DNA of 64,000 bases. It comes from Planctomycetota bacterium (GTDB lineage Bacteria; Planctomycetota; UBA1135; GCA-002686595). The position numbers and the translations under genes are program-made. The stretch lies in the NCBI GenBank assembly GCA_016795325.1, contig JAEUHY010000015.1:372001-436000 (forward strand). Direction: 5' to 3'. The notes under the pieces are model-generated. The model did not search any database. It was not told the origin of the DNA and saw only the letters and a program-made list of their open reading frames with translations. This document shows, in pieces, positions 1-64,000 of this stretch (positions are counted from its first letter, which is position 1; every line of letters starts with the position of its first letter).

Positions 1-574
1 TGCGCACGAGGTAGCCCGAGTCGTCGCGTTGCGCGGCGAGCAGCTCGCACGGGTGCTCGACCTCGGCGCCCAGCTCGCGCGCGCTGTGCAGGACCGCGCG
101 CACGAGCGCGGCGTCGTCGGTCTGGCCGTCGAAGTAGCAGAACACGGCGCGCAGATCGTCCGTGCGCAGCCCGTCGAGCTCGTCCCACTCGCGCCGCGGC
201 ACGCGCCGGAACAGATCTTCGCGACCCAGTCCGCCGAGCGCTGCGTACAGCGACAGTCCGGCGCGGATCTTCCACGGCGCGCGCGTCGTAGCGCCGTAGA
301 CCGGAATGAAAAAGGGCGTCAGCTTCACGAGCTGCGGCGCGACGCGCAGCAGGATCTCGCGCTCGCGCAAGGACTCGCGCACCAACGCGAGTTGGAGCGT
401 CTCGAGGTAGCGCAGGCCGCCGTGGATCAGTTTGCTCGAGCGACTCGAAGTGCCCGCGGCAGGCGCGCGCGCTTCGACCAGCAGTACGGAATAGCCCGCG
501 GCGGCGGCGGCTTGCGCGACGCCCGCGCCGTGGATGCCGCCGCCGACGACCAGCACGTCGACGCGCTCGCTCAC
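1..574 (-). CDS. glpD: FAD-dependent glycerol-3-phosphate dehydrogenase, N-terminal part
   Basis: This gene is cut by the left edge of the window; about 191 N-terminal residues are visible. The protein oxidises glycerol 3-phosphate to dihydroxyacetone phosphate at the membrane and passes electrons to the quinone pool. The start shows a classical FAD-binding Rossmann motif (VLVVGGGIHGAGVAQAA, near residues 7-23), followed by the GlpD signature SSKLIHGGLRYLE near residues 44-56. The GTG start at 574 overlaps the stop of the upstream phosphodiesterase gene by four bases (GTGA), which implies one transcript and coupled translation. The neighbour produces its substrate, which supports the call. 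Family assignment is confident; the C-terminal half cannot be checked. Confidence 0.9.
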   Translation of the reverse strand, partial: MSERVDVLVVGGGIHGAGVAQAAAAAGYSVLLVEARAPAAGTSSRSSKLIHGGLRYLETLQLALVRESLREREILLRVAPQLVKLTPFFIPVYGATTRAPWKIRAGLSLYAALGGLGREDLFRRVPRREWDELDGLRTDDLRAVFCYFDGQTDDAALVRAVLHSARELGAEVEHPCELLAAQRDDSGYLVR

Positions 575-1320
575 GGCGCAGCCCCTTCGCCAGCGCGCAG
601 TTCGTTCAAGAGCGCTTCGATCGCGAAGGTTTCGACGAAACGCACGCCGCGCGCAAACAACTGGCGCGCACGGAGCGCCGCGTCGACTTCGTACACGGCG
701 AGCGCACCGCCCGGCACGTCGAGCGGTCCGGACGCGGGGAGCTTCTCGTCGTCGCAGAACACGACCTGCGGCTCGAGCGCGACGAGCAGCGGATCGCGGC
801 GCTGCTCCCAAGTGATCAAGACCGGGCCCACGGGCAGTTGCGTTCGGCGGCGAGCCGCGCTGAGCACGCCGACGTCGAACGAGATCAACGTGCAGCGCGC
901 GTGGATCGGCAGCAGCATCGGGAGCACCGCATCGAGCACGGCGTCGACGCCGAAACGTTCGATCGAAACTCGCTTGAGCTCGACGTAGGCGTGCACCCCC
1001 GGCGCGCGCGCGAGGCGTTCGCTGAAGGCCGCGAGGGTGGCGAGGGGTTCGGCGGCGAAGCGCTGGCCGAAGCGTTCGGACTCCGCCGCGCGCAGTTCGC
1101 GCAGCTGCGCGCCGCTGAGATCGCCGAGCGACTCGCTCCGTCCGCACATGCGCTCGAGCGTGCGGTCGTGCATCAAGAAGGCTTCGCCGTCGGCGCTGAG
1201 CTGCACGTCGATCTCGACGGCGCGCGCGCCTGCCGCCAGAGCGGAGTCGACGGCGGCGAGGGTGTTTTCGGGCGCCACGCGCGCGTGGCCACGATGGGCG
1301 ATCAAGCGGCCTTCGAACAT
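571..1320 (-). CDS. Glycerophosphodiester phosphodiesterase (GDPD family)
   Basis: This enzyme hydrolyses glycerophosphodiesters to glycerol 3-phosphate and an alcohol. The protein of about 249 residues starts with LIAHRGHARVAPENTLAA, the GDPD signature with the catalytic HRG histidine. VEIDVQLSADGEAFLMHDR follows, giving the metal-binding E and D and the second catalytic histidine. There is no signal peptide, so it is probably cytoplasmic. I chose ATG 1320 because GGAG lies just upstream and homology begins at once; ATG 1332 is also in frame. The next gene downstream, overlapping by four bases, is glpD, which uses the product. Together they degrade phospholipid head-group diesters. Confidence 0.9.
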   Translation of the reverse strand: MFEGRLIAHRGHARVAPENTLAAVDSALAAGARAVEIDVQLSADGEAFLMHDRTLERMCGRSESLGDLSGAQLRELRAAESERFGQRFAAEPLATLAAFSERLARAPGVHAYVELKRVSIERFGVDAVLDAVLPMLLPIHARCTLISFDVGVLSAARRRTQLPVGPVLITWEQRRDPLLVALEPQVVFCDDEKLPASGPLDVPGGALAVYEVDAALRARQLFARGVRFVETFAIEALLNELRAGEGAAP

Positions 1321-1562
1321 GCTCTCCAGCATCGAACGCCGCGGGCACAGAAGTCCAGCGCCGGCGTCTGGAGGCAGCGAATCTCGACGGAATCTCACCG
1401 GCGCCGCCCTCGAGCGCACGACGTTGTCTCGGCGCGGCCGCCTGCGGTTCGAGGACGTTGCGCGGCCGGATCCAGCCGCTCCGCGCACTCCGTCGCGGCA
1501 GCGGATGACGCGCCGCTTCCACTAGGATGCACGCGGCTCCACAACCCCACTTCGCACGCGCC

Positions 1563-2735
1563 ATGGAACACTTCGATCCCACGCCCGACGACCGCTTCAG
1601 TTTTGGACTCTGGACCGTCGGCAATCCCGGCCGCGATCCGTTCGGCGAGGCGGTGCGCGCCCCGCTCACGCCCACCTACATCGTGCGGCGGCTCAGCGAG
1701 TGCGGTGCGTGGGGCGTGAACCTGCACGACAACGATCTCGTGCCGTTCGGCGCCAGCGCCGCCCAGCGCGACAGCATCGTGCGCGAGTTCAAGTCTGCGC
1801 TCGAGGAGCACGGCATGTGCGTGCCGATGGCGACCACGAATCTGTTCTCGCACCCGGTGTTCAAGGACGGCGCGTTCACGTCGAACGATCCCAAGGTGCG
1901 GGCCTTCGCGCTCGCCAAGTCGATGGAGGCGATCGATCTGGGGGTCGAGTTGGGCGCGAAGACGTACGTCTTCTGGGGCGGTCGCGAGGGCAGTGAGGCG
2001 GACGCGTGCCGCGATCCGCGCACGGCGGTGGCGCGCATGCGCGAGGCGCTCGACTACCTGTGCGAGTACGTGCTCGATCAGCGTTACGACTTGCGCTTCG
2101 CGCTCGAGGCCAAACCCAACGAGCCGCGCGGCGACATCTACCTGCCCACGACGGGGCACATGCTCGCTTTCATCTCCACGCTCGCGCGGCCGGCGATGGT
2201 CGGGGTCAATCCGGAGGTCGCGCACGAGAACATGGCCGGGCTGTCGTTCGTGCACGGCGTCGCGCAGGCGATGGAGTGCGGCAAGCTGTTCCACATCGAC
2301 CTCAACGCGCAGAAGATCGGGCGCTACGACCAGGATCTGCGCTTTGGTTCGGAGGACGTCCGCCAGGCGTTCTTGCTGGTGCGGCTGCTGGAAGGCACGA
2401 GCGGGACCGAGCGCTACAGCGGGCCGCGCCACTTCGACGCGCACGCGTACCGCACCGAGGACGAGGCGGGTGTGTGGGACTTCGCGCGCGGTTGCATGCG
2501 CACCTACAAGATCCTGAAGGCGCGCGCGCAGGCCTTCGACGCCGACCCGGAGGTGCGCGAGCTCATCGCCGAGCAGCGCGACGCAGAGCTCGAGGCGCTC
2601 ACCCGCGGTTATTCGCGCGACAAGGCGCGCAAGCTGCGCTCGACCAGCTTCGATGCGACCTTGCTCGCTGCGCGAGGCTTGCGCTACGAGCGCCTCGACC
2701 AGCTGATGATGGAGCACCTGCTCGGAGTGCGTTGA
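1563..2735 (+). CDS. xylA: Xylose isomerase
   Basis: The protein of about 390 residues interconverts D-xylose and D-xylulose. It resembles the shorter actinobacterial class I type, whose N-terminus also reads FTFGLWTVG near residue 12. Expected active-site features are present: [11 protein letters not shown] with the catalytic His/Asp pair, [13 protein letters not shown] with metal-binding Glu and Lys, [11 protein letters not shown] with Glu and His ligands, FHIDLNAQ, and the later DQD metal site. An in-frame ATG at 1527 would add 12 residues, but family alignment favours 1563. The xylulokinase gene begins three bases after the stop, so the two form a xylose operon that feeds the pentose phosphate pathway. 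Confidence 0.93.
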
Positions 2736-2738
2736 GCC

Positions 2739-4220
2739 ATGGCGCGGCGCTTCGATCTGGGGCTCGATGTCGGCACGCAGGGAACCAAGGCGTTGCTGCT
2801 CGACGTCGAGCGCGGGCGCGTCGTCGCTCGCGCGTCGAGCGCCTACGGCTTGATCGAAGGCCTCCCGGCCGGCGCAGCAGAACAGCATCCGGATACTTGG
2901 GCGCGCGCCATCGCGGCGTGCGTGCGGCAGGTGTTCGCCGAGTCGGGCGCGGCGCCGAGCGAACTGGCTGGTGTGGGCGTGTCGGGTCAGCAGCACGGTT
3001 GCGTCGTGCTCGACGAACACGGCGCGGTCCTGCGCCCGGCGAAGCTGTGGTGCGACACGTCGACCGCAGCCGAGGCGCGCGAGCTCTCGCAGCGCCTGGG
3101 GCGCTCCGTTCCGACGGGTTTCACGGCCTCCAAGTTGTTGTGGCTCGCCCGGCGCGAGCCCGACGTGTTCGCACGCGTGCGGCGCGTGTTGCTGCCGCAC
3201 GAGTGGGTGAACTTCCGGCTCACCGGACGCGCGAGCGCGGAAGCTGGCGACGCATCGGGCACCGGCTGGTTCGATGTGCACGCGCGGCGTTACGACTTGC
3301 GCGCGCTCGCCGCGATCGATCCGCGCTCGAGCGAGTGTCTGCCCGAACTGATCGCGAGCGATGCACTCGCCGGCGTGCTGACGAGCGACGGCGCCCGTTG
3401 GCTCGGGCTCGACTCGTCGGCCGCGGGCGCGGGTGTTTCTGCCGGCGGCGGCGACAACATGCTCAGCGCGATCGGCAGCGGCGCCGTCGAACCTGGACCG
3501 GCGGTGCTCAGCCTCGGCACGTCCGCGACCGTGTTTGCGTACAGCTCGCAAGCGTGCGTCGACCCGCAGGGACTGATCGCGCCCTTCTGTGATTCCACCG
3601 GCGGTTGGTTGCCGCTCTTGTGCGTGATGAATGCGACGGGCGTGCTCGAAGAGGTGCGCGCGGCGTTCGGTGTAAACTTCGACGAGCTCACGCGAGCGGC
3701 CGCGGAAGCGCCGCCCGGCTGCGCCGGCGTGTCGTTCGTGCCGTTCCTCGTCGGCGAACGTGTGCCCGACCTTCCGCAGGCGAGCGGCGCGCTGCTCGGG
3801 CTGCGGCCCGGCGGACTGCGCGCGGGCAACGTGTTCCGCGCCGCGCTCGAAGGCGTTGCCTTCAATCTTGCGAACGGCGTCGAGCGGCTGCGCGCCATGG
3901 GAGTGCGCATCGAGTCCCTGCGCGCCGTGGGAGGCGGTGCGCGCAACGAACTTTGGCGGCGCATTCTGGCCAGCGTGCTCGAGGCGCCGCTCGAGGTGCT
4001 GGCCGAGCCCGAGGCAGCTGCGCTGGGCGCTGCGCTGCAGGTCAACTGGGCGCGTCGACGCGCCGCGGGTGAAGCGCTGCGCCTCGCGCAGCTGGTCGAG
4101 CCGTGGGTTGCGCGCGAGGGTGCGCCCGTGGCGCCGCAGCTCGAGTGGGTGCAGCGCTACCGCGAGCTCCGGCCGCAGTGGAGCGCGCAGATTGGAAGGC
4201 TTTTCCCGCCTGAAAACTGA
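2739..4220 (+). CDS. xylB: Xylulokinase
   Basis: This 493-residue FGGY-family kinase phosphorylates D-xylulose to D-xylulose 5-phosphate with ATP. The N-terminus has the phosphate-binding strand DLGLDVGTQGTKALLLD. GVSGQQHG and LWCDTSTAAEA are the sugar-site motifs of xylulokinases, the latter with the catalytic Asp. The C-terminal half has GGGARNELWRRILA, the second ATP-binding motif. Length matches the family. It lies three bases behind xylA, presumably on the same transcript. No regulator (XylR) lies beside it, so control is unknown. Confidence 0.93.
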   Translation: MARRFDLGLDVGTQGTKALLLDVERGRVVARASSAYGLIEGLPAGAAEQHPDTWARAIAACVRQVFAESGAAPSELAGVGVSGQQHGCVVLDEHGAVLRPAKLWCDTSTAAEARELSQRLGRSVPTGFTASKLLWLARREPDVFARVRRVLLPHEWVNFRLTGRASAEAGDASGTGWFDVHARRYDLRALAAIDPRSSECLPELIASDALAGVLTSDGARWLGLDSSAAGAGVSAGGGDNMLSAIGSGAVEPGPAVLSLGTSATVFAYSSQACVDPQGLIAPFCDSTGGWLPLLCVMNATGVLEEVRAAFGVNFDELTRAAAEAPPGCAGVSFVPFLVGERVPDLPQASGALLGLRPGGLRAGNVFRAALEGVAFNLANGVERLRAMGVRIESLRAVGGGARNELWRRILASVLEAPLEVLAEPEAAALGAALQVNWARRRAAGEALRLAQLVEPWVAREGAPVAPQLEWVQRYRELRPQWSAQIGRLFPPEN

Positions 4221-4389
4221 TCTGCGCCGCGCGCGGAGTTTTTGCGTTCGCCGAGTTCACCTGCGTGTCCGCCGCGCTCGATACAGCGCGGTCTGGAGTG
4301 CGAAGGGGTCGCCGGGCGTCCGCCGGCGAGCGCACGACAGGTTAGGGGTGACGGGGTGGAGCGGTGCTCGGGCCGCTTGCGGGAGAAGC

Positions 4390-4812
4390 ATGAGACTCGG
4401 GTTTCAACGCCGGTCGAGGCGCACGCGCAACGCGGGCTTCTCGCTGCTGGAGGTCATGTACGGCACGGTCGTGCTCATGGTCTGCCTCCTGGCGGCGTTC
4501 ACAAGCCAACTGCTCTCGCTCAATCTCATGCGCCAGGCGCGCGACGTGAACACGGCCGCGAGCGAGCTGACTGCTGCGATCGAGGAGGTCACGGCGCCTT
4601 CGGTCGACGAGATCCCTGTGACCTACGCAGCTGGCGCCGCGATCGCCCGCTACGAGGGGCGCGCGCTGCGCGACGAGCGAGTCGTGGTGACCTATCCCAA
4701 CTTCGGCGGCGGCAGCGTGCCGACGCCGCTCGAGATTCGCGTGACGATCAACTGGACCGGTTGGAACGGCCGGCCCGGGTCGCTCACGTACTCGACCATG
4801 AAAACGCGCTGA
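4390..4812 (+). CDS. Type IV pilin-like protein with prepilin N-terminus
   Basis: This small protein of 140 residues has a short basic leader ending in Gly16, then FSLLEVMYG and a hydrophobic stretch to about residue 38. That is a type III (prepilin) signal: cleavage after Gly, Phe at +1 and Glu at +5. It should be processed by a prepilin peptidase and assembled into a pilus or type II secretion pseudopilus. The globular part has no recognisable family; it resembles minor pilins of the PilV/GspI kind in size. A good ribosome site (GGGAG, four bases away) supports the start. It is the first of three adjacent pilin-like genes. Confidence 0.8.
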   Translation: MRLGFQRRSRRTRNAGFSLLEVMYGTVVLMVCLLAAFTSQLLSLNLMRQARDVNTAASELTAAIEEVTAPSVDEIPVTYAAGAAIARYEGRALRDERVVVTYPNFGGGSVPTPLEIRVTINWTGWNGRPGSLTYSTMKTR

Positions 4813-4828
4813 GCCACAGGAGAGCAGC

Positions 4829-5539
4829 ATGCGTCTGGTGCGAAATCGAGGGCAGCGGGTTCGAGGGCCGCGAGCGGGCGTCACGGTGCTGGAGATCACG
4901 ATCGCCAGCGTCCTGCTCTTGATGACTGCAGGAATGACGATTCGCGCCGTGGTCGACATGCGGGGCGCGGCGACGCTCACGACCGTGAACTCGCAGCTCT
5001 CCGCCCAGGGCGAACGCGCCATGGAGCGCATCATGGACGACCTGCGGCGCTCCGGCGTCGCCAACGTCGGCGGACTCAACTACCCGCACATGTTCAACGC
5101 CGGCGACGCAGGCAACGGCTTCGACGTGCACGATCACGTGCCGGCGCCGCAGTCCGTCCCCGACGACGATCCGGCTTACGTCACGCCGCGCGAGATCATC
5201 TTCCTCCAGCCGGCGGATGCGGATGCGCCGGGGACCGCCGGCGCCGGCCGCCCGGATGTCGACGCCAACGGCGAACTGGTGTGGGACACGCGCGAGTTCA
5301 GCTACGTCGTCGTGGCGGTCAACGGCCGCAACGAACTGCAGCGCCGCATCGACGGCGCCGCGCCGCAGGTCGTGTGTCGCGACGTGGAGTGGATTCGCTT
5401 CGACGACAACACGCAGCCCGGCGCGGGCGCGCTGCCGACCGGCGCGCTGCGCGTGCGACTGGCGCTGCGCGACGTGGACGCCACGGGGCGTGCGATCCGC
5501 TGGGAGACGGAGGCCGTCGTGCGTTTGCGCAACGGCTGA
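4829..5539 (+). CDS. Type IV pilin-like protein (PilW/GspJ-like)
   Basis: This 236-residue protein has the prepilin motif RAG|VTVLEITIAS near residue 17, with Glu at +5 and a hydrophobic helix to about residue 40. The region after the helix (NSQLSAQGERAMERIMDDLR) is typical of PilW/GspJ minor pilins, where a long helix precedes a beta-rich head. It starts 17 bases after the previous pilin-like gene with a GGAG site, so the two are in one operon. The role is inferred: a tip or priming subunit of a pilus or pseudopilus. No assembly ATPase, platform protein or secretin is encoded nearby. Confidence 0.8.
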   Translation: MRLVRNRGQRVRGPRAGVTVLEITIASVLLLMTAGMTIRAVVDMRGAATLTTVNSQLSAQGERAMERIMDDLRRSGVANVGGLNYPHMFNAGDAGNGFDVHDHVPAPQSVPDDDPAYVTPREIIFLQPADADAPGTAGAGRPDVDANGELVWDTREFSYVVVAVNGRNELQRRIDGAAPQVVCRDVEWIRFDDNTQPGAGALPTGALRVRLALRDVDATGRAIRWETEAVVRLRNG

Positions 5540-5602
5540 AAGTGGGGAGTCGGAGTTTCTGAGGAGGGGTGTTCGCTCGAAAGGCGGACAAAGGGGCAAG
5601 CG

Positions 5603-7411
5603 ATGAAGAACATGAGACGGTGTCGGAAACAGCGACGGGCTGGCATGGCCATGCTCTACGCGGTGTTTGGAGTTTTCGCGGCCGCGACGATGGTGTCGGT
5701 CACGATGACCATGGCCTCGTCGACCTTGCGACAATCGCAGTCGCACGCGCGCTCGGGGCGTGTGCAGTACTTGGCGGAAGGCGCGGTCGAGTTCGCCAAA
5801 CGTGACGTGGCGACCGCGATCGCCAACTGGCTGCCGCCGCCGACGAGCGGCTCGGCGACGATCGACGGCGTGGTGGTTCCGTACACCGTGACGGCGACGG
5901 GCTTCAACAACATCGCCACGGATGCGGCCGGGATCCAGACGATCGTCACGGGTTACGAGATCCGCGCGGACGCGCTGGAGAACGGCATGCGGCACACGGC
6001 GCGCCGGCTGGTCAACGCCGAAGCGACGCCGATCTTCCAATTCGCGGTGTTCTACACCGGCGATCTCGAGGTGAATCCCGGGCCCAACATGACGCTGGCC
6101 GGGCGCGTGCACTCCAACAGCAACATGTACCTCAACTGCGGAGGTACGTTGACGCTCAACACCAACTATGTGCGTGCGGTCGGCGAGATCCTGCGCCGGC
6201 GCAAGGACGATCCGAGCGCTTCGCAGGGCCACGTTCGGGCGCGCAAATGGGTGGTCAACCCGTTCGACGCCACCGAGCCGCTCAACTACGTCGTGATGAA
6301 CAGCCACACCCAGATGAACAATCTGGGCGTGGACAACGAAAGCGGTTACGACAGCGCCTTCAAGGCCGGTTGGGATCCCGGCAACGACGGGTCGTACGCC
6401 GAAGCCGGTGACTGGTACAGCTGGGCGGCGGGCGCGCCGCTCTACTGGGGTCAGCCCAGCACGTACTCGAACGGGGTCGGCAGCACGGTGCTCAGCGGTG
6501 TGCACGGCGTCAAGGAGGCGGCCGTGCCGCACATCGGCTCGGTGCAGATGTACGAGGCGGATCCCAACGGCGCGTACTTCTACGATCCGAGCACGGGACA
6601 GTACGAGCTCGCCGCGGGCGGCGCCGGCACGCACTCGCCGGGCTACTACCACCAGAACGCCGGGCTTTCGATCATCACGCTGGCCGACGGGACCATCCAA
6701 GCGTTCGACGCCGATGGCAACGACATCACGGCGGACATCGCGGCCGCGGTTGCGCCTGCGAGCATCTATGACGCGCGCCAAGCGGGCGGCGCCAGCGGCT
6801 CGATCGCACTCACGCAGATCGACCTCGGGGCGCTCGCCGCGACGCCGCATTGGCCTTCGAACGGACTGATCTACGCCGCCCACTACGGCGCCGGACAGGG
6901 CACGGAATCCAAGGGCGTGCGGCTGGTGAACGGTGCTCAACTGCAGACCCCTCTGACGGTGGTCAGCGAGAACTCGGTTTACGTTCAGGGCGACTTCAAC
7001 ACCGTGAACAAGAAGGGCGCGGCGGTGATCGCCGACGCGGTCAACCTGCTCTCGAAGAACTGGGATGACAGCAAGACGGCAGGCGGAGCGCTGCCTGTCG
7101 CTGCGCAGACGACGTACAACCTCGCCATCGTGACCGGCAACACGAACACGGTGGAAGGCGGGCAGTACAACGGCGGGCTCGAGAACCTGCCGCGCTTCCA
7201 CGAGAACTGGAACGGCGTGGTGTGCCGCATCACCGGCTCGTTCGTGAACACGTGGACTTCGAAGTACGCCGACAGCGACTGGGTGATCGGCGGCAACTAC
7301 TACCGCGCGCCGACGCGCAACTGGAGCTACGACCCGGCGTTCAACTCCGTGGCGAACCTGCCGCCGTTCACGCCGATGGCCGTGACCGCCGTCGACGTGT
7401 GCGCATGGTGA
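5603..7411 (+). CDS. Large PilX/GspK-like pilus-associated protein
   Basis: The 602-residue protein begins with a basic leader (KQRRAG), then MAMLYAVFGVFAAATMVSV, a hydrophobic N-terminal helix of the PilX kind. The +5 Glu of ordinary pilins is absent, as is usual for PilX and GspK. Residues about 40-130 resemble the stalk of these proteins; the rest is a large domain rich in Gly, Asn and aromatic residues of unknown fold. By position and size it may form the tip complex with the two smaller pilin-like proteins upstream (gap 63 bases). Its size is well above most PilX proteins, so the C-terminal head may be an adhesin or binding domain. That last point is inference. Confidence 0.75.
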   Translation: MKNMRRCRKQRRAGMAMLYAVFGVFAAATMVSVTMTMASSTLRQSQSHARSGRVQYLAEGAVEFAKRDVATAIANWLPPPTSGSATIDGVVVPYTVTATGFNNIATDAAGIQTIVTGYEIRADALENGMRHTARRLVNAEATPIFQFAVFYTGDLEVNPGPNMTLAGRVHSNSNMYLNCGGTLTLNTNYVRAVGEILRRRKDDPSASQGHVRARKWVVNPFDATEPLNYVVMNSHTQMNNLGVDNESGYDSAFKAGWDPGNDGSYAEAGDWYSWAAGAPLYWGQPSTYSNGVGSTVLSGVHGVKEAAVPHIGSVQMYEADPNGAYFYDPSTGQYELAAGGAGTHSPGYYHQNAGLSIITLADGTIQAFDADGNDITADIAAAVAPASIYDARQAGGASGSIALTQIDLGALAATPHWPSNGLIYAAHYGAGQGTESKGVRLVNGAQLQTPLTVVSENSVYVQGDFNTVNKKGAAVIADAVNLLSKNWDDSKTAGGALPVAAQTTYNLAIVTGNTNTVEGGQYNGGLENLPRFHENWNGVVCRITGSFVNTWTSKYADSDWVIGGNYYRAPTRNWSYDPAFNSVANLPPFTPMAVTAVDVCAW

Positions 7412-7439
7412 GAGTCCAGAGCTGAGAGCTCCTGGCCCG

Positions 7440-7482
7440 CACGCCCGCCGCCCGAGCTCGCGCTCGGCGTCGGGCGTGTTGC
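7440..7482 (+). terminator. Hairpin after the pilin-like operon
   Basis: An outer 8-bp stem (CACGCCCG at 7440-7447 with CGGGCGTG at 7471-7478) encloses a smaller CCGAG/CTCGG hairpin. TTGCGTTG follows, so the U-tract is poor. It sits 29 bases after the pilin-like operon and is a plausible but not classical terminator. Confidence 0.4.
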
Positions 7483-7601
7483 GTTGAAGCCGCATCCGTG
7501 CTGCGCCCCTTGTTCCCCGGCGGCGCTTCGGCGAATCTCTCACCGCGCAGCCAGTCGGCACACGACGCGCGCGCGGCGTTCGCTCCCGTCTCCACCGTCC
7601 C

Positions 7602-8366
7602 ATGACCTCTCCTGCGCAAGCGCCGCCCGCGTTGGTGGTGCGCGGCTTCACCAAACGCTACGAAGCCTTCGTCGCGGTCCAGGACCTCGCCTTCGAAGCG
7701 CGCGCCGGCGAAATCCTCGGCTTGGTCGGCCCCAACGGCGCCGGCAAGACGAGCACGCTGCGGTCCATCGCCGGCGTGCTGCCCGTGGCGTCGGGCGTGA
7801 TCTCGGTGTGCGGCCACGACCTGGCGCTCGCCGAGCAGGCCGCCAAGCGTTGCCTGCGCTGGATTCCCGACGATCCGCAGCCCTTCGAGGCGCTGACGAT
7901 CGACGAGCACCTCGAGTTCACGGCCGCGCTCTACGGTTGCGCCAACTGGCGGCCCCAGGCCGACGAACTGCTCGCTCGATTCGAGCTCTCCGAAAAACGT
8001 GACGCCCTCGGCGGCGAGTTGTCGCGCGGCATGCGTCAGAAGCTCGCGATGTGCTGCGCGTGGCTCGGCGCGCCGCAGCTCGTGCTCCTCGACGAGCCGC
8101 TCTCGGGGCTGGACCCCCGCGGGATCCGCGCCGCCAAGCAGGCCATCCTCGAACTCGCCGCGCGCGGGGCGGCCGTGATCCTCTCCTCGCACCTGCTCGA
8201 GCTGATCGAGGCCCTCGCGTCGAGGCTCTTGATCCTCGACCGCGGGCGCTGCGTGTTCGTCGGCACGCTCGACGAAGCGCGCGCCGCGTTTCCCGCGCAG
8301 CAGCGCGGCTCGCTCGAGGAGATCTTCTTCGCCGCGACCGGCGGCGGTTCGGCGCCGCAGGCGTGA
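7602..8366 (+). CDS. ABC transporter ATP-binding protein
   Basis: This is the 254-residue nucleotide-binding subunit of an ABC transporter. Walker A is GPNGAGKTST, the signature is LSRGMRQKLAM, Walker B is LVLLDEPLSGLDP, and the switch histidine follows in SSHLLE. It resembles the NatA/CcmA/YxlF group that pairs with multi-span exporter permeases. It ends in a GTGA overlap with the permease gene, so the two are translationally coupled. The substrate cannot be told from sequence. Confidence 0.9.
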   Translation: MTSPAQAPPALVVRGFTKRYEAFVAVQDLAFEARAGEILGLVGPNGAGKTSTLRSIAGVLPVASGVISVCGHDLALAEQAAKRCLRWIPDDPQPFEALTIDEHLEFTAALYGCANWRPQADELLARFELSEKRDALGGELSRGMRQKLAMCCAWLGAPQLVLLDEPLSGLDPRGIRAAKQAILELAARGAAVILSSHLLELIEALASRLLILDRGRCVFVGTLDEARAAFPAQQRGSLEEIFFAATGGGSAPQA

Positions 8367-10039
8367 ACGGCGGCGACGCTGCGGTGCGCCTGCTGCTGCG
8401 CTTGAAATGGCGCGGCTTCTGGCGGCGTCAGGCGCGGCGATTGCGCACCGGCAAGGGCCTGCTTCTGGCGCTGCCCGGCGCACTGCTCGTGGTGTGGTGG
8501 GGCGCTGCGTTCCTGATTCCGAGCGAACGTTCGCCCCTGGCCGCGCGGCTGGGACCCGAGCTGACCGAAGGCCTGATCCAAGTCCTGCTCGCGGGCTTGA
8601 CGCTGGTCACGTTCGCCAACGCGTTCTCCTTCCGCGGCCTGTACATCCCCGCGAGCGAGATCGAGACGCTCTTCGCGGCGCCGCTCTCGCGGCCAGCGCT
8701 GGTGCGCATGCGCATGGCGATCACGCTGCTGCGTTCCGCGGTCGGCGCCGTGTTCGGAGGTTGCGCCGCGATGCGGCTGGCGAGCGAGCCGCTGTTCGGT
8801 TTCGCCGGAGGCTTCGTCGCGTTCGTGTGGATCGCCGTGCTCGGTCAGGGGCTGTCGCTGCTGCTCGGCTCCGCCGAGAACCGGGTCGCCGCACTGTTCG
8901 CCAAGGCGCCTGTCGGCCTGCTGCGCAGCGCTGGAATCGCGTGCACGGCGGCGCTGCTCTACGGCCTGATCGTCGAGGGGCCGGACATGAGCCCGCTGAC
9001 GCGCAGCCCGCTCGACTGGCTGCGCGGCATCTCGCAGGCGCCGCTGCTCGGCGCGCTGCTCGCACCCTTCTGGCCGTTCGCGCGCGCCGTGGCCGCGACG
9101 AGCGCCGCGGAGTTCTGGCCCGCGTTCGGCGGCGCGGTCGCGATCCTCGGCGCGAGCCTCGCCGCGGTGGCGCAGTCCACGGTCGACTACCGCGAAACCG
9201 CGCTCGCGACTTCTGCCGAGCTCGCGCGCCGACTGGCGCGCATGCGCCGCGGGCTCGGCGCCGGCGGCGTTCAGGCCAAGCGCCTGCCGCTCTCGTGGCG
9301 CACTCCCTGGCTGTTCGGACGCGGACCGTTCGGCGCGATCGCGTTCGCCAAATCCGCCTCGATCCTGCGCAAAGCGCGTGCGGGCGTCGTGTTCGCGGTG
9401 ATGGTGATGGCGGCCGTGACGTTCTTCGCCTCGCGGCACGTCGAGCGCCCTGCGGACGCCTGGGGCGCGGCGGCGCTGGTCGCAGGTTTCGGCACGTTCT
9501 ACCTGACGCTGGGACTGCGCTACGACTTCCGCGAGGAGCTCGATCACCTCGGCGCGATCCGCGCTTGGCCGCTCGCGTCCTGGCGCATCTTCGCCGCCAC
9601 GCTCGCGCCCCAGGTGCTGCTCGTGAGCCTGTTCGTCGACGCGGGCGTCGCCTTCGTCTTGGCGCGCGCAGGCGAGATCGATGCGCGCTTCGCACTGTTG
9701 GCGCTGGCGGTCACGCTCGCCGTCAGCGTCTGGGTCGCGATCGACAACATCGTGTTCCTCTTGGCGCCGACGCGCAGCGCGCCGGGGAACGACGGTGTGC
9801 TGCAGAACGCTGGACGTTCGCTGCTGCTCGGAATGCTGCGCTCGCTGACGATGTTGGCGGTCGTGGCCGCAGCCGCCGCGCCCAGTCTGGTCGCGATCCA
9901 AATCTTCGGCGCCGAGCTCGACTTCGCCTTCGGGATCGGGGCCGCGTCCGCGCTGGCGGTGCTCGGGGCCTGCGCTGTCGCCAGCGTCGCGCTCGGCGGC
10001 TGGGCCCTGGCGCGTTTCGACGTTTCCCGCGAGCGCTGA
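8363..10039 (+). CDS. ABC transporter permease, multi-span
   Basis: This protein of about 558 residues is rich in hydrophobic segments, roughly ten to twelve by eye, and lacks any soluble catalytic motif. I placed the start at GTG 8363, which overlaps the stop of the ATPase gene by four bases; the frame is open further upstream but only inside the ATPase gene. With the ATPase it should form an exporter or membrane-remodelling ABC complex, possibly with the single long permease acting as a dimer. Substrate is unknown. Confidence 0.8.
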   Translation: MNGGDAAVRLLLRLKWRGFWRRQARRLRTGKGLLLALPGALLVVWWGAAFLIPSERSPLAARLGPELTEGLIQVLLAGLTLVTFANAFSFRGLYIPASEIETLFAAPLSRPALVRMRMAITLLRSAVGAVFGGCAAMRLASEPLFGFAGGFVAFVWIAVLGQGLSLLLGSAENRVAALFAKAPVGLLRSAGIACTAALLYGLIVEGPDMSPLTRSPLDWLRGISQAPLLGALLAPFWPFARAVAATSAAEFWPAFGGAVAILGASLAAVAQSTVDYRETALATSAELARRLARMRRGLGAGGVQAKRLPLSWRTPWLFGRGPFGAIAFAKSASILRKARAGVVFAVMVMAAVTFFASRHVERPADAWGAAALVAGFGTFYLTLGLRYDFREELDHLGAIRAWPLASWRIFAATLAPQVLLVSLFVDAGVAFVLARAGEIDARFALLALAVTLAVSVWVAIDNIVFLLAPTRSAPGNDGVLQNAGRSLLLGMLRSLTMLAVVAAAAAPSLVAIQIFGAELDFAFGIGAASALAVLGACAVASVALGGWALARFDVSRER

Positions 10040-10103
10040 CTCCCACGGCCGCGATGCCGCCCCGGTACGCCGGAGCGCGCGGCGAAGTAGCCTGTTGGGC
10101 TGC

Positions 10104-11678
10104 ATGAGCACCCTCCACGACGCCCTTGGTTCGATCGAGCTGGACGGCGCCTTGGACCTCGCGTCGCTGCGCCTCGCGCACATCCTCGACGCGATGAGCG
10201 AGGGGCTCGTGATCCAACGCGCTTCGGGAGAGATCGCCGCCGCCAACTCCTCGGCGCTGCGCATCCTCGGCTTGACGCGCGAGCAGCTCTACAGCCGCAC
10301 GTCCTTCGACCCGCGCTGGCGCGCGGTCCACGAGGATGGCTCCGAGTTCCGCGGCGAAGCCCATCCGGCGATGGTGTCGCTGCGCACGGGACAGCCGGTG
10401 CACGACGTGTTGATGGGCGTGCACAAGCCCGACGGGACGCTGACCTGGGTTGCGATCCACGCCTATCCGGTGTTCGAGTCCGGGGCGCGCACGCCGACCT
10501 CCGTCGTCGCGACGTTTCGCGACGTGACCGAGTTGCGGCAGGCGCAGCTCGCTTCGTTGCGCCGCGACGCGGTGTTGCGCGTCGCGCTCGAGGGGTGGCC
10601 CGCCGCGCTGGTCGTGTTCGACGCCGAGCAGCTGACGGCGTACGAGCTCAACACGCGCTTCGGCCAATTGCTCGCGCTCGATGCGGCGCAGTGCGCCGAG
10701 CAGCGTGGAGCGCCGCTCACCGGAATCCTCGCGCGACTTCCGCTGTCCGCAGAGGACCACCGCACGCTCGAGTCGCTGGCGCGCGGCGCCGGTCCCGCGC
10801 AACGTGTCACGCTCGCCGACGGGCGCGTGCTCGAGTGCTCGGCCTTCGGCGTGAGCCCTTCTGGCGCCGCCGTCGCCTCGCGTGTGCTGGTGCTCGACGA
10901 CATCACCACGCGCGCGCGCGGCGAGGACGAGCGCCGCACGCTCGAGCGCCGCATGCGCGAGCTCGAACGCTTCGAGAGCCTGGGCGCGCTGGCCGGCGGC
11001 ATCGCCCACGAGTTCAACAACCTGCTCACGGGCATCCTCGGCTCGACGGAGCTCGTGCTCGGCGGACTGGCGCCCGCCGATCCGGCTCGACGGCAGTTGG
11101 ATCGCGTGGTGGAGGCCTCGCTGCGCGCCACGGCGTTGTGCGCCGAGATGATCGCGAGCGCCGGGCCAGGCGCCGTCGAAGTGCGCCGGCTGCACCTCTC
11201 GGACGTCGTGCACCGCGCGCTGCGTCTGCTGCAGCCGAGCACGTCGACGCGCGTGCGCATCGAGGAGCGCTTCGAACGCGAACTGCCGTGGGTTCTGGCG
11301 GACGAGGCGCAGCTCAAGCGCGTGTTCGAGAACCTGTTCCTCAACGCCTGCGAGGCCGTGGAAGCCAAGGGCGGGCTGGTGCGCGTGACGACCGGCGCTG
11401 CGCGTTTCGAGGCGCGCGACTTCGACGCCATGGTGTTCGCGCCGCGCCTGCCCGCCGGCGAATACGTGTGGTTCGAGGTCGAAGACGACGGCGTCGGCAT
11501 GGACGCACTGACCCAGTCGCGCATGTTCGACCCGTTCTTCAGCACCAAGTTCGCAGGACGCGGACTGGGACTCTCGTCGTCGGCCAGCATCGTGCGCAGC
11601 CACAACGGAGCGATCGAGGTGGCGAGCCAGCCCGGGGTCGGGACGCGCCTGCGTGTGCTGCTGCCCAAGGCGCTGTGA
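10104..11678 (+). CDS. PAS-domain sensor histidine kinase (NtrB-like)
   Basis: This soluble kinase of about 524 residues has no membrane segment. A PAS domain lies at about residues 15-130 and a second PAS-like stretch at about 150-265. The HisKA box LAGGIAHEFNNLLTGILG contains the phospho-accepting His302. The ATPase domain has the N-box FENLFLNACEAVEA, the G1 box EDDGVGM, an F-box region FDPFFSTKF and the G2 box GRGLGLS. The HEFNNLL form of the H-box is typical of NtrB-like and hybrid kinases. No response regulator adjoins it; the sigma-54 activator at 55769-57181 is 44 kb away and may or may not be its partner. An in-frame TTG at 10095 is a less likely start. Confidence 0.88.
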   Translation: MSTLHDALGSIELDGALDLASLRLAHILDAMSEGLVIQRASGEIAAANSSALRILGLTREQLYSRTSFDPRWRAVHEDGSEFRGEAHPAMVSLRTGQPVHDVLMGVHKPDGTLTWVAIHAYPVFESGARTPTSVVATFRDVTELRQAQLASLRRDAVLRVALEGWPAALVVFDAEQLTAYELNTRFGQLLALDAAQCAEQRGAPLTGILARLPLSAEDHRTLESLARGAGPAQRVTLADGRVLECSAFGVSPSGAAVASRVLVLDDITTRARGEDERRTLERRMRELERFESLGALAGGIAHEFNNLLTGILGSTELVLGGLAPADPARRQLDRVVEASLRATALCAEMIASAGPGAVEVRRLHLSDVVHRALRLLQPSTSTRVRIEERFERELPWVLADEAQLKRVFENLFLNACEAVEAKGGLVRVTTGAARFEARDFDAMVFAPRLPAGEYVWFEVEDDGVGMDALTQSRMFDPFFSTKFAGRGLGLSSSASIVRSHNGAIEVASQPGVGTRLRVLLPKAL

Positions 11679-11688
11679 CGGAGCGCGC

Positions 11689-12264
11689 GTGAGCCGACCG
11701 ACGCCCTACGTTTCGCCGCTGCCGCCTGGGCAACGCGTCGTCGATCGACTTCCGGTGCAGCACGTCGGCGCGCCGCTGGAACTGCGCGCGGAGCAGTACC
11801 GCCTCGCGCTCTCTGGGCTAGTGGTCGCCGCGCGCGAGTTCTCGCTCGACGAGTTGCGCCGCCTGGCCGCCACCGAAATCGAGGCCGATTTCCACGCGGG
11901 CAGCGGCTGGAGCGTGCGCAACCTGCGCTGGGGCGGCGTGCGGCTCGCGGACGTGCTGCGCCTGGCGCAGCCGCTTCCGACGGCCCAGTTCGTGCGCCTG
12001 TGGGACGGAGCGCTGTACGACGCGAGCTTGCCGCTCGCCGACGCGCTCGCGCCGGATGTGCTGCTCGCGCTCCAACTCGACGGCGCGCCGCTGACGCGCG
12101 AGCACGGCGCCCCGCTGCGCCTGATCGCGCCCGCCAAATACGGCTACAAGAGCGTGAAGTGGCTGCGCTCGATCGAACTCGTCGCCGACGATCCGCAGGG
12201 CTTTTGGGAGCGCCGCGGCATGCACGCGGGCGCCGATCCCTGGCGCGAAGAACGCTTCGCGTGA
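11689..12264 (+). CDS. Sulfite-oxidase-fold (oxidoreductase molybdopterin-binding) protein lacking the Mo-ligand Cys
   Basis: This protein of 191 residues matches the molybdopterin-binding domain of the sulfite oxidase/MsrP superfamily. DFHAGSGWSV-N-RWGGV near residues 67-82 corresponds to the family motif HC-x-x-GWS-...-W-x-GV. The cysteine that coordinates molybdenum is replaced by alanine (about residue 70). RLIAPAKYGYKSVKWL near residues 144-159 is the other family landmark. No Tat or Sec signal is seen. The GTG start at 11689 has GGAG five bases upstream. It follows the histidine kinase gene by ten bases. It may bind cofactor without redox chemistry, or have another role. Confidence 0.8.
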   Translation: MSRPTPYVSPLPPGQRVVDRLPVQHVGAPLELRAEQYRLALSGLVVAAREFSLDELRRLAATEIEADFHAGSGWSVRNLRWGGVRLADVLRLAQPLPTAQFVRLWDGALYDASLPLADALAPDVLLALQLDGAPLTREHGAPLRLIAPAKYGYKSVKWLRSIELVADDPQGFWERRGMHAGADPWREERFA

Positions 12265-12271
12265 ACGCGCG

Positions 12272-13297
12272 TCAGCTCGCGCTCAAGGCGACGTTGAGGT
12301 GCGGCGCGAGGCGCGCGTGCGTCGCGGCGTTGGCGAAGCCGATGAAGTCCACCGGAGTGCTCACGTCGAGCGGGAAGTCGAGCGCTGCGTCGAGCGGCCC
12401 CGTGAGGATGCAGCCGGCGCGCCGCGCGACGAAGATCGCGCCGGCGACGTCGTAGGGTTTCGAGGTGATCACGCGCGTCGCGTCGCGCCGCGCCAGCCAG
12501 CCGCGGATGTCGGCGATCATGCGGTACACGCCGAGCGAGAGCTGCGCCAACTGTCCGGCGTTGGAGATGTACTGGTCGTCGAACACGTGGCGCAGGTCGG
12601 CGCCCTCGTGGACGCGCAGGCGCTCGAAGAAGGCCGCTTCGATGCGCGCCAGCGCCGGGCGCTGGTCGGGCGCGTAGCGGAAGAACGGGAAGTAGCCGTG
12701 GTCCGCGCGGTCGGACGCATCCACGGCGAGCGGCTGGCGACGCACCAACGCGCCGCCGTCGAGCTCGTGCAACTCGTGCAGCGCGGGGCCGGCGCGTCCC
12801 GCCGACAGGACTCGGAAGCGCGCCGCGCGCGAGTCGGGCAATTCGCTCAGCACGCCGAGCGCGAGCTCGCTCATGCGCGGCTCGAGCGGGCCTGGCGGCG
12901 CGCACGAGACGACCGTCCAGGCCGAGCGCAGGTCCGCCATCAGGTTGCGTGTGCCGTCGATCGGATCGAGCGCGATGCGCGGGCCGCCGTGGTCGAACCC
13001 GTCGAGCGTGCGCGCGCCGTTCGCGCCCGGCCCGCGGTGCATCCAGCCGGCGTCCTCGGTGAGCAGGGACAGCGGCGTGCGGCGCGCGGTCTCGTCGAGC
13101 CAGGCTTCGATCTCGCTCTCGACCACGGCGTCGATCGCGTAGGTCACGTCGCCGGCGCCCTGCCGCACGGCCGCCGACAGCGACGAAAGGTCGAGTGCGG
13201 CGCTCGCCTGCGCCAGCACGCGCCGCGTCCCGCCGCGGATGCGCGAGCACAGCTCGCCCAGCCTCGCGCTCCACTCCGCCTCGCTCCACGTGCTCAT
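12272..13297 (-). CDS. Inositol monophosphatase / FBPase-superfamily phosphatase
   Basis: This 341-residue protein carries the metal-dependent phosphatase core: TEDAGW around the first metal site, ALDPIDGTRNLMADL with the DPIDGT signature, and KPYDVAGAIFVARRAGC, matching the C-terminal WDxAAG region of IMPases. Substrate specificity cannot be decided; inositol 1-phosphate, fructose 1,6-bisphosphate, histidinol phosphate and 3'-phosphoadenosine phosphate are all handled by relatives. It is longer than typical IMPases (about 270 residues), mainly because of an inserted stretch between the two metal motifs. It runs opposite to its neighbours, with the start 102 bases from divergent trxB. Confidence 0.8.
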   Translation of the reverse strand: MSTWSEAEWSARLGELCSRIRGGTRRVLAQASAALDLSSLSAAVRQGAGDVTYAIDAVVESEIEAWLDETARRTPLSLLTEDAGWMHRGPGANGARTLDGFDHGGPRIALDPIDGTRNLMADLRSAWTVVSCAPPGPLEPRMSELALGVLSELPDSRAARFRVLSAGRAGPALHELHELDGGALVRRQPLAVDASDRADHGYFPFFRYAPDQRPALARIEAAFFERLRVHEGADLRHVFDDQYISNAGQLAQLSLGVYRMIADIRGWLARRDATRVITSKPYDVAGAIFVARRAGCILTGPLDAALDFPLDVSTPVDFIGFANAATHARLAPHLNVALSAS

Positions 13298-13399
13298 GGC
13301 GCCTAAGATACGCGGCTCGCGGCGCATCCTCGCCGCTGCGCACGAGCAGCTGTTCGCCGTGCGCTCCGATCGCGCCCATCTCCAACCGCCCACGCGCTC

Positions 13400-14335
13400 A
13401 TGACCCAAGTCCGCGACGTCATCATCATCGGCTCCGGCCCGGCCGGGTACACCGCTGCGATCTACACCGCGCGCGCCAACTTGAAGCCGCTGCTGTTCGA
13501 AGGCATGCAGCCTGGCGGACAGCTCACGATCACCACGGACGTCGAGAACTACCCCGGTTATCCGCAGGGCGTCGAGGGGCCCAAGATGATGGAGGACTTC
13601 AAGGCGCAGGCCTCGCGCTTTGGAACCGAGATCATGTTCGAGCAGGTGATCAAGGTCGACTTCTCCAAGCGACCGTTCACGCTGTGGACCGACTTCGGCG
13701 AGCACCGCGCGAAGGCGGTCATCGTGTGCACCGGCGCCAGCGCCAAGTACCTCGGCCTGGAGAGCGAGCAGAAGATGATGGGCCACGGCCTGTCCGCCTG
13801 CGCGACCTGCGACGGCTCGTTCTTCAAGAACAAGAGCGTGATGGTGGTCGGCGGCGGCGACACGGCGATGGAGGAGGCCAACTACCTCACGCGCATGTGC
13901 TCGAAGGTCACGATCGTGCACCGCCGCGACGAGTTCCGCGCCTCGAAGATCATGCTCGACCGCGCCAAGGCCAACCCCAAGATCGAGTGGATGGTGAACA
14001 AGGCCATCGAAGAGTTCTTGCCCGGCGAGAAGGGCAAGCTCGCGAGCGTGCGCATGCTCGACACGGTGACCGGCGTGCGCAGCGTCGTGCCGACCGAGGG
14101 CGTGTTCATCGCCATCGGCCACAAGCCCAACACCGACGTGTTCGCCGGCGTGCTCGAGATGGATTCCGTCGGCTATCTGAAGGTCAAGAACGGCACGTAC
14201 ACCTCGGTCGAAGGCGTGTTCGCCGCCGGCGACGTGTGCGACAGCGTGTACCGCCAGGCCGTGACCGCCGCGGGCATGGGCTGCATGGCGGCGATCGACG
14301 CGGAGCGCTGGCTCGAGCGCCAGGGCGCGCACTGA
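13400..14335 (+). CDS. trxB: Thioredoxin reductase
   Basis: This 311-residue flavoprotein transfers electrons from NADPH to thioredoxin. IIIGSGPAGYTAAIYTARA is the FAD-binding motif, PGGQLTITTDVENYPG is the family signature, ACATCDG holds the redox-active CxxC pair, and VVGGGDTAMEEA is the NADPH site. Length is standard. The SDR gene follows two bases after the stop and probably shares the transcript; no thioredoxin gene is nearby. Confidence 0.95.
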   Translation: MTQVRDVIIIGSGPAGYTAAIYTARANLKPLLFEGMQPGGQLTITTDVENYPGYPQGVEGPKMMEDFKAQASRFGTEIMFEQVIKVDFSKRPFTLWTDFGEHRAKAVIVCTGASAKYLGLESEQKMMGHGLSACATCDGSFFKNKSVMVVGGGDTAMEEANYLTRMCSKVTIVHRRDEFRASKIMLDRAKANPKIEWMVNKAIEEFLPGEKGKLASVRMLDTVTGVRSVVPTEGVFIAIGHKPNTDVFAGVLEMDSVGYLKVKNGTYTSVEGVFAAGDVCDSVYRQAVTAAGMGCMAAIDAERWLERQGAH

Positions 14336-14337
14336 AC

Positions 14338-15120
14338 ATGGCGCCGCGCAAACTCGCCCTGCGCCACGTCGTCGTCACCGGCGCCGGCACGGGCATCGGG
14401 CGCGCCATCGCACTGCGACTGGCGCGCAAGGGCGTTCAACTCTCGCTCCTCGCGCGCGACCTCGCGCGCCTCGAAGAGACGGCGGTGCTCGCGCGCAAGG
14501 CGGGTGCGAACGCTGCGTGTTGGAGCGTCGACATCCGCAAGCGCAAGAACGTCGACGCGGCTTTCGACGCCTGCGCCGCGGCGCACGGGCCGATCGAAGT
14601 GCTCGTCGCGAACAGCGGCATCGGCGGCCCCAACCGCCCCGGCGCCAAGGACCGCTTCGAGGACCTCGTCGCGACGAATCTGACCGGCACGTACTGGTGC
14701 CTGCGCGCGGCCGAGCGCTCGCTCGCGCCGGGCCCCAAGGCGCGTCATCTGGTCGTGATCTCCTCGATCCTCGCGCGCATAGGCGTCGCCGACTACACCG
14801 GCTACTGCGCGTCGAAGTCAGCACTCCTGGGGCTGGTGCGCGCGCTCGCTACCGAACTTGCGCCGCGCAACGTGCAGGTCAACGCCGTGTGCCCGGGTTG
14901 GGTCGACACCGAGATGGCGCGCGAGGGCCTCGCCGGCATCGCCAAGGCCGCGGGCGTCGACCTGCAAGCCGCGCACGACATGGCGATGAGCGCCGTGCCG
15001 TTGCGGCGGATGAGCGCGCCCGAAGACGTGGCCGGACTGGTGGCGTGGCTCGCCAGCGACGACGCACGCGGCGTCACGGGGCAAGCGCTCGACATCAACG
15101 GCGGCGCGTTCATGCACTGA
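14338..15120 (+). CDS. Short-chain dehydrogenase/reductase
   Basis: This 260-residue classical SDR has the cofactor motif TGAGTGIGRA near residues 15-24, the ANSGIGG equivalent of NNAG, the catalytic Ser in VVISSIL, YTGYCASK with the catalytic Tyr and Lys, and VCPGWVDTEM. The C-terminus ends VTGQALDINGGAFMH, as in FabG-like enzymes. The start lies two bases after trxB. It may be a 3-oxoacyl-ACP reductase-like or secondary-alcohol dehydrogenase; specificity is unclear. Confidence 0.9.
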   Translation: MAPRKLALRHVVVTGAGTGIGRAIALRLARKGVQLSLLARDLARLEETAVLARKAGANAACWSVDIRKRKNVDAAFDACAAAHGPIEVLVANSGIGGPNRPGAKDRFEDLVATNLTGTYWCLRAAERSLAPGPKARHLVVISSILARIGVADYTGYCASKSALLGLVRALATELAPRNVQVNAVCPGWVDTEMAREGLAGIAKAAGVDLQAAHDMAMSAVPLRRMSAPEDVAGLVAWLASDDARGVTGQALDINGGAFMH

Positions 15121-15143
15121 ACGCGCGCCGCAGTCGTCTGCGC

Positions 15144-17483
15144 TCAGCGCGGCTCGAGCTCCACGTCGACGGTCGTCGTGGGATCGACTTGGATCGGCGC
15201 GGCCGCGCCGGCTCCGGCTGCTGCGCGCGGACCGAAGTGCAGGAGCCCGGCGGGCGCCGCGGCGATTTCGAACCCGGCGCTCGCGTCGAGTTTGCTCCAG
15301 CCCTCGGCGCGCCACGCGCCGTCGCCGCGCCAGCTCCAACGCAGCACGTCGCCCGCCGCGCCGCCGCGTTGGCGACCCTGCACTCGGCCCGTCGCCGGTG
15401 CGAAGAACCAGTCGTTGGCGCCGCTGCGCAACTCGACTTCGCCCTCCAAGCGCAGTCCCCCGTGGTTCGCCGGCGGGGCCTCGAGCGTGATGCGCCGCAC
15501 CCCGCTGGGCAGCGAAGCGAGCGTGAAGCGACCTTCGGCGTCGCAGGTCGCGCGGCGGCCTTCGACCTCGACCGTCCAGCCCGACGCCGCGCTCCCGCCG
15601 AGCAGGAACTGACCTTCCAGGCGCGCGAGGCCTGCGTCCGGCGCCGGCAGAGCGATCTGCGTCGTGCTGCCTTCGGCGACCTCGCACAGCACGGCGAGTT
15701 CGGGCGCCCAGCCGGCCGCGATCTCGTCCGCGCTGGCGCGCCGTTCGACGATCCACGGGCCGGGTGCGAGCGCTTCGAACACAAACGCGCCGCGTTCGTC
15801 GGTCGTGGTGGAGCGGTCGTGGCCGTCGCCGCGCCGCGCGACGATCGCCACGCCTTCCGCGCGCTTGCCGTGGCCGGGCGCCGCGCTGCCGGCGATCGCA
15901 CCGCCGGCGCTGAGCGCGAAGTCGACGCCGGCGAGGCCGTCGCGCGCGCGCACCTGCAGCGGGCCTCGGTCGAGCGTCGCGCACTGCGGCGCCTCGACGC
16001 GCACCCAGTACGCGCCGTCCTGCGCGCATTCGAGCGTGTAGCGACCGGTCTCGTCGCTGCTGGCGCGCAGCAACGCAGCGCCGTAGCGCGCGCCGCTCGC
16101 CTGCGGATCGAGCGCTGCGTGCAGGCTGACCGTCGCGTTCGACAGCGGTGCGCCGTCGCGCGTGAGCGTGCCGCTGATTCCGGGCGGTCCGCGCAACACG
16201 ATCACCAGCGGATCGTCGAGGCGTGTGGGATCGAACGGGCCGGCGACGCTGCCGTACACGCCCTCGGCCTCGAGCTCGATGGCGAACGCGAAGGCCGGAA
16301 CCGCGAGCGTCGCGCGTCCCTTGGGCCGCGGCGCCGAAGCTTCTTCGAGCAGTACCAGCGGCTCGACGGGCACGCCCGGAGCGAGTTGTTCGTCGAGGCT
16401 TTCGAACAAGCGCAGCGCGAAACGTTCGAGCGGCGCGCCGCTCGCGTCGAGCACCTGCAGTTGCACCTGCCGCGCGGGCGCCAGTTGCAGCGGCGCATCG
16501 AGCACGCCGAGCGCGACGTTCGACAGGCGCACCGCCTGGAAACGGCCCTGGGGATCGCTGGCGATCACGTGGTGCGGCGCGCGCGAGCTGCTCTCGAGCG
16601 TCCACAGCCCGCTCTCGTCGCACTCGCCGCGGCCGGTCGCAGCGGAGCTGCGGTCGTGGAAGCGGTAGTCGATGCGCGCTCCGGGCAGCGGCCGACCGTC
16701 GGGATCGAGCACACGCACGCCGAGCAGCGTGTCGCGCGCGACGCGCGGCGGAACCAGCTCGAGTCCGTCGATCTGGGCGCCTGCGCGCGCCTCCAGAGGC
16801 GGCGTGGAGACCCACAACGTCGCGCCGTGGTAGCCGGCCCACACGCACAACGCGCCCGCCGGCGCGTCGACGAGTTCGAACTCGCCGTCCGGGCCGCTGA
16901 CGGTGCTGCACAGCGTCGGTCCGCGCGGCGTCGTGCTCGCGCCCTGTCCGGCGAACTCGGCGCGGGTGCAGCGCACTTCGAGGCCCGCGAGCGGCGCGCC
17001 CGCGCCGTCGCGCACGCGACCGCGCAGCCGCACCCCCGGCGCGAGCCGCCACGTGTCGAGCTCCAGCTCAGCACCCGGCGCCACGCTCAGCACGTGTTCG
17101 TGCACGCCCAGTCCCGCTGCGCGCGCGCGCAGCAGCGCGACATTCGACGGCGCCGGCGGGTGTTCGAGCGTGAGCACGAAGCGGCCGTCCGCCTCGCTCG
17201 ACGTGCGCCCCGGCGGATAGATGCACTCGATCTCCACGCCGGCGAGCGCTTCGCCGCGCGGTCCCAGGCAGCGCCCGCGCAAGGTCGAGCGTCCGGCCGA
17301 CGGAGCGGGGCGCGTCGCGCCCGGGGGCGGGGCCTCTTGCGCCGCCGAGCCGAGCGGGACGAAGTCGATGCTGCGCGAGCCGCTCGGCGCGGAGTCCGCG
17401 GCGCTCGAGGCGGCGTCGTCCGCGCGCCACCACAACGCGGTGAGCGCGGCGATGGCGAGGATCAGGACGAGGAGCTTCTTCAA
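15144..17483 (-). CDS. Secreted or membrane-anchored protein with carboxypeptidase-regulatory-like repeats
   Basis: This protein of about 779 residues begins with a single hydrophobic segment (LLVLILAIAALTALWW) that should act as a signal anchor. The rest is a chain of beta-sandwich modules of the carboxypeptidase regulatory-like type. Repeated motifs such as GRCLGPRGEALAGVEIEC, GRVRDGAGAPLAGLEVRC and GTLTRDGAPLSNATVSL mark module starts. No catalytic motif is seen. I start it at TTG 17483, just before the hydrophobic segment; an ATG at 17714 would add 77 very basic residues and is unlikely. Such proteins are usually surface or periplasmic; the function is unknown. Confidence 0.75.
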   Translation of the reverse strand: MKKLLVLILAIAALTALWWRADDAASSAADSAPSGSRSIDFVPLGSAAQEAPPPGATRPAPSAGRSTLRGRCLGPRGEALAGVEIECIYPPGRTSSEADGRFVLTLEHPPAPSNVALLRARAAGLGVHEHVLSVAPGAELELDTWRLAPGVRLRGRVRDGAGAPLAGLEVRCTRAEFAGQGASTTPRGPTLCSTVSGPDGEFELVDAPAGALCVWAGYHGATLWVSTPPLEARAGAQIDGLELVPPRVARDTLLGVRVLDPDGRPLPGARIDYRFHDRSSAATGRGECDESGLWTLESSSRAPHHVIASDPQGRFQAVRLSNVALGVLDAPLQLAPARQVQLQVLDASGAPLERFALRLFESLDEQLAPGVPVEPLVLLEEASAPRPKGRATLAVPAFAFAIELEAEGVYGSVAGPFDPTRLDDPLVIVLRGPPGISGTLTRDGAPLSNATVSLHAALDPQASGARYGAALLRASSDETGRYTLECAQDGAYWVRVEAPQCATLDRGPLQVRARDGLAGVDFALSAGGAIAGSAAPGHGKRAEGVAIVARRGDGHDRSTTTDERGAFVFEALAPGPWIVERRASADEIAAGWAPELAVLCEVAEGSTTQIALPAPDAGLARLEGQFLLGGSAASGWTVEVEGRRATCDAEGRFTLASLPSGVRRITLEAPPANHGGLRLEGEVELRSGANDWFFAPATGRVQGRQRGGAAGDVLRWSWRGDGAWRAEGWSKLDASAGFEIAAAPAGLLHFGPRAAAGAGAAAPIQVDPTTTVDVELEPR

Positions 17484-17815
17484 CGGCGGGCGGCCGCCGG
17501 CACTCGAGGCAGCGGGCGACGCTGGCGCGGAGTGTAGGGCAGCGCTGCGCTGGAACGCAGACGTCCCGCGCGCAAAATCGAGTGCGTTCGGCGCTTGCCG
17601 GGTCGGATGAGCGCGAGGTTCGAGCGCACCGCGCGCGCACGCGCGTCGCTGCCGTCGACGGCGGCGCGCATCGATCCACGCGCAGGTGTGCTGGACGCGT
17701 GCCTCGCGCCGCACCGTCGACGGCGGCTCGGCGCCGCGTGTGCGCCCAAAAAAGTGCGCCGCGGCGAGTGGTGCCTCGCCGCAGCGCAGAGTGTGGATCG
17801 CAGCCCCGTACGCGG
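17484..17815. other. 332-base stretch without a convincing gene
   Basis: It lies between the start of the repeat-protein gene and the end of the BON-like gene, both on the minus strand. On the minus strand TACACT (17536-17531) is a good -10 about 48 bases before the repeat-protein start, but the -35 is poor. Nothing else is evident. Confidence 0.4.
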
Positions 17816-18082
17816 TCAGCTCGGGTGCACGCTGATCGCGCCGCTGGCGTGGCGCACGGCGCGCAGGAACTCGACGCGCGCAGCGCCCTGCGGCAGAGCG
17901 CCGCCGAGCGTCACGCGACCGCGGAACGAGCGCACGCTCACGCCGCTGTGGCCGTTCGCCTGGAGCCAGGCGCGGGTCTTGGCCACTTGGGCGGCATCGA
18001 CGCGCTGGTAGTACTGCTGCGTGGTCGCCGAGGCCACGGAAGCGGCGCTGACGAGAGCGATCGAAATCAGGAGTGCGCGCAT
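17816..18082 (-). CDS. Small secreted protein with BON-like domain
   Basis: This 88-residue protein starts with a signal peptide (MRALLISIALVSAASVASA) and continues with about 68 residues. The end, RGRVTLGGALPQGAARVEFLR...SGAISVHPS, follows the pattern of a BON domain (G-x-V-T-L-x-G ... V-x-G-V-x-x-V). BON domains bind membranes or polymers in the periplasm. It is short for a full BON domain, so the match is tentative. It is isolated, 198 bases after rho on the same strand. Confidence 0.65.
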   Translation of the reverse strand: MRALLISIALVSAASVASATTQQYYQRVDAAQVAKTRAWLQANGHSGVSVRSFRGRVTLGGALPQGAARVEFLRAVRHASGAISVHPS

Positions 18083-18280
18083 GTTGAAGAGGGTCGGAGT
18101 GGTGGGTGCGAGTTTGGGTTGGAGCTTGCCATGGCGCGCCGTCGCGGCCCGCCGAACTGCATTCAACCTAGCCCGACTTCGCGAGCGCGGCGGCGAAAAC
18201 GCTGCTCCTGACGGAACGCGGACGCCCCGTGCAGCGCGGGAAACCGCCGCTCCACGGGAAGATTCTTCGCGCGCCGGCTT

Positions 18281-19732
18281 TCAGCTGCCGATCGTCAGCA
18301 GGAACTCGGCGTTCGAGCGCGTCTTGCGCATCTTCTGGATCAGCATCTCCATCGCCTCGACCGGATCGAGCTCGTTCAGGACCTTGCGCAGCATCCACAC
18401 GCGCCGGATCTCCTCGGGCGTGAAGAGCAGCTCTTCCTTGCGCGTGCCCGAGCGGTTGATGTCGATGGCCGGGAAGATGCGGCGGTCGGAGAGTCGGCGG
18501 TCGAGCACGATCTCCATGTTGCCGGTGCCCTTGAACTCCTCGAACACGATCTCGTCGAGCTTGGAGCCCGTTTCGATCAGCGCCGTGCCCAGGATGGTCA
18601 GCGAACCGCCGTCCTCGATGTTGCGCGCCGAGCCGAAGAATTTCTTCGGGAACTGCAGCGCGCTGGCTTCGATGCCGCCCGAGAGCAGCTTGCCGCCGGA
18701 CGGCGCCTCGATGTTGCAGGCGCGCGCCAGGCGCGTGATCGAGTCGAGCAGGATCACGACGTCCTCGCCGGCTTCGACCAGCGAGCGCGCCTTCTTCATC
18801 ACCATCTCGGCGACTTGGATGTGGCGCCAGGCGGGCTCGTCGAAGGTCGAGCTGATCACCTCGCGGTCGCCCTCGGGGATCATGCGCTCGAAGTCGGTCA
18901 CTTCTTCGGGGCGCTCGTCGATCAAGAGGATGATCAAGTGCGCGTCGGGCGCGTTCTTGACGATCGACTTCGCCAGCATCTGGAGCAGGATCGTCTTGCC
19001 CGTGCGCGGCGGCGCGACGATCAGGCCGCGCTGACCGCGCCCGATGGGCGTGATCAGGTCGACGATGCGCATCTCCAGCGGGTTGTCTTCCGTTCCCTCG
19101 AGGATGATGCGCTGCTCGGGGTAGAGCGGCACGAGTTCCTTGAAGGGCGAGCGCGTCGCCGCTTCCTCGGGCGGGTGGAAGTCGACTTCCTCCAGTTCGA
19201 TCAGCGCGAAGTAGCGCTCGCCGTCGAGCGGCGGACGCAGCTTGCCCTTGACCGTCATGCCGGGCAGCAGCGCGAACTGCTTGGCGATCGAGCCGGGGAT
19301 GAAGACGTCCTCGTTCGCCGGCAGGTACGCGGCGTCCGCCTGGCGCACGAAGCAGTGGTTGTCGCGGGTGATCTCGACGCAGCCCTCGACCTCGACAGGG
19401 ACGCCCGTGCGCAGGCGCGCGGCGGTGATCTCGAAGATCACCTCGTCGCGCCGCTTGCCCGCCACGCCTTCGAGCTTTTCTTCCTCGGCGATTTCGTGAA
19501 GGTCCGCCAGGCTCAGCGCCTGCAGCTCCGAGTAGCTGGTCGGCTCCTTCGCCTTGCCGCGTTTGGGCTTGGGAACCGTGGCCAGCAGTTCTTCGAGCGC
19601 CTGGGGCTCGAGGTCGCGCGGCAGCCGCTCGTAGTCGATCCAGACGTTCTCGGCCGGGCGCGGCGCCTGCGTGAACTTGGCGCCGGAGTGACCCTTGTGG
19701 TGGCGATTGCGGTGACGCTTCTTGAACGACAT
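18281..19732 (-). CDS. rho: Transcription termination factor Rho
   Basis: This 483-residue hexameric RNA helicase terminates transcription. A Rho N-terminal helix region is at about residues 65-105 (ELQALSLADLHEIAEEEKLE), a cold-shock-like RNA-binding domain follows to about 185, and the ATPase has Walker A APPRTGKT and Walker B HLIILLIDERPEEVTD. The motor then shows SGGIEASALQFPKKFFGSAR, covering Q-loop and R-loop. It is about 60 residues longer than E. coli Rho, because of a basic, His-rich start (KKRHRNRHHKGHSG) and an extra N-terminal stretch. coaE lies 135 bases upstream on the same strand. Confidence 0.96.
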   Translation of the reverse strand: MSFKKRHRNRHHKGHSGAKFTQAPRPAENVWIDYERLPRDLEPQALEELLATVPKPKRGKAKEPTSYSELQALSLADLHEIAEEEKLEGVAGKRRDEVIFEITAARLRTGVPVEVEGCVEITRDNHCFVRQADAAYLPANEDVFIPGSIAKQFALLPGMTVKGKLRPPLDGERYFALIELEEVDFHPPEEAATRSPFKELVPLYPEQRIILEGTEDNPLEMRIVDLITPIGRGQRGLIVAPPRTGKTILLQMLAKSIVKNAPDAHLIILLIDERPEEVTDFERMIPEGDREVISSTFDEPAWRHIQVAEMVMKKARSLVEAGEDVVILLDSITRLARACNIEAPSGGKLLSGGIEASALQFPKKFFGSARNIEDGGSLTILGTALIETGSKLDEIVFEEFKGTGNMEIVLDRRLSDRRIFPAIDINRSGTRKEELLFTPEEIRRVWMLRKVLNELDPVEAMEMLIQKMRKTRSNAEFLLTIGS

Positions 19733-19867
19733 GAAAGGGACGGGCGGAGAAGGGTGGCGTTGGAGAAGAAAGGCGGCAGTTGGGGCGGCGTTCGCCGCGG
19801 TGTCGGACAGGCGCTGCCCCAGGCGCGGGCTCGCTGTCTGCCGCGCGTGTTCCAGGGTGCGCGTGCT

Positions 19868-20503
19868 CTAGGGCTGCGCGAACCGGCTGGCGATCCCACG
19901 CAGCGCGTCGGCGACGCGTTCGGAGAGCTGCGCCAGGTCGCCGCTGTTGTCGAGCACCAGATCGGCGCGCGCGCGCTTGACGTCGAGCGGCAGTTGCGCC
20001 TGTTCGCGTCGGGCGAGCTCGTCGCCGGACCAGCCGCGGGTGCGCTGCGCTCGCTCCGCGCGCACTGTAGCGTCGCACTCGACGAACACCAGCACATGGC
20101 ACTCGCCGGTGAGTTGGTGCTGCGCGTCGTTCTCGAGCAGCAGCGGGACGTCCAGGACGATCCGCTCGCGTCCCTCGCGTCGGCCGGCCGCGAGCCCCTC
20201 GCGCAGGCGCTCGCGCACGGCGGGATGCACGCGCTGCTCGAGCTCGCGCCGCAGCGCCGGCTGGCGGAAGACGTGCTCCGCCAGCGCGCGTCGATCGACG
20301 CCCTGCGGGCCGACCAGCGAGGCGCCGAGCGTCGCGCGGAGCCAGGCGCGGACCGCTTCGGACTCCAGCGCCTCGTGCGCGAACCGGTCGGCGTCCAACA
20401 CGACGCCGCGCGGACCGGCCAGCAGGCGCGCGACCTGCGACTTGCCGGACGCGATGCCGCCCAGCACCCCGATCACGAGCGGAGGCGGAGGCGCGGGGGA
20501 CAT
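19868..20503 (-). CDS. coaE: Dephospho-CoA kinase
   Basis: This protein of 211 residues performs the last step of coenzyme A synthesis, phosphorylating the 3'-hydroxyl of dephospho-CoA. The P-loop is GVLGGIASGKS near residues 10-20, VLDADRFAHEAL is the substrate-binding DAD region, and IVLDVPLLLEND is the characteristic central strand. RGWSGDELARREQAQLPLDVKRARAD matches the C-terminal family region. I chose ATG 20503, ten residues before the P-loop strand; an upstream TTG or CTG would only add low-complexity residues. rho follows on the same strand. Confidence 0.93.
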   Translation of the reverse strand: MSPAPPPPLVIGVLGGIASGKSQVARLLAGPRGVVLDADRFAHEALESEAVRAWLRATLGASLVGPQGVDRRALAEHVFRQPALRRELEQRVHPAVRERLREGLAAGRREGRERIVLDVPLLLENDAQHQLTGECHVLVFVECDATVRAERAQRTRGWSGDELARREQAQLPLDVKRARADLVLDNSGDLAQLSERVADALRGIASRFAQP

Positions 20504-20907
20504 TCGCGAGACTCGCAGGAAGGGAGAGGCGTCGAGCCGGGAAACCGCCGCGCGGGCGCGGGGTAGGAGCACGCGCCGCCGGGCTCGTGCCGGCGGGCTT
20601 CGTCAGGATCGTCACCGTACGGCGCAGGGCACGGGGGTCAACCCAGGCCCGCCGCACTTCTCCCTTGCCGCCGCCGGAGACGATCGGTTATCACCATGCC
20701 CCCCGAGGACCGGCCCCAAGCGCCCGCGCGGCGCTTTCGAGCGGTCCCGTTCCCCCGAACCCTGTCCCACTCCCTCGACCCCCACGCGCGAGTCCCCGGC
20801 GGACGATCGTCCGCTCGGCGCCCTGCGTGACAGCCCGACCACGGAAGGGGCTGAGCCGCGCGGCGTGCTCGCCCGACTCCGAATCCCCGGAAGGACCCGA
20901 GATTCTC
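20504..20907. other. 404-base divergent intergenic region
   Basis: It separates coaE (minus) from the coiled-coil protein gene (plus). The only signal I support is the plus-strand promoter listed at 20665-20694. An open frame exists here in front of the plus-strand gene, but its residue composition (Pro/Arg-rich) looks like noise. Confidence 0.45.
20665..20694 (+). promoter_or_regulatory. Possible sigma-70-type promoter for the coiled-coil protein gene
   Basis: TTGCCG at 20665-20670 is separated by 17-18 bases from TTATCAC at 20688-20694. The predicted start near 20701 would leave a leader of about 207 bases before ATG 20908. The long leader is unusual, and the call rests on the motif only. 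Confidence 0.4.
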
Positions 20908-22155
20908 ATGAAGCGTTCCCAGCGCGGAGCCGCGCGCGTCAGCGTCACCTGGCTCATTGTGTTCCTGGTCCTGTTCTTCGTCGCCTGCGGCTTCGGTTAC
21001 ATGGGCTACGAGGCGGAGCAGAAGGCTCTCGCCCGGGCCGAGGCAGCCGAGGTGGCCAGAGCGAAGGCCGTCACCTTCGACGAGGAGAGCCAAAAGCAGC
21101 TGCTGGAGGTCTCCAAGGTCGTCGGTTGGTTCGACCCCAACCAAGCGGTGGCCCGCACCGACGTCGCCGCGATGAAGAGCGGCTTCGACGAGCTGCGCAG
21201 CTCGTTCCCCGACATGGGGCCCGACGTCACCACGATCTCGGCGGCGATGCCGAAGGTGCGTGACGCCTACCTCGCGCGTGGCCGCGAGATCGGCACCCTG
21301 CGCGACAGCGAGGCGGCGCTCAAGGGCGAGAAGGCCGCGATCGAAACCAGCCTGCGTGGTCAGTTGGAAGAGAAGGACCGTCGCATCGACGAACTCGGCC
21401 GCAGCCTCGCCGACGCGGAGAACAACGCGCGCCAGGCGGCCAACGAAGCCGAGAACCGCATCGCGTCGCTCAACCAGCAGCGCAACGACCTCGACAACCA
21501 GCTGCGCGAAGCGCGCAACCAGATGGAAGCCCAGCGTCGGCAGTTCGAGTCCGACCGCGCGACCTTCGAGACCCGCACCAGCGCGGCCCTGGCCAAGCTC
21601 AAGTTCCTCAACGAGCCCGAGGCCGTCGACGGCAAGATCGTCAACGTCGCCACCGACCTGTCGCTGGGCTACATCAGCATCGGCGCGCAGCAGCGCGTGT
21701 CGCGCGGCATGCGCTTCCGCGTGGTCGCCGGCGCCGTCGGCTCGACTAAGTTGAAGGCCTTCGCGGAGGTCACCGACGTCAAGCCGGACCGCGCGGAAGT
21801 GCGTCTGTACGACGTGGTCGACCGCTTCGATCCGGTCGTCGCCGGCGACGTGATCTACAACCCGCTGTTCGACCCGACCGGCCGCCGCGACGCGGTGCTG
21901 TGCGGTCGCTTCTCGGCGCCGTTCAACGAGGCGGAACTCAAGGTCCTGCTCTCGAACATGAACATCAGCGTCAACCCCAAGCTCGACTACAACACCGACT
22001 ACCTGATCGTGGGCTCGGAGCTGTACATCGACGAAGAGGGCAACCCGCTCGAGACGCCGCTCCAGCCGAGCGAGCTGGCGATCTACAAGGACGCGGTCGC
22101 CAACGGCGTGCAGATCGTCTCGATCAAGCAGCTGCGCGAGTACTTCAAGTTCTAA
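20908..22155 (+). CDS. Membrane-anchored coiled-coil protein with BRCT-like C-terminus
   Basis: The 415-residue protein has one membrane helix at about residues 14-31 with the N-terminus inside, then a helical region and a long coiled coil (about residues 120-235, rich in Glu, Arg, Gln). A beta-rich part follows (about 240-330). The last 83 residues (333-415) look like a BRCT fold: NTDYLIVGSE, ELAIYKDAVANGVQIVSIKQLREYF resembles the end of NAD-dependent ligase BRCT domains (TDYLVxGE ... A...GV.I.....F). BRCT domains usually bind DNA ends or phosphopeptides, which would be odd beyond a membrane helix. The gene ends at a strong terminator. No function is known to me. Confidence 0.8.
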   Translation: MKRSQRGAARVSVTWLIVFLVLFFVACGFGYMGYEAEQKALARAEAAEVARAKAVTFDEESQKQLLEVSKVVGWFDPNQAVARTDVAAMKSGFDELRSSFPDMGPDVTTISAAMPKVRDAYLARGREIGTLRDSEAALKGEKAAIETSLRGQLEEKDRRIDELGRSLADAENNARQAANEAENRIASLNQQRNDLDNQLREARNQMEAQRRQFESDRATFETRTSAALAKLKFLNEPEAVDGKIVNVATDLSLGYISIGAQQRVSRGMRFRVVAGAVGSTKLKAFAEVTDVKPDRAEVRLYDVVDRFDPVVAGDVIYNPLFDPTGRRDAVLCGRFSAPFNEAELKVLLSNMNISVNPKLDYNTDYLIVGSELYIDEEGNPLETPLQPSELAIYKDAVANGVQIVSIKQLREYFKF

Positions 22156-22211
22156 GCGAGTTCGATTCGGCCCACTGCCGCGCGCTGGCCGCGCGGTAGG
22201 GAGCTGAGACT

Positions 22212-22254
22212 GCGAGCGAGCGGGCGCCTCGAGGGCCCGCTCGCTCGCGTTTTT
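22212..22254 (+). terminator. Strong intrinsic terminator
   Basis: A perfect 14-bp stem (GCGAGCGAGCGGGC at 22212-22225 with its complement at 22235-22248) has a 9-base loop and is followed by GTTTTT. It ends the transcript of the coiled-coil protein 57 bases after its stop and insulates tatC. Confidence 0.9.
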
Positions 22255-22332
22255 GGACCCTTCATGAGCGTGTTTCGGCGCGTCGGAACGCTGGCGGCGC
22301 GCGCGGGACTTCCACTACAGTCTGCGGCTTCC

Positions 22333-23244
22333 ATGGCGAAGTCAGAGGACGACGACGACCCGTTCGCGGACACCCGCATGACGCTCGGGGAGCACCTCGT
22401 CGAGTTGCGTCGGCGGCTCATTCGGGGCGCGATCGCCATCGTCGTGGCGCTGTGTGTGACCTGGTCGTACTACCCCGAACTGACCAAGGTCCTGCGGCGG
22501 CCGATGGACGAAGCGCTCGCGCAGGTCGACGCCGAGCAGCGGGCGAAGTACGAGGCGCTCCTCGCCGAAGAGCAGAAGGCCGATCCGTCGGTGCGCCGCA
22601 CGAAGTACTTCCTGACCGAGGATCCGACCGACACTCGGTTGCTCGACCGCCTGACGGTGACTCCGCGCCTCTCTGTGCTCGGGCCGGCCGACGGGTTCTT
22701 CGCGGCGATGAAGGTCTCGCTGTACGGCGCGCTGGCCGTCGCCGGCCCGATCCTGCTGTGGCAGATGTGGCAGTTCATCGCCGCCGGGCTCTACAAGAAC
22801 GAGCGACGGGCGATCTTCAAGTACTTCCCGATCAGCTTGGCTCTCTTCGCGGGCGGCGTGAGCTTCGGCTACTTCGTGTTGTGCCCGTACGGGTTCTACT
22901 TCATGGCCAAGGCCTACCCGCCCGAGGACATCAACAACCTGAGCGGCCTCAACGAGTACCTCGGCGTCGTCACGACGATCGTTCTAGCACTGGGCGCGCT
23001 GTTCCAACTGCCGCTCGTGATGAACGCGCTGGCGCGGCTCGAACTCGTGAACTTCGCGCAGTTCCGCAAGTTCTTCCCGTACTTCGTGGTGATTGCGTTC
23101 GTGGTCGGCGGCATCGTCACGCCGCCGGACCCGTACACGCAGACCTTCGTCGCCGTGCCCGCGATCGTGCTGTACGCCGTCGGCATGCTGTGCGCGCGCT
23201 TCGCCGCCAAGAAGCCCGCGGCGAGTCCCGGAGCGCGCCCGTGA
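22333..23244 (+). CDS. tatC: Sec-independent (Tat) translocase subunit TatC
   Basis: This polytopic protein of about 303 residues is the twin-arginine signal receptor of the Tat translocase, which exports folded proteins. The N-terminus has MTLGEHLVELRRRL, the cytoplasmic TatC signature with its key Glu, followed by six hydrophobic helices. FPISLALFAGGVSFGYFVL, RKFFPYFVVIAFVVGGIVTPPDP are family regions. The first periplasmic loop is longer than in E. coli TatC (roughly 70 residues, charged). An in-frame ATG at 22264 would add 23 residues. The stop overlaps the start of cinA (GTGA). No tatA or tatB is nearby. Confidence 0.93.
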   Translation: MAKSEDDDDPFADTRMTLGEHLVELRRRLIRGAIAIVVALCVTWSYYPELTKVLRRPMDEALAQVDAEQRAKYEALLAEEQKADPSVRRTKYFLTEDPTDTRLLDRLTVTPRLSVLGPADGFFAAMKVSLYGALAVAGPILLWQMWQFIAAGLYKNERRAIFKYFPISLALFAGGVSFGYFVLCPYGFYFMAKAYPPEDINNLSGLNEYLGVVTTIVLALGALFQLPLVMNALARLELVNFAQFRKFFPYFVVIAFVVGGIVTPPDPYTQTFVAVPAIVLYAVGMLCARFAAKKPAASPGARP

Positions 23245-24512
23245 TCGCCGATCCGCGCCGCGCCGCCTGCATCGCCATCGGCGATGAACTCTTGCGCGGC
23301 GACTACCCGGATGCGAACTCCGGGGTGGTCGCCCAGAAGCTCGCGGAACTGGGGCTCGAGGTGGATCGTTTCGTCGTCGCCGGCGACGACGAGGCGCAGC
23401 TCGAGCGCCTGTTCTACGAGCTCACGCACGACTACCAGATCGTCGTTGCGACGGGCGGACTGGGGCCCACGTTGGACGACGTGACGCGCTACGCGGCGGC
23501 GAAAGCTGCGCGCGTCGCCATCGAGCGCCACGAGCCGACGGTCGCATGGTTGCGCGAGATGTGGAGCAAGCGCGGGCGCGAGATGCCCGAGTCGAACCTG
23601 CGCCAGGCGGACTTTCCGGTCGGCGCCCAGATCATGCCCAACCGCTGCGGCACGGCGCCGGGCTTCCGCGTGTGGATCGATGGGGGCATGCTCGCCGTCC
23701 TCCCCGGCCCGCCGAGCGAGATGCGCGACATGCTCGAGCGCGAGCTCGCGCCGTGGATCGAGTCGACCTGCGGCCGCGGTCCGGCGCTCGTCCACCGCAG
23801 CTTCTATCTGATCGGGATTGCGGAGAGCGCCTTCGCCGATCGCGCCGGCGAGTGGATGGCGCGCGGTGCGGCGCCGCTGATGGGCGTGACGGCGCACACG
23901 GGGATCCTCAAGGTCACGTTGCGCGCTCGCGCCGCCAGCCGCGAACACGCGCAGGCGCAGCTCGACGAGCGTGCGGCGCAAGTGCGCGAACGCTTCGCCG
24001 CGGAGCTGTACTCCGAGAGCGAAGGACGACCGGCCTTCGCCGTCGGCAGTCTGTTCCGCGAGCGCGGCAAGACGCTGGCGCTCGCCGAGTCGTGCACCGG
24101 CGGCATGATCGCGGAACTGCTCACGGAGATGCCCGGAGCGAGCGCGGTGCTGCGCGCAGGCTGGGTGGTGTATTCGAACGAGGCGAAGAGCTCGGCGCTC
24201 GGAGTGCCGCCCGAGTTGATCGAACGCCACGGCGCTGTGTCGCGCGAGGTCGCGCTGGCGCTCGCGCGCGGCGCGCTCGAGCGTTCGGACGCCGACGTGG
24301 CGCTCGCGGTTACGGGCGTGGCGGGCCCCGACGGCGGCAGCCTCGAGAAGCCGGTCGGGCTGGTGTGGTTCGCGACCGCGGTGCGCGAAGGCGCTGGCGT
24401 GCGCGCCGAAGCGCAGGAGATGCGCTACGCGCCGCTGGGCCGCTCGACCGTGCGCCGTTTCGCCGCCCACACGGGCCTCGACTTGCTGCGCCGCGTCGTC
24501 CAGGGCCTCTGA
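23241..24512 (+). CDS. cinA: CinA-family protein, nicotinamide-nucleotide amidohydrolase / ADP-ribose pyrophosphatase
   Basis: This 423-residue protein is a two-domain CinA. The N-terminal molybdopterin-binding-like (COG1058) domain has IAIGDELLRGDYPDANS and ATGGLGPTLDD, and the middle LPGPPSEM. The C-terminal PncC domain has LALAESCTGGMIAELLTEMPGAS, the deamidase signature, and VTGVAGPDGGS. It is thought to salvage pyridine nucleotides. GTG 23241 overlaps the tatC stop, giving coupled translation. Length fits the family. Confidence 0.93.
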   Translation: MIADPRRAACIAIGDELLRGDYPDANSGVVAQKLAELGLEVDRFVVAGDDEAQLERLFYELTHDYQIVVATGGLGPTLDDVTRYAAAKAARVAIERHEPTVAWLREMWSKRGREMPESNLRQADFPVGAQIMPNRCGTAPGFRVWIDGGMLAVLPGPPSEMRDMLERELAPWIESTCGRGPALVHRSFYLIGIAESAFADRAGEWMARGAAPLMGVTAHTGILKVTLRARAASREHAQAQLDERAAQVRERFAAELYSESEGRPAFAVGSLFRERGKTLALAESCTGGMIAELLTEMPGASAVLRAGWVVYSNEAKSSALGVPPELIERHGAVSREVALALARGALERSDADVALAVTGVAGPDGGSLEKPVGLVWFATAVREGAGVRAEAQEMRYAPLGRSTVRRFAAHTGLDLLRRVVQGL

Positions 24513-24635
24513 GCAGCGCGGCGGACGCCGTTGATGCACGTTGCGCCACGGTGCAGCGCTGGAGCAGGACGCGGAGTGAACCGCGGATCGCGCCTGCGAG
24601 CGGTGGGGACTTGGAGCGCGCGGCCGTCAGACCGT

Positions 24636-24664
24636 TGACGCGGCCCCCGCGCGCTGGTTCAATC
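24636..24664 (+). promoter_or_regulatory. Sigma-70-type promoter for the tRNA-Gln genes
   Basis: TTGACG (24636-24641) and TTCAAT (24659-24664) are separated by exactly 17 bases. Transcription should start near 24671, six bases before the first tRNA. Position and spacing together make this the best promoter in the window. Confidence 0.65.
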
Positions 24665-24676
24665 TCCGCCCCTCAC

Positions 24677-24747
24677 TACCCCGTGGTGTAACGGTAACAC
24701 AAGTGGTTTTGGTCCATTCATTCCAGGTTCGAATCCTGGCGGGGTAA
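24677..24747 (+). tRNA. tRNA-Gln (anticodon TTG)
   Basis: A 71-base cloverleaf: a 7-bp acceptor (TACCCCG/CGGGGTA), a short D arm with GGTAA, an anticodon stem AGTGG/CCATT around the loop TTTTGGT, and a T arm with GGTTCGAATCC. Anticodon TTG at 24709-24711 reads CAA. CCA is not encoded. A 7-base loop and U33 are present. Confidence 0.95.
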
Positions 24748-24886
24748 CCCTCGAACCACCTGTGGCGCCGGCCTCTCCTGGGCGCCGACCACTCTTGGTT
24801 CGAGCCGCCAGCGGTCGAAAGGCGCAACGTCCTACGGCGTGCGCGCTCGACGATCGCTGACGAAGTGGGGCAGCTTTCCGACGCGT

Positions 24887-24957
24887 TACCCCATGGTGTA
24901 ACGGTAACACTAGAGATTCTGGTTCTCTCATTCCTGGTTCGAATCCAGGTGGGGTAA
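24887..24957 (+). tRNA. tRNA-Gln (anticodon CTG)
   Basis: A 71-base cloverleaf with acceptor TACCCCA/TGGGGTA, anticodon stem AGAGA/TCTCT and loop TTCTGGT; anticodon CTG at 24919-24921 reads CAG. The next bases are CCA (24958-24960), so the 3' end may be encoded. It is 139 bases after the TTG isoacceptor and very similar to it, pointing to a tandem duplication. Confidence 0.95.
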
Positions 24958-24958
24958 C

Positions 24959-24981
24959 CACCTGCCTCGCCGAGGCAGGTG
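24959..24981 (+). terminator. Hairpin directly after the second tRNA-Gln
   Basis: CACCTGCC (24959-24966) pairs with GGCAGGTG (24974-24981) round a 7-base loop that can pair further. There is no U-run, so it may be a processing or Rho-assisted end. It overlaps the CCA of the tRNA. Confidence 0.4.
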
Positions 24982-25271
24982 AACGCGTCGGAAAGCGCAG
25001 CTGCGTCGCAGTGGCTCGCACGCAACGGGTCGGACGCAGCAGCTCGCACGCAAGGGGGGGCGCGCGGCGCTTCGCACGCAGCGCCCGAACGCTCCGGCGG
25101 GGATCAACGAGCTTCGCGAACGCACGCACCAACGTGCGCGACGCTGCGAACGGCTGGTTGCGGCGAACCTGTCGACGCGGCGCTGACCCTCGCCGTCGAA
25201 CTTCGCGAACGCGCACCGCCGCCGCCGCGCGAGCTCTCTAGCGCAGCACTCCGGCGCCGCCGCGCGCGGGC
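24982..25271. other. Gene-free stretch between tRNA-Gln and the sulfatase gene
   Basis: About 290 bases between convergent units. I see no gene, no integrase remnant and no repeat of the tRNA 3' end, so no sign of an inserted element. Confidence 0.5.
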
Positions 25272-26825
25272 TCAGTATCCGAGCGCGCGCAAGATCCGCG
25301 CAGCTTCCGGGTCCTGCTGCTCGAGCCCTTCGCGTTGGCGTCGCAGCACCTCTCCGAGCGAGCCCAAGGCTCGATCCTCGGCGACGAAACGCCCCAGTTC
25401 GCGGCGCAGCGTCGCGAGCGGCGCGGCGCTCGGCGGCGCTGCGATCAGGTTGCGCGCCTCGAGCGGATCCGCGCGCAGGTCGTAGAGCTCTTCGGAGAGC
25501 AGCACCGCCGCGCCTCCTGCGCCGCCATCGCCCTTGCGGCTGGCGTAGCGCTGGATCAGCTTCCAGTCCGCAGCACGCACGGCCTTGATCTGCACCGCGC
25601 CGGCCAACTCCGCGCGCTCCACCTTCTCGCAGAACACGGGCTCGACGCGTTCGCGCGCCGGCGCGCGCGGGTCGAGCAGCGTGCGGTCCGCGCGACCCGC
25701 GAGTTGCGCCGTGCGCAGCGTCGCCGGCGCGCCGAGCATGGCGAGCAGCGACGGCGCCAGATCCACGAGCGAGACCAGCGCGGGTGTCAGGGCTGGCGAG
25801 CTTGCGCTCGCCGGCGATGCCTGGTCCAAGCGCGCGACGATCAGCGGCACGCGCCCCGTCGACTCGTAGGCGTACAGGCCGTGCTCGAACCAGTAGCGCT
25901 GTTCGCCCAAGCTCTCGCCGTGGTCGCTGGTGACGATCACCAGCGTGTTCTTCAGCCGCGCCTCGGCGCGCAGCGCGTCGAACAGCCGCCCCAGTTCGCT
26001 GTCGACGTAGTGGATCTCCGCGTCGTACAGGTCGCGCACCTGGTTGGCGTCGATGCGTCCGTCCGCGAGCCGCGTGCTCGGCGGCGCGTTGTAGGCCGCG
26101 ACACGGTGGCGGTGAAGCGGGTGTTCGCTGGCGTCGTGCTCGGGGATCGGATCCGCGCTCGAGCTGCGCCACAGGCGGTGCTCCGCGGGGGCGTCGTAGG
26201 CGCCGTGCGGGTCCATGTAGTGGAGCCACAAGAACCACGGCCGCTCGCCGAGCAGCGCGCCGCGCGCCGGACCGGCGCCGTCCGCGGGCGCGTTAGCGAG
26301 CCCCAGCGCGGCGAGCGCGCCGTCGGTGAGGCTGCGCGCCTTGCGTTCGGGCGCCCCGTCCGGAGGCACTGCGTTGACGTCCGGGAGCGCTTCGCACCAC
26401 ACGTCGAAGCCGCGCGCGAGCCCCGAGCGCGCGTCGGTGAGCACCCAGTTGCCGACGATCGCGCCGGTGCGGTAACCGTGCGCGCCGAGCGCCTCGGCCA
26501 GCGTCGGAACGTCGCGGGCGAGCGGGCTCGCGAGGTCGCGCACGCCGTGGTCGTGCGGGTACAGGCCGGTCATCAAGCTCGCGATCGACGGCGTGGTCTT
26601 GGCGCGCGGAACGAGGGCGTCGGAGTAGGCCAGGCCCGCGCGCGCGAGCCGGTCGAGGTTGGGCGAGGTGTCGCGCCCGTAGCCGTAGAGCCCGAGGCGA
26701 TCGGCGCGCAGCGTGTCGACCGTGATCAGCAGCACGTTCGGCGGCGGGGGCGGATCGCCGGCGCACGCTGCGCAGGCGACGAGCGCGAGCGCGACGACCT
26801 CGCGCGAAAAGCGATGCAACTCCAC
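25272..26825 (-). CDS. Sulfatase-family lipoprotein with Thr at the nucleophile position
   Basis: This protein of about 517 residues belongs to the alkaline phosphatase/sulfatase superfamily. It starts with a lipoprotein-type signal (ALALVAC). Metal-site motifs follow: LLITVDTLRADRLG near residues 33-46, WLHYMDPHGAY, and TSDHGESLGE. The usual C/S-x-P-x-R motif, where Cys or Ser becomes formylglycine, reads KTTPSIASLMTGLYP, so Thr (about residue 77) replaces Cys and Ile replaces Arg. That makes formylglycine chemistry impossible; Thr could act directly, as in phosphoglycerol transferases. It is the last gene of the gcvT-gcvH-lipM run, 26 bases after lipM. The GTG start is provisional. Confidence 0.85.
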   Translation of the reverse strand: MELHRFSREVVALALVACAACAGDPPPPPNVLLITVDTLRADRLGLYGYGRDTSPNLDRLARAGLAYSDALVPRAKTTPSIASLMTGLYPHDHGVRDLASPLARDVPTLAEALGAHGYRTGAIVGNWVLTDARSGLARGFDVWCEALPDVNAVPPDGAPERKARSLTDGALAALGLANAPADGAGPARGALLGERPWFLWLHYMDPHGAYDAPAEHRLWRSSSADPIPEHDASEHPLHRHRVAAYNAPPSTRLADGRIDANQVRDLYDAEIHYVDSELGRLFDALRAEARLKNTLVIVTSDHGESLGEQRYWFEHGLYAYESTGRVPLIVARLDQASPASASSPALTPALVSLVDLAPSLLAMLGAPATLRTAQLAGRADRTLLDPRAPARERVEPVFCEKVERAELAGAVQIKAVRAADWKLIQRYASRKGDGGAGGAAVLLSEELYDLRADPLEARNLIAAPPSAAPLATLRRELGRFVAEDRALGSLGEVLRRQREGLEQQDPEAARILRALGY

Positions 26826-26851
26826 GCGCAGGAGTATGCGACCGGGCGCGC

Positions 26852-27580
26852 TCAGCGTCGACGCGTGAAGGTCGCGTCGTCGAAGCGCAGCGCGAGCTGT
26901 TTGGCGCGCGCGCGCTCCTCGGGGTCGGGCGCGCTGGCGGAGAGCTTCCAGCCCAGATCGCGGCTCAGGCGCGCCGTCCAGACCGCGGCGAACTCCTGCG
27001 GCGTCACGCCGCGGCGCGCGTCGGCCACGCTCGCGATGTCGCCCTCCAAGGGCGTCGTGTCGAGCTTGATCGAGCCGTGGTGCAGCACCCGGCCGCCCTT
27101 GCGGCGCTGCGCCGAGCCGACGCCCTTGCGTTCGTTCCACACCAGGTCGAGCGCGCTCGAATGGTGGAAGCACATGCCGGTGCCCTCGCGGTCGCTCGCG
27201 AGGCGCCGCTCGCCGCGCGGCTGCGCGTCGATGCCGAACTCGGCGAGGGCAGCGGCGATCACCGCGTGCACCCGCTGGTAGGAGGCGCCGAGCAGTCCGG
27301 CGTAGAGCGGATCGTCGAGCCCTACCGCGATAGAGAAGGTCAACTCACGCTGGTGGTGGATCGCGCCGCCGCCGGTGATGCGCCGCACGACCTTGGGCGC
27401 CTGTGCGGCGGCGGGGACATCCTCGAAGCGCTGGAAGTAGCCCAGCGACAGCGCGCCGGGCTTCCAGGTGTACAGCCGCAGCGTCGGCGGCGCCTCCGGC
27501 GACTCGAGCAGAGCCTGGTCGAGGCCCATGTTCCACGCCGCGGGCGCGTCCCAGGTCGTGATCGTGCGCCAGAGTTGCAT
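26852..27580 (-). CDS. lipM: Octanoyltransferase LipM / lipoate-protein ligase family
   Basis: This 242-residue protein belongs to the LplA/LipB/LipM fold. VVRRITGGGAIHH near residues 64-76 is the lipoyl-binding motif. GTGMCFHHSSALDLV carries a cysteine (about residue 137) at the place of the LipM nucleophile, followed by GVGSAQRRKGGRVLHHGSI, the GSAQ...HGSI signature of LipM-type octanoyltransferases. In Bacillus, LipM moves octanoate from acyl carrier protein to GcvH. Here gcvH is the neighbour, 216 bases upstream on the same strand, which strengthens the call. A plain lipoate ligase is the alternative. Confidence 0.85.
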   Translation of the reverse strand: MQLWRTITTWDAPAAWNMGLDQALLESPEAPPTLRLYTWKPGALSLGYFQRFEDVPAAAQAPKVVRRITGGGAIHHQRELTFSIAVGLDDPLYAGLLGASYQRVHAVIAAALAEFGIDAQPRGERRLASDREGTGMCFHHSSALDLVWNERKGVGSAQRRKGGRVLHHGSIKLDTTPLEGDIASVADARRGVTPQEFAAVWTARLSRDLGWKLSASAPDPEERARAKQLALRFDDATFTRRR

Positions 27581-27796
27581 CGGGCCCAAGCGAATGCGGT
27601 CGAGGTGCTCGCGCGGCGTCGCGGGGAACCCGCGCGCGCGGCTGGGTTGGCGCGTCGCGCCGCTAGACGCGGATCGACGCGCGGGATCTTCGAGGGCTCG
27701 CGCGACGCACCACGCGTTCCGTGCGCGGCGCGTCGACGCACTCCGGCGGACCCGTTCTGCGGGCGCGGTCGGCAGCCGCCGTTCGACGGGCTCGGC

Positions 27797-28195
27797 TCAG
27801 TGCCCGCCGGCCGCCACGAACTTCTCGTACTCCTCGGCGCTCATCAGGCCGTCGAGGCTCTTGCGCTCGGGGCGCAGGCGGATCATCCAGCCCGCGTTCC
27901 AGGGGTCCTTGGCGAGCACCTCCAGGTGCTCTTCGATGTTGACGTTCGTCTCGACCACTTCGCCGGCGACCGGCGCGTTCAGGTCGCTGACCGCCTTGAC
28001 GGACTCGATCTCGCCGAAGGTCTCGCCCGCGGTGAGCACGCGGCCGGCCTCGGGCAGGTCGCAGTAGACGAGGTCGTCTTCGTTGCCGTTGGAAAGCTCG
28101 CGGACGGCGAAGTCGGTGATGCCGATGAGCATGGTCTCACCGTCGGGCTTGACCCATTCGTGCGTTTGCGTGTAGCGGCGGTCGTTGGGGCGCAT
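27797..28195 (-). CDS. gcvH: Glycine cleavage system H protein
   Basis: This 132-residue protein is the lipoyl carrier that shuttles the aminomethyl group in glycine cleavage. YTQTHEWVKPDG is the family start and GEIESVKAVSDLNAPVAGEV holds the lipoylated lysine. Length is standard. gcvT lies 77 bases upstream and lipM downstream, a logical operon. No gcvP (P protein) is in the window. Confidence 0.96.
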   Translation of the reverse strand: MRPNDRRYTQTHEWVKPDGETMLIGITDFAVRELSNGNEDDLVYCDLPEAGRVLTAGETFGEIESVKAVSDLNAPVAGEVVETNVNIEEHLEVLAKDPWNAGWMIRLRPERKSLDGLMSAEEYEKFVAAGGH

Positions 28196-28272
28196 GGCGT
28201 GTGCTTTGGGGATGCGAAGGAGAGAAGGAGCCGTGGGGGAGCGGCGCCGGACGCGGAGGTCCGGAGCGTGGA

Positions 28273-29370
28273 TCACTTGCGGGTGCGCGAGAAGAACGGC
28301 AGGTCGCGCAACTGGCAGGGCTGGCGCTTGCCCTTGAAGTCGATTTCGAGCTGGGCGCCGGGTTGAGCGTGCGAGAGGGCGACGTACGCGCTGGCGATGT
28401 TCACGCCCAGGGTCGGCGACGGCGCGCCGGAGCACACGTAGCCCACCTCCTGCGCGCCGGAGAAGAGCTTGTGGCCCTGGCGCGGCACGCGCGGGCCGTC
28501 CGTGACGAGCCCGATCAGGCGTTGGCGCGGAGCGGCCTTGACCGCCGCCAGCGCGCTGCGCCCGATCCAGTCGCCCTTCTCGTCCTTGAACGAGATGCCG
28601 AAGTCCAGGCCCGCTTCGATCGGGTTGTGCGTCGCGTCGATTTCGTGGCCGTAGAGCGGCATGCCCGCTTCCAGGCGCAGGATGTCGCGCGCGCCCAGTC
28701 CGATCGGGCGCACGCCCGCGGCGCGGCCCGCCTCGAGCACGGCGTTCCACACGCGCACGCAGTCGGCGTTGTCGAGGTAGATCTCGAAACCGTCCTCGCC
28801 CGTGTAGCCGGTGCGGCTCAAGCGCGTGTTCGGCAGGCCGCAGACGGTCCCGAAGCCGAACTTGTAGTAGCCGATCGTCGCCAGATCGAGGCCGGTGACG
28901 AGCGTCTGCAGGACCTCGTGCGCGCGCTGGCCTTGCAGCGCGAGCATGCCCGTGCGCTCGGTCTGATCGTCGATCGTCACCGCGAATCCCTGCGCCTGCT
29001 CGCGCAGCCAGGCGAGGTCGACCGCGGTGTTGCCCGCGTTGATCACCAGGTACACCGAGTCCTTCTCGCGGTAGACGAGCAGGTCGTCGATCGGGTTGCC
29101 GTCGGCGCGGCAGAACAGCGAGTAGCGGATCGCGCCGACCGGGATCTTGGCCACGAAGTTCGTGCACACCTTGTCGAGGAAGCGCAGCGTGTCCGGGCCG
29201 CTGACGTGCACGCGGCCCATGTGGCCGAGGTCGAACAGTCCGGCGCTGCTGCGCACGCACTGCGCCTCGTCGAGGATCGGACCGTACTGGACCGGCATGC
29301 TCCAGCCGCCGAACTCGATCAGCTTCGCGCCAAGGGCGGCGTGCACGGCGTGGAGAGCGGTCTGCTTCAT
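28273..29370 (-). CDS. gcvT: Glycine cleavage system T protein (aminomethyltransferase)
   Basis: This 365-residue protein transfers the methylene group from the H-protein arm to tetrahydrofolate, releasing ammonia. FGGWSMPVQYG, FDLGHMGRVHVSGPD, SRTGYTGEDGFEIYL (folate-site region) and ARDILRLEAGMPLYGHE are GcvT signatures. Length is standard. It is the first gene of a minus-strand run with gcvH and lipM. Divergent from the beta-propeller gene at 29561. Confidence 0.96.
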   Translation of the reverse strand: MKQTALHAVHAALGAKLIEFGGWSMPVQYGPILDEAQCVRSSAGLFDLGHMGRVHVSGPDTLRFLDKVCTNFVAKIPVGAIRYSLFCRADGNPIDDLLVYREKDSVYLVINAGNTAVDLAWLREQAQGFAVTIDDQTERTGMLALQGQRAHEVLQTLVTGLDLATIGYYKFGFGTVCGLPNTRLSRTGYTGEDGFEIYLDNADCVRVWNAVLEAGRAAGVRPIGLGARDILRLEAGMPLYGHEIDATHNPIEAGLDFGISFKDEKGDWIGRSALAAVKAAPRQRLIGLVTDGPRVPRQGHKLFSGAQEVGYVCSGAPSPTLGVNIASAYVALSHAQPGAQLEIDFKGKRQPCQLRDLPFFSRTRK

Positions 29371-29560
29371 CGTGGGAGGCGCGGGAGGCGTTCGGGCGGG
29401 CGCGCGCGGAACGCACCCGGAAAAAATGGCGCAGCACTCTACTTCAACGCCCGTGCGCGGACCACGTCGCGCGCAGCCCCGCCGCCGCACAGCGGGGTAG
29501 GTTTCCTTGACGCCCCGTGCGCCGTCGGCTCGGCCGCGAGTGTGCGTCGCCCACACACGC

Positions 29561-31153
29561 ATGCTGCTCCGCACCGCCCGCGTCGCCTTTTTCGCAACTT
29601 CCGCGGCCTTCGCAACGCTGCCCGGTCCCGCGGCCGCCGCCCAGGCGTCCGATCCGTTCGTCGCCGGCCAGCGCTGGCGCAGCGCGGCGAGCGTGCAGGA
29701 CGCCTGGCTGCCGCAGTCCCTGGCGTTCGCCGCCCGCGGCGAGTTGCTGTGGAGCGCGCAGACGGGCGCGAATCCGCGCCTGGAACTGTTCGACGCCGCG
29801 CCGTTCTCGGCGCAGCTCGCACCGCGCGCGGCGCACGCCCGCCCGGGCGTGGCGGGCGTGTTCGCGGTCGCCGCCGGTCGCGACGCCCACGCTCTGTTCG
29901 CGTTGTCGCAGTATCCGGGGCCGACTCCCGCGACGCGCTGGAGCGAGCTCTCGCGCTACGACCTGTTCGCCGTCGACCCCAATCAGCCCGTGTGGGCGCG
30001 CACCTTCGCCGCGCCGACCAACGGCCTGGCGCGCGTGCAGGCTTCGCGCACGGCGGACGAACTGCTCGCGGTGCTGTACGACCAGGGCCCGCAGTCGCTG
30101 CGGCTGGAGTGGATTCGCGGCGCCGACGGCCTCGAGCTGTCCTCGCAGACGCTGAGCACGCCGAGCTTGCGCCAAGTCAGCGCCGCGCGCGATCTCTCGC
30201 GCGTCGCCCTGAGCGTCGGCGCGCAGGTGCGCGTCGTGGCGCGCAGCGGCGCGCTCGAGCTCAACCACGCTCTCGCGACGCCGACCAACGCGTTGGCGCT
30301 CAGCGGCGATGGCGAGCGGCTCGCGTTCGGCGACGGCGGCGCGCTGCGCGTGTTTGCGCGCGCGGCGAGCGGCTGGAGCGCGCTGCGCGAGTTCAGCGCC
30401 GGCGGAAACTTCGTCGCGACGCGCGTGGCGCTCTCCGACGACGGCGCGACGCTCGCGATCGGCTGGTGGGACGCGCAGCAGACGCAGCGCGTGCGCTTCG
30501 AGCTGTGGCGCCTCGCCGACGCCGCGCCGCGCTACGCCCGCGAACTGAGCGCGTCGGGCGGCGTGCTGCAGAATTTTCCTGAGTCGGTGGTGCTCGCGCC
30601 GGATGGTCGACGCGCGGCGTTCGGCGCCTGGGGCACGCAGGACACGCAGCCCGAGGCGCTGCTCGTCGACGCCCAGAGCGGCCAGGAACTCTTCGCACTC
30701 GACCTCGGCGGCAGCGTGCGCACGCTCGCGCTCGACGAAAGCGGCACGCGGCTGGCGATCGGCTTCAAGCACACGCACGCCAACCTCGTCGGCGCCACCG
30801 GCGAAGTGCGTTGTTTCGACACGGGCGAGCGCGAGGTGCAGCTGCTGAGCGTGCCGCATCCCGGCGCGCCCGTGCAACTCGCGGCGCGGCGCGCCCTCGC
30901 GCAGCGCGTGTACCTGCTGCGCGGACCGCTCGCTGCGCAGCCGACTCCGTTCGGGAGCGCAGTCGGCGGGCTGTGGATCGAACGGCTCGCGGTCGCCGCT
31001 CAGTCGCGCCGCGCCGACGCGAGCGGACGCGCGGACTTCACGCTGGCGATCCCGCTCGGCGGCTGGCCGGAGAACTTCGCGCTGCAGGCGTACTTCCGCG
31101 GCGGCGGACAGGCCGCGTTCTCGCGGAACGTGCTCGTGCCGGTCGTGCGCTGA
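29561..31153 (+). CDS. Secreted beta-propeller-like protein
   Basis: This protein of about 530 residues has a signal peptide (VAFFATSAAFATLPGPAAAAQA) and then repeats such as VALSDDGATLAIGWWD, VVLAPDGRRAAFGAWG and LALDESGTRLAIGFKH. These are beta-propeller blades of the WD40/YVTN kind. No enzyme motif is seen. I start at ATG 29561, next to the signal peptide; an upstream in-frame start would put 18 residues before it. It is probably a periplasmic or surface binding protein; function unknown. Confidence 0.75.
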   Translation: MLLRTARVAFFATSAAFATLPGPAAAAQASDPFVAGQRWRSAASVQDAWLPQSLAFAARGELLWSAQTGANPRLELFDAAPFSAQLAPRAAHARPGVAGVFAVAAGRDAHALFALSQYPGPTPATRWSELSRYDLFAVDPNQPVWARTFAAPTNGLARVQASRTADELLAVLYDQGPQSLRLEWIRGADGLELSSQTLSTPSLRQVSAARDLSRVALSVGAQVRVVARSGALELNHALATPTNALALSGDGERLAFGDGGALRVFARAASGWSALREFSAGGNFVATRVALSDDGATLAIGWWDAQQTQRVRFELWRLADAAPRYARELSASGGVLQNFPESVVLAPDGRRAAFGAWGTQDTQPEALLVDAQSGQELFALDLGGSVRTLALDESGTRLAIGFKHTHANLVGATGEVRCFDTGEREVQLLSVPHPGAPVQLAARRALAQRVYLLRGPLAAQPTPFGSAVGGLWIERLAVAAQSRRADASGRADFTLAIPLGGWPENFALQAYFRGGGQAAFSRNVLVPVVR

Positions 31154-31381
31154 CGCAGCGCGCGCCGCCGAGGCGCGTCGCGCGGCGCGGCTTCGCGTCG
31201 CACCGCAAAGGGAAACGAACTCGGCTCAAGACTGGGTTTGCGCTGTCCCGATAGGGCTCGCGACCCCACCCCGAGTGGTCGCCGCGTCGTCCCTCCCCAA
31301 GCAAGCGGACGGCGCACCGAAGGTCCTGGGAACGTGCCCAGGCCTCCAGCTCGCGGTCAGGGTCGTTACAGGACCCCCGCG

Positions 31382-34300
31382 ATGACCCACTCGAAGTACG
31401 CCGTCTGGACCACGTTCGCCCTGGGCATGACTCTGGCCGCCTGCAGCGACGGAGGCGCCTCGAACGGCCCGAACGCCGTGCAGTCGGTGGTGCAGAACCT
31501 GACGCTCGACCCGTCCGGCCACACGACCGTGATCTCGCTGCGCAAATCGGCGGGCACGCTCAGCGCCGCGAACTTCGAGGCGGACGGCGGGCAAGCGCCG
31601 GTCGCCGTGCTCGTCTCGGGCTCGAGCGTGGCGGTCACCTGGGACGAGCGCGTCACGCCCGACCACGAGGTGCGCCTGATCAACGTCGACGGTCTGGCGG
31701 CCGATTTCGTGGCGGTCACGACGACCAACGCGAACGCGCCGACGTTCACGATCACCAGCGCGCAGCAGAATCCCGGCCTGGGCGGCGACGTGCTGATGGC
31801 GCAGTTCAGCGGCGCGCGGCTGGTCGAGGCGCAAGCGGAGGACGAGAGCAACTGGGAGCTGCGCGTCGGTGACGTCGCGCTCTCGCTCGACGGTTCGACG
31901 CTCGACTACAACCCGCTCACGGGCGTGTTCTCGATTGTGACCGGGCCGGGCGCCAACCTGCACTCGAGTTTCACGCTCGCCGCGCTCAGCGTGCAGAGCG
32001 TCGCCGACGTCGAACTCGCGACCACGGCCGTCAACGGCGCGGCCAGCGGCGACAACGCCGTGCCGACGCTGGTCAGCGCCGAGCAGAACCTCGCCGAAGA
32101 CGAGTTCGGTCGCGTGGTCGACTTCACCTTCAGCGAAGCCATGGACCCGGTGTTCGCCGCCGACGCCGGACTGTTCACGGCGAATTCGCCCGACCTCGCG
32201 TTGCTCGTCACCCAGCCCTCGGACGAAGTGCTGCGCGTGCGCTTCAACAACCCGATCGTCCCCGGCGTCGACGACGTGACGCTCACCGGCCTGGTCGATG
32301 TGCACGGCAACGCGCTCGCGAACCAGACCACGGCCGTCGCAGCCGTGAACACGGTGGCCAACGACTTCGACGTCACGCCGCAACTGATCACGGTCGAGAA
32401 CGCCGGCGGCGACTACCTCGAGATCACCTTCCAGCAAGCCCTCGATCCCGATGATGCGGGCGACGCGGCGCACTGGGAGGTGTTCTACGACGCGGGCGGT
32501 GGACTCGCTCCCTACGACCTGTCGTCGGCGACGTTGGACTACGACCTGCTCACCAAGACGCTCACCATCCAACTCGCCGACGACTTCCTGAACGGACAGG
32601 ACTTCCTGTTCGCGGCCGCGAGCCTGAACGAGCCGCGCGACGTCGATGGCGAGCTGTTCTTCGGCTTCGACATCGGCACGGTCAGCGGCGACCTCACGCC
32701 GCCCGCGCCGCTCACCGCGGTGCAGCGCCGCAACCTCGACTCGAGCGGCCGCACGCTCGACATCCGCTTCAGCGAGGATCTCGACGAAGCGAGCGCCGAG
32801 ACGCTGGTCAATTGGAGCGTCGGCGCGCTGAACGTTCAGACGGCCACGCTCATCACGCCGCGCGTCGTGCGCTTGACCGTCGACGATGCGGCGGTCCCCG
32901 GCGACGTGACGATCGCGATCCAGGACCTGCTCGACCTCGCCGGCAACACGCTCACTCCGGTGGCGGCGCTCGCGTTCGGCAGCTCCGACACGCGCGAGCC
33001 CGCGGTCAACGCCGTGCTCGCCCGGGCGATCGAGGGGCTCGAGAACGACACGCTGTTCGTGGCCTTCGACGACACGCTGGTCGAGGGCGAGATCGAGGAC
33101 CCGAGCACTTGGGTGTTCGAATCGCCGGTCGGCACGCTGCTCGATCTGAGCGGCGCGACGGTGAGCTGGGACAGCGGCGCGCGCACTGCGACGCTGGTGC
33201 TCGGCGCGGCCTCGGGGATCGATCTGCAGCGCGACGCGAGCTTCAGCCTCAGCTGGAGCGGCGTTCGGGACCTCGGCGGCAACGCGCTCAGCGCGACGCC
33301 GACGACGGGCGAGATCGACGCCGAAATCGTGCTGCCGAGCGTGATCGCGGTGTGGGTCGACGGCGTCACGCCCAGCCATGTGTGGCTGCGCTTCAGCGAG
33401 CCGTGCCGCAAGCTCGACGACCTCTCCGGGCTCACCGAGTACGAGATCTACGACAACACCGGTCTGCTCAAGGGCGCCGCGGTCAACGCGTTGCCGGAAG
33501 CGGACGGACTGGGCGTCGAACTGATCTTCCCGTTCGCCGTGGTCACCGGTTCCGACACGCTCGGGCTGCGCGGCGTGCAAGACGCGGCCGGCAATCCGTT
33601 GTTCGCCGCCAGCGGTCTCACGACGCAGCCTGAGGCCAGCGCGGCGCCGGCGCTCGACACGTTGGCCTCGAGCCTCACGGCCGTGTCGGGCGAGCGCAAC
33701 GACACGATCGAGCTGGTGTTCGACCGTCCGCTCAGTCCCTGGGGCCTGCTCGACGCGGGGAATTTCGTTGTCGAGCTCAGCGGGCAGCCGCTCGACCAAG
33801 CGGAGACCACTTGGAGCTTCGACGGCGTCGACACGGTCACGATCGCGCTGAACGGTCCGAGCGCTGCAAGCCTGCAGACCGGCGCGGTCTACGACATCAC
33901 GTACCAGAACATCGTCTCGGCGCAGGGCGTCGCGCAGGTCGGAAGCACGACCGTCGCGCTCACCGCCGGCGGCGATGCGTTCCCGCCCGCCCTGCCCGCG
34001 GGTTGGGCGCGGCTCGACGCGGCCAGCCCGACGGACACGCTGCTGGTGACCTTCGACGAAGCGGTCGACAGCGTCAGCGCCGAAGATGTCGGCAACTACC
34101 TGCTCAACGGCGCGACCGCGCCCGACAGCGTCGTGCTCCTTGCTCAACGCACCGTGCGTCTGGATTTCTCCGGCGGCGTCACGGTGGGGGACACGCTCGA
34201 CTTCACGGCCATCGCCGACCTCGCCGGGAACATCGGCCTGGGCAGCCGCGCGGTGTCCGCTGCGGACGTGAGCGGCCCGCTCGTGCTCGGCGCGAGCGCC

Positions 34301-34888
34301 GTCAGCACGCCCGGAGCGGGCGGCGACCAGGTGCGCGTGCAGTTCAACCGCACGATGCTGCTCTCGAGCGTGCTCCAGCCCCAGGCGTACACCGTGCGCG
34401 TCGGTTCGCAGACGTACGACACGTCCTCGGCGCAGGTCGCGTGGGAGAGCGGCTCGTTCTCCGTGGTTCTGACCTTGCCGGCCGGCGAGGACCTGCCCTT
34501 CGGCGCGGTCGTCAACGTCGGGGTCGTCGGCGTGACGGACGTGTCCGGCATGGCGCTCAACCCGGCGGCTTCGATCAACGCGCTGGTGACCGGCGACAAC
34601 GTCGCGCCCGACTTCGCGGCGGCCTTCCTGAACCTGCGCTACTCGCCCTCGGGCAACGCGGTCGACGTGCGCTTCAGCGAGGCGGTCGACGCGGCGTTCG
34701 CGCTCGACGCGCTCAACTGGACCGTGAGCGGCGGCGTCAGCGTGCTCGCCGTCGAGCAGCGTTCGGCCGACCACTTCCGCCTGGAACTGGGCGCGCCGCT
34801 GCCGGTGGGCGGACAACTCGCGTTGAGCGGGCTGCCGGACTTCGCCGGCAACGAGTCGGGCGCGATCAGCATCGTTGTCGCGCGCTGA
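31382..34888 (+). CDS. Large lipoprotein with about ten SbsA-like Ig repeats
   Basis: This 1168-residue protein begins with a lipoprotein signal (FALGMTLAAC, cysteine at about residue 21). The rest is about ten beta-sandwich modules, each with a phrase such as VDFTFSEAMD, LDIRFSEDLD, LLVTFDEAVD or VDVRFSEAVD. These match SbsA/SwmB-type Ig-like domains found in surface-layer and cell-surface proteins. Composition is acidic and cysteine-free after the lipobox, typical of exported proteins. AGGA lies nine bases before the start. It probably projects from the outer membrane; partner unknown. Confidence 0.85.
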   Translation: MTHSKYAVWTTFALGMTLAACSDGGASNGPNAVQSVVQNLTLDPSGHTTVISLRKSAGTLSAANFEADGGQAPVAVLVSGSSVAVTWDERVTPDHEVRLINVDGLAADFVAVTTTNANAPTFTITSAQQNPGLGGDVLMAQFSGARLVEAQAEDESNWELRVGDVALSLDGSTLDYNPLTGVFSIVTGPGANLHSSFTLAALSVQSVADVELATTAVNGAASGDNAVPTLVSAEQNLAEDEFGRVVDFTFSEAMDPVFAADAGLFTANSPDLALLVTQPSDEVLRVRFNNPIVPGVDDVTLTGLVDVHGNALANQTTAVAAVNTVANDFDVTPQLITVENAGGDYLEITFQQALDPDDAGDAAHWEVFYDAGGGLAPYDLSSATLDYDLLTKTLTIQLADDFLNGQDFLFAAASLNEPRDVDGELFFGFDIGTVSGDLTPPAPLTAVQRRNLDSSGRTLDIRFSEDLDEASAETLVNWSVGALNVQTATLITPRVVRLTVDDAAVPGDVTIAIQDLLDLAGNTLTPVAALAFGSSDTREPAVNAVLARAIEGLENDTLFVAFDDTLVEGEIEDPSTWVFESPVGTLLDLSGATVSWDSGARTATLVLGAASGIDLQRDASFSLSWSGVRDLGGNALSATPTTGEIDAEIVLPSVIAVWVDGVTPSHVWLRFSEPCRKLDDLSGLTEYEIYDNTGLLKGAAVNALPEADGLGVELIFPFAVVTGSDTLGLRGVQDAAGNPLFAASGLTTQPEASAAPALDTLASSLTAVSGERNDTIELVFDRPLSPWGLLDAGNFVVELSGQPLDQAETTWSFDGVDTVTIALNGPSAASLQTGAVYDITYQNIVSAQGVAQVGSTTVALTAGGDAFPPALPAGWARLDAASPTDTLLVTFDEAVDSVSAEDVGNYLLNGATAPDSVVLLAQRTVRLDFSGGVTVGDTLDFTAIADLAGNIGLGSRAVSAADVSGPLVLGASAVSTPGAGGDQVRVQFNRTMLLSSVLQPQAYTVRVGSQTYDTSSAQVAWESGSFSVVLTLPAGEDLPFGAVVNVGVVGVTDVSGMALNPAASINALVTGDNVAPDFAAAFLNLRYSPSGNAVDVRFSEAVDAAFALDALNWTVSGGVSVLAVEQRSADHFRLELGAPLPVGGQLALSGLPDFAGNESGAISIVVAR

Positions 34889-35107
34889 TGGTGCTGCGTC
34901 CGCGAGTCCGCGGCGGCCGACGCCGGAGCCAGCTTGCAAGCGGCGTGTGCGCCGCGTGGTTCCGGCGCAGCCGCTCGGCAGAACTTTCCCGTGCGCGCGC
35001 AGCGGGATTGTGAGCGCTGGACTTCAGAACGCGTTGGCCGCGGATCGAAACACAAGCCTCGCTCCGAGCGCGGACAGGCGACGCGCGTAATCAGGAGCAC
35101 CCCACGG

Positions 35108-36202
35108 ATGCAATCTGCAACCCGAGACGAAGCAAGCCTCGAAGCGTTCTTGTCGGCGCTCGAGCACGTAGGCGCCGACGGCGTGCGGCCCGACCTCAAG
35201 GAGCTCGTGGGCCGCGCCACGGCGCTGTTCGACGAGTCGAACGCGAAGGCGCAGTGCCAGGCCTTGATGGAGCGGCTGTCCGCCGATCCCAGCGACCGGC
35301 TCGCGCTCGAGTCGCTGGTCGTGATCGGACTGGCGCAGCCAGAGGTCGCAGCGAGTCTGCGCATTCCGGTCGTGCAGGAGGGGCGTCGACTCGCCGTCCT
35401 GCTCGAGCGCGCCAAGGATCCCGAACGCGCGCAGGCGGTGCTCGAGCTGCTGCTCGCGCGCACGCCCACCGACCGCGCCATCGAACGCGAGCTGTCGGGC
35501 GTCATGCGCCGCAACGGCAACCTCGCGCGGCTCGTCGAGCGCCACCTGGCGCGCGCGGACGAGTGCGTGCGCGAAGGACGGCGCGAGGACGCCGTGCGCT
35601 GGCTGCGCGAAGTGCTGATGCTCGATCCGCAGCGCCGCGACGTGGCGCGCATGATCCGCGACCTCAACTACGCCGACGTCGAGCGCCGCGGCGCGTGGCG
35701 CAAGGGCCTCAAGGCTGCCGCGGTTTCGGTCTTGTGCCTGGGCGCCGTGAGCGGGGTGGTGCTGCGCGAGGTCGACATCGACGCGCGCTTCGAACGCATC
35801 CCCCAGGCGCAGCCGGGAGACTTGGCGGGGATGCAGGCGCGGCTGAACGCGCTCGACGAACTCGTCGCACAGAGCCCGCTGTGGATGGGGCTGTTCCGCG
35901 CCAGCCGTGAACGCGCCGGCCTGCGCGAGCAGGTCGAGAAGCTGCGCGCCGAAGTGGCCGAGCGCGAGACCAAGGAAGCCCAGGCGCGCGCGCTGGCCGC
36001 GACGCTCGCCGAGTCGCAGTACTCGCTCGCGCGGATTGCGGCCGAGAACTACCACTTCCGCGAGATGCGCCAGCATCTCGAAGCGGCGCTGTCGTACGCG
36101 CCGCGCGACTGGTCGGAACGTGCGCAAGTCCAGCGCGAACTCGCGGCGCTCGAAGCGCGCGGGATCGCGGCCCCCACGGCGGCCAAGGGAGAACGACCTT
36201 GA
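35108..36202 (+). CDS. TPR-like helical membrane protein, first gene of the MglA/roadblock cluster
   Basis: The 364-residue protein has a helical N-terminal region (about residues 1-195) with TPR-like pairs (EGRREDAVRWLREVLMLDP). A single membrane helix (about 201-219) follows. Then come a charged coiled coil (about 263-310) and a short C-terminal helical repeat with NYHFREMRQHLEAALSYAPRD. I know no family for the whole. Because the N-terminus carries no signal, it probably sits inside and the C-terminal part outside, or the reverse. It overlaps the next gene by four bases (TTGA), so it is part of the GTPase cluster and may act as its membrane scaffold. Confidence 0.75.
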   Translation: MQSATRDEASLEAFLSALEHVGADGVRPDLKELVGRATALFDESNAKAQCQALMERLSADPSDRLALESLVVIGLAQPEVAASLRIPVVQEGRRLAVLLERAKDPERAQAVLELLLARTPTDRAIERELSGVMRRNGNLARLVERHLARADECVREGRREDAVRWLREVLMLDPQRRDVARMIRDLNYADVERRGAWRKGLKAAAVSVLCLGAVSGVVLREVDIDARFERIPQAQPGDLAGMQARLNALDELVAQSPLWMGLFRASRERAGLREQVEKLRAEVAERETKEAQARALAATLAESQYSLARIAAENYHFREMRQHLEAALSYAPRDWSERAQVQRELAALEARGIAAPTAAKGERP

Positions 36203-37302
36203 GTTTTTTCGAACGCTTGCTCTCCAAGCCGCGCCTGCGCTCCGTGCGCCAGCGCCTGGCCGAGGATTCCAGCGCCAAGAACTATCTCGCGCTGGCGCAG
36301 GAGCACGCCCGCCTGGGCGAGCTCGAGCACGTGCAGCGCGTGTGCGAGGAAGCGCTCGCGCTCTATCCCGGGCACGCCGAACTCACGCGTCTGCTCGAAC
36401 GCTCGCGCGCGCTGGTCGGCGAGGGCCGCACGCGTGCGTTGACGCGCGAACTGCGCGAGGCGCCGCGCCCCGGTCTGTACCGCGAGTTGGCGGAACTGCT
36501 GCTCTCGATGGGCCGCATCGAGCGCGCCGAGGAAGTCGCCGTCGAGTGGTTCGCCCACAACGGCGAAGGCCTGGCGCAGTTGCTGCGCGCCCAGGCGCGT
36601 TACCAGCGCTTCCTCGTCGACCGCCGCCGCGAGGACGGCAAGCTCGTGCAGGAGTTGTGCGACGCCGCGGAGAAGCTCATGCCGCGCGACGAGCGACCGC
36701 TGCGCCTGCGGCTGGAGCTGTGTTCGGCGATCGGCGCGTGGCGCGACGCGCGCAAGGCGGTCTCGCAACTCTTGGAAGGCGCTCCCGGCGATGCGTCGCT
36801 CGAGTCGCGTTTCCGCACCTTGAACGCGCTCGCCGAGAACGCGCCGAGCTTCGACGCGGCGCTGCGCGAAGTGGAGCGCAGCGGCAAGCTCGCGACGGAC
36901 GAGCGCGCGCGGCGGCCGGCGCCGAGCGCGGCCGCGCCACGCTCGATCCGGCCGCTCCTGCAGGAGCTCGCCAGCGGTCCCAACGTGCAGGCCGCAATCT
37001 ACGAGCGTGGTTCGACGGCGCTCGTGCAGGGCGCCAAGGGCGCGACCGCCGAGCGCACGGCGCGCGCGGTGCGCGAGATCGTGAACAAGAGCCGCGCGAC
37101 GGCGCGCCGGCTCGGCGCGGGCGCGCCGCTCTCGGTGGAGCTCGAGGGCGACTTCGGCAGCGTGATGATCGCGCCGGACGACACGGGGTCCGCGGCGCTG
37201 TGGACCACTCGACCCGCGCTCACCGCGGCCCAGCGCCAGGCGCTGCTCGAACTGGTCGGGGCCGGAGTGGACGCCGAACTGTCCAGCGAGGAGGCCGCAT
37301 GA
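36199..37302 (+). CDS. TPR protein with C-terminal roadblock-like domain
   Basis: This 367-residue soluble protein has TPR-like helical repeats in its first 220 residues (YLALAQEHARLGELEHVQR and similar), a linker rich in Ala/Pro/Arg, and a C-terminal domain (about 250-355) that resembles roadblock/LC7 (IYERGSTALVQGA, LSVELEGDFGSVMIA, ALWTTRP). Roadblock domains dimerise and regulate small GTPases, as MglB does for MglA. The TTG start (36199) has AAGGGAG upstream and overlaps the previous stop. It overlaps the next roadblock gene too (ATGA). The likely role is a scaffold or GAP-like regulator for the GTPase encoded next; this is inference. Confidence 0.7.
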   Translation: MSFFERLLSKPRLRSVRQRLAEDSSAKNYLALAQEHARLGELEHVQRVCEEALALYPGHAELTRLLERSRALVGEGRTRALTRELREAPRPGLYRELAELLLSMGRIERAEEVAVEWFAHNGEGLAQLLRAQARYQRFLVDRRREDGKLVQELCDAAEKLMPRDERPLRLRLELCSAIGAWRDARKAVSQLLEGAPGDASLESRFRTLNALAENAPSFDAALREVERSGKLATDERARRPAPSAAAPRSIRPLLQELASGPNVQAAIYERGSTALVQGAKGATAERTARAVREIVNKSRATARRLGAGAPLSVELEGDFGSVMIAPDDTGSAALWTTRPALTAAQRQALLELVGAGVDAELSSEEAA

Positions 37303-37793
37303 ACGAAGTGCTCGATCCGTTGCTGCGCGTGCCCGGCGTGCGCTGCGTCGTGCTCGGCACGCCCGACGGCGTTCCGATCGCCTCCGGCGGCGACTTGAGC
37401 CTGACCGTCGCGGCCGAGCCCGAACTCGGCGGCGGACTGGGCGCGGACGCGGTCTGCGGCCTCGTCGCGGGCTGGCTCGCCTCGCTCGGCCCATCGCTCG
37501 GCCTGGTCGCGTGGGATCTGCCGCAGCGCATCGTCCTGCGCGCCGCGCGCAACACGATCGTGGTGCGCCGCAGCCCCAACGCCCTCCTGATCGCGATGCT
37601 CGATCCCGGCGCGCAAGCCGAGGACTTGCGGCTGCCGATGGAGGGCGCACTCGCGCGACTTCAGCGTGTCGCGCGCCGTCCACGCACGAGTTCGCCGCCT
37701 CCGGCGCTGCCCTCGCGTGACTCGCACAAAGGTCCGGCGTCGGAGAACGCCGATAACGACGTCCTTCCATTCGCCAACGAATTGCCCGGCTGA
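37299..37793 (+). CDS. Roadblock/LC7-domain protein
   Basis: This 164-residue protein has a roadblock/LC7 domain in its first 125 residues: VLDPLLRVPGVRCVVLGTPDG and SLGLVAWDLPQRIVLR are typical for the first helix-strand and later strands. The last 40 residues are a polar tail rich in Ser, Pro and Arg. It overlaps the preceding gene (ATGA) and has AGGAGG before the start. The MglA-type gene begins six bases after its stop. It is a likely partner of that GTPase, as MglB is in Myxococcus. Confidence 0.8.
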   Translation: MNEVLDPLLRVPGVRCVVLGTPDGVPIASGGDLSLTVAAEPELGGGLGADAVCGLVAGWLASLGPSLGLVAWDLPQRIVLRAARNTIVVRRSPNALLIAMLDPGAQAEDLRLPMEGALARLQRVARRPRTSSPPPALPSRDSHKGPASENADNDVLPFANELPG

Positions 37794-37799
37794 TACCCC

Positions 37800-39281
37800 A
37801 TGGTCCAGATCAACTTCGCTCAGAAGCAGGTCAGCGCCAAGATCGTCTACTACGGGCCCGGAATGTCGGGCAAGACGACGAACTTGGAGGTGATCCACCA
37901 ACGCGCCCCTGACCAAAACAAGGGCGAGCTCACCAGCATCTCGACGGACGGCGACCGCACGCTGTTCTTCGACTTCATGCCCCTCGACCTGGGAACGGTC
38001 GCGGGGATGAAGACCTCGTTCCAGATCTACACCGTTCCAGGCCAGGTCTACTACAACTCGACGCGCAAGCTCGTGTTGCAGGGCGTGGACGGAGTGGTGT
38101 TCGTCGCCGACTCGTCGGCCTCGATGCTGAACGAGAACCTCGAGTCGCTGCGCAACCTCGAGGAGAACCTCAACGAGTACGGCAAGAGCCTGGCGACGAT
38201 CGCGCACGTGATCCAATACAACAAGCGCGACTTGCCCGACGCGATGAGCGTCGAGGAACTCGCCGCGCACCTCAACCTGCACGGCGCGCCGCACTACGAG
38301 GCGATCGCCAACACGGGTCAGGGTGTGTTCCCGACGCTCAAGGCGCTCGCCGCGCGCGTCCTCGAGATGATCCACGCGCAGTCGGCGAGCCGCGGGGCCG
38401 CTCCGGCGCCGGCCCCGGCCGCGCGCCCGCAGGTGGGCGCACCGCAGCCCCAGGCGCCGTTGCCGCAGATGACGCGTCCGGTGCAGGCTCAGCCTGTTGC
38501 TCCGGCGGTCGCCGCAGCGGCCGCGGCCCAGACGCCGTCGCGCATTCAGCTCAATCCGCAGCGTCAGCCGGCGGGGCAGCCCGCGCTCGGCCAGACGGGC
38601 TTCCGTACGCCGCCGGCGCCGCCGATGCAGCCTCCGCCGCCGATGCAGGCGCCGGTACTGCAGCAGCCGCAGCCCATGCAGGCGCCGATGGCCCCGCCGC
38701 CGATGATGCAGGCGCCGGTGCTGCAAGCGCCGCCGCCGATGCAGGCGCCCGCACCGCAGACGCCGATGAGCGCCACCGGACTGCACCCCAACTACAACCC
38801 GAACGTGCAGCCGCTCCACGCCACGGGCGTCACGCCGCAGGCGTACGCTCAAGCGCCGGTCGCACCGCTCGCGCCGCAGCCGCTCGCGCAGCCGCAGTAC
38901 GCTCCGCAGCAGCCCGACTACGGGCAGCCGCAGGCGGAGTACGGCCAGCAGCCGCAGGGCTACGCGCAGCCCGCGTACGCTCCGCCGCAGCAGCAGCCGC
39001 AGTCGTTCGCAGCGCCGGCCCAGCCGGCGAACCTGCACCTCGCCGGACGCGCGTCCGCGCCGTCCGCGCCCAAGAACGTCCGCTCCGGCGCGGTGCCGCA
39101 GCCGCTCGAAGGCACGCGCTTCCGCCCGCGCGGCGGCGCAGGCCAAGCGCCCGGCGCCCGCTCGGAGGCGCGTCCGACGCCCGCTCGCACCACGTCGAGC
39201 AAGTTGTTCGTCGGAGTGTTCGTCGCGGCCGGCGTGATCCTCGCGGCCGGCGTGGCGTACCTCGCCGTCTCGTTCCTCTAG
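37800..39281 (+). CDS. MglA-type Ras-like GTPase with proline-rich linker and C-terminal membrane anchor
   Basis: The first 192 residues are an MglA-family GTPase: P-loop GPGMSGKTT (19-27), the TVPGQ switch II motif (78-82, with Thr where Ras has Asp, as in MglA of Myxococcus), and NKRD (141-144). Family length is about 195 residues, but this protein has 493. Residues about 195-465 are low complexity, rich in Pro, Gln, Ala and Met. The last 20 residues (FVGVFVAAGVILAAGVAYLA) form one membrane helix, making a tail-anchored protein. The cluster encodes three roadblock proteins, the known kind of MglA regulator. The function may be cell polarity, motility or envelope organisation; the membrane tethering is inferred. 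Confidence 0.88.
   Translation: MVQINFAQKQVSAKIVYYGPGMSGKTTNLEVIHQRAPDQNKGELTSISTDGDRTLFFDFMPLDLGTVAGMKTSFQIYTVPGQVYYNSTRKLVLQGVDGVVFVADSSASMLNENLESLRNLEENLNEYGKSLATIAHVIQYNKRDLPDAMSVEELAAHLNLHGAPHYEAIANTGQGVFPTLKALAARVLEMIHAQSASRGAAPAPAPAARPQVGAPQPQAPLPQMTRPVQAQPVAPAVAAAAAAQTPSRIQLNPQRQPAGQPALGQTGFRTPPAPPMQPPPPMQAPVLQQPQPMQAPMAPPPMMQAPVLQAPPPMQAPAPQTPMSATGLHPNYNPNVQPLHATGVTPQAYAQAPVAPLAPQPLAQPQYAPQQPDYGQPQAEYGQQPQGYAQPAYAPPQQQPQSFAAPAQPANLHLAGRASAPSAPKNVRSGAVPQPLEGTRFRPRGGAGQAPGARSEARPTPARTTSSKLFVGVFVAAGVILAAGVAYLAVSFL
38621..38760 (+). repeat. Imperfect PPPMQAP-type repeats in the GTPase linker
   Basis: Inside the GTPase gene, units encoding PPPMQ, MQAPVLQ, MQAPMAPPP, MQAPVLQAP and PPPMQAPAP follow one another with shared DNA words such as CCGCCGATGCAGGCGCC. 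They extend the unstructured linker and could vary in number by slippage. Confidence 0.75.
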
Positions 39282-39317
39282 CCTCTCCGCCGCACGCACC
39301 ACGAGCACACTCCGCAC

Positions 39318-39821
39318 ATGGCCCGCGACCAAGATCTTCGCCACAGTCGGCTCGTCTTCTACGCCCGCGACGTCCAGCGCCTCGACGGCGAGTTGGACGC
39401 GTTCCTCGAGCTCTCGAACGCGCGCAGCGCGTTGTTGATCGACAAGGAGGGGCACCTCGTCACGCGCCGGGGCGAGCCGATCCAGGCCGGCTCGGTGGAG
39501 TCCATCGCGGCGCTCGTGGCGGGCTCGTTCGCCGCGACCCGAGAGATGGCGCGCCTGCTGGGCGAGCAGGAATTCACCAGCCTGTTCCACCAGGGCCAGC
39601 GGGACTCGATCCAGCTGCAGCTGATCGGCGACCGCACCCTGCTGGCGATCGTGTTCGACGAACGGACCAACCTGGGCCTGGTGCGCTTCTACGTGCAGGA
39701 GGCGGCGCGCAACATCGAACAGGTGCTGGTCGAACTCGCCGAGCAGCGTCCCGGCGAGGGGGAGCAGCTCTCCGAGCACTTCGGGGCGGACGCCGCCGCC
39801 GCCCTGGACAAGATTCTCTGA
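39318..39821 (+). CDS. Roadblock/LC7-domain protein (MglB-like)
   Basis: This 167-residue protein has the roadblock fold in its first 140 residues. NARSALLIDKEGHLVTRRG and IQLQLIGDRTLLAIVFDERTNLGLVRFYVQEA correspond to the central strands and helix of MglB and related proteins. The C-terminal tail is acidic. It follows the GTPase by 36 bases and closes the cluster. In Myxococcus, MglB is the GAP of MglA and helps set polarity; I assume a similar role. Confidence 0.85.
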   Translation: MARDQDLRHSRLVFYARDVQRLDGELDAFLELSNARSALLIDKEGHLVTRRGEPIQAGSVESIAALVAGSFAATREMARLLGEQEFTSLFHQGQRDSIQLQLIGDRTLLAIVFDERTNLGLVRFYVQEAARNIEQVLVELAEQRPGEGEQLSEHFGADAAAALDKIL

Positions 39822-39850
39822 CCGTCGCAGGCCGCCGGCCGCGCCGGGGC

Positions 39851-39879
39851 TTGCCGCTAGCGGGGGCGCCCGCTAACCT
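39851..39879 (+). promoter_or_regulatory. Possible promoter upstream of rpmB
   Basis: TTGCCG (39851-39856) and TAACCT (39874-39879) are 17 bases apart. The predicted start near 39886 gives a leader of about 110 bases. The -10 is a weak match, so this is only moderately supported. Confidence 0.35.
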
Positions 39880-39996
39880 TTTCGGCCCTCTGTGGCGCCG
39901 GGCACGGCGTTGCGGGGGGCCGGGTCGTTTCTGCGGCCCAGCGTCGAACGTCGTCCCGCGAAATATCCCTGCGATCCGTCTCCCTGGAGTTGCGAC

Positions 39997-40245
39997 ATGG
40001 CACGTGTCTGTGAGTACTGCGACAAGCGCACCGAGAGCGGCGCCCAACTCGCCCGCCGCGGTCTGCCCAAGAAGAAGGGCGGCATCGGCTTGCGCATCAC
40101 CGGCCACACGCTGCGCAAGTTCAAGTCGAACATCCAGCGCGTCGCCGCCCTGGTCGACGGCAAGTCGGTGCGCGTCAAGGTCTGCACCCGCTGCCTGAAG
40201 GCCGGCAAGGTCATCAAGCCGCCGAATCTCGCGGCCAGCGTCTAA
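39997..40245 (+). CDS. rpmB: 50S ribosomal protein L28
   Basis: The 82-residue protein is ribosomal protein bL28, a small subunit of the large ribosomal particle. It has zinc-ribbon pairs CEYCDK (residues 5-8) and CTRC (near 66-69), so it is the zinc-binding variety. RRGLPKKKGGIGLRITGHTLRKF is the family core. GGAG lies eight bases before the start. It is monocistronic here, without rpmG beside it. Confidence 0.93.
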   Translation: MARVCEYCDKRTESGAQLARRGLPKKKGGIGLRITGHTLRKFKSNIQRVAALVDGKSVRVKVCTRCLKAGKVIKPPNLAASV

Positions 40246-40683
40246 CTCTCTTCGGGGCCGGCCCTCGTCACGTCGGGCGAAGTCCGACGAATTGCGAGGG
40301 CTCGGCCTTCGCAGTTCGGAGCACGGCCGCGCGAGCTGAGCCGAGTTTGCCGGCAGAGATTTGACGGCCCTGATTCGTGGGCCAAGCTGCGCCGACGGCC
40401 GCGAGTCCGCTCCGGGAACCCTGGCGCTCGCGGCGCTCTCAACGCGACGCGAACCGCTCGGTGCGCAGAGCCCGAACTGTTCAGCGTTCACCACGATCGA
40501 CGTGCGTTCCAACCCGGGGCGCGCGTCGATTCGCGTTTTTCGATGGCTCGCGCACAAAAATTTGCGCCTTCGCGGGAAAGGTCGTCGGCGCCTGCGCCGA
40601 TGGAGCACAACGATGTCGTGAGCAGGCGCGCGCGTTCGCGTGCGCATCCCTCACAAACCCCCTTCCTGTCCAAGGAGCTACAC
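40246..40683. other. 438-base intergenic stretch with a strong nested hairpin
   Basis: Between rpmB and the mini-protein gene I see no convincing larger gene. Just after rpmB, GCCCTCG (40261-40267) pairs with CGAGGGC (40295-40301), and inside it CGTCGG pairs with CCGACG. There is no U-tract. It may end the rpmB message or shield its 3' end. The rest is less GC-rich than its surroundings in places. Confidence 0.4.
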
Positions 40684-40749
40684 ATGGCTAAGAAGAAGGC
40701 TAAGAAGAAGGCGACGAAGAAGGCCGGCACGCGCAAGAAGAAGGCCTGA
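40684..40749 (+). CDS. 21-residue lysine-rich mini-protein
   Basis: This very short gene encodes MAKKKAKKKATKKAGTRKKK plus a final Ala. An ideal AAGGAG ribosome site sits six bases before the ATG, better than nearly all other genes here. A structured hairpin follows the stop, and the HU gene lies 117 bases downstream. Eleven of 21 residues are Lys, as in the tails of histone H1-like and HU-like proteins. It could bind DNA, RNA or the ribosome. It resembles no full-length family I know. Confidence 0.7.
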   Translation: MAKKKAKKKATKKAGTRKKKA

Positions 40750-40755
40750 GGATCA

Positions 40756-40796
40756 AGGGCTCGGCAGCCGAACTAACGTTCGCGACGCTGAGCCCT
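40756..40796 (+). terminator. Hairpin after the mini-protein gene
   Basis: AGGGCTC (40756-40762) pairs with GAGCCCT (40790-40796), with an inner CGAAC/GTTCG stem. A pyrimidine-rich stretch (CTCCGTTCTTCTCC) follows rather than a U-run. It begins seven bases after the mini-protein stop and could end its transcript. Confidence 0.4.
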
Positions 40797-40866
40797 CTCC
40801 GTTCTTCTCCTGCTGCCGCCGGAGTTCGGGACTGCTCGTCAGCTCCGCGCTCCGACGCCCCTCGCG

Positions 40867-41145
40867 GTGAACAAGAGTCAGCTGATCGATCGCGTCGCCA
40901 CCGAGCTGCGCACCTCGCGCTTGGCGGCGACTCACTTGGTCGACGTGGTCCTGGAGGGTGTCTCCAAGGGCCTGCGCGAGGATGGAAGCGTGACCATCGC
41001 CGGATTCGGAACGTTCGAGGTGAAGGACCGCAAGGCCCGCCTCGGCCGCAATCCGTTCACCGGGGAGCCGATCAAGATCGAAGCCGGCCGGCGCGTCGGT
41101 TTCCGCATGGGCAAAGCCCTGCGGGACGCCATGACGGCCGACTGA
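40867..41145 (+). CDS. HU/IHF-family DNA-binding protein
   Basis: This 92-residue nucleoid protein bends DNA as a dimer. NKSQLIDRVATELRTS is the N-terminal helix, GFGTFEVKDRKARLGRNPFTGEPIKI is the HU signature with the DNA-intercalating NP in the arm, and GFRMGKALRDAM is the C-terminal helix. The GTG start is at the normal family position. It has no Lys-rich tail; the mini-protein gene upstream encodes something like one. Confidence 0.93.
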   Translation: MNKSQLIDRVATELRTSRLAATHLVDVVLEGVSKGLREDGSVTIAGFGTFEVKDRKARLGRNPFTGEPIKIEAGRRVGFRMGKALRDAMTAD

Positions 41146-41178
41146 CCTCGATCGAATTCGCCAGCGCTTTCGCTCACC

Positions 41179-41206
41179 GGCCGGCTCCGCTCACGCGGGG
41201 CCGGCC
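41179..41206 (+). terminator. GC-rich hairpin between convergent HU and metG
   Basis: GGCCGGCTCCGC (41179-41190) pairs with GCGGGGCCGGCC (41195-41206) through 12 bp including one G-T, around loop TCAC, followed by GCTTTCG. It lies after the HU stop and may serve as terminator. Confidence 0.6.
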
Positions 41207-41339
41207 GCTTTCGTAAACGGCCGACCCGCGGGCGCGGTGCGAGTCGAGCGCCCGGCGCTTCAGGCGCTTCGAGGGTCCCGAGCTCGGTGAATCGGTTCTG
41301 CGCGAATGCGGCGCCTTGCGTCCGGCGAACCGCGCGCGC

Positions 41340-43076
41340 TCAGGCCTTCTTGCTCGCGGTGAGCGCGTCCATCTCGGCCTTGCGCGCGGCCAGCGCCTCG
41401 ATCTCGGACCTGATCGCCGCATCGTCGAGCTTGGGGAAAAGGCCGGCCACGACGCCGAGCTTGCGGCCCGCGAGTCCGCGCCTCCACGCGCCTACCTGCG
41501 GCGCCTTCGGCCAGGTCGCAGCTGCGCGGCCGTCCAAGCCCAACATCTCCCAGGTCGCCTGCGCCTTGTGCGGCATGAACGGCGCCATCCAGCCGGAGAG
41601 GTAGGCGATCCACTCCGCGCAGGTGTTCAGCACCGCCGCGGCCTTGGCCGGGTCGCTCTTCTGCAAGCTCCACGGCGCGAGCTTGTCCACGAAGACGTTG
41701 GCCACGCGCGCGTTCTCGATCAACTGCTCGCAGGCGCGGCGGAATTTGAAGGCGCGGATCGACTCGGACGGATCGCTGAAGGGACCGCACTCCGTCAACA
41801 AGGTGCGATCGAGCTCGGCCACGAACTGTTCCGCGCAGGGCGGAATCACGCCGCCGTAGTGTTTGTCGACGAAGCGCAGCACGCGCGTGATCAAGTTTCC
41901 GATCGTGTCCGCCAGCTGCGTGTTCACGCAGCTCTGGAAGTCCTTCCAGCTCCACTCGCTGTCCTTGGTCTCGGGCGAGCTCGAGAGCAGGTAGAAGCGC
42001 GCGGACTCGGCGTCGAAGCGCTGGAAGAACTCGGTCAGCGGGATGTACCAGCCCTGCGAGGTCGAGAACTTGCCGCCCTCGAGGTTGTAGAACTCGTTCG
42101 CGGGCACCTGCCAGGGCAGCACGTAGCCGTCGCGCACGCCGTGCAACATCGCCGGGAACACCACGCAGTGGAACGGGATGTTGTCCTTGCCGATGAAGTG
42201 CACCAGGCGCGTGTCGGGCGACAGCCACCAGCGCTTCCAGTCCTCGGGCTGTCCCTTGCGCGCGGCCCACTCCTGCGTGAAGGACACGTACCCGATCGGC
42301 GCGTCGAACCACACGTAGAGGACCTTCCCGCTGATGTCGCCCGCGGTGTCGGCGGGGAGCGGCACGCCCCACTTCATGTCGCGCGTGATCGGACGTGGTT
42401 CGATCTCGGCGAGCTGGTTGGCGACGAACGAGCCGACGTTGGCCTTCCACTCGTGCTCGCGCGCCCAGCGCGCCAAGTGTTCGTCGCGCAACTTCGGCAG
42501 GTCGAGGCGCCAGTGGTGCGTGGTGCGGCGCACCGGACGGTTGCCGCACACCTTGCACAGCGGGTCGGAGAACTCGAGCGGATCGATCCAGCGCGCGCAG
42601 CGCGGGCACTCGTCGCCGCGCGCCTTCTCGTACCCGCACGAGGGGCAGGTCCCCGTGACGTAGCGGTCGGCGAGGAACATCGCGTCGTGCTCGCAGTACA
42701 GCTGGTCGCTGGTGTGCGGCTGCAGATAGCCGTTGTTGTTCAGGCGCCGGAAGAAGTGCTGCGAGAGCGGCGCGTGCTGCGGGCAGATGCTGGTCCCCGA
42801 CCAGATGTCGAACTCCAGGTGCAGCGCGTCGAAGGTGGACTTGATCACCGCCCGCCAGCGCGCCACGTAGTCGGCGTAAGGCGTCCCCTCGGCCTCGGCG
42901 CCGATGGTGATCGCCACTCCGTGCTCGTCCGTGCCGCACACGAACAGCACCTCTTCGCCGAGCATGCGCAGCGTGCGCGTGTACACGTCCGCCGGCAGGT
43001 ACGCGCCGACGACGTGGCCGAAATGGATTGGCCCGTTGGCGTACGGGAGCGCGCTGGTGACGAGATAACGAGTCAA
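41340..43076 (-). CDS. metG: Methionyl-tRNA synthetase
   Basis: The 578-residue enzyme charges tRNA-Met. LPYANGPIHFGH is the class I HIGH motif, and the KMSKS motif appears as GKFSTSQG. The knuckle region with CPSC, CPRC and CKVC is the two-zinc-type connective insertion found in the E. coli-like form. The anticodon-binding helices follow. The C-terminal dimerisation (EMAP-like) domain of longer MetRS forms is missing, so it ends at about 578 residues. It is transcribed opposite to the HU and gcdH genes. Confidence 0.96.
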   Translation of the reverse strand: MTRYLVTSALPYANGPIHFGHVVGAYLPADVYTRTLRMLGEEVLFVCGTDEHGVAITIGAEAEGTPYADYVARWRAVIKSTFDALHLEFDIWSGTSICPQHAPLSQHFFRRLNNNGYLQPHTSDQLYCEHDAMFLADRYVTGTCPSCGYEKARGDECPRCARWIDPLEFSDPLCKVCGNRPVRRTTHHWRLDLPKLRDEHLARWAREHEWKANVGSFVANQLAEIEPRPITRDMKWGVPLPADTAGDISGKVLYVWFDAPIGYVSFTQEWAARKGQPEDWKRWWLSPDTRLVHFIGKDNIPFHCVVFPAMLHGVRDGYVLPWQVPANEFYNLEGGKFSTSQGWYIPLTEFFQRFDAESARFYLLSSSPETKDSEWSWKDFQSCVNTQLADTIGNLITRVLRFVDKHYGGVIPPCAEQFVAELDRTLLTECGPFSDPSESIRAFKFRRACEQLIENARVANVFVDKLAPWSLQKSDPAKAAAVLNTCAEWIAYLSGWMAPFMPHKAQATWEMLGLDGRAAATWPKAPQVGAWRRGLAGRKLGVVAGLFPKLDDAAIRSEIEALAARKAEMDALTASKKA

Positions 43077-43103
43077 TCGAGTCCTTCTGTGGGGTGGGCG
43101 GCG

Positions 43104-43132
43104 ATTCTAGGCAGCGTGCTGGTCGCATTCAC
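43104..43132 (-). promoter_or_regulatory. Possible metG promoter
   Basis: On the minus strand GTGAAT (43132-43127) and TAGAAT (43109-43104) are 17 bases apart, about 28 bases before the metG start. The -10 is good and the -35 weak. It overlaps the -35 of the divergent gcdH promoter. Confidence 0.45.
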
Positions 43133-43157
43133 CGCGCCGCTCGGCCAGCGCTACAAT
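43128..43157 (+). promoter_or_regulatory. Probable gcdH promoter
   Basis: TTCACC (43128-43133) and TACAAT (43152-43157) are separated by 18 bases. TACAAT is a near-consensus -10 in GC-rich DNA, so chance occurrence is unlikely. Transcription would start near 43164, with a 74-base leader. Confidence 0.5.
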
Positions 43158-43237
43158 CTCTCGACTTTTCACCCGCGACTCGAGGCGCGTGCAGCGCGCC
43201 GCCAGTCCCCACCCAAGCACGCCACCCAACTCACTCC

Positions 43238-44416
43238 ATGGGCTCCTACGCGAACTTCCGCCAGCTGGACTACTTCCAACTCGATGACCAGTTCTCGGAA
43301 GACGAGCTGATGGTGCGCGACACGGTGCGTTCGTGGGTCACCGAGCGCTACCTGCCGCTCGCCATGGAGCACTTCGAGAACGGCACGTTCCCGATGGAAC
43401 TGGTGCCCGAGCTCGCCGAGCTGGGCGTGTTCGGACCGACGACGCCGACGGAGTACGGCGGCGCCGGGCTCAACAGCGTCGCCTACGGCCTGATCTGCCA
43501 GGAACTCGAGCGCGGCGACAGCGGCCTGCGCTCGTTCGTGTCGGTGCAGGGCTCGCTGGTGATGTACCCGATCTTCGCCTACGGCTCCGAGGAGCAGAAG
43601 CGGCGCTGGCTGCCGCTCCTCGCCTCCGGCAAGGCCATCGGCTGCTTCGGCCTCACCGAGCCGGACTTCGGTTCGAACCCCGGCGGCATGCTGACGACCG
43701 CCGTGAAGAAGGGCGACGAGTGGGTGCTCAACGGCCGCAAGATGTGGATCACCAACGGCACGGTCAGCGACGTCGCCGTGGTCTGGGCGCGCGCCGCCGA
43801 CGGCGTGCGTGGCTTCCTGGTCGAGAAGGGCGCTCCCGGCTTCAGCGCGCCCGAGCAGAAGCACAAGTTCAGCTTGCGCGCTTCGATCACGAGCGAACTC
43901 GTGCTCCAGGACGTCGTCGTCAAGGACAGCGCGCGGCTGCCCAACGGCAACGGCCTCAAGGCGCCGCTCGGCTGCCTCACGCAAGCGCGCTACGGCATCG
44001 CCTGGGGCGGGCTCGGCGCCGCCTACGCCTGCTTCGACGAAGCGCTGCAGTACACCAAGGCGCGCATCGTGTTCGACAAGCCGGTCGCGGCCTACCAGAT
44101 CCCGCAGAAGAAGCTCGCCGACATGGCGACGCAGATCACGATGGGGCAGATGCTCGCGCTGCGTCTGGGGCGCTTGAAGGATTCGGGCAAGATGACGCCG
44201 TCGCACGTGTCGATGGCCAAGCGCAACAACGTGGCGATGGCGCTCGACGTCTCGCGCGTGTGCCGCGACATGCTCGGCGCCAACGGCATCAGCCTCGAGT
44301 ACCAGGTCGGCCGTCACCTGTGCAACCTAGAGAGCGTGATCACCTACGAAGGCACGCACGACATCCACACGCTCGCGGTCGGTCAGGAACTGACCGGCAT
44401 CGCGGCCTTCCGCTGA
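43238..44416 (+). CDS. gcdH: Glutaryl-CoA dehydrogenase (acyl-CoA dehydrogenase family)
   Basis: This 392-residue flavoenzyme oxidises and decarboxylates glutaryl-CoA to crotonyl-CoA, in lysine/tryptophan breakdown. Diagnostic stretches resemble GCDH: SVQGSLVMYPIFAYGSEEQK, GCFGLTEPDFGSNPGGM, CLTQARYGIAWGGLGAA, RDMLGANGIS and YEGTHDIHTLAVGQELTG, where the Glu in YEGTHD is the catalytic base. Length matches. It starts divergently from metG. The peptidase-like gene follows by 19 bases. A general short-chain acyl-CoA dehydrogenase is the alternative. Confidence 0.88.
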   Translation: MGSYANFRQLDYFQLDDQFSEDELMVRDTVRSWVTERYLPLAMEHFENGTFPMELVPELAELGVFGPTTPTEYGGAGLNSVAYGLICQELERGDSGLRSFVSVQGSLVMYPIFAYGSEEQKRRWLPLLASGKAIGCFGLTEPDFGSNPGGMLTTAVKKGDEWVLNGRKMWITNGTVSDVAVVWARAADGVRGFLVEKGAPGFSAPEQKHKFSLRASITSELVLQDVVVKDSARLPNGNGLKAPLGCLTQARYGIAWGGLGAAYACFDEALQYTKARIVFDKPVAAYQIPQKKLADMATQITMGQMLALRLGRLKDSGKMTPSHVSMAKRNNVAMALDVSRVCRDMLGANGISLEYQVGRHLCNLESVITYEGTHDIHTLAVGQELTGIAAFR

Positions 44417-44435
44417 GCGTGGGGAGCGCGGCCAA

Positions 44436-47400
44436 GTGGAGCGCCGCCGCTGGATTTCTCGGCTGAATCTGCTCGGCGCAGCCGCGGCGGTTCCGCTGGC
44501 TTTGGCGCGCCTGGGGCTAGCGGCGCTCGCGTTGGCGAGTGCTGCCGAGGCGCGCGCGTCGTCACCTGCGGCGCGCGCTGTCGAGCTCCGAAGCGAGCTC
44601 CAGGGTGAACCCCAGGGTGAACCCAAGAAGGAAGCTGCGCGCGCCGCGCCCCAGGCGGCGCTCGACGCCGCGCGGCGAGCGCTCGAACGCGGCGCGTTGG
44701 CCGAATGCGGCGCACACGCCCGCGCGGCGCTCGCCGTCGACCCGCGCAGCGAAGCGGCGTACGCGCTGCTGCTCGCAGCGTGCGGAACCGACCTCGATGC
44801 GCGCACGTGGTGGAGCTACGAACTCGCCGCCGCTCTCGTCGACGGACGCGGCGAGCTCAAACTCGCACCGCAGACGCAGGCCCTGCTGCCCGAGGGCAAT
44901 CCTCACGTCGCCGCGCTCGCGCGGGCGCGCGCCGCCGCTGTCGAGGAGCTGCTCGAACTGTCTGCCGCGGCGCGCAAGGAGTGCGACAAGGACGCCGAGC
45001 GCGGCGTTGTGGCGGCGTGGGCCGCGGGGCTCGCGCGCGAGATCGCCTACGCCTCGCCCGCGTTGCACGAAGTGGCGCGCGACGCCGCGCCGCTCGGGGT
45101 GCCTCCTTCGAGCGCCGCGCAGCGCGAGACGATCGAAGCCCTCGCGCGCAAACTGGCCGCGCTCCAGGCCGCCGGTCAGCACGCAGCGGCGATCGAGTTC
45201 GCGCTGGTGCTGCGCGGATTGGGCGCCCAAGCCGCCTTCGAGGACCTCGAGGGACCGCCGGCGTCGCCGAAGTTCCGGCCGGCGTTCGAAGCTGGCGGCG
45301 CCGCGCTCGAACGAGCGCGGGCTGCGCTCGCCAAGAGCAAGCAGCCCTTGACGGTGGAAGAGCTCGCCGCGATGGACGCCGACCTCCGCGACGCGTTCAC
45401 GCGCGAGCACGCGAGCTTCGCGAACCCCGGCATCGCGCTTTCGCCGCAGGGCTGGTACCGCATCGAAACCAACTGCGGGCACGCGACCTTGCTCGGCGCG
45501 GCCGAGACGGTCGAGGCGCACCACGCTCGCCTCGCGCGCTGGTACGGCTCGGATCCGTTCGTCGGGCGACCAGGCGTGGTGCGCGTCGTGCCCGAGTCGC
45601 ACGGACTCGAATCCGAGGGAGCGCCCTTCTGGTGGGCCGGCGGCTTCCAAGGCGGCGACACGACGACGTTGCGCTTCGCATGCAGTTCGATCTCCGAACT
45701 CGGGCGCGGTCTGACGCACGAGTTGACGCACCGCTTCGACGGCGTGCTCCACCCGGGCATTCCTGCGTGGCTCGCCGAAGGGCGCGCGGTGTGGACCGCT
45801 GCTGCCTACGCGCAGGATGACGACGAGGAGTTCGTCGCGCGCCACGCGTCGTTCGGCACGCTCGACGACGCGCGCTTCCGCGGCTACGGCGGGCGCGAGA
45901 AGCTCGAGCAACTCGTCGCGGGGACGATCGAGGACTACCGCGACAACTACGTCGCCGGCTACGCGTTGTTCGTGTTCCTCGCGACCTGGCACGACGAGGG
46001 CGCGCCGCCGAAGTACGCCGAGCAACTCGCCAAGTACCAGACCTCGCGCCGCAGCGACAAACGTGCGCCGCTCGCGGCGTTCGTGGCGCACTTCTGCGAT
46101 GGAGCGGGCGGCCGTCCCAAGGACTTCGCGGCGTTCGCGGCGGAGTTCGACGCCTTCATCAGCGGGTTCTACTGGCGCGACCGCAAGCCCTTCACGCAGC
46201 GCTACCTCGAGTCGCCCGGGCCGTCGAGCGCGACTCCGACGGTGCTCGACGAACCGACCTGGGTCTGGTCGCGCGCTCGCGCCGAGCCGTGGTTCGGTCA
46301 AGACCAAGCGCGTGAAGCTGCGCGCCTGCTGCTGCGGGAACGAGACGCGCGAGGTGCAGCGGCTGCGTATCTGTGGTCGCTCTCGGTCGACGAACCCTCG
46401 AGCGAGGTGGAGCGGTTGCTCGCTGAACTGCTGCCGACTGTGGGCAAACGGGGCTCGGCCTGGATTCTCGGTCGAGCCGCAGCGCTGCGCGACGGCGAGG
46501 CGGACTTCGAGGCCGACTCCGAGCAGCACTTGCGCCGGCCGGCGAAGGCCAAGGCGTGGCTCGCCGCACTCGCTGCGGCGGCGACGCACGCGCACGACAA
46601 CGGGTTGCACCGCACCGCGCACGCCTTGCTCGCGGACCACGACCGCGTTGCACGTAGGCTTGGGGCCGCGTCGCTTGCGCTCGCAGTCCCGCGACCGGCC
46701 GCGTCGAGCGAACTGGTTCCCTTCGACGCTCCGCCGCGCAACGGGTTGCGCCTGGGTTGGATCGAGGCGCGCCACACCGCCTTCGAGCGCCATCGTGTGG
46801 AGGGGCTGTGGTTCGTCGACGAACGCGAGCACCTGCACGTCGGACGCAACAAGCCGCGCACGGCGTCCGGCGTGGCCGATCGTGCGGCGCACCTCCACCA
46901 CGTGTTCGTGCGCTCGCGTTCGCCGCTCGAGGCGGGGCGCTATTCGATCCGCGCGCGCATCACGCCGACGACGAGCTTCGTGAGCGGCGCGCTGACGCTC
47001 GGCTACACGCGCCGCGACCGTTTCGTGACCGTCGACTTCAGCGGCGGCGACTACGACTACGCGGTGCTGGGCGACAAGGAGGAGGCGTCCGAGCTCGAGT
47101 CGATCGGCTGGGGGCTGCACGGCAGCTTCGAGCGCGACGGCGGGCTGGGTGGTTCCGTCGCCGGCGGCCAGCACGGGTTCGGCAAGGTGGTCTCCAGCTT
47201 CGAGCTCGAAGTGCTCGTCGACGGCGCGCTCGTGCATCTGTTGATCGACGGAGAACGGGTCGGGACGTACCACACGCCGACCGGCGTCGAGGTCGCGGGC
47301 TACTTCGGCTTCGGCGTGTCGATGGGGGACTACCGCGTGTCCGAGCTCGAGCTGCGCCGGCTCGACCGCAGCGCCCCCGGCGCACTGCGCTCGGCGAAGG

Positions 47401-47930
47401 GCGAACTGGCCGCGATCGAGAGCTGGGATCTGGGCCAGCCGCGGCGCTCCTCGTTCCTGCAGCTCGTCAACCGCAGCGTGCGCGGCGTTCCGAGCCACGC
47501 GCGCGGTGCGCTGCTCCTCGCGCTGCCGGCGCTCGAGGGCGACGACGCGGAGGCGCTCGAGCAACGGCGCGAGCGGATCGCGGAGTTCCAGCTGTTCCGC
47601 GAGCGTTATGGGCTCGCTTTGCCCGCGTACGTCATCGCGCCGGGGGCTGACGACGGGCAGCGCGCCGCTCTCGGCGCCGCGCTCGCCGCGCCGGGCAACG
47701 TCGCCTCGATTGCGCCTGCGCAGCTGCTCGACGTGTTTCCCTCGCGGGCGGCGGAGCACGACGAATTCCGCGCCCTGCGCAAGGCGGGCGAACTGGCGGC
47801 CGACGACGGCGCGAGCTGGCTCCTGTTCATCGACTCCGCGCGCGTGCTGCGCGTGGCCAGCGGCTTCCACAAGACCAAGCGGCTCGAGGGCTCGCTCGAG
47901 CGCTGGGTCGAGGTGTTCCGCAACCGCTGA
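44436..47930 (+). CDS. Multidomain secreted protein with HExxH peptidase-like domain
   Basis: The 1164-residue protein begins with a basic segment and a long hydrophobic stretch (a likely signal or anchor). A TPR-like region follows to about residue 330. A zinc-peptidase-like (peptidase MA-type) domain has GLTHELTHRFDG with HExxH at residues 428-432 and AWLAEG with a possible third ligand Glu448. Further on, about residues 800-980, a LamG/DUF1080-like beta-sandwich appears (RYSIRARITPTTSFVSGALTLGYTR), and the end (SWLLFIDSARVLRVASGF) resembles a redoxin-type tail. I cannot name a family for the whole. The GTG start has GGGGAG upstream; it follows gcdH closely, which is odd for such an unrelated product. 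Confidence 0.75.
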   Translation: MERRRWISRLNLLGAAAAVPLALARLGLAALALASAAEARASSPAARAVELRSELQGEPQGEPKKEAARAAPQAALDAARRALERGALAECGAHARAALAVDPRSEAAYALLLAACGTDLDARTWWSYELAAALVDGRGELKLAPQTQALLPEGNPHVAALARARAAAVEELLELSAAARKECDKDAERGVVAAWAAGLAREIAYASPALHEVARDAAPLGVPPSSAAQRETIEALARKLAALQAAGQHAAAIEFALVLRGLGAQAAFEDLEGPPASPKFRPAFEAGGAALERARAALAKSKQPLTVEELAAMDADLRDAFTREHASFANPGIALSPQGWYRIETNCGHATLLGAAETVEAHHARLARWYGSDPFVGRPGVVRVVPESHGLESEGAPFWWAGGFQGGDTTTLRFACSSISELGRGLTHELTHRFDGVLHPGIPAWLAEGRAVWTAAAYAQDDDEEFVARHASFGTLDDARFRGYGGREKLEQLVAGTIEDYRDNYVAGYALFVFLATWHDEGAPPKYAEQLAKYQTSRRSDKRAPLAAFVAHFCDGAGGRPKDFAAFAAEFDAFISGFYWRDRKPFTQRYLESPGPSSATPTVLDEPTWVWSRARAEPWFGQDQAREAARLLLRERDARGAAAAYLWSLSVDEPSSEVERLLAELLPTVGKRGSAWILGRAAALRDGEADFEADSEQHLRRPAKAKAWLAALAAAATHAHDNGLHRTAHALLADHDRVARRLGAASLALAVPRPAASSELVPFDAPPRNGLRLGWIEARHTAFERHRVEGLWFVDEREHLHVGRNKPRTASGVADRAAHLHHVFVRSRSPLEAGRYSIRARITPTTSFVSGALTLGYTRRDRFVTVDFSGGDYDYAVLGDKEEASELESIGWGLHGSFERDGGLGGSVAGGQHGFGKVVSSFELEVLVDGALVHLLIDGERVGTYHTPTGVEVAGYFGFGVSMGDYRVSELELRRLDRSAPGALRSAKGELAAIESWDLGQPRRSSFLQLVNRSVRGVPSHARGALLLALPALEGDDAEALEQRRERIAEFQLFRERYGLALPAYVIAPGADDGQRAALGAALAAPGNVASIAPAQLLDVFPSRAAEHDEFRALRKAGELAADDGASWLLFIDSARVLRVASGFHKTKRLEGSLERWVEVFRNR

Positions 47931-48067
47931 GCGCTGCCGGCGGCGCGCCCAGGATTCCGGCGCGCGACGGCTTCGCTTTTGGGGCCGCCGCCCCTCATCA
48001 GGGCCCCAGACGCCGAGCCTCCGGCTATTCTCGGCTCTTCTTCCCAGCTCTCCTTGTCGGCGCCCCC

Positions 48068-50641
48068 TTGTCGCACGCCTCGCCCACGCCCGATTCCGAC
48101 GCCGAACTCGACGCTTTGGTCGAGCGCTTCGTTCAGCAGCTCGAGGTCGAGGGACAGGTCGACCTCGAACGCTTTTGCTCGAGCGCTCCCAACGCGCTGC
48201 AGTCGGCCCTGCGGCAACGCTGCGCGGACGTGCTCGTGCTGCGCCGCGTGCTCCCGACGCCGGTCGCCGCGCAGGCGCCGCATCCGCCGGCCGCCGGGCA
48301 GACGCTCGGCGACTTCCGGCTGCTGTCGGAAGTCGGTCGCGGCGCGATGGGCGTGGTTTACCTCGCGCGTCAGGCCTCCTTGCAGCGCATGGTTGCGCTC
48401 AAGGTGCTCTATCCGCACCTGAGTGCAGTCGAGCGCTCCGTCGAGCGTTTTCGGCGCGAAGCGAAGTCCGCGGCTCGGCTGCGCCACCCGGGCATCTGCC
48501 CGGTGTTCGCCGTGGGCGAGGAGCGCGGGCTGCACTGGTTCGCGATGGAATTCGTCGACGGATCGAACCTCGGCGCCGAGCTCGAGCTCGTGCGGCGCCG
48601 CCGCGCCGAACAGCGCGCGCCCAGCGCCGAAGAACGGCTGGCCATCGATCCGTCGCGCAGTTACGAGGCGCAGATCGCCGAGCTGGTCGCCAGCGTCGCC
48701 GACGCGCTCGAGTACGCGCACGGCGAGGGCGTGGTGCACCGCGACGTGAAGCCGCAGAACATCCTCCTGGGCCGCGACGGGCGCGTGTTGCTCGTCGACT
48801 TCGGACTGGCCAAGGACAGCGAGGACCACGCGCTGTCCCAGACCGGCGAAGTCGCGGGCACGCCGTTCTACATGAGCCCCGAGCAAGCCGAGGGGCGTCG
48901 CAACGAGCTCGATCGGCGCAGCGACGTGTTCTCGCTCGGCGTCGTGCTGTACGAGTTGCTCACCCTGCGCCGTCCCTTCGAAGCGCAGACCTCGCAGGCG
49001 CTGCTGCTGCGCATCGCGACGGCGACGCCGGAGCCGCTGCGACGCCTCAATCCCGACGTGCCGCGCGACCTCGAGACGATCTGCCTGCACGCGCTCGAGA
49101 AGGCGCCGGCGGCGCGCTACGCAACGGCGCGCGAGCTGGCCGCGGACTTGCGCCGCTTCCTCGCGCACCAGTCCATCGTCGCGCGGCCGCCGTCGTCGGC
49201 GGAGCTCCTGCGGCGCAAGTTGTCGCGGCATCGCGCGCTGCTCGGCGGCGTGGCGGCGGCCGTGGTGCTCACCTCGGCTGGCGCATGGCTGCGTTCGGAT
49301 CTGCGCGCGCGGGAACGCGGCGACGAAGTCTGGACCAAGCTCGCCCAGGTGGACCTCGAGGGCGCGCTCGCTGCGAACGACGCCGCCACGCTGCGCAACG
49401 TGGTCGAGCTCGCGAGCGCGGCCGAACAGTCCGACGTCGCGTTGGACGTCGCTCGCCGCGCGAGCGCGCGCGCGATCCGCACCCGGGTGCGCGAGCACGT
49501 CGCGCCCCAGCTCGAGCGCGCGCTGCAGGCGATCGCACAGGTGCGCGAGCGCCAACGCCTCGAACTCGAGTCTGCGACTTGGCGCGAGTTCACCGTGCAG
49601 GCGGCCGACGAACGCGCGCTGCTGCAGCGTTCGTTCGACGGGCTGCGCCTCGCCGTGGTCGATCCCCAGGCGCCGTGGGGCGCTGCTGTCGAGGCCGCGC
49701 AACTCTCGGCGGCGTCGCCGCGCCTGAGCGTGACGTCGACGCGTCCTGGCTCGAGCGTGACGCTGCGCCGCATCACGCCGGCCGGGCTCGGGCCGCCGGT
49801 GAGCCTGGGCTCGGCGCCGATCGAAGCCTGGGCCGTGGAGCCGGGCGCGTACCGGGTGATCGTGCAGAGCGCCGACGGCGCCACGGCCGAGCACACGCGC
49901 GTGCTCGAACGACTCTTCTGGGACTACCGGATCGAGAGCCGTCCGCGCACGGACGCCGAGGTCGCGTCCGGCATGGTGTTCGTGCCGGCGGGCGAGGCGC
50001 GCGTTCGCCGCTTCGGTATGCGGGAAACCGAACTGGTCGACGCGCCGATCGACACGGCGTACTGGATCGATCGCACCGAGGTGTCGAACGCCGAGTACAA
50101 GCGCTTTGTGGAAGCGACCGGCTGCCCTGCTCCGCCGACGTGGCAGGGGGGCGAGTTCGCCGCGATTGCGGACCTGCCCGTGATGGGCATTCGCTGGGGC
50201 GAGGCGATCTTGTTCGCCGAGTGGTCCGGGAAACGTCTGCCGACGCTGCTCGAATGGCAAGTCGCTGCGCGCGGTCGCGAAGGCCGGCCGCTGCCGTGGG
50301 GCGATGCGCGTGAACTCGTGGCCGCGCAATCGAACGTGGCGAGCGGCCTGGCGAGTGCTTTCTCCGACTACCTGCGCCTCGCCGAGCCGGTCACGTCGCG
50401 TCCCGAGGCCGCCAGCCCGTTCGGCCTGCTGCACACGCTCGACAACGTGACGGAGTGGTGTGAAGGGTTCTCGGCCACGGGCCTCCAGAGCCAGTGGCTC
50501 AACTACGGCTATGCGCTTCGACTGGGCGGCTCCTACGTGAGCTCCGCCCAGGACGTTTCGCTCGCTCTGATCTCCAGCTCGGAGACCGACAAGTACTTCC
50601 ACAACACAGGGCTACGTTGCGCCCGCACCCACGCGCCTTGA
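48068..50641 (+). CDS. Membrane Ser/Thr protein kinase fused to an FGE/sulfatase-modifying-factor-like domain
   Basis: The 857-residue protein has an N-terminal helical region (1-75), then a Hanks kinase (82-370). The glycine loop is GRGAMGVVY, Lys112 matches VAIK, HRDVKPQN holds catalytic Asp226, and DFG is at 244-246. One membrane helix (about 389-407) follows. A coiled-coil and a PEGA-like region (about 552-615) come next. Residues 635-855 form an FGE-sulfatase domain: GMVFVPAGE, RLPTLLEWQVAARGREGRPLPWG, NVTEWCEGF, LRLGGSY, GLRCAR. FGE catalytic cysteines are not evident, so it is probably a sensor or binding domain. The TTG start is provisional. This fusion is seen in planctomycetes. Confidence 0.88.
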   Translation: MSHASPTPDSDAELDALVERFVQQLEVEGQVDLERFCSSAPNALQSALRQRCADVLVLRRVLPTPVAAQAPHPPAAGQTLGDFRLLSEVGRGAMGVVYLARQASLQRMVALKVLYPHLSAVERSVERFRREAKSAARLRHPGICPVFAVGEERGLHWFAMEFVDGSNLGAELELVRRRRAEQRAPSAEERLAIDPSRSYEAQIAELVASVADALEYAHGEGVVHRDVKPQNILLGRDGRVLLVDFGLAKDSEDHALSQTGEVAGTPFYMSPEQAEGRRNELDRRSDVFSLGVVLYELLTLRRPFEAQTSQALLLRIATATPEPLRRLNPDVPRDLETICLHALEKAPAARYATARELAADLRRFLAHQSIVARPPSSAELLRRKLSRHRALLGGVAAAVVLTSAGAWLRSDLRARERGDEVWTKLAQVDLEGALAANDAATLRNVVELASAAEQSDVALDVARRASARAIRTRVREHVAPQLERALQAIAQVRERQRLELESATWREFTVQAADERALLQRSFDGLRLAVVDPQAPWGAAVEAAQLSAASPRLSVTSTRPGSSVTLRRITPAGLGPPVSLGSAPIEAWAVEPGAYRVIVQSADGATAEHTRVLERLFWDYRIESRPRTDAEVASGMVFVPAGEARVRRFGMRETELVDAPIDTAYWIDRTEVSNAEYKRFVEATGCPAPPTWQGGEFAAIADLPVMGIRWGEAILFAEWSGKRLPTLLEWQVAARGREGRPLPWGDARELVAAQSNVASGLASAFSDYLRLAEPVTSRPEAASPFGLLHTLDNVTEWCEGFSATGLQSQWLNYGYALRLGGSYVSSAQDVSLALISSSETDKYFHNTGLRCARTHAP

Positions 50642-50707
50642 GCGCGCGCCCGCGGGGCGCCTGTGCGCTGCACAGGTTCGAGTCACCCAACCCACGAGGA
50701 TTCGCAT

Positions 50708-51157
50708 ATGTCCCACACGCTTGCGATTCGGCTGCGTCACCGCGACGCGGACAAGTACATGGCGCTCGCCATCGACGTGCGCAAGCAGGTCGAAGTTGCG
50801 CTGCTCGACCAGATCGCGCTCGTCGTCTCCACGGCGGTCCAGGACAGCTGGCTCGTCGGCGCCAATCTCCCGATCCAGACCACGACCGTGAACGGCGTCA
50901 CGTCCTACACGCTGACCTCCATCGACGCCCTGTTCCAGTGGGCCATCGATTCGCAGTTTCCCGCGGGCTTCTCGCTTTCTGCCGGGCTCGAGACCGCGTG
51001 CGCCCACTGCGACCCGGTGCACTGCGACCGCACCTTCCGCGCGCTCAACTCCAACGGGAACCCGTGGTCGGTGGAGGTGCTCGCCGTTCCGAGCGACTCG
51101 AACTCACTCGTCAAGGCCTTCGTGGGGCTCGAGTTCCGTTACCCCAGCCCGATCTGA
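50708..51157 (+). CDS. Conserved-looking hypothetical protein
   Basis: This 149-residue soluble protein has no signal peptide or membrane segment. It carries a cysteine-rich patch (ETACAHCDPVHCDRTFR) with four Cys/His-type residues close together, which might bind a metal. GAGG lies nine bases before the start codon. It follows the kinase gene by 66 bases on the same strand. I do not recognise the family. Confidence 0.7.
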   Translation: MSHTLAIRLRHRDADKYMALAIDVRKQVEVALLDQIALVVSTAVQDSWLVGANLPIQTTTVNGVTSYTLTSIDALFQWAIDSQFPAGFSLSAGLETACAHCDPVHCDRTFRALNSNGNPWSVEVLAVPSDSNSLVKAFVGLEFRYPSPI

Positions 51158-51227
51158 ACGACGCGCTGCAACAGGCGCGGCGCGTCGCCGAGATGGGCCG
51201 TGACGCGAAGGGCTTACCGCAGCTCGC

Positions 51228-52919
<1,692 letters not shown>

Positions 52920-53726
52920 TCACGCACCGTGGAGCGTGCTGCCCGCGCGCACGCGTTCCACGAACGCATCGTAATCGAGCGCCGTGTCGATTCCGAGCGG
53001 CGAGCGGCGTGCTTCGACGACGCGCATGCGTTCGCCCGCTTCCAGCCAGCGCAACTGCTCCAGGTTCTCGAGCCGCTCGAGCGCGCCGCGCGGCAAGCTC
53101 ACGAAGCGCGCCAGCGCGTCGGGCCGAAAGGCGTAGACGCCCAGGTGCCGACGCACGATCGAGCTCCAGGCCGGCGCGTCGTCGCGCGCGTACGCCGACG
53201 TGCTCTCACCGGCGCGGTAGGGCACGCACGAGCGCGAGAAGTACAGCGCGTCGCCGTTCGACGCGCGCACGACCTTCACGGCCTGCGGCGCGAGCGCCTG
53301 TTCGGCGGAATCGAGCGGCACGCACAGCGTCGCAGCGTTCACATCTTGCGCGGCGAACACGGCGACGAGCGCGTCCAAGTCCGACGGCTCGAGCTCGGGT
53401 TCGTCGCCCTGGACGTTCACGACCACGTCGCACGCCGTTCGGCCGAGCTTCTCCAGGGCCTCGAACACACGATCGCTGCCGCTGGGGTGGGTCGGAGAGG
53501 TCAACACGGCGCGAAATCCCGCTTGTTCGACGGCCTGCGCGATCTCCTCTGCGTCGGTGGCCACGACAACGCCCGCCAGCGACCTGGCCCGGGCGAGGTT
53601 TTCGGCGGTGTGCACGACCAGCGCCTTGCCCGTGCGTGCGAGCAGCATCTTGCGCGGCAGGCGCTGCGAGCCCAGCCGCGCGGGCACGATCGCCAGCGCG
53701 CGGACGGGGGCGCTCGCTCGGCTCAT
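52920..53726 (-). CDS. kdsB: 3-deoxy-D-manno-octulosonate cytidylyltransferase
   Basis: This 268-residue enzyme activates Kdo with CTP to CMP-Kdo for lipopolysaccharide core synthesis. IVPARLGSQRLPRKML is the nucleotide-binding start, VNVQGDEPELEPSDLD has the metal-binding Asp, and HLGVYAFR and LENLEQLRWLEAG are family landmarks. It overlaps the upstream lipoprotein gene by four bases. Its presence indicates Kdo-lipid A and so an outer membrane. Confidence 0.94.
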   Translation of the reverse strand: MSRASAPVRALAIVPARLGSQRLPRKMLLARTGKALVVHTAENLARARSLAGVVVATDAEEIAQAVEQAGFRAVLTSPTHPSGSDRVFEALEKLGRTACDVVVNVQGDEPELEPSDLDALVAVFAAQDVNAATLCVPLDSAEQALAPQAVKVVRASNGDALYFSRSCVPYRAGESTSAYARDDAPAWSSIVRRHLGVYAFRPDALARFVSLPRGALERLENLEQLRWLEAGERMRVVEARRSPLGIDTALDYDAFVERVRAGSTLHGA

Positions 53727-54256
53727 GGCCGCTTCTGTGCCGGCGTCGCCGCTTGGAACGGCGTCTCGCCCGGCTTCACGTCGACGACCTGCATCGAATA
53801 CACGCTGCCGTAGACCTCGAGGAACACGACCAGCATCTCGTCGAGCTTGCGCTTCTGCTCCGGCTTGGTCTGCGGCGGATAACCGAAGACGTAGCGCGGC
53901 TTGCCGCCTTCGACGAACTCGAGCGCCCAGGCCATTCCGTCGGAGCCCTGCGCCGGCGCGACGCCGTCGACAGCGAGTTCGTTGAACTCGTTGTCGCTCA
54001 GGAACTCCACGAAGCCGTCCATCACATCGCTGGGGAGCACCTTGGAGTTCGCATTTGCGCGCTTCTCCGAGTAGTGCTCGACACGCGAGCGCGTGGCTTC
54101 GTCGATGAGTTCGAAGAACTGGCCCTTGCGGTAACTGTGCAGCTTGATCCGGCGCTCGACTCCGGCCTCCGGCTTGGCGCGCGCGGGACCGGAACAGGCG
54201 CTGACTCCGACGGTGAGGCAGGCGAAAAGGGACAGGAGAGCGGTGCGTCGGAGCAT
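53723..54256 (-). CDS. Small lipoprotein of unknown function
   Basis: The 177-residue protein has a lipoprotein signal (LLSLFACLTVGVSAC, cysteine at about residue 21). The mature part is charged and helical-looking, without a motif I recognise. The start (54256) is set by the signal peptide. The stop overlaps the kdsB start (ATGA), so translation of kdsB may depend on it. It is the first gene of the run to pyrG and could be an envelope factor. Confidence 0.75.
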   Translation of the reverse strand: MLRRTALLSLFACLTVGVSACSGPARAKPEAGVERRIKLHSYRKGQFFELIDEATRSRVEHYSEKRANANSKVLPSDVMDGFVEFLSDNEFNELAVDGVAPAQGSDGMAWALEFVEGGKPRYVFGYPPQTKPEQKRKLDEMLVVFLEVYGSVYSMQVVDVKPGETPFQAATPAQKRP

Positions 54257-54720
54257 GGGGACGACGGCGAAGAGCAGCCAGGAAGGGGGCGGGTTGGCGA
54301 GTCCGCAAGTCGAACTCCAGCGACACTTCCCGCGCGCGCGCCACGATAGGCGCACAAACGCCGACGCGCCATGCACCACACAGCGATTCAAGGCACGCTT
54401 CGAGCTGGCCGTGGCGCAGTCGGAACGTGCGGAAGCGCTCGGAGTGCGCCTACCACATCTCGTGTTGAGGGCGGCTCATGACGCTGGATTTAGGGCCAAA
54501 GCGCCCCTGATCTCCGTGTTTGTCTTTGACTTCAAGTCGCGCGCTGAGCGAAATGGCGCACATCGGTCCCCGCTCCCCGTACCCCTGCCCGCGCGCGCGC
54601 GGAGGGGGTCTGGCGCGCCGAGTGCAAGCCGGGCGGGACACCTGGGCGCAGCCGCGGCCGGCGCGCCTGAGTGACTCCCGATTCAAGGTCGCAAACGCAA
54701 ACAAAGCAACGACTTAGGTC
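54257..54720. other. 464-base divergent gap
   Basis: It separates the lipoprotein gene (minus) from the LysM gene (plus). No gene, repeat or good promoter is visible; a TTGACT at 54526-54531 lacks a convincing -10. Confidence 0.4.
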
Positions 54721-55593
54721 GTGCTCACAGATCCCATGGGTCGTCTCGAAAAGATCGTCGTCTCGGTCGTCCTGTTCCTTGTCGCCATCATCCTGGGCAT
54801 TTCGCTCGGCACGGACACGCCTCCTGCCGGTGGCGCGCAAGCTTCCAAGCCGTCCGCGCCGCGCAACCCCGCCGCTTCGGGGCAGCCGGCCGCGAACCCC
54901 AACGCTCCGGCCGGCGTCATGTCGACCGGCCTGACGCCCGGCGCGGGCGCCCAGCCGGCCACCCCGCCGTCGAACGCTCCCGCCACCCCCGCCGCGAACC
55001 CCAATGGGGCCGCACCCGCGGCGGTTCCGGTCGGCGGCCAGCCGCCGGTCGTCGCTCCGGGGGCCGCGCCGGGCGCCGTCAACCCCGCCGCCGCTCCGGG
55101 CGCGGGCGCAGCGCCGGCCGGCCAAGGCGCCGCATCGGCGACGCCCTTCCTCGTCACGCGGGAAGGCCTCACGCCCACCGCGAGCGAAGAGTTCATGGCC
55201 TACACCTGGCAGGCCGGCGACACGTTCCCCGCGTTGGCCCAGCGCTACTACGGCTCGGCGAACCACGGCCCGCGCATCCGCGCGGCGAACGAAGGTCGCA
55301 CCGCGGTTTCCCTGGCGCCGGGCGATCGCATCCTGATCCCGTCGATGGCGACCCTCGAAAGCGATCGGATCGCCCGGCCCAGCGCGCGCGATCCGCAGGG
55401 TGGGGCGACCAACGCCGGCGCAGTCGCCGGTGCGACCTACACCGTCGCCGCCGGCGACGTGCTCGGCACGATCAGCAAGAAGGTCTACGGCACCGCTTCG
55501 AAGTGGCAGAAGATCCACGACGCCAACCGCGACGTGATCGGCGCCGACCCCAACCGCCTCAAGCCCGGCATGGTGCTGCGCATCCCGCAGTGA
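54721..55593 (+). CDS. Membrane-anchored protein with two LysM domains
   Basis: This 290-residue protein has a short start, one membrane helix (IVVSVVLFLVAIILGISLG), a long Pro/Ala/Gly-rich linker (about residues 38-140) and two LysM domains. The first covers AYTWQAGDTFPALAQRYYG and ends LAPGDRILIPS; the second TYTVAAGDVLGTISKKVYG and ends LKPGMVLRIPQ. LysM binds peptidoglycan. The GTG at 54721 and ATG at 54736 are both possible starts. A terminator follows. Confidence 0.85.
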   Translation: MLTDPMGRLEKIVVSVVLFLVAIILGISLGTDTPPAGGAQASKPSAPRNPAASGQPAANPNAPAGVMSTGLTPGAGAQPATPPSNAPATPAANPNGAAPAAVPVGGQPPVVAPGAAPGAVNPAAAPGAGAAPAGQGAASATPFLVTREGLTPTASEEFMAYTWQAGDTFPALAQRYYGSANHGPRIRAANEGRTAVSLAPGDRILIPSMATLESDRIARPSARDPQGGATNAGAVAGATYTVAAGDVLGTISKKVYGTASKWQKIHDANRDVIGADPNRLKPGMVLRIPQ

Positions 55594-55682
55594 TCGTCCG
55601 GCGCAGCGCGCCGCGCCGCACGCTCGGCGAGGCCGACTGCGCCGCACTCACCGCAACCGCGCTCGCCATCCAAGGCACGCTT

Positions 55683-55727
55683 CGCACACGCCCGCAGCCG
55701 CACCACGGCCGCGGGCGTGTGCGTTTT
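55683..55727 (+). terminator. Intrinsic terminator after the LysM gene
   Basis: A perfect 13-bp stem (CGCACACGCCCGC at 55683-55695 with its complement at 55711-55723), with GTTTTC after it. It also lies just downstream of the convergent sigma-54 activator gene, whose stop is at 55769. Confidence 0.8.
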
Positions 55728-55768
55728 CGGCGCCGCGCGCGGCCTTCGCGCCGGGCCCGCGCGGCCGC

Positions 55769-57181
55769 TCAACGCAGCCCGTAGCGATCGAGCTTCTTGT
55801 ACAGGTGCGAGCGCTGCATCCCGAGCGTCTCGGCGGTGCGTTTGATGTTGCCCTCGTTCTCGGCGAGCTTGCGGCGGATGAACAACGCCTCGCTGCGGTC
55901 CTTGAACTGCTCGAAGGTGGGGGCGCTGTAGGGATCCTCGGCCGGTGAGAGCGCAAGCGCAGCGGGCGGCGCACTGAGCGCGGCGCCGCCGTCCAGGATC
56001 CCTTCGAGTGCGCCGCGCGTGAGGGTCGGCCCGTCGGCGAGCACGCTCGCGCCCTCGAGCAGATTGCGCAGTTGGCGCACGTTGCCCGGGTAGGGGAGCG
56101 ACTTGAGCAGCGCCATGGCGTCGTCGTCGATCTCGAGCGCCGAGCGGCCGGAACGCGCGGCGAGTTCCGCCAGGAAACGTCGCGCCAGCGCGGGCACGTC
56201 CTCGGGCCGTTCCCGCAGCGCCGGCACCCGCAGCGGCACGACGTTGAGCCGGTAGAAGAGGTCCATCCGGAAGCTCTTGGCGTCCACGGCGGCGCGCAGG
56301 TCGGCGTTGGTCGCGGCGACGACGCGGATGTCGACCGGAATCGGACGCTGGCCGCCGACGCGCGTGACCTCGTGGGTCTCGAGCGCGCGCAGCAGCTTGG
56401 ACTGCGCCGCGAGCGGCATGTCGCCGATTTCGTCGAGGAACAGGGTCCCTTCGTGCGCGGCTTCGAAGTGTCCGACGCGGCGCTCGAACGCGCCGGTGAA
56501 GCTGCCCTTCTCGTGGCCGAACAGCTCGGACTCGATCAACTCCGAGGGGATGGCCGCGCAGTTGACCGGCACGAACGGGCCGGCGGCGCGTGCGCTGGAG
56601 AGGTGGATCTGGCGCGCGACCACTTCCTTGCCGGCGCCGTTCTCCCCGCTGATCAGCACCGCCGAATCACTGGCCGCGACGCGCGCCACCTGGTCGCGCA
56701 ACTGGCGCATCGGCGCGCTCTCGCCCAGCAGCTTCCACGGCTCGCTGAGCGCGCGCTTGAGCACGCGATTCTCCGCCGCCAGGGCGCGCTCGCGCAGCGC
56801 GCTCTTGAGCGAGGTCGACACACGGTTGTGCTCGAGCGGCTTCTCGAGGAAGTCGACGGCGCCGCGGCGCAGGGCGTCGACCGCGGTCGGAACGTCGCCG
56901 TGCCCGCTGATCATGATCACGCTGGGGCGCTGCGCGCGCTGCGCGAGCGCGTCGAGCAGTCCGGGTCCGTCCAGGCGCGGCATCTTCACGTCGCACAACG
57001 CGACCTCGGCGCTGCGACCGGCCGCCGCCTCCTTGTCCAGGCGCGCCAAGGCTTCCTCGCCGTCGCGCGCGGTCCAGACCTCGTAGCCTTCGTAGTTGAG
57101 CATCATCTCGAGCGACATGCGGATGTCGCCGTCGTCGTCGACGACCAGCACGATCGTCTTGGTCTGGCTGCGTGCACTCAT
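55769..57181 (-). CDS. NtrC-type sigma-54 response regulator
   Basis: The 470-residue protein has a receiver (residues 9-125) with DDD near residue 16 and phospho-acceptor Asp64 in ALCDVKMPRLDG. The AAA+ domain (about 150-375) has Walker A GENGAGKE, the sigma-54-contacting loop GSFTGA (226-231, GAFTGA family) and Walker B TLFLDEIG. A helix-turn-helix (NIKRTAETLGMQRSHLYKKL) ends the protein. It should activate promoters read by sigma-54. No kinase adjoins it; the kinase at 10104 has an NtrB-like H-box but is distant. Confidence 0.94.
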   Translation of the reverse strand: MSARSQTKTIVLVVDDDGDIRMSLEMMLNYEGYEVWTARDGEEALARLDKEAAAGRSAEVALCDVKMPRLDGPGLLDALAQRAQRPSVIMISGHGDVPTAVDALRRGAVDFLEKPLEHNRVSTSLKSALRERALAAENRVLKRALSEPWKLLGESAPMRQLRDQVARVAASDSAVLISGENGAGKEVVARQIHLSSARAAGPFVPVNCAAIPSELIESELFGHEKGSFTGAFERRVGHFEAAHEGTLFLDEIGDMPLAAQSKLLRALETHEVTRVGGQRPIPVDIRVVAATNADLRAAVDAKSFRMDLFYRLNVVPLRVPALRERPEDVPALARRFLAELAARSGRSALEIDDDAMALLKSLPYPGNVRQLRNLLEGASVLADGPTLTRGALEGILDGGAALSAPPAALALSPAEDPYSAPTFEQFKDRSEALFIRRKLAENEGNIKRTAETLGMQRSHLYKKLDRYGLR

Positions 57182-57316
57182 GCAGGCGATCGTGACAAGC
57201 CCTCGGGCGCCGCGCCACCGGCGCTATCCTGCGCCGCGCGCGCGAACGCGCCGGCGCTGCCCGCGGGCGCCAGGCGCGTCACCCGCAGCCTTTTCCCCAC
57301 GAGCGAACCCTCCCCC

Positions 57317-58522
57317 GTGTCCGCCCCCGACTCCGACTGGCTCGCGCGCCTCGCGCAGCGCGTGCGCTCCGGCCGCGCGCTCGTCGCGGGCGTGCTCTCC
57401 GGCACCTCGGGCGACGGCATCGACGTGGCGCTGGTGCGTTTCGATGGCGAGTCGGCGCTCGGCGCGCTGCGCAGCCCGCGCACGGTGTGGTTCGACACGC
57501 TGCCCTTCGAGCCGGAGCTCGCGCGCCGCGTGCGGGCGGTGCTCGACGGTGAACCGACCGGGCTGCGCGAGAGTGCGCTGCTCTCGCGCGATCTCGGCCG
57601 CGCCTTCGGGCGCGCCGTGGCCCACGCGCAGCGAGAGTTCGGTGAAGCGGTCGAACTCGTCGGCAGCCACGGACAGACCGTGTGGCACCACGACGGCCTC
57701 GAGTCGAGCGGGGCGGCGACGCTGCAGCTGGGCGACGGCGATTTCGTCGCCGAGGAAGTCGGCTGCGCGGTGGTGAGCGACTTCCGCCAGCGCGACATCG
57801 CGGCCGGCGGCGAAGGTGCTCCCCTGTCGGCGCTCGCCGACGATCTGGTGTTCGCTGCGTTGCCGCGGCCGAGCGCGGTGCTCAACCTCGGCGGCATGTC
57901 GAACTTGACGCTGCTCGAGTGCGATGGTGTGCGCGCCTTCGACTGCGGTCCGGCCTGTGCGCTGCTCGACGGCCTCGCGCGCCGCCTGCTCGGCGAGCCC
58001 TTCGACGAAGACGGTCGCGCTGCTGCGCGTGGACGCGCGCACGCGGCGCTGGTCGACGAGTTGCTCGCGCATCCGTTCCTGCTGCGCGCGCCGCCCAAGA
58101 GCACGGGGCGCGACACGTTCGGCGCGGCCTGGATCGAGCACGTGCTCGCGCGCGGGCGGGCGCTGGGCGTTGAGAGCCCCGAGGATTTCCTCGCCAGCGC
58201 GGCGCAGTTCGTCGCGCTGAGCGTCGCGCGCGCCTTGAAGGACTTCGGCGGCTCGCGCTGGAACTACCTCGTCGCCTGCGGCGGCGGCGCGCGCCATCCG
58301 CTCGTGCTCGACACGTTGGCGCTGCGTTCCCCGCATCCGCTCGTGGGCGGCGACGACTTCGGCGTCGACCCGGATGCTCGCGAGGCGCTGGTGTTCGCCA
58401 CGCTGGCGGCGCGCGCGCTCCTCGGCGAACCCGTCACGCGCCCGGGCGCGACGGGCGCCCGCGCGGGGCGTGTCCTGGGCAAGTTCAGTCCGCCGCCCGC
58501 GGCGGAAGCTCCCGCACCATGA
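57317..58522 (+). CDS. anmK: Anhydro-N-acetylmuramic acid kinase
   Basis: The 401-residue kinase phosphorylates 1,6-anhydro-MurNAc while opening its ring, a muropeptide recycling step. VLSGTSGDGIDVALVRFDG is the ATPase-fold phosphate-1 region, VGSHGQTVWH and SDFRQRDIAAGGEGAPL are AnmK signatures, and NLGGMSNLTLL and ACGGGARHP are conserved motifs. The GTG start is near the normal family position. nagZ overlaps it by four bases (ATGA), matching the pathway order. Confidence 0.93.
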   Translation: MSAPDSDWLARLAQRVRSGRALVAGVLSGTSGDGIDVALVRFDGESALGALRSPRTVWFDTLPFEPELARRVRAVLDGEPTGLRESALLSRDLGRAFGRAVAHAQREFGEAVELVGSHGQTVWHHDGLESSGAATLQLGDGDFVAEEVGCAVVSDFRQRDIAAGGEGAPLSALADDLVFAALPRPSAVLNLGGMSNLTLLECDGVRAFDCGPACALLDGLARRLLGEPFDEDGRAAARGRAHAALVDELLAHPFLLRAPPKSTGRDTFGAAWIEHVLARGRALGVESPEDFLASAAQFVALSVARALKDFGGSRWNYLVACGGGARHPLVLDTLALRSPHPLVGGDDFGVDPDAREALVFATLAARALLGEPVTRPGATGARAGRVLGKFSPPPAAEAPAP

Positions 58523-60069
58523 CCGACCGACTCATCCTGCAGCGCTGGATCGGCGCCGTGCTCGCGCCCGAGGTGCGTTCGCCCGGAACCATCGCCAGCA
58601 AGACCGCGATCGTTCCGCCGCCCGACTACCTCGCGGAGTATCCGCCCGCGCTCGTGGTGGCGTTCGGCCGGCTGCCCGGCGGCGCGCGCGCGCCGCACGC
58701 CGAGTTGCGGGCCGTGCGCGAGGCGTGCCTCGCCGCAGGTCACCAGGCGCCGCTCGTCGCCTGCGACCTGGAGCAGGGCGCAGGGCTGCACTTCGAGAGC
58801 GCGCGGCGCCTGCCGCCCGCGCTTGCGCTCGCCAGCGCCGCGCTGAGTTACCCGAGCGAGCGCGCTGGCTTCGACGCGTTGCTCGCCGCCGGCGAACTCA
58901 CGGCGCGCGAAGCCTTGGCGCAGGGCGTGCACCTCGTGCTCGCGCCGGTCGCCGACGTGAACACGCAGCGCTCCAATCCGATCGTCGCCGTGCGGAGCTT
59001 CGGCGATGAGCCGCGTGCGGCGGGCCAGCGCGCGGCGGCGTTCTTGATCGGACTGCATGCGGGCGGCGCCCTGGGTTGCGCCAAGCACTTCCCCGGGCAC
59101 GGCGACACGGCGCAGGATTCGCACATCGAAATCGCGCGCGTGCCGCGCGACGCCGCGGGCCTGCGCGAGACGGAGCTGGCCCCGTTCCGCACACTCATCG
59201 AGCACGGCGTCGACACCGTGATGGTGGGGCATCTGGACGTGCCGGCGCTGGGCGAACCGGCGGGCACTCCGGCGACCTTCTCGCGCGCCGCGCTCGAAGG
59301 CGTGCTGCGCACCGAGTTGGGCTTCGACGGCGTGGTCGTGAGCGACGCGATGAACATGGGGGCGCTGGCGCGCTTCGAGCAGCGCTACGTGCGCGCGCTG
59401 GCCGCGGGCTGCGACGTCCTGCTGTGTCCGCACGACCCGCGAGCTGCGGCGGAGGAACTGCTCGCCGCCGCCCTCGCCGGTCGACTGTCGCTCGAGCGCC
59501 TCGAACAGGCTGCGCTGCGCGCGGCCTCGCTGCGTCAGCGCGCCGCGCAACTCGCCCCGCGCACTGGGGAGCGCTGGCCGCGAACCTTGGATGCGTCGCT
59601 CGCCGAGGAGCTCGCGCTGCGCTCACTGCGCTGGCTCGGCGCCGCCTGGCCGCCGGCGGCGAGCGGACAACTCGTCGCGCGCGTCCCGACGCAAGTGGGG
59701 CCGGAATTCGCGGCCGCGTGGGAAGCCGCGGGCGTCGCGGCGCCCGAGGCCGGCCGGATTCCGTGCGTCGCCGCGGTGCTCGAGATGGGGGCGTGGCGGG
59801 GTTCGTACGGACTGAGCGCCGCGGAAGACGAGGCGCTCCGCGCCGAGCTCGCGCGCGCCGCTGCGCAACACGGTCACGCGGGGCTGGTGTGGTTCGGCTC
59901 GCCGCAGCAATTGCCCGAGTGGGCGCTGCGCGACGCGCGGCTCTCCGTGCTGTTGGCGCTCGCACCGACGCCTCCCCAGGTGCGGGCGGTGCTCCAGGTC
60001 CTCACGGGCGCCTCGCAGCGCGTCGTTGTCGCCAGCGGCGTCGGTAGCCTGCCCACGCGCGTGGGGTAG
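58519..60069 (+). CDS. nagZ: Beta-N-acetylhexosaminidase, glycoside hydrolase family 3 (NagZ-like)
   Basis: This 516-residue GH3 enzyme releases GlcNAc from GlcNAc-anhydroMurNAc peptides. GCAKHFPGHGDTAQDSH is the NagZ signature with the KH(x)GHGDT loop that holds the catalytic His, and VVVSDAMNMGAL contains the catalytic Asp. E. coli NagZ has about 340 residues; the C-terminal 170 residues here are extra and unassigned. The ATG overlaps the anmK stop. Product and substrate link the two genes. Confidence 0.88.
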   Translation: MTDRLILQRWIGAVLAPEVRSPGTIASKTAIVPPPDYLAEYPPALVVAFGRLPGGARAPHAELRAVREACLAAGHQAPLVACDLEQGAGLHFESARRLPPALALASAALSYPSERAGFDALLAAGELTAREALAQGVHLVLAPVADVNTQRSNPIVAVRSFGDEPRAAGQRAAAFLIGLHAGGALGCAKHFPGHGDTAQDSHIEIARVPRDAAGLRETELAPFRTLIEHGVDTVMVGHLDVPALGEPAGTPATFSRAALEGVLRTELGFDGVVVSDAMNMGALARFEQRYVRALAAGCDVLLCPHDPRAAAEELLAAALAGRLSLERLEQAALRAASLRQRAAQLAPRTGERWPRTLDASLAEELALRSLRWLGAAWPPAASGQLVARVPTQVGPEFAAAWEAAGVAAPEAGRIPCVAAVLEMGAWRGSYGLSAAEDEALRAELARAAAQHGHAGLVWFGSPQQLPEWALRDARLSVLLALAPTPPQVRAVLQVLTGASQRVVVASGVGSLPTRVG

Positions 60070-60543
60070 TCGGCCTCCGCGGCGCCGGGTCGGCTCACGC
60101 TGGTCTGCAGTGACTCAGCTTGACCGGCTTTCGCGCACCGCTATCATCACCCGACCTTTCGCCGGGACAGAGACTCCGCGAACGCCCCAATCCCACTCCC
60201 CCCGTCCCTTCCTGGCCAGCCCACTGCCGTCTGCGACCCCTCGGCCGAGCGCCGCGCCCCCGCGAGTCCCGCGACTGTCCCACCCCGCCGCGCGCGGGCC
60301 TCAGCCGTGACCCGCTCGGTGGCCTCGCCCAGCCGAACACCGCAGGCGGGCTGTGACACGCCCCGCTCCAACGCGGGCGCCACAGCCGCCGATCGCGCGC
60401 CGATCGACGCCGTCCCCGGTTGCGCCGCGACGCTACGGAGGCTGTGGATGAGACGAGCGTTCCCCACGGAGCCGCACGATTTCGGCGCGCAACGCGCCAT
60501 CCGCACAGCCCCCGCACGAGTCCTTCAAGAGGAAACCATCGAC
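60070..60543. other. 474-base upstream region with long leader
   Basis: No gene is visible. The promoter at 60120-60147 predicts a 390-base leader for the secreted protein gene, which could hold control elements; I see no clear riboswitch or hairpin. Confidence 0.4.
60120..60147 (+). promoter_or_regulatory. Sigma-70-type promoter with near-consensus boxes
   Basis: TTGACC (60120-60125) and TATCAT (60142-60147) are separated by 16 bases. Both boxes match the consensus at most positions. The predicted start lies near 60154, so the message would carry about 390 untranslated bases before ATG 60544. Confidence 0.55.
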
Positions 60544-62622
60544 ATGACCGGAATGCACCGGAAGCTCGGCCTGCTGCTCGCCGCCGCCCTCCTCACCGCG
60601 CCCGTCGCGTTGGCGCAGGACGTGAAGAGCACCTTCGACCAAGGCGTTGAGTTGCTCGCGCGTGGCCGCAACGAAGAGGCCCTGCGCGCCTTCCAGCAGG
60701 TGCTCTCGATGGAGCCGACCCACGAGCAGGCCTGGGAGCTGTGGACGTCGACCGACCACAAGGTGTGGCTCGAAATCCTCAAGGCGCAGGGCGACCTCGA
60801 ATTGGTCGGCAAGCGCATGATGGGCTTGGTCGAAGCCGCGCGCCGCGCGCGCCGCAACGACGACGCCTCGATCAAGAAGTTGCTCGGCGACCTGCAGGTC
60901 GAAGACCCGGTCTCGCGCCACGCCGCGCTGCGCCAGTTGGCCGCGGATCACGGCGAATACGCTGTGCCGTACCTGATCGGCTGGCTCGGCGACTCGGGCA
61001 ACGAAGAGCGCCGCATCACCGCCATCCAGGCCTTGAGCGCGATGCACGACGCCGTCCTGCCGCTCCACGAAGCGCTCGACAGCAGCGACGACTTCCTGCG
61101 CCAGGGCATCGTGATGGTGCTCGAGCGCACCAAGGACCCGCGTTCGGCGGGCGCCTTGGCGCACACCGCCAAGTCGGACTCGAGCGACGTCTGCCGCAAC
61201 CTCGCGCAGAAGGCCTTGGCCGCCATGGGCGCCGGCGCCGATCCGGTCGCGGCCTACACCAAGCTGGGCGACGACTACCACATGCGCCGCGGCAACGTCC
61301 TCGCCGATTACCACTGGAGTGAAGTGGTGTGGAGCTTCGCGGACGGCCGCCTGAGCTCGACGCCGACTCCGGCCGCGCTGTACGCCGACGCGATGGCGAA
61401 GAAGTGCTTCCGCCGCGCTCTGGCGCTAGACGCCGGCTACGTTCCGGCCCACGCCGGTCTCGCCCGCGCGCACGCCGGTGAAGTCGCTGCCGTCGAGGCC
61501 GCGCGCCGCGCCGGTGCGGACGTTTCGGCCTTGGAGCCGGTCGCGGGCAACGCCGCGGTTGCGCTCGGCCTGGGTGGGGCGGTTGCGGCGGACTCCGCCC
61601 TCGCTTCCGCGCTCGACGCCGGCGACGGCGCGACCGCCGTGGTGTTGGTCCGCGCCCTGGCCGAGATGTCGGCCGCGCCGACCGCGGCGATGGTGCGCGC
61701 GATGAGCTCCCTCGACGGCGCCGTCCAGAACGAGGCCGTCGTCGCGCTGGGCAACATGAGCGTGTGGGGCAAGCACCGCGCGAACCCCGAACTGGTCAAC
61801 GCGCTGGGCGCGATCGCTTCGCGCGAGGTGCTCCGCATCGCCTACGTGATCGACGGCGACGAAGCGCGCGCCAACGCGACCGTCGCGGCGCTCCGCGGCG
61901 CGGGCATGCTCGTCAACCACTCGGCGAGCGGCGTCCAGGGCCTCGCGCTGCTGCGCCGCATGGCCGGCGTCGACGTCGTCGTGGTGGCCGAGCGCCTCAG
62001 CGACATCACCGCGCACCAGATCATCCACGAGCTCAAGACCGAGAGCCACCTGGCGACCGCGCCGGTGTTCGTCTCGGCCGCCAACGCCGACGAAGTGGCC
62101 AACACCTTCGGCGACAAGGTCGCGGGCGCGTTCAACGCCGCCGACCTGAGCGCCGTGACGGCCGCGATGGAGACCAACGTCGGCGCCGAGCGTCAGCGCG
62201 CCGAGAGCCTCGCTCAGCAGGCCGCCGACGTGCTCGCCAAGCTCGGTGGGACCGGTACGGACCTGTCCGCCGTCGCGGGCCAGCTCGTCGTCGCCCTCAG
62301 CCGCCCCGATGGCGTGGCCGTGCCGGCCGCGTACGCGCTCGTCACCGCCGGCAACGCGTCGCACGTCACCGCGCTCTCGGGCGTGGTCGCGGACGCTGGT
62401 CGCTCGGAAGGCGTCCGCGTCGCCGCGTCCCACGCGCTCACCGCGCTCTTCGGCCGCGGCGTCGCCGCCGGTGATGCGGCTGCGATCCTCAACGCGGTGG
62501 TGAGCAGCGACTCGCCGCTGGCCGTCCGCAAGGCCGCGGCGCAGGCCCTGGGCGCGAGCGCGATGTCGGTCAGCGACCGCGTGACGCAACTCAACTCGGT
62601 CGGCGCGGCGGCTCAGAACTGA
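60544..62622 (+). CDS. Secreted TPR/HEAT-like protein with a degenerate receiver domain
   Basis: The 692-residue protein has a signal peptide (LGLLLAAALLTAPVALA). A TPR-like unit (TFDQGVELLARGRNEEALRAF) and HEAT-like repeats follow (YLIGWLGDSGNEERRITAIQALSAM, VVALGNMSVWGKHR). Residues about 429-541 look like a response-regulator receiver: IAYVIDGDEARANATVAAL, VVVVAERL, APVFVSAANADEV. The phospho-acceptor Asp is replaced by Ala and the conserved Lys near the end is lost, so it is a pseudo-receiver. HEAT-like units return at the C-terminus. A receiver fold outside the cytoplasm is unusual. GAGGA lies about ten bases before ATG 60544. Confidence 0.8.
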   Translation: MTGMHRKLGLLLAAALLTAPVALAQDVKSTFDQGVELLARGRNEEALRAFQQVLSMEPTHEQAWELWTSTDHKVWLEILKAQGDLELVGKRMMGLVEAARRARRNDDASIKKLLGDLQVEDPVSRHAALRQLAADHGEYAVPYLIGWLGDSGNEERRITAIQALSAMHDAVLPLHEALDSSDDFLRQGIVMVLERTKDPRSAGALAHTAKSDSSDVCRNLAQKALAAMGAGADPVAAYTKLGDDYHMRRGNVLADYHWSEVVWSFADGRLSSTPTPAALYADAMAKKCFRRALALDAGYVPAHAGLARAHAGEVAAVEAARRAGADVSALEPVAGNAAVALGLGGAVAADSALASALDAGDGATAVVLVRALAEMSAAPTAAMVRAMSSLDGAVQNEAVVALGNMSVWGKHRANPELVNALGAIASREVLRIAYVIDGDEARANATVAALRGAGMLVNHSASGVQGLALLRRMAGVDVVVVAERLSDITAHQIIHELKTESHLATAPVFVSAANADEVANTFGDKVAGAFNAADLSAVTAAMETNVGAERQRAESLAQQAADVLAKLGGTGTDLSAVAGQLVVALSRPDGVAVPAAYALVTAGNASHVTALSGVVADAGRSEGVRVAASHALTALFGRGVAAGDAAAILNAVVSSDSPLAVRKAAAQALGASAMSVSDRVTQLNSVGAAAQN

Positions 62623-62707
62623 GCGGATTTCCGCCGATACCGATCGCCAGCCTAGGATGCAGCGCGCCCGCGAAGGCGCGCTCCACATCCCGAAGGCACT
62701 CGTACAA

Positions 62708-62782
62708 GCCAGTGTAGCTCAGCGGTAGAGCACCGCTTTCGTAAAGCGGGGGTCACGGGTTCGAATCCCGTCTCTGGCTCCA
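62708..62782 (+). tRNA. tRNA-Thr (anticodon CGT)
   Basis: A 75-base cloverleaf including encoded CCA (62780-62782). Anticodon stem CCGCT/AGCGG holds loop TTCGTAA, so anticodon CGT (62740-62742) reads ACG. The T arm has GGTTCGAATCC. The acceptor has one T-T mismatch. The gene sits 85 bases after the secreted protein gene. Confidence 0.93.
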
Positions 62783-62934
62783 ATCCACGCGCCGGTCGCA
62801 CCTCTCGAGTGCGGCCGGCGCGAGGTGTTTTCCGCGCGCCGCGTCGCGACGGCCAGGGCTGCGGTCAGCGTCCGCAGTGGTGCTGGCGGCGGAATCCTGC
62901 GCGGCCGCGCGCCGTCGAGGCAGCCGTCGCCGAC

Positions 62935-63963
62935 TCAGGTTTCGACGCCGAGGATCAGGCAGTGCAATCCGCTGCCGATCCCGCACAGCGCCACGCGCTG
63001 TCCGCGTTCGATGAAGCCCGCCTCGCGGGCCCGCGCGAAGGACAGCGGCAGCGACACCGAACCGATGTTGCCGAGCGTCTCGACCGTCGGGAAATCGATG
63101 CCCAGGTCGAGTCCCATGTGGCCGAGGACGAGCTTGCGGTGCGCCACGCCGACTTGGTGGGTCACCACGCGTTGGATCGACTCGCGCGTCCAACCGGCGT
63201 CCTGGAGGAACTCGTCGAACGTGTCGCGCGCGAGCGCCGCGCCAGCGTGCATCAAGGCCTCCGAATCGGTCTCCATCAGCATGCCGCTGCCCGCGTGGTC
63301 GCCGTGGCAGAGCACATGGTGCTCGGTTGCGGCGCGTGCGAGGCCACGCACCAGCCGAGGCGCGCCGGGCGCCAGGTCCGCGCGCGCCAGCACGGCCGCC
63401 GCGGCGCCGCTGCCGATCGTGAGCGACGCAAAGGCGCTCTTCAGCGTGTGCTTGTCGGCCTGCGGGTTGGCGAGCAGCGCTCGAAGAGTTTCGTCGACCA
63501 GTGCGCGGCCGCACTCGCCGGACACGACCAGCCCAGCCTCGAGCGCACCGCTCTCGATCTGCTGCGCGACGAGCAGCAGCGAATTGGCGAAGCCCAGGCA
63601 GGCGTTCGACAGATCGAAGGCCGCGCAGCGCGGGCCCAGGCCGAGCGTGTGGTGCACGACCGAGGCCGTGGCCGGCTCGAGGAAGTCGCGGCACACCGAG
63701 GCGTGCACCAAGAGGCCGATGCGTGCGCCCAGGCCGCTGCGCTCGAGCGCCGCGCGACCGGCCTGGGCCGCGACCGTGCTCGAACGAGTCGCCGGCGGGA
63801 AGAAGCGCCGCTCGACGATGCCCGTCATCAGCTCGAGCCGCCCCTCGCGCAGCCGCAATCGCTCGTACAGCGGCGCCAGCCGCCGTTCGAGCTCGTCCGA
63901 GCGGACGCGCTCCTGCGGCAGGACGTACTCCACCGCCGCCAAAGCGACCCGTTCGAAGCGCAT
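62935..63963 (-). CDS. Beta-ketoacyl synthase III family protein, OleA-like
   Basis: This 342-residue condensing enzyme belongs to the FabH/OleA thiolase-fold group. AFDLSNACLGFANSLL holds the nucleophilic Cys122, VVTHQVGVAHRKL the catalytic His, and ETLGNIGSVSLP the Asn. The start (APLYERLRLREGRLELMTGIVERR) and FLEPATASVVHHTLG, with Glu96 before the active site, look more like OleA, which joins two fatty acyl chains head to head, than like FabH. No oleB, oleC or oleD is in the window. FabH-type acyl-ACP synthase is the alternative. Confidence 0.82.
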   Translation of the reverse strand: MRFERVALAAVEYVLPQERVRSDELERRLAPLYERLRLREGRLELMTGIVERRFFPPATRSSTVAAQAGRAALERSGLGARIGLLVHASVCRDFLEPATASVVHHTLGLGPRCAAFDLSNACLGFANSLLLVAQQIESGALEAGLVVSGECGRALVDETLRALLANPQADKHTLKSAFASLTIGSGAAAAVLARADLAPGAPRLVRGLARAATEHHVLCHGDHAGSGMLMETDSEALMHAGAALARDTFDEFLQDAGWTRESIQRVVTHQVGVAHRKLVLGHMGLDLGIDFPTVETLGNIGSVSLPLSFARAREAGFIERGQRVALCGIGSGLHCLILGVET

Positions 63964-64000
63964 GGGGCGAGGAGCGTAGTCCCCGGGCCGCGCCGTGCAA

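Follow-up and report, generated by a model that had tools for sequence, protein, structure and literature searches.

What do five adjacent planctomycete genes, one of them encoding an MglA-type GTPase, do together, and do they form one membrane-bound switch? Most of what is understood about Ras-like switches in bacteria comes from Myxococcus, whose MglA has no tail in the membrane and whose MglA partners are not encoded as one unit. Here one conserved cassette appears to package an entire switch together with its membrane anchor and a probable receptor. The five genes, called A to E in the following, all lie on the plus strand at positions 35108-39821 of the window, by which we mean the whole stretch of 64,000 nucleotides that was analysed.

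Organisation of the cluster

The cluster starts with gene A (35108..36202; stop codons are included for all five genes), followed by gene B (36199..37302), gene C (37299..37793), gene D (37800..39281) and gene E (39318..39821). Genes A and B overlap by four bases, and so do B and C, while C and D are separated by six bases and D and E by 36 bases. A sequence-only reading of this DNA had described five adjacent plus-strand genes with two four-base overlaps and a six-base gap in front of the GTPase gene, and this description is exact. Its assignments of D as an MglA-type GTPase, of E as a roadblock protein and of A as a TPR/coiled-coil membrane protein, and its count of two proteins with membrane helices (A and D), also agree with the profile matches and hydropathy predictions given below. 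Gene B has a TTG start; its homologues start at the equivalent codon, which in most of them is ATG or GTG. The coding overlaps recur more than chance would suggest, as A and B overlap at 46 of 95 loci and B and C at 75 of 102. Judged from the gene spacing, the five genes would be an operon-like unit that is presumably expressed from a single transcript.

Upstream of the cluster the window encodes a large predicted lipoprotein-like protein (31382-34888, plus strand) with an LAAC motif after its start. It has no Pfam match, and related sequence was found in 27 of 43 near loci and in none of the 20 distant loci.

The GTPase and its MglB-type partner

Residues 3-191 of the D protein align to the PDB MglA structure 5ymx without gaps and with an E value of 2e-66, and the Myxococcus residue numbering is therefore valid for D. 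The GTPase domain (residues 1-191; 37800..38372, plus strand) carries the P-loop residues K25/T26, the arginine finger R53, T78, Q82 and the NKxD motif. With the exception of R53 these residues are invariant among 111 homologues, and R53 itself is kept in 103 of them, the eight exceptions having A or S; the R53-less MglAs thus equal in number the eight loci with a kinase-fused paralogue described below. The MglA family (Group 1-like) is recognized by an MglB-type gene within four genes, and here E directly adjoins D. By its sequence match, its residues and its neighbour, D is a canonical MglA-type GTPase (Group 1-like). At 493 aa it lies outside the class of small single-domain MglAs (<240 aa), and the published MglA family also holds longer members (PMC4316618).

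After the GTPase domain, D continues with a Pro/Gln/Ala-rich linker of about 280 residues and ends in a hydrophobic helix (residues 469-487; 39204..39260, plus strand), by which the protein is predicted from hydropathy to be anchored in the membrane. A tail helix was found in the same way in 84 of the 90 complete cassette MglAs, a set made up of 98 sequences minus eight kinase-fused paralogues. In two low-GC relatives (L177 and L185) the MglA ends in a lysine-rich tail in place of the helix.

Two further arrangements of MglA were observed. Loci L064-L071 in the sister families f3, f6 and f7 encode another MglA paralogue, 585-644 aa long, and the one that was scanned (L064:4682-6613, minus strand) is a fusion with the histidine kinase domains HisKA and HATPase_c. 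At a locus of genome G015, one 616 aa open reading frame (L048:1015-2862, minus strand) unites MglA with a membrane helix and a roadblock domain of MglB type, which is possibly a D-E fusion or the result of a lost stop codon.

The E protein matches the Pfam family Robl_LC7 at 48.8 bits and PDB MglB with an E value of 1e-25, and it scores 95.2 bits against NCBIfam NF052242, below the MglB equivalog cut-off of 200 bits. We regard E as an MglB-type partner of D and as the sole GAP candidate of the cluster.

Roadblock domains in the B and C proteins

The B protein contains TPRs (an array at residues 3-238) and a weak match to Robl_LC7 of 17.9 bits, and the C protein matches the same family at 19.3 bits, both below the Pfam cut-off of 23. 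Among the homologues, Robl_LC7 was matched by 8 of 32 B proteins and by 27 of 32 C proteins. The sub-cut-off scores are backed by predicted structures, as the AlphaFold2 models of B and C (mean pLDDT 93.7 and 85.5, respectively) both have the roadblock order alpha-beta-beta-alpha-beta-beta-beta-alpha. The top PDB matches of the C model are MglB chains (Foldseek E 1e-8; TM 0.72-0.80 on target), and it also matches LAMTOR chains. With the whole B model Foldseek returned TPR chains only, and the roadblock part surfaced in VIA-align, where residues 248-362 (36940..37284, plus strand) match the roadblock protein 3kye_C with a Z score of 14.9 and an rmsd of 2.5 over 115 residues, and 9jue_B with a Z score of 14.4. 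Profile comparison matches C to E at 97% probability and B moderately to C; no match was found between the B profile and an MglB-type alignment. MglC (7ct3) comes up with the C profile at no better than E 0.99, and many other roadblocks rank above it.

As modelled, the C-terminal domain of B and the C protein are roadblock folds. A lack of this fold in structural models had been named beforehand as one of two outcomes that would refute the reading of the cluster, and the models show the fold in both proteins. The suggestion that the GTPase has three candidate regulators can be refined: the cluster does encode three roadblock proteins, but only E is a candidate GAP, and the divergent roadblocks of B and C have more the look of scaffold components.

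Gene A is a shortened adaptor

The A protein of the window has TPRs (Pfam E 9e-6) N-terminal of a single membrane helix at approximately residues 201-219 (35708..35764, plus strand; from hydropathy) and a coiled coil C-terminal of it. The helix is present in 89 of 96 A homologues, 87 of which are richer in K/R on its N side, and this charge excess places the TPR half of A on the inside of the membrane as a prediction. In sister and distant families gene A encodes a protein of approximately 1,050-1,190 aa with the order DUF4388, TPRs, membrane helix, more TPR/coiled-coil, often PEGA, and a PQQ-type propeller. We take DUF4388 to be, probably, the PATAN domain. Most of the phylum has this long form, whose inner DUF4388 domain and outer, sensor-like PEGA/PQQ propeller give it the look of a transmembrane receptor or scaffold. 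The A protein of the window's family corresponds to the middle of the long form only, and by this comparison of sequences it is a family-specific shortened form of a large transmembrane adaptor; as DUF4388 and the propeller have been lost, a receptor role is doubtful in this family.

The window's genome encodes a single DUF4388 protein of 1,053 aa, located about 0.38 Mb from the cluster (G000:C59:785872-789030, minus strand; L073:2873-6031). Its layout is broadly that of the long A proteins, which it matches weakly (best E 5e-8). The idea that it is the missing portion of A, moved elsewhere in the genome, was set aside; it may be a separate paralogue.

Conservation of the cassette in Planctomycetota

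Named genomes were scanned with the GTPase domain, using a close-relative query, and the best 80 loci were taken. The matches belong to Planctomycetota and include Poly30 of the Saltatorellus clade, Pla163 and Pla86. The full five-gene set is present in 61 of these best 80 loci, so that the neighbourhood search proposed from the sequence did recover the cluster in relatives, and the second refuting outcome named beforehand, a neighbourhood that is not conserved, did not occur. A further 18 of the 80 are short of one or two genes at the ends, as expected from truncation at contig ends. In genome G022 (L063/L150) the cassette is reduced to a short A, D and a divergent E (24% identity) as its recognisable members, and B and C are missing. 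Four loci were listed with the order 12354, but there gene 5 is enclosed in a very long open frame that moves its midpoint, and we read them as having the standard gene order. In a wider sample MglA is present in 151 of 392 Planctomycetota genomes, and B lies no more than 2.6 kb from MglA in 125 of the 142 genomes with a best place listed.

Among the near loci of the same order the genes flanking the cassette are often kept as well (MetG, acyl-CoA dehydrogenase, HU and L28; 18-38 of 43 loci). Synteny within the order was therefore rejected as proof of coupling, and the argument was based on distant loci instead. At 20 loci from distant families the gene order is constant in every case in which an uninterrupted stretch holds the full set, while none of seven neighbours from the window is present; at two loci (L167 and L169) relatives of gene A are found downstream. 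When a sixth conserved gene was sought at these 20 loci, none occurred in more than five. The extra genes near the distant cassettes encode generic regulators, kinases and sulfatase-like proteins, seen at four or five loci, and no cytoskeletal gene is linked to the cassette there. An ancient Planctomycetota switch unit is the best reading of these results.

One AT-rich genome (G121, a single contig of 9,503,417 bp; loci L177, L188, L191, L192, L195, L198, L200 and L202-L205) has ten MglA-type matches, one of them beside a full cassette and several in open frames of 776-1267 aa. Ca. Uab amorphum is an engulfing planctomycete with a genome of 9.5 Mb (PMC6906331), and G121, which agrees with it in size and composition, is probably this organism.

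Co-occurrence with DUF4388 and pilus genes

Of 41 order-level genomes, 35 contain DUF4388 together with MglA, and the same six lack both. Two independent sets of six absences would coincide by chance with a probability of about 2e-7, a figure to be read with the fact that four of the six absences fall within one family and that the absence events are therefore not independent. Roadblock genes follow the presence of MglA and DUF4388 with the exception of one 67%-complete genome, and MglA, roadblock and DUF4388 are missing together from family f5 (G028, G032, G036 and G039) and from G014 and G017.

As PilT is present in all 41 order-level genomes and hence uninformative, PilM was used for the link to pili. 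It is found in 145 of 151 MglA-positive genomes as compared with 163 of 241 other genomes, in statistics that ignore kinship. In the f5 genomes PilM, too, is missing at the cut-off used, whereas G014 and G017 retain it and are among many genomes that have PilM without MglA.

Relation to known systems

The GTPase, MglB, roadblock and TPR proteins are of known kinds, and the five-gene packaging is a new variant of the MglA/MglB theme. The closest parallels are in the Myxococcus xanthus MglA/MglB module with RomY, MglC and SgmX, which shares an MglA with the same catalytic residues, an MglB-type partner, extra roadblock proteins and a TPR protein. It differs in that Myxococcus MglA is 195 aa long without a tail helix, whereas D has the linker and the membrane helix, in that the TPR protein here (B) itself bears a roadblock domain, and in that the present unit of five genes includes a membrane adaptor. 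The actinobacterial conservon (CvnA-D) likewise unites a Ras-like GTPase, a roadblock protein and a membrane protein in an operon, but the cassette has neither a histidine kinase nor a CvnC-like protein and thus falls outside the conservons, and its membrane protein is of a different type (TPR/DUF4388/propeller). To Ragulator (LAMTOR)/Rag there is at most a likeness in working, as roadblocks hold a Ras-like GTPase at a membrane; here protein helices would provide the anchor and the GTPase belongs to the MglA family and not to the Rags, with no sign of a common origin of the systems.

The survey of Group 1 and 5 MglA proteins by Wuichet and Sogaard-Andersen (PMC4316618) reports PATAN genes near some MglA genes, an occasional neighbourhood that the cassette would share with DUF4388 as PATAN. 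The neighbourhoods described there for Groups 1 and 5 are varied, and its main text has no Planctomycetes, five-gene order, tail anchor or PQQ-bearing adaptor. In the literature searched, which included few subscription journals, we found no description of the packaging, the MglA tail helix, the TPR-roadblock protein or the propeller adaptor.

A proposed mechanism and its alternatives

We favour, with moderate confidence, a reading in which the five genes encode a membrane-bound MglA/MglB switch with a transmembrane adaptor, the likeliest output being type IV pili or surface motility. D would be held at the inner membrane by its C-terminal helix on a long flexible linker, and its on/off state would for this reason act locally at the membrane. 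E would stimulate GTP hydrolysis and so reset D. The products of the overlapping genes B and C probably pair via their roadblock domains, and the pair would join the GTPase to the TPR array of B, while the single-pass A protein would place the complex in the envelope; the direction of signalling across the membrane is one that we infer. A membrane-localised GTPase switch, as proposed from the sequence, is thus supported as the best reading with a topology predicted by hydropathy, and the polarity or envelope function suggested along with it may apply.

The output would be the placing or activation of type IV pili or another surface-motility machine, in analogy with MglA and SgmX of Myxococcus. 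In that organism MglA recruits the TPR protein SgmX, which has 14 TPRs, leading to pilus formation (PMC11580455). MglB is the GAP of MglA, and RomY, a roadblock protein, joins MglB in a GAP complex (PMC9481161). In Synechocystis, PATAN domains bind the pilus motor PilB (PMC10519157). Pili or surface motility as output is nevertheless a guess of moderate strength, because the PilM association ignores kinship and many genomes with PilM have no MglA. A wider proposal, which we offer tentatively and consider rather less likely to hold, is an ancient receptor-to-Ras module in which a propeller reading the envelope or surface would act through the helix, DUF4388/TPR and paired roadblocks on a tail-anchored MglA and from there on pili, polarity or shape, deep in Planctomycetota and including shape-changing and probably prey-engulfing lineages.

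The same membrane-bound switch might instead govern cell shape, the cytoskeleton or envelope remodelling. This is a live rival because members of the Saltatorellus clade, to which the cassette carrier Poly30 belongs, change shape (PMC11481906, PMC11032199), and the putative Ca. Uab amorphum genome, from an organism that engulfs (PMC6906331), has the cassette and its ten MglA-type matches. We nevertheless judge it unlikely, perhaps one chance among several, as the cassette occurs far beyond the lineages that change shape, the distant loci show no cytoskeletal gene linked to it, and the DUF4388/PATAN and TPR partners suggest pili in other bacteria. Less probable again is an envelope-signalling relay that, as in actinobacterial conservons, has gene expression or metabolism as its output and no role in motility: the GTPases of conservons work with sensor kinases in the membrane (PMC4316618), and the separate MglA-histidine kinase fusion occurs in sister families, but the conserved members of the cassette include no kinase, response regulator or DNA-binding protein. 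That the five genes are adjacent by general synteny alone and have no joint function would agree with the kept flanks within the order, but it is nearly refuted by the distant loci, which keep the cassette and none of the seven neighbours, by the conserved coding overlaps, and by the coinciding absences of MglA, roadblock and DUF4388 genes.

Under the favoured reading of a membrane-bound switch, the occurrence of the cassette in shape-changing and probably prey-engulfing Planctomycetota makes it a candidate regulator of those behaviours, and the cultured carriers Pla86, Pla163 and Poly30 make the tethering of the GTPase and the signalling across the membrane accessible to experiment.
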